A stretch of DNA of 5,147 bases from a bacterium (GTDB taxonomy: Bacteria > UBA9089 > CG2-30-40-21 > SBAY01). The notes beneath the pieces are model-generated. The model did no database searches. It was given only the letters and a program-made list of their open reading frames with translations, and had not been told where the DNA came from. The position numbers and the translations under genes were made by a program. Positions 1 through 5,147 of this stretch are shown here, piece by piece (the stretch's first letter is position 1; every line of letters begins with the position of its first letter). Location: contig JBFLYA010000264.1 in assembly GCA_040757115.1 (NCBI GenBank), positions 1 through 5,147 on the forward strand, in the 5' to 3' direction.

Positions 1-125
1 TTCTCGGTGAATTTTTAGAGACTGAATTCACCTATGTTTAGGAGAGATAGAAAAAAATATTTTTCGTAAAGATTTTGAGAGGAAAATAAGGAATAATGAG
101 TCTCTATCTAATTTTTCACCGAGAA
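1..125. repeat. Imperfect inverted repeat upstream of the protease promoter
   Basis: The first 11 bases (TTCTCGGTGAA) are the exact reverse complement of 115-125, and 17-23 (AGAGACT) of 99-105. The arms 1-23 and 99-125 therefore pair with a 4-base insertion in the right arm, around a 75-base AT-rich centre. The left arm can also fold locally: 7-14 (GGTGAATT) pairs perfectly with 25-32 across a 10-base loop, so two pairings compete. The left arm begins at base 1, so the repeat may extend outside the window. I see no gene in 1-188. The whole structure lies upstream of the predicted transcription start at about 184, so it would be a DNA element, the 3' end of an upstream transcript, or a small mobile-element remnant. 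Confidence 0.6.
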
Positions 126-148
126 TTCCTGAGAGTTACTAAATTTTG

Positions 149-177
149 TTGACATAATGAGGGAAAAGGTGTAAAAT
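149..177 (+). promoter_or_regulatory. Strong sigma70-type promoter for the protease gene
   Basis: A perfect -35 hexamer TTGACA (149-154) is followed after exactly 17 bases by TAAAAT (172-177), one mismatch from the consensus -10. Transcription would be expected to begin at about 183-186, only 3-6 bases before the GTG at 189. The region around it is AT-rich and there is no other convincing element pair before the gene. Confidence 0.75.
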
Positions 178-188
178 AATATATTAAA

Positions 189-1319
189 GTGATAAGTAGA
201 TTATTTATCTTTTTTATGATATTATTTGTTCCTTATGTTTTTGCTCAGGAGTTACTACCAACGGTCGCGGATGTAGTTAATGAAGTCAGCCCAGCGGTAG
301 TATTGATAAAAGGTGAAAAAATCTCCCAAACATATCAACCAGGCAGGGTGATTGTCAAGCATGATTATCGAATAGGCTCCGGGTTCATTATTGACCCGGC
401 AGGCTATATCCTCACCTGCCACCATATTATTAGTGATGCCGATAATATCGAGGTAGAACTTAAATCTGGTGAAAAATATGAGGCAAAAATACTTAAAATA
501 GATAAGAAAACAGATATTAGTCTACTTAAAATTTCTCACAGAAAACCTTTACCTCAAGTCAAGATAGGGGACCCGACAAAGGTCCGAGAGGGAAATCCCA
601 TTATTATCATCGGCAATCCATTACCGCAACAGGTAAATATGCCCCCAAAGGCATTTAAACATTCAGTTGCTTGTGGCGTAATTGGTTCTACAGAACGGGT
701 AAGTAATAATAACCTGCATCTATTTCAACTAAGTTTGCCAGTTAATTTTGGTAATAGTGGAGGTCCTTTATTCAATGAGTATGGCGAAGTCATTGGAATA
801 GTTAATTCTAAAATGCTTACATTTAACGGCTATCCTCTGGAAGGAGTTGGGTTTGCTCTCTCTATTGAAGAAGCAAAGGGAATATTTAATGAATTTACTG
901 TTTATAAAAGAAAAGAAAAACTCACTCTGTCTGATGATTTATCAAAAGACAAGGTTAAATTACTGATTCTTTTAGCCATTATCGCCGTTCTATTAACTTC
1001 CATATTATTTTTCAGGATATCTCAAAATAGATGGCGGCAATATAAGTTTATCAAGAAAAAACTCTATAAATGTGTTTATGCTGGTGACTATCAAGGGTTT
1101 TCTACAATTATTCATAAAATATTGAAGAACTCCTTTATCAAAGATAAAAATTATAGTCTTGAACCATTAATGAATGATTTATTTCTTTTACAAACCAGAC
1201 AGCCATGGATAGTAACAGAATTGAGTAACCAACTAAAAGATTTAAGCACCCGGTTAGATGGGAGATTAGATTTGCAGAGAGAGATAATGAAATATCAGGT
1301 AAAATGCAAGGTAAAATAG
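189..1319 (+). CDS. Membrane-anchored HtrA/Deg-type serine protease without PDZ domain
   Basis: This is a trypsin-fold serine protease of the S1C (HtrA/DegP) family, 376 residues, predicted to act outside the cytoplasmic membrane in protein quality control or regulated proteolysis. Residues 1-19 form a signal peptide ending VFA before QE. The protease domain covers about 25-235. His79 (in GYILTCHHI), Asp109 (KKTDISLLKI) and Ser190 (FGNSGGPLF) align with the HtrA triad, so it should be active. The usual TNNHVV motif reads TCHHII here. No PDZ domain follows; instead residues 256-275 form a hydrophobic transmembrane helix, then a basic stretch (RWRQYKFIKKK) and a tail of about 100 residues, presumably cytoplasmic. 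The tail has a GDY..F motif that loosely resembles the cytoplasmic ends of BatD/DUF4381-like proteins; this is weak. The start is GTG with no Shine-Dalgarno sequence. An in-frame stop at 177 rules out a longer common start; ATG at 216 (Met10) would cut the signal peptide in half. The promoter is immediately upstream. Confidence 0.88.
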   Translation: MISRLFIFFMILFVPYVFAQELLPTVADVVNEVSPAVVLIKGEKISQTYQPGRVIVKHDYRIGSGFIIDPAGYILTCHHIISDADNIEVELKSGEKYEAKILKIDKKTDISLLKISHRKPLPQVKIGDPTKVREGNPIIIIGNPLPQQVNMPPKAFKHSVACGVIGSTERVSNNNLHLFQLSLPVNFGNSGGPLFNEYGEVIGIVNSKMLTFNGYPLEGVGFALSIEEAKGIFNEFTVYKRKEKLTLSDDLSKDKVKLLILLAIIAVLLTSILFFRISQNRWRQYKFIKKKLYKCVYAGDYQGFSTIIHKILKNSFIKDKNYSLEPLMNDLFLLQTRQPWIVTELSNQLKDLSTRLDGRLDLQREIMKYQVKCKVK

Positions 1320-1340
1320 GATTTGGGGGAAACAACAAAT

Positions 1341-1400
1341 AAATATCAAATATCAAATATTAAATATCAAAATGCAAAATTACAAATCAAATTTCAAAAA
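1341..1400. repeat. AAATATC heptamer tandem repeat with degenerate extension
   Basis: Four consecutive 7-base units, AAATATC (the third reads AAATATT), occupy 1341-1368. They run on into a degenerate A-rich stretch of the same flavour (words such as AAATC, AAATTTC) to about 1400. It begins 21 bases after the protease stop codon. No reading frame or terminator-like hairpin is visible here, and 1401-1494 shows nothing I can identify. Confidence 0.7.
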
Positions 1401-1494
1401 GGACTTCAAGTATTTTAACGCTGAAAGGAAAGAGATAATTTTACTGAACTTTGGCAAATTTGCAAATTCTCTGAAAAACTTAAAACTAAAAACC

Positions 1495-1563
1495 GTTGAT
1501 AGTTGATAGTTGAAGGACTATAAACTATAAACTATACACTATCAACTATAAACTATACACTAC
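1495..1563. repeat. ACTATAA-type heptamer repeat with inverted units
   Basis: From 1517 to 1563 the sequence is a 7-base tandem repeat: ACTATAA, ACTATAA, ACTATAC, ACTATCA, ACTATAA, ACTATAC and a partial ACTAC. Just before it, 1495-1512 carries GTTGATA twice plus GTTGA. GTTGATAGT (1495-1503 and again 1502-1510) is the exact reverse complement of 1538-1546, so the tract can fold back on itself. Strict 7-base phasing is kept throughout both halves. In form it resembles the short tandem heptamer repeats (STRR) of filamentous cyanobacteria, but the unit differs. Confidence 0.8.
1496..1531 (+). promoter_or_regulatory. Two 7-bp-shifted promoter-like element pairs within the heptamer repeat
   Basis: TTGATA at 1496-1501 is followed after exactly 17 bases by TATAAA at 1519-1524. 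Seven bases on, TTGATA at 1503-1508 is again 17 bases from TATAAA at 1526-1531. Each is a good match to sigma70 elements. Starts would fall at about 1531-1540 and leave a leader of about 55-60 bases before the endonuclease ATG at 1594. The alternative is that AT-rich repeat units mimic promoter hexamers by chance. Confidence 0.45.
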
Positions 1564-1593
1564 TCTAAGAGTTCCATTTCAAAGGAGACGAAG

Positions 1594-2163
1594 ATGTTAT
1601 ATTCGCCAGTTTTAATTTTAAATTCAGGAATGACGCCCATAGACATCTGTCGGGTAAAGGATGCAATTGTGCTTCAGATATTGGAGAAGGCAAATGCGAT
1701 TAGAGTCGAAGAAGATAAGAAAATCAGGTCACAATATCTGTCATTCCCACTACCCCGGGTGATAACTCTAATTAATTACTATAAAATTCCGCGTAAAAAG
1801 GTAGTTTATTCGAGGTTAAATATTATTTATCGGGATGATATGAAATGTATGTATTGTGGAAAAAGGTATGCAATAGATTTTCTAACAGTTGACCATCTTA
1901 TTCCGCGTTCAAGATGGGATAGTGTTCCTCCACAGAAGCGGCCGCCGGCAATTAACTGTTGGGAGAATCAGGTTTGTGCCTGCCGCAGCTGTAATGCTAT
2001 CAAAGGCAATAAACTCTTACACGAATGTGGCTTAACACTAAGAAAACAACCTTATGAGCCCAAATATGTCCCTCATTTAATCATCTCAAGACCAAAGGCA
2101 GAAAAATATGGTTGGTTAGAATTTTTAACGCACAATGTGAAGATAGTAGATTTTATCGTGTAA
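1594..2163 (+). CDS. Stand-alone HNH endonuclease
   Basis: This is a 189-residue HNH-family nuclease (McrA-like, COG1403 type), expected to be a metal-dependent DNA endonuclease in the cytoplasm; its target is unknown. The N-terminal part (VLILNSGMTPIDICRVKDAI, residues 6-25) and the segment PRVITLINYYKIPRKKVVYS (54-73) match a common bacterial subfamily in which these segments precede the nuclease domain. The catalytic core is at about 83-142: a zinc pair C85/C88 (CMYCG), the first motif as D100-H101 before the conserved IPRSRW, then N125, a second zinc pair C130/C133 (CRSC), and N134 with KGNK. The last position is therefore Asn rather than His, an HNN variant that is usual for this subfamily. 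A clear ribosome site AAAGGAG (1581-1587) lies 6 bases before the ATG. It is not visibly part of a restriction system, intron or phage; no methylase is adjacent. It converges on the next gene with a 77 bp gap lacking a convincing terminator. Confidence 0.88.
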   Translation: MLYSPVLILNSGMTPIDICRVKDAIVLQILEKANAIRVEEDKKIRSQYLSFPLPRVITLINYYKIPRKKVVYSRLNIIYRDDMKCMYCGKRYAIDFLTVDHLIPRSRWDSVPPQKRPPAINCWENQVCACRSCNAIKGNKLLHECGLTLRKQPYEPKYVPHLIISRPKAEKYGWLEFLTHNVKIVDFIV

Positions 2164-2240
2164 GCATTCAGTTGCAGTCCGCTTTAACTGGATGTAAAAT
2201 GTATGTGACTGTTGATACCTAATGGCTGGACGATTACCGA

Positions 2241-2963
2241 TTATCGGACATAATTCCTCAAAGTCCCAATACCCTTAATCTTAATTTCAATTATATCCCC
2301 GGGATTCATTGGACCAATACCCGCAGGCGTGCCAGTCGTAATTACATCCCCGGGTAATAAAGTCATCACTTTTGAAATAAAACTCACCAATTCTTCTACT
2401 TTAAAAATAAGATTTTGGGTATTAGATGATTGTTTTAATGTGCCATTCAAATATGATTCAATCTGCAGGTTATTGGGATTGATGTCATTGACGACAAAAG
2501 GACCAATTGGCGAGAAGGTATCAAATGATTTTGCCCTTGTCCATTGGCCATCTTTTTTCTGAAGGTCTCTGGCGGTTACATCATTAAAACAGGTAAATCC
2601 TAATATTTTGTCCCAGACATTATCAGGCTCTAAATCTTTAGCCCTGTCTTTTATAATCACGGCTAATTCTGCCTCGTAGTCTAATTGTTTTGTTTGAGGA
2701 GGATAGATGATAGAGTCTTCATGACCAATAATCGAACTGGGCGGTTTCATAAACAGGACTGGTTCATCGGGAATAGGTAGATTTAGTTCTCTGGCGTGAT
2801 CTTTATAATTCAATCCGACCGCGATAATCTTTGACGGCTGGGATGGAGGTAAAATCTTCACTTCATTCAGGTTATAACTCATTCCATCCGCACAACTAAT
2901 AATGTCTTTTTCAACTATTCCTTTTTTACTCTCTTTCCCATCAAAAAACATAACCCATTTCAT
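2241..2963 (-). CDS. Fumarylacetoacetate hydrolase (FAH) family protein
   Basis: This 240-residue enzyme belongs to the FAH fold family, which includes acylpyruvate hydrolase/oxaloacetate decarboxylase (FAHD1), 2-hydroxyhepta-2,4-diene-1,7-dioate isomerase and fumarylacetoacetase. The core residues are all present: GLNYKDHARE (50-59) with the His56/Glu59 pair corresponding to the FAHD1 catalytic dyad; metal ligands Glu97 and Glu99 (LDYEAEL) and Asp128 (FNDVTARD); Lys145 and Asp148 (RAKSFDTFSPIGPF); and the C-terminal TTGTPAGIG loop (209-217). A short N-terminal region of about 40 residues precedes the catalytic domain, as in bacterial FAHD1-like members. The start MKWVMFFDGK fits the family, but the ribosome site is weak (GAAG about 5 bases upstream). 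No aromatic-degradation genes are adjacent, so a hydroxyphenylacetate pathway role is not supported; a decarboxylase, acylpyruvase or house-cleaning role is equally possible. ilvC lies upstream on the same strand across 353 bp of repeats, so an operon is doubtful. Confidence 0.88.
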   Translation of the reverse strand: MKWVMFFDGKESKKGIVEKDIISCADGMSYNLNEVKILPPSQPSKIIAVGLNYKDHARELNLPIPDEPVLFMKPPSSIIGHEDSIIYPPQTKQLDYEAELAVIIKDRAKDLEPDNVWDKILGFTCFNDVTARDLQKKDGQWTRAKSFDTFSPIGPFVVNDINPNNLQIESYLNGTLKQSSNTQNLIFKVEELVSFISKVMTLLPGDVITTGTPAGIGPMNPGDIIEIKIKGIGTLRNYVR

Positions 2964-3105
2964 AATACTTCAGATAACCCCAAGGAGTAATCGTTCAGGT
3001 GGTAATTTACCGCAGAGACGCAGAGGAACAGAGAAGACATAGAAATAAATCAGATAACAGAAAAGATTATTGAGGCAATCATAGTAATACATAGGACATC
3101 GTAAC

Positions 3106-3264
3106 TATTCAGCCACAGATGGACACGGATGAAACACTGAAAATTCGTAAATCGTATCCGTTTTCCGTGTCCGTAATTAGGCTGAAGGTTTTTCCTCCTG
3201 TTGTCCTCTGCCTTCTCCCCTCTGTATTTATCCGTGCTAATCCGTGTTAATCAGTGGCTGAATA
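3106..3264. repeat. Inner inverted repeat (TATTCAGCCAC..GAT..ACACGGAT)
   Basis: Bases 3106-3130 and the reverse complement of 3240-3264 agree at 22 of 25 positions: TATTCAGCCAC, GAT and ACACGGAT match exactly, with one single and one double mismatch between them. A third, partial copy in the same inverted sense lies at 3165-3186. There TTCAGCC and GGACACGG pair with 3108-3114 and 3121-3128, giving a tighter alternative hairpin with a 36-base loop. Next to the right arm the word ATCCGTG is tandemly repeated (3230-3236 and 3240-3246). Confidence 0.8.
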
Positions 3265-3281
3265 ATTACTTTAATTTTTTT

Positions 3282-3305
3282 CTCTGCGTCTCTGCGTCTC
3301 TGCGG
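3282..3305. repeat. Three tandem copies of the octamer CTCTGCGT
   Basis: CTCTGCGT occurs at 3282-3289 and 3290-3297 and as CTCTGCGG at 3298-3305. The last two copies form the right arm of the outer inverted repeat; the left arm holds only two units, so one unit has been gained or lost. The tract starts 12 bases past the ilvC stop codon on the transcript side. Confidence 0.8.
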
Positions 3306-3316
3306 TGAACAGTTAC

Positions 3317-4309
3317 CTATTTTTTAATCCAATTCATCATTTTTCGTAGTTGAGCCCCTATTTTTTCAATGAGATGTTCGGAGTCTTTTTTAAGTAAGGC
3401 ATTGAATACAGGGCGATTAGCCTGGTTTTCTAAAACCCATTCTTTAGCAAAATGTCCATCCTGAATATATTTTAAAATCTCTTTCATCTTTTTGCGTGTC
3501 TCATCAGTAACAATCATTCTTCCTCTTGTTACATCACCATATTTAGCCGTATCGCTAATTGCCTGACGCATACCCATAATTCCTCGTTCATAAATCAAGT
3601 CAACAATAAGTTTTAACTCATGACAGCATTCAAAATAGGCTATTTCTGGCTGGTAGCCTGCCTCAACTAAGGTATCAAAGCTTGCCCTGATTAATTCTGA
3701 TGTTCCGCCGCATAAAACTACCTGTTCTCCAAACAGGTCTGTTTCGGTTTCTTCGGCAAATGTTGTTTCAATCACACCCGCACGAGTTCCGCCAATACCT
3801 TTCGCATAAGATAAGGCAAGTGGTTTTGCCTGTCCTGAGGCATCCTGATAAATAGCAATTAGATTAGGCACTCCACCACCTTCCACAAATACCTGTCTTA
3901 CCAGCCGACCAGGACCTTTTGGAGCAATCATCACCACATCAATGTTCTTTGGAGGAACTATCTGTCCAAAGTGGATATTAAATCCATGAGAAAAACCCAA
4001 TACCTTCCCTGTCTTAAGGTTATCTGCAATCTCAGATTTATATACCTGAGCCTGAAACTGGTCAGGAACTAATAATTGGATATAATCGGCTACATCAGAA
4101 GCATCTTTAGCCAATACGGGTTTAAATCCATCTTCAATTGCCTTTTCGTAATTAGGACTGCCCTTTACCTCAGCGACAATTACTTCTAAGCCGCTATCTC
4201 GTAGATTTTGGGCATGGGCATGTCCTTGTGCTCCATAGCCAATGATAGCAATTTTCTTCCCTTTTAGAACTTGTAAATCTGCATCCCTGTCATAATAAAT
4301 TGTTGCCAT
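3317..4309 (-). CDS. ilvC: Ketol-acid reductoisomerase (class I)
   Basis: This enzyme converts 2-acetolactate or 2-aceto-2-hydroxybutyrate to the dihydroxy acid precursors of valine, leucine and isoleucine, with Mg2+ and a nicotinamide cofactor, in the cytoplasm. At 330 residues it is full length for the short class I form. The Rossmann domain begins [17 protein letters not shown] (20-36). Catalytic His108 lies in FSHGFNIHF, Lys131 in APKGPG, metal ligands Asp191 and Glu195 in ETDLFGEQ, Glu227 and Glu231 in YFECCHELK, and substrate-binding Ser252 in ISDTAKYG. The cofactor loop (residues 46-54, AEVKGSPNY) departs from the usual GLRxGSxSW: the phosphate-binding Arg is Val48, the second Ser is Asn53, and Glu47 ends beta-2. 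That favours NADH over NADPH (inference). A strong GGAGG (4316-4320) lies 6 bases before the ATG, and the start [12 protein letters not shown] is the family standard. No other ilv/leu gene is in the window and no leader, T-box or attenuator is visible in the 47 bp upstream. Confidence 0.97.
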
Positions 4310-4331
4310 TTTTTTCCTCCTTTTTATTCTG

Positions 4332-4354
4332 GCGCTCTTTGCACCTTTGCGAGA
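4332..4354. repeat. Short CTTTGC-type octamer repeat between genes
   Basis: In the 47 bp gap upstream of ilvC, CTTTGCAC (4337-4344) is followed directly by CTTTGCGA (4345-4352), preceded by a related GCGCT. This has the same 8-base phasing as the CTCTGCGT tract downstream of ilvC but a different unit. It looks like a fragment of a dispersed intergenic repeat. It ends 3 bases before the stop codon of the upstream gene and lies 12 bases from the ilvC ribosome site. Confidence 0.5.
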
Positions 4355-4356
4355 GA

Positions 4357-5147
4357 TTATTTGATAATCCCTAATTTACCTGTTTTTGTCATCTTGCCAT
4401 CCGATAAAATATAAATGTAAATCCCGGATGAGACCCTTTCGTTATCTTTGTTGATACAACCCCAGTCCCAGCCATCAATAATCTCCTCTTTCTCAAATAC
4501 CTCTTCTCCAGCAATATTATAAATTTTTATCCTGAACTTCCCAGCAGGCAATCTAAAGATTATTTTATCACCTCTTGTTGGATTAGGATAACAAAATGCC
4601 TCCTGTAGAGAAGAAGGTGCTTTAATCTCTGGAAGTGGGGTCTCTGCCACTATCAGGCTAAACTCCCTTTTATCCTGGGCGGATTTATATTGATAAAAAT
4701 TCACCTTTCGCAGGTCAATTATTTTCGAGGTGAGTTTATCTTTTAAATAGAGATAATATCCCTCTGGCACCTCATCAATCTGCCAATTTATCTCCATATC
4801 CCCTGATTTACTACTTTCTACTGTAAATTCCCATATCTGTTCTTTTTCTATCTTACTTCTATAATCGAAAGCGTATTTGCCAGTAAAGTAAAGATTTATA
4901 AAGGGATATGTCGCAAATTGCCCGCCACTAACAGATAACATTGGTATTTCTCTTAGATGGACAGCATTTTTACTTACACCGATGAAATTAAACTCATCTG
5001 TCAGGCTACCAGCTTTAACGGATAGCTGAATTGCCCAGCCATCTTTATGCTTAAGTGGGTTAAATTCATCCACTTCACTCTCACTACGAACTTCATTATT
5101 CACCACCCACTCCTCTATCGGGCAGAAACTCTTCCCCTCTTGAGAGG
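4357..5147 (-). CDS. C-terminal part of a secreted protein with FlgD-like/sorting-type Ig domain (5' end outside window)
   Basis: The frame from the TAA at 4357-4359 stays open to the window edge, so this is the C-terminal 260 or so residues of a longer protein. The GTG at 5106 could be read as a start, but no signal peptide follows it and in-frame codons continue upstream (..FCPIEEW), so it is probably internal. Counting from that GTG, residues 21-155 are a beta-rich segment ([42 protein letters not shown]) resembling the region before the anchor domain in large exported proteins of uncultivated bacteria. Residues 170-249 are an Ig-like domain of the FlgD/type-A sorting kind: [28 protein letters not shown], a Trp-containing DGWDWGC, then [24 protein letters not shown] at the very end. 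Such domains anchor or sort proteins at the cell surface in some phyla; whether a type IX system exists here cannot be told. The specific function is unknown. Confidence 0.8.

Follow-up and report, generated by a model that had tools for sequence, protein, structure and literature searches.

Results

The KARI gene and its surroundings

The window, which is the whole stretch of 5,147 nucleotides analyzed here, carries on its minus strand an open reading frame that begins with ATG and encodes a full-length class I ketol-acid reductoisomerase (KARI, IlvC) of 330 amino acids (Table 1). The encoded protein matches the Pfam domains KARI_N (247 bits) and KARI_C (218 bits), both well over the curated cut-offs, and scores 544 and 459 bits against the NCBIfam KARI equivalogs. 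A Rossmann KARI_N domain is followed by a single knotted KARI_C domain within approximately 330 residues, which is the architecture of class I IlvC. The metal-binding and catalytic residues of this class (D191, E195, E227, E231, K131, H108, and S252; metal residues numbered per PMC8615647) are all present, as is E187, and these eight residues are invariant in 145 aligned rows. Similarly, G24, G26, Q28, and G29 of the glycine motif are invariant in 60 homologues. The gene is the sole KARI copy in the genome (4.3 Mb, 462 contigs, 99.9% complete). A degenerate or moonlighting KARI paralogue is ruled out by the single copy and the complete set of catalytic residues, and the best explanation is a functional class I KARI that serves branched-chain amino-acid synthesis and is predicted to convert acetolactate to dihydroxyisovalerate.

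Table 1. Coordinates of the features in the window.
Feature	Position	Strand	Evidence
ilvC, class I KARI, 330 aa	3317..4309	-	ORF, Pfam, NCBIfam, genome search
Shine-Dalgarno-like AGGAGG, which precedes the KARI ATG by 6 nt	4316..4321	-	read from sequence
Dinucleotide-binding glycine motif GYGAQG (residues 24-29), following beta-1	4223..4240	-	sequence
beta2-alphaB cofactor-specificity loop, residues 47-53, EVKGSPN	4151..4171	-	alignment and structure model
Glu47, acid that immediately follows beta-2; putative ligand of the NADH adenosine ribose 2'-/3'-OH	4169..4171	-	register of the Ua-KARI (4XDY) and Tp-KARI acid; DSSP of the model
Val48, where the NADPH 2'-phosphate-binding Arg usually sits	4166..4168	-	alignment
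Lys49, sole basic loop residue, not conserved	4163..4165	-	alignment
Ser51, equivalent of Se-KARI Ser61, kept	4157..4159	-	alignment
Asn53, replaces the last loop Ser (Se-KARI Ser63)	4151..4153	-	alignment
MITE-like elements, one nested in the other, behind ilvC	3000..3320
Inner MITE-like element, ~170 bp, 30-nt terminal inverted repeats	3101..3270
Outer MITE-like element, 45-nt arms enclosing the inner element	3006..3050 and 3265..3309
Protein truncated at the window edge, with a type IX secretion sorting domain (Por_Secre_tail/CHU_C) at its C-terminus	4357..5145	-
HNH endonuclease-family protein, 189 aa	1594..2163	+

The gene order ilvB-ilvN-ilvC was found in one relative (L085). In the window, ilvC stands apart and is flanked by the gene of the protein with the type IX secretion tail and by a FAH-family gene; an acetolactate synthase was found in the genome. 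Parts of either MITE-like element recur at 40 or more other genomic sites, with an identity of 77-98% in most cases; several sites carry parts of the outer element without the inner one. The 189-residue protein is weakly similar to the HNH part of the IscB/Cas9d models, far under their cut-offs.

The cofactor loop

A preliminary description of this DNA had placed an altered cofactor loop at positions 4145-4175, in which Glu47 and Val48 stand where Leu and Arg are usual, Asn53 replaces the second Ser of the common motif, and Ser51 is retained, and had concluded that the phosphate-binding arginine is absent and an acid is present. That span includes the actual loop, and the sequence of residues 43-57 is as given there. 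When the protein was aligned with KARIs of solved structure and with 145 relatives, an alignment that is gap-free at the start of the loop, the same four assignments were obtained and the conclusion was borne out. Over the seven loop residues NADPH enzymes have L-R-x-G-S-x-S, and EVKGSPN contains no arginine at any position. The loop has therefore lost its arginine at Val48 and has gained an acid directly after beta-2 at Glu47, as in the KARIs of Thermacetogenium phaeum (Tp-KARI) and of an uncultured archaeon (Ua-KARI). Asn53 was rejected as a cofactor signal, given that Asn also occurs in 26 of the 30 QR-type loops, in which Arg is retained.

The structure of the protein was modelled from a 60-sequence alignment, and secondary structure was assigned by DSSP. 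The model has a mean pLDDT of 95 (approximately 98 at the loop) and superimposes on PDB 4XDY, the Ua-KARI structure, with a Z score of 40.8 and 1.7 A over 326 residues. Beta-2 comprises residues 42-46 and alphaB residues 52-59, and Glu47 lies directly after beta-2. In the alignment with the 4XDY chain, the Ua-KARI glutamate is in register with Glu47 (VVIG-E vs VIVA-E). An acid at the C-terminus of beta-2 is a general NAD signature of Rossmann enzymes and is usual in those that prefer NAD (PMC5817062). Furthermore, in holo KARI structures the cofactor 2' group is contacted solely by the beta2-alphaB loop (PMC5940873, Discussion).

Two relatives of the same family, which are 86-88% identical to the window KARI, both retain E-L-K-G-T-P-N. 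Because both keep this loop, and because Glu or Asp followed by an aliphatic residue recurs across phyla, we do not consider the Glu47-Val48 pair to be a chance substitution.

Distribution of loop types

Our KARI sample combined named genomes, genomes from the phylum of the window, and a single genome for each family outside it; 145 rows were analyzed once five remote homologues and the window KARI itself had been set aside. These comprise 57 loops with an acid and a mostly aliphatic second residue, 30 with Gln/Asn/Thr-Arg, 38 with Leu-Arg, 13 with Leu-Tyr, and 7 of other types. Glu or Asp thus occupies loop position 1 in 57 of the 145 related KARIs, in a sample whose named-genome set is biased towards the query, and 55 of these 57 loops are without Arg. 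Arg48 is found in 2 of the 57 acid-first loops vs 68 of the 88 others, although the rows are related and a p value would not represent an independent test. Residue 49 of the 57 acid-type loops is Lys in 14, Glu in 25, and Pro in 14.

In the sample that represents each bacterial family by a single genome, acid-first loops account for 15 of the 49 class I KARIs. Among the hosts of acid-first KARIs are Omnitrophota, Sumerlaeota, Dehalococcoidia, Pirellulales, WOR-1, and Dadabacteria. PMC5940873 described the type as confined to extremophiles, with reference to the KARIs that were known in 2018; our sample suggests that it is not so restricted.

Only two loops, those of L030 (AEREDSANY) and L063 (AEREGSPNW), contain both an acid and Arg, and these are possible intermediates or bispecific enzymes. 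Another type, Leu-Tyr-x-G-S-K-S, substitutes Tyr for the phosphate-binding Arg and has no acid; its carriers are L028, L037, L040, L053, L064, L069, L078, L115, L121, L123, L140, L141, and L147.

Switching between loop types

A maximum-likelihood tree was built with the loop columns excluded, by a quick search with SH-aLRT support only. On this tree the acid state changes approximately 20 times, and at least nine of the changes are forced by strongly supported branches. Nine phylogenetically independent pairs show a contrast in the acid; among them, Arg changes in the opposite direction in a mean of 7.3 and in the same direction in 0.0 (sign test, median p 0.016), and an aliphatic residue 48 accompanies the acid in 7.8 (median p 0.008). 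Residues 78 (Gln/Met) and 107 differ between the acid and Arg types, and neither tracked the switch on the independent pairs; residue 67 (Ala/Val) followed it in 5.3 of the nine pairs, a trend that is not significant (median p 0.06).

The window's genome probably falls in the candidate phylum Desantisbacteria, judging by its nearest named relative and by one protein, the one shared with G007/L002. The clearest contrast lies within the Desantisbacteria, whose other KARIs belong to the candidate phylum and order of the window and are 73-76% identical to the window KARI. Three of them (L084-L086) have the acid-type loop AELEGTPNY or AELEGTPNYA, whereas L088 and L002 have the Arg-type AQREGSRNY. 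L088, which belongs to the genus of L084-L086, has the opposite loop type at 88.8% identity, with the changes E47Q, L48R, T51S, and P52R; across the tree columns its KARI is identical to that of Candidatus Desantisbacteria L002.

Discussion

Cofactor preference

Measured KARI loops and kinetics were taken from Table 3 of PMC5940873. Among the KARIs tabulated there, only Tp-KARI and Ua-KARI have an acid at loop position 1, and their kcat/KM ratios of NADH to NADPH, 74 for Tp-KARI (DIPSSEN) and 152 for Ua-KARI (ETEILGGNKNPS), are the highest among the natural KARIs for which a ratio is given; the Do-KARI entry (QLEGDAY) is without an NADPH value. For natural Leu-Arg loops the ratio is 0.003-0.084, with the exception of the bispecific Sw-KARI (LRKPFDEASEKE). 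When the acid lies further into the loop, from position 2 onwards, all three behaviors occur: preference for NADPH, bispecificity, and preference for NADH.

Because both measured acid-first KARIs prefer NADH, 74- and 152-fold, a preference for NADH is the best reading of the window loop, and we consider it probable that this enzyme favors NADH over NADPH. That it uses NADH in some way is very likely. The preliminary description had proposed that the enzyme prefers NADH or accepts both cofactors, and this prediction is supported by the kinetics of Tp-KARI and Ua-KARI, by the placement of Glu47 in the model, and by the almost complete mutual exclusion of acid and Arg in the 145 relatives. With regard to mechanism, Glu47 would most likely act as a hydrogen-bond acceptor for the 2'-OH and 3'-OH groups of the adenosine ribose, contacts that we infer from its position, and would repel the 2'-phosphate of NADPH, while the replacement of Arg by Val48 would remove the main phosphate ligand.

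The main rival to NADH preference is dual cofactor use, in which the loss of Arg weakens NADPH binding and the 2'-phosphate is still held by Lys49, Ser51, Asn53, and backbone amides, such that the two cofactors perform within approximately five-fold of each other. The acid-first comparison draws on only two measured KARIs; loop position 1 by itself may not set the NADH/NADPH ratio, and Lys49 and Ser51, both present in the window loop, could still contact the 2'-phosphate. Moreover, bispecificity is known from several KARIs whose loop acids lie at other positions (Ia, LERQGDS; Ms, LEREGKS; Hs, LDDKSPH). However, these bispecific loops begin with Leu and in most cases retain an Arg. Both acid-first loops with measured kinetics strongly favor NADH, and Lys49 is not conserved among acid-first loops. 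We therefore regard a bispecific enzyme as unlikely. It is far less likely still that NADPH is preferred and that the loop changes represent neutral drift or are compensated elsewhere in the protein. NADPH use is the usual state of the family, and preference is not provable from sequence, but an acid and Arg hardly ever occur in the same loop and switch jointly on independent branches, the loop has no other Arg, and only this loop contacts the 2' group in holo structures (PMC5940873).

Metabolic context and significance

The preliminary description had also linked NADH use to an anaerobic, NADPH-poor metabolism. The pathway context was drawn from single family searches, which detected no heme-copper oxidase, bd oxidase, PntB, or G6PDH in the genome, and the positive controls matched in reference genomes. 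The lack of terminal oxidases, PntB, and G6PDH in these searches gives that suggestion partial support. However, an NfnA-like gene adjoins an NfnB-like gene, and the cell need not be NADPH-poor because this NfnAB-like pair is a possible source of NADPH. Three genomes of the window's phylum (G001, G013, and G016; estimated 95-100% complete, one of them of the window's genus) gave no KARI match, G016 having a weak non-KARI match only; either these lineages have lost the synthesis of branched-chain amino acids or the assemblies may have a gap at the gene.

NADH-dependent KARIs are sought for the anaerobic production of isobutanol and branched-chain amino acids, and few natural ones have been measured. 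NADH-preferring KARIs are already known, and the window KARI adds one predicted case; the gene is part of a large and mostly uncultured reservoir of predicted NADH-type KARIs. The frequency of the acid type and its repeated switching are more interesting points than the window KARI itself. We lean towards the view that class I KARIs of the NADH type, in which an acid immediately follows beta-2, are common (approximately three in ten in the one-per-family sample) and that acid and Arg types have switched repeatedly, even within one genus. A preference for NADH in all acid-first KARIs is a prediction from their loops. The opposite-loop pair of 89% identity in one genus represents a natural experiment on the switching of cofactor preference.

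Comparison with known KARIs

The NADH-preferring Tp-KARI resembles the window KARI in its seven-residue loop with an acid at position 1, an aliphatic residue at 2, Ser at 5, Asn at 7, and no Arg. However, its acid is Asp rather than Glu, positions 3, 4, and 6 differ, and the comparison is by loop letters alone. A degenerate DNA pattern for DIPSSEN, used to seek Tp-KARI in 386 genomes, gave nine matches, of which none lies in a KARI. Ua-KARI, also NADH-preferring, shares the Glu directly after beta-2, the lack of a loop Arg, and the fold, with 48% identity, but it is archaeal, and its loop (ETEILGGNKNPS) has 12 residues with an insertion and Ser at the end. The KARI of Desulfococcus oleovorans (Do-KARI), which uses NADH only, likewise has a seven-residue loop without Arg and an aliphatic residue at position 2; its acids, however, are at positions 3 and 5 and not at 1. 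The 2024 NADH complex 8K32, which is 61-62% identical, was rejected as a model for the loop, since it keeps LR and its loop is longer. Se-KARI (PDB 4KQW, LREGSSS) and spinach KARI (LRKGSNS) share the family and the loop length with the window KARI, and Se-KARI also shares the class I fold; in contrast, both have Leu-Arg at positions 1 and 2 and Ser at position 7, and they prefer NADPH approximately 80-90-fold.
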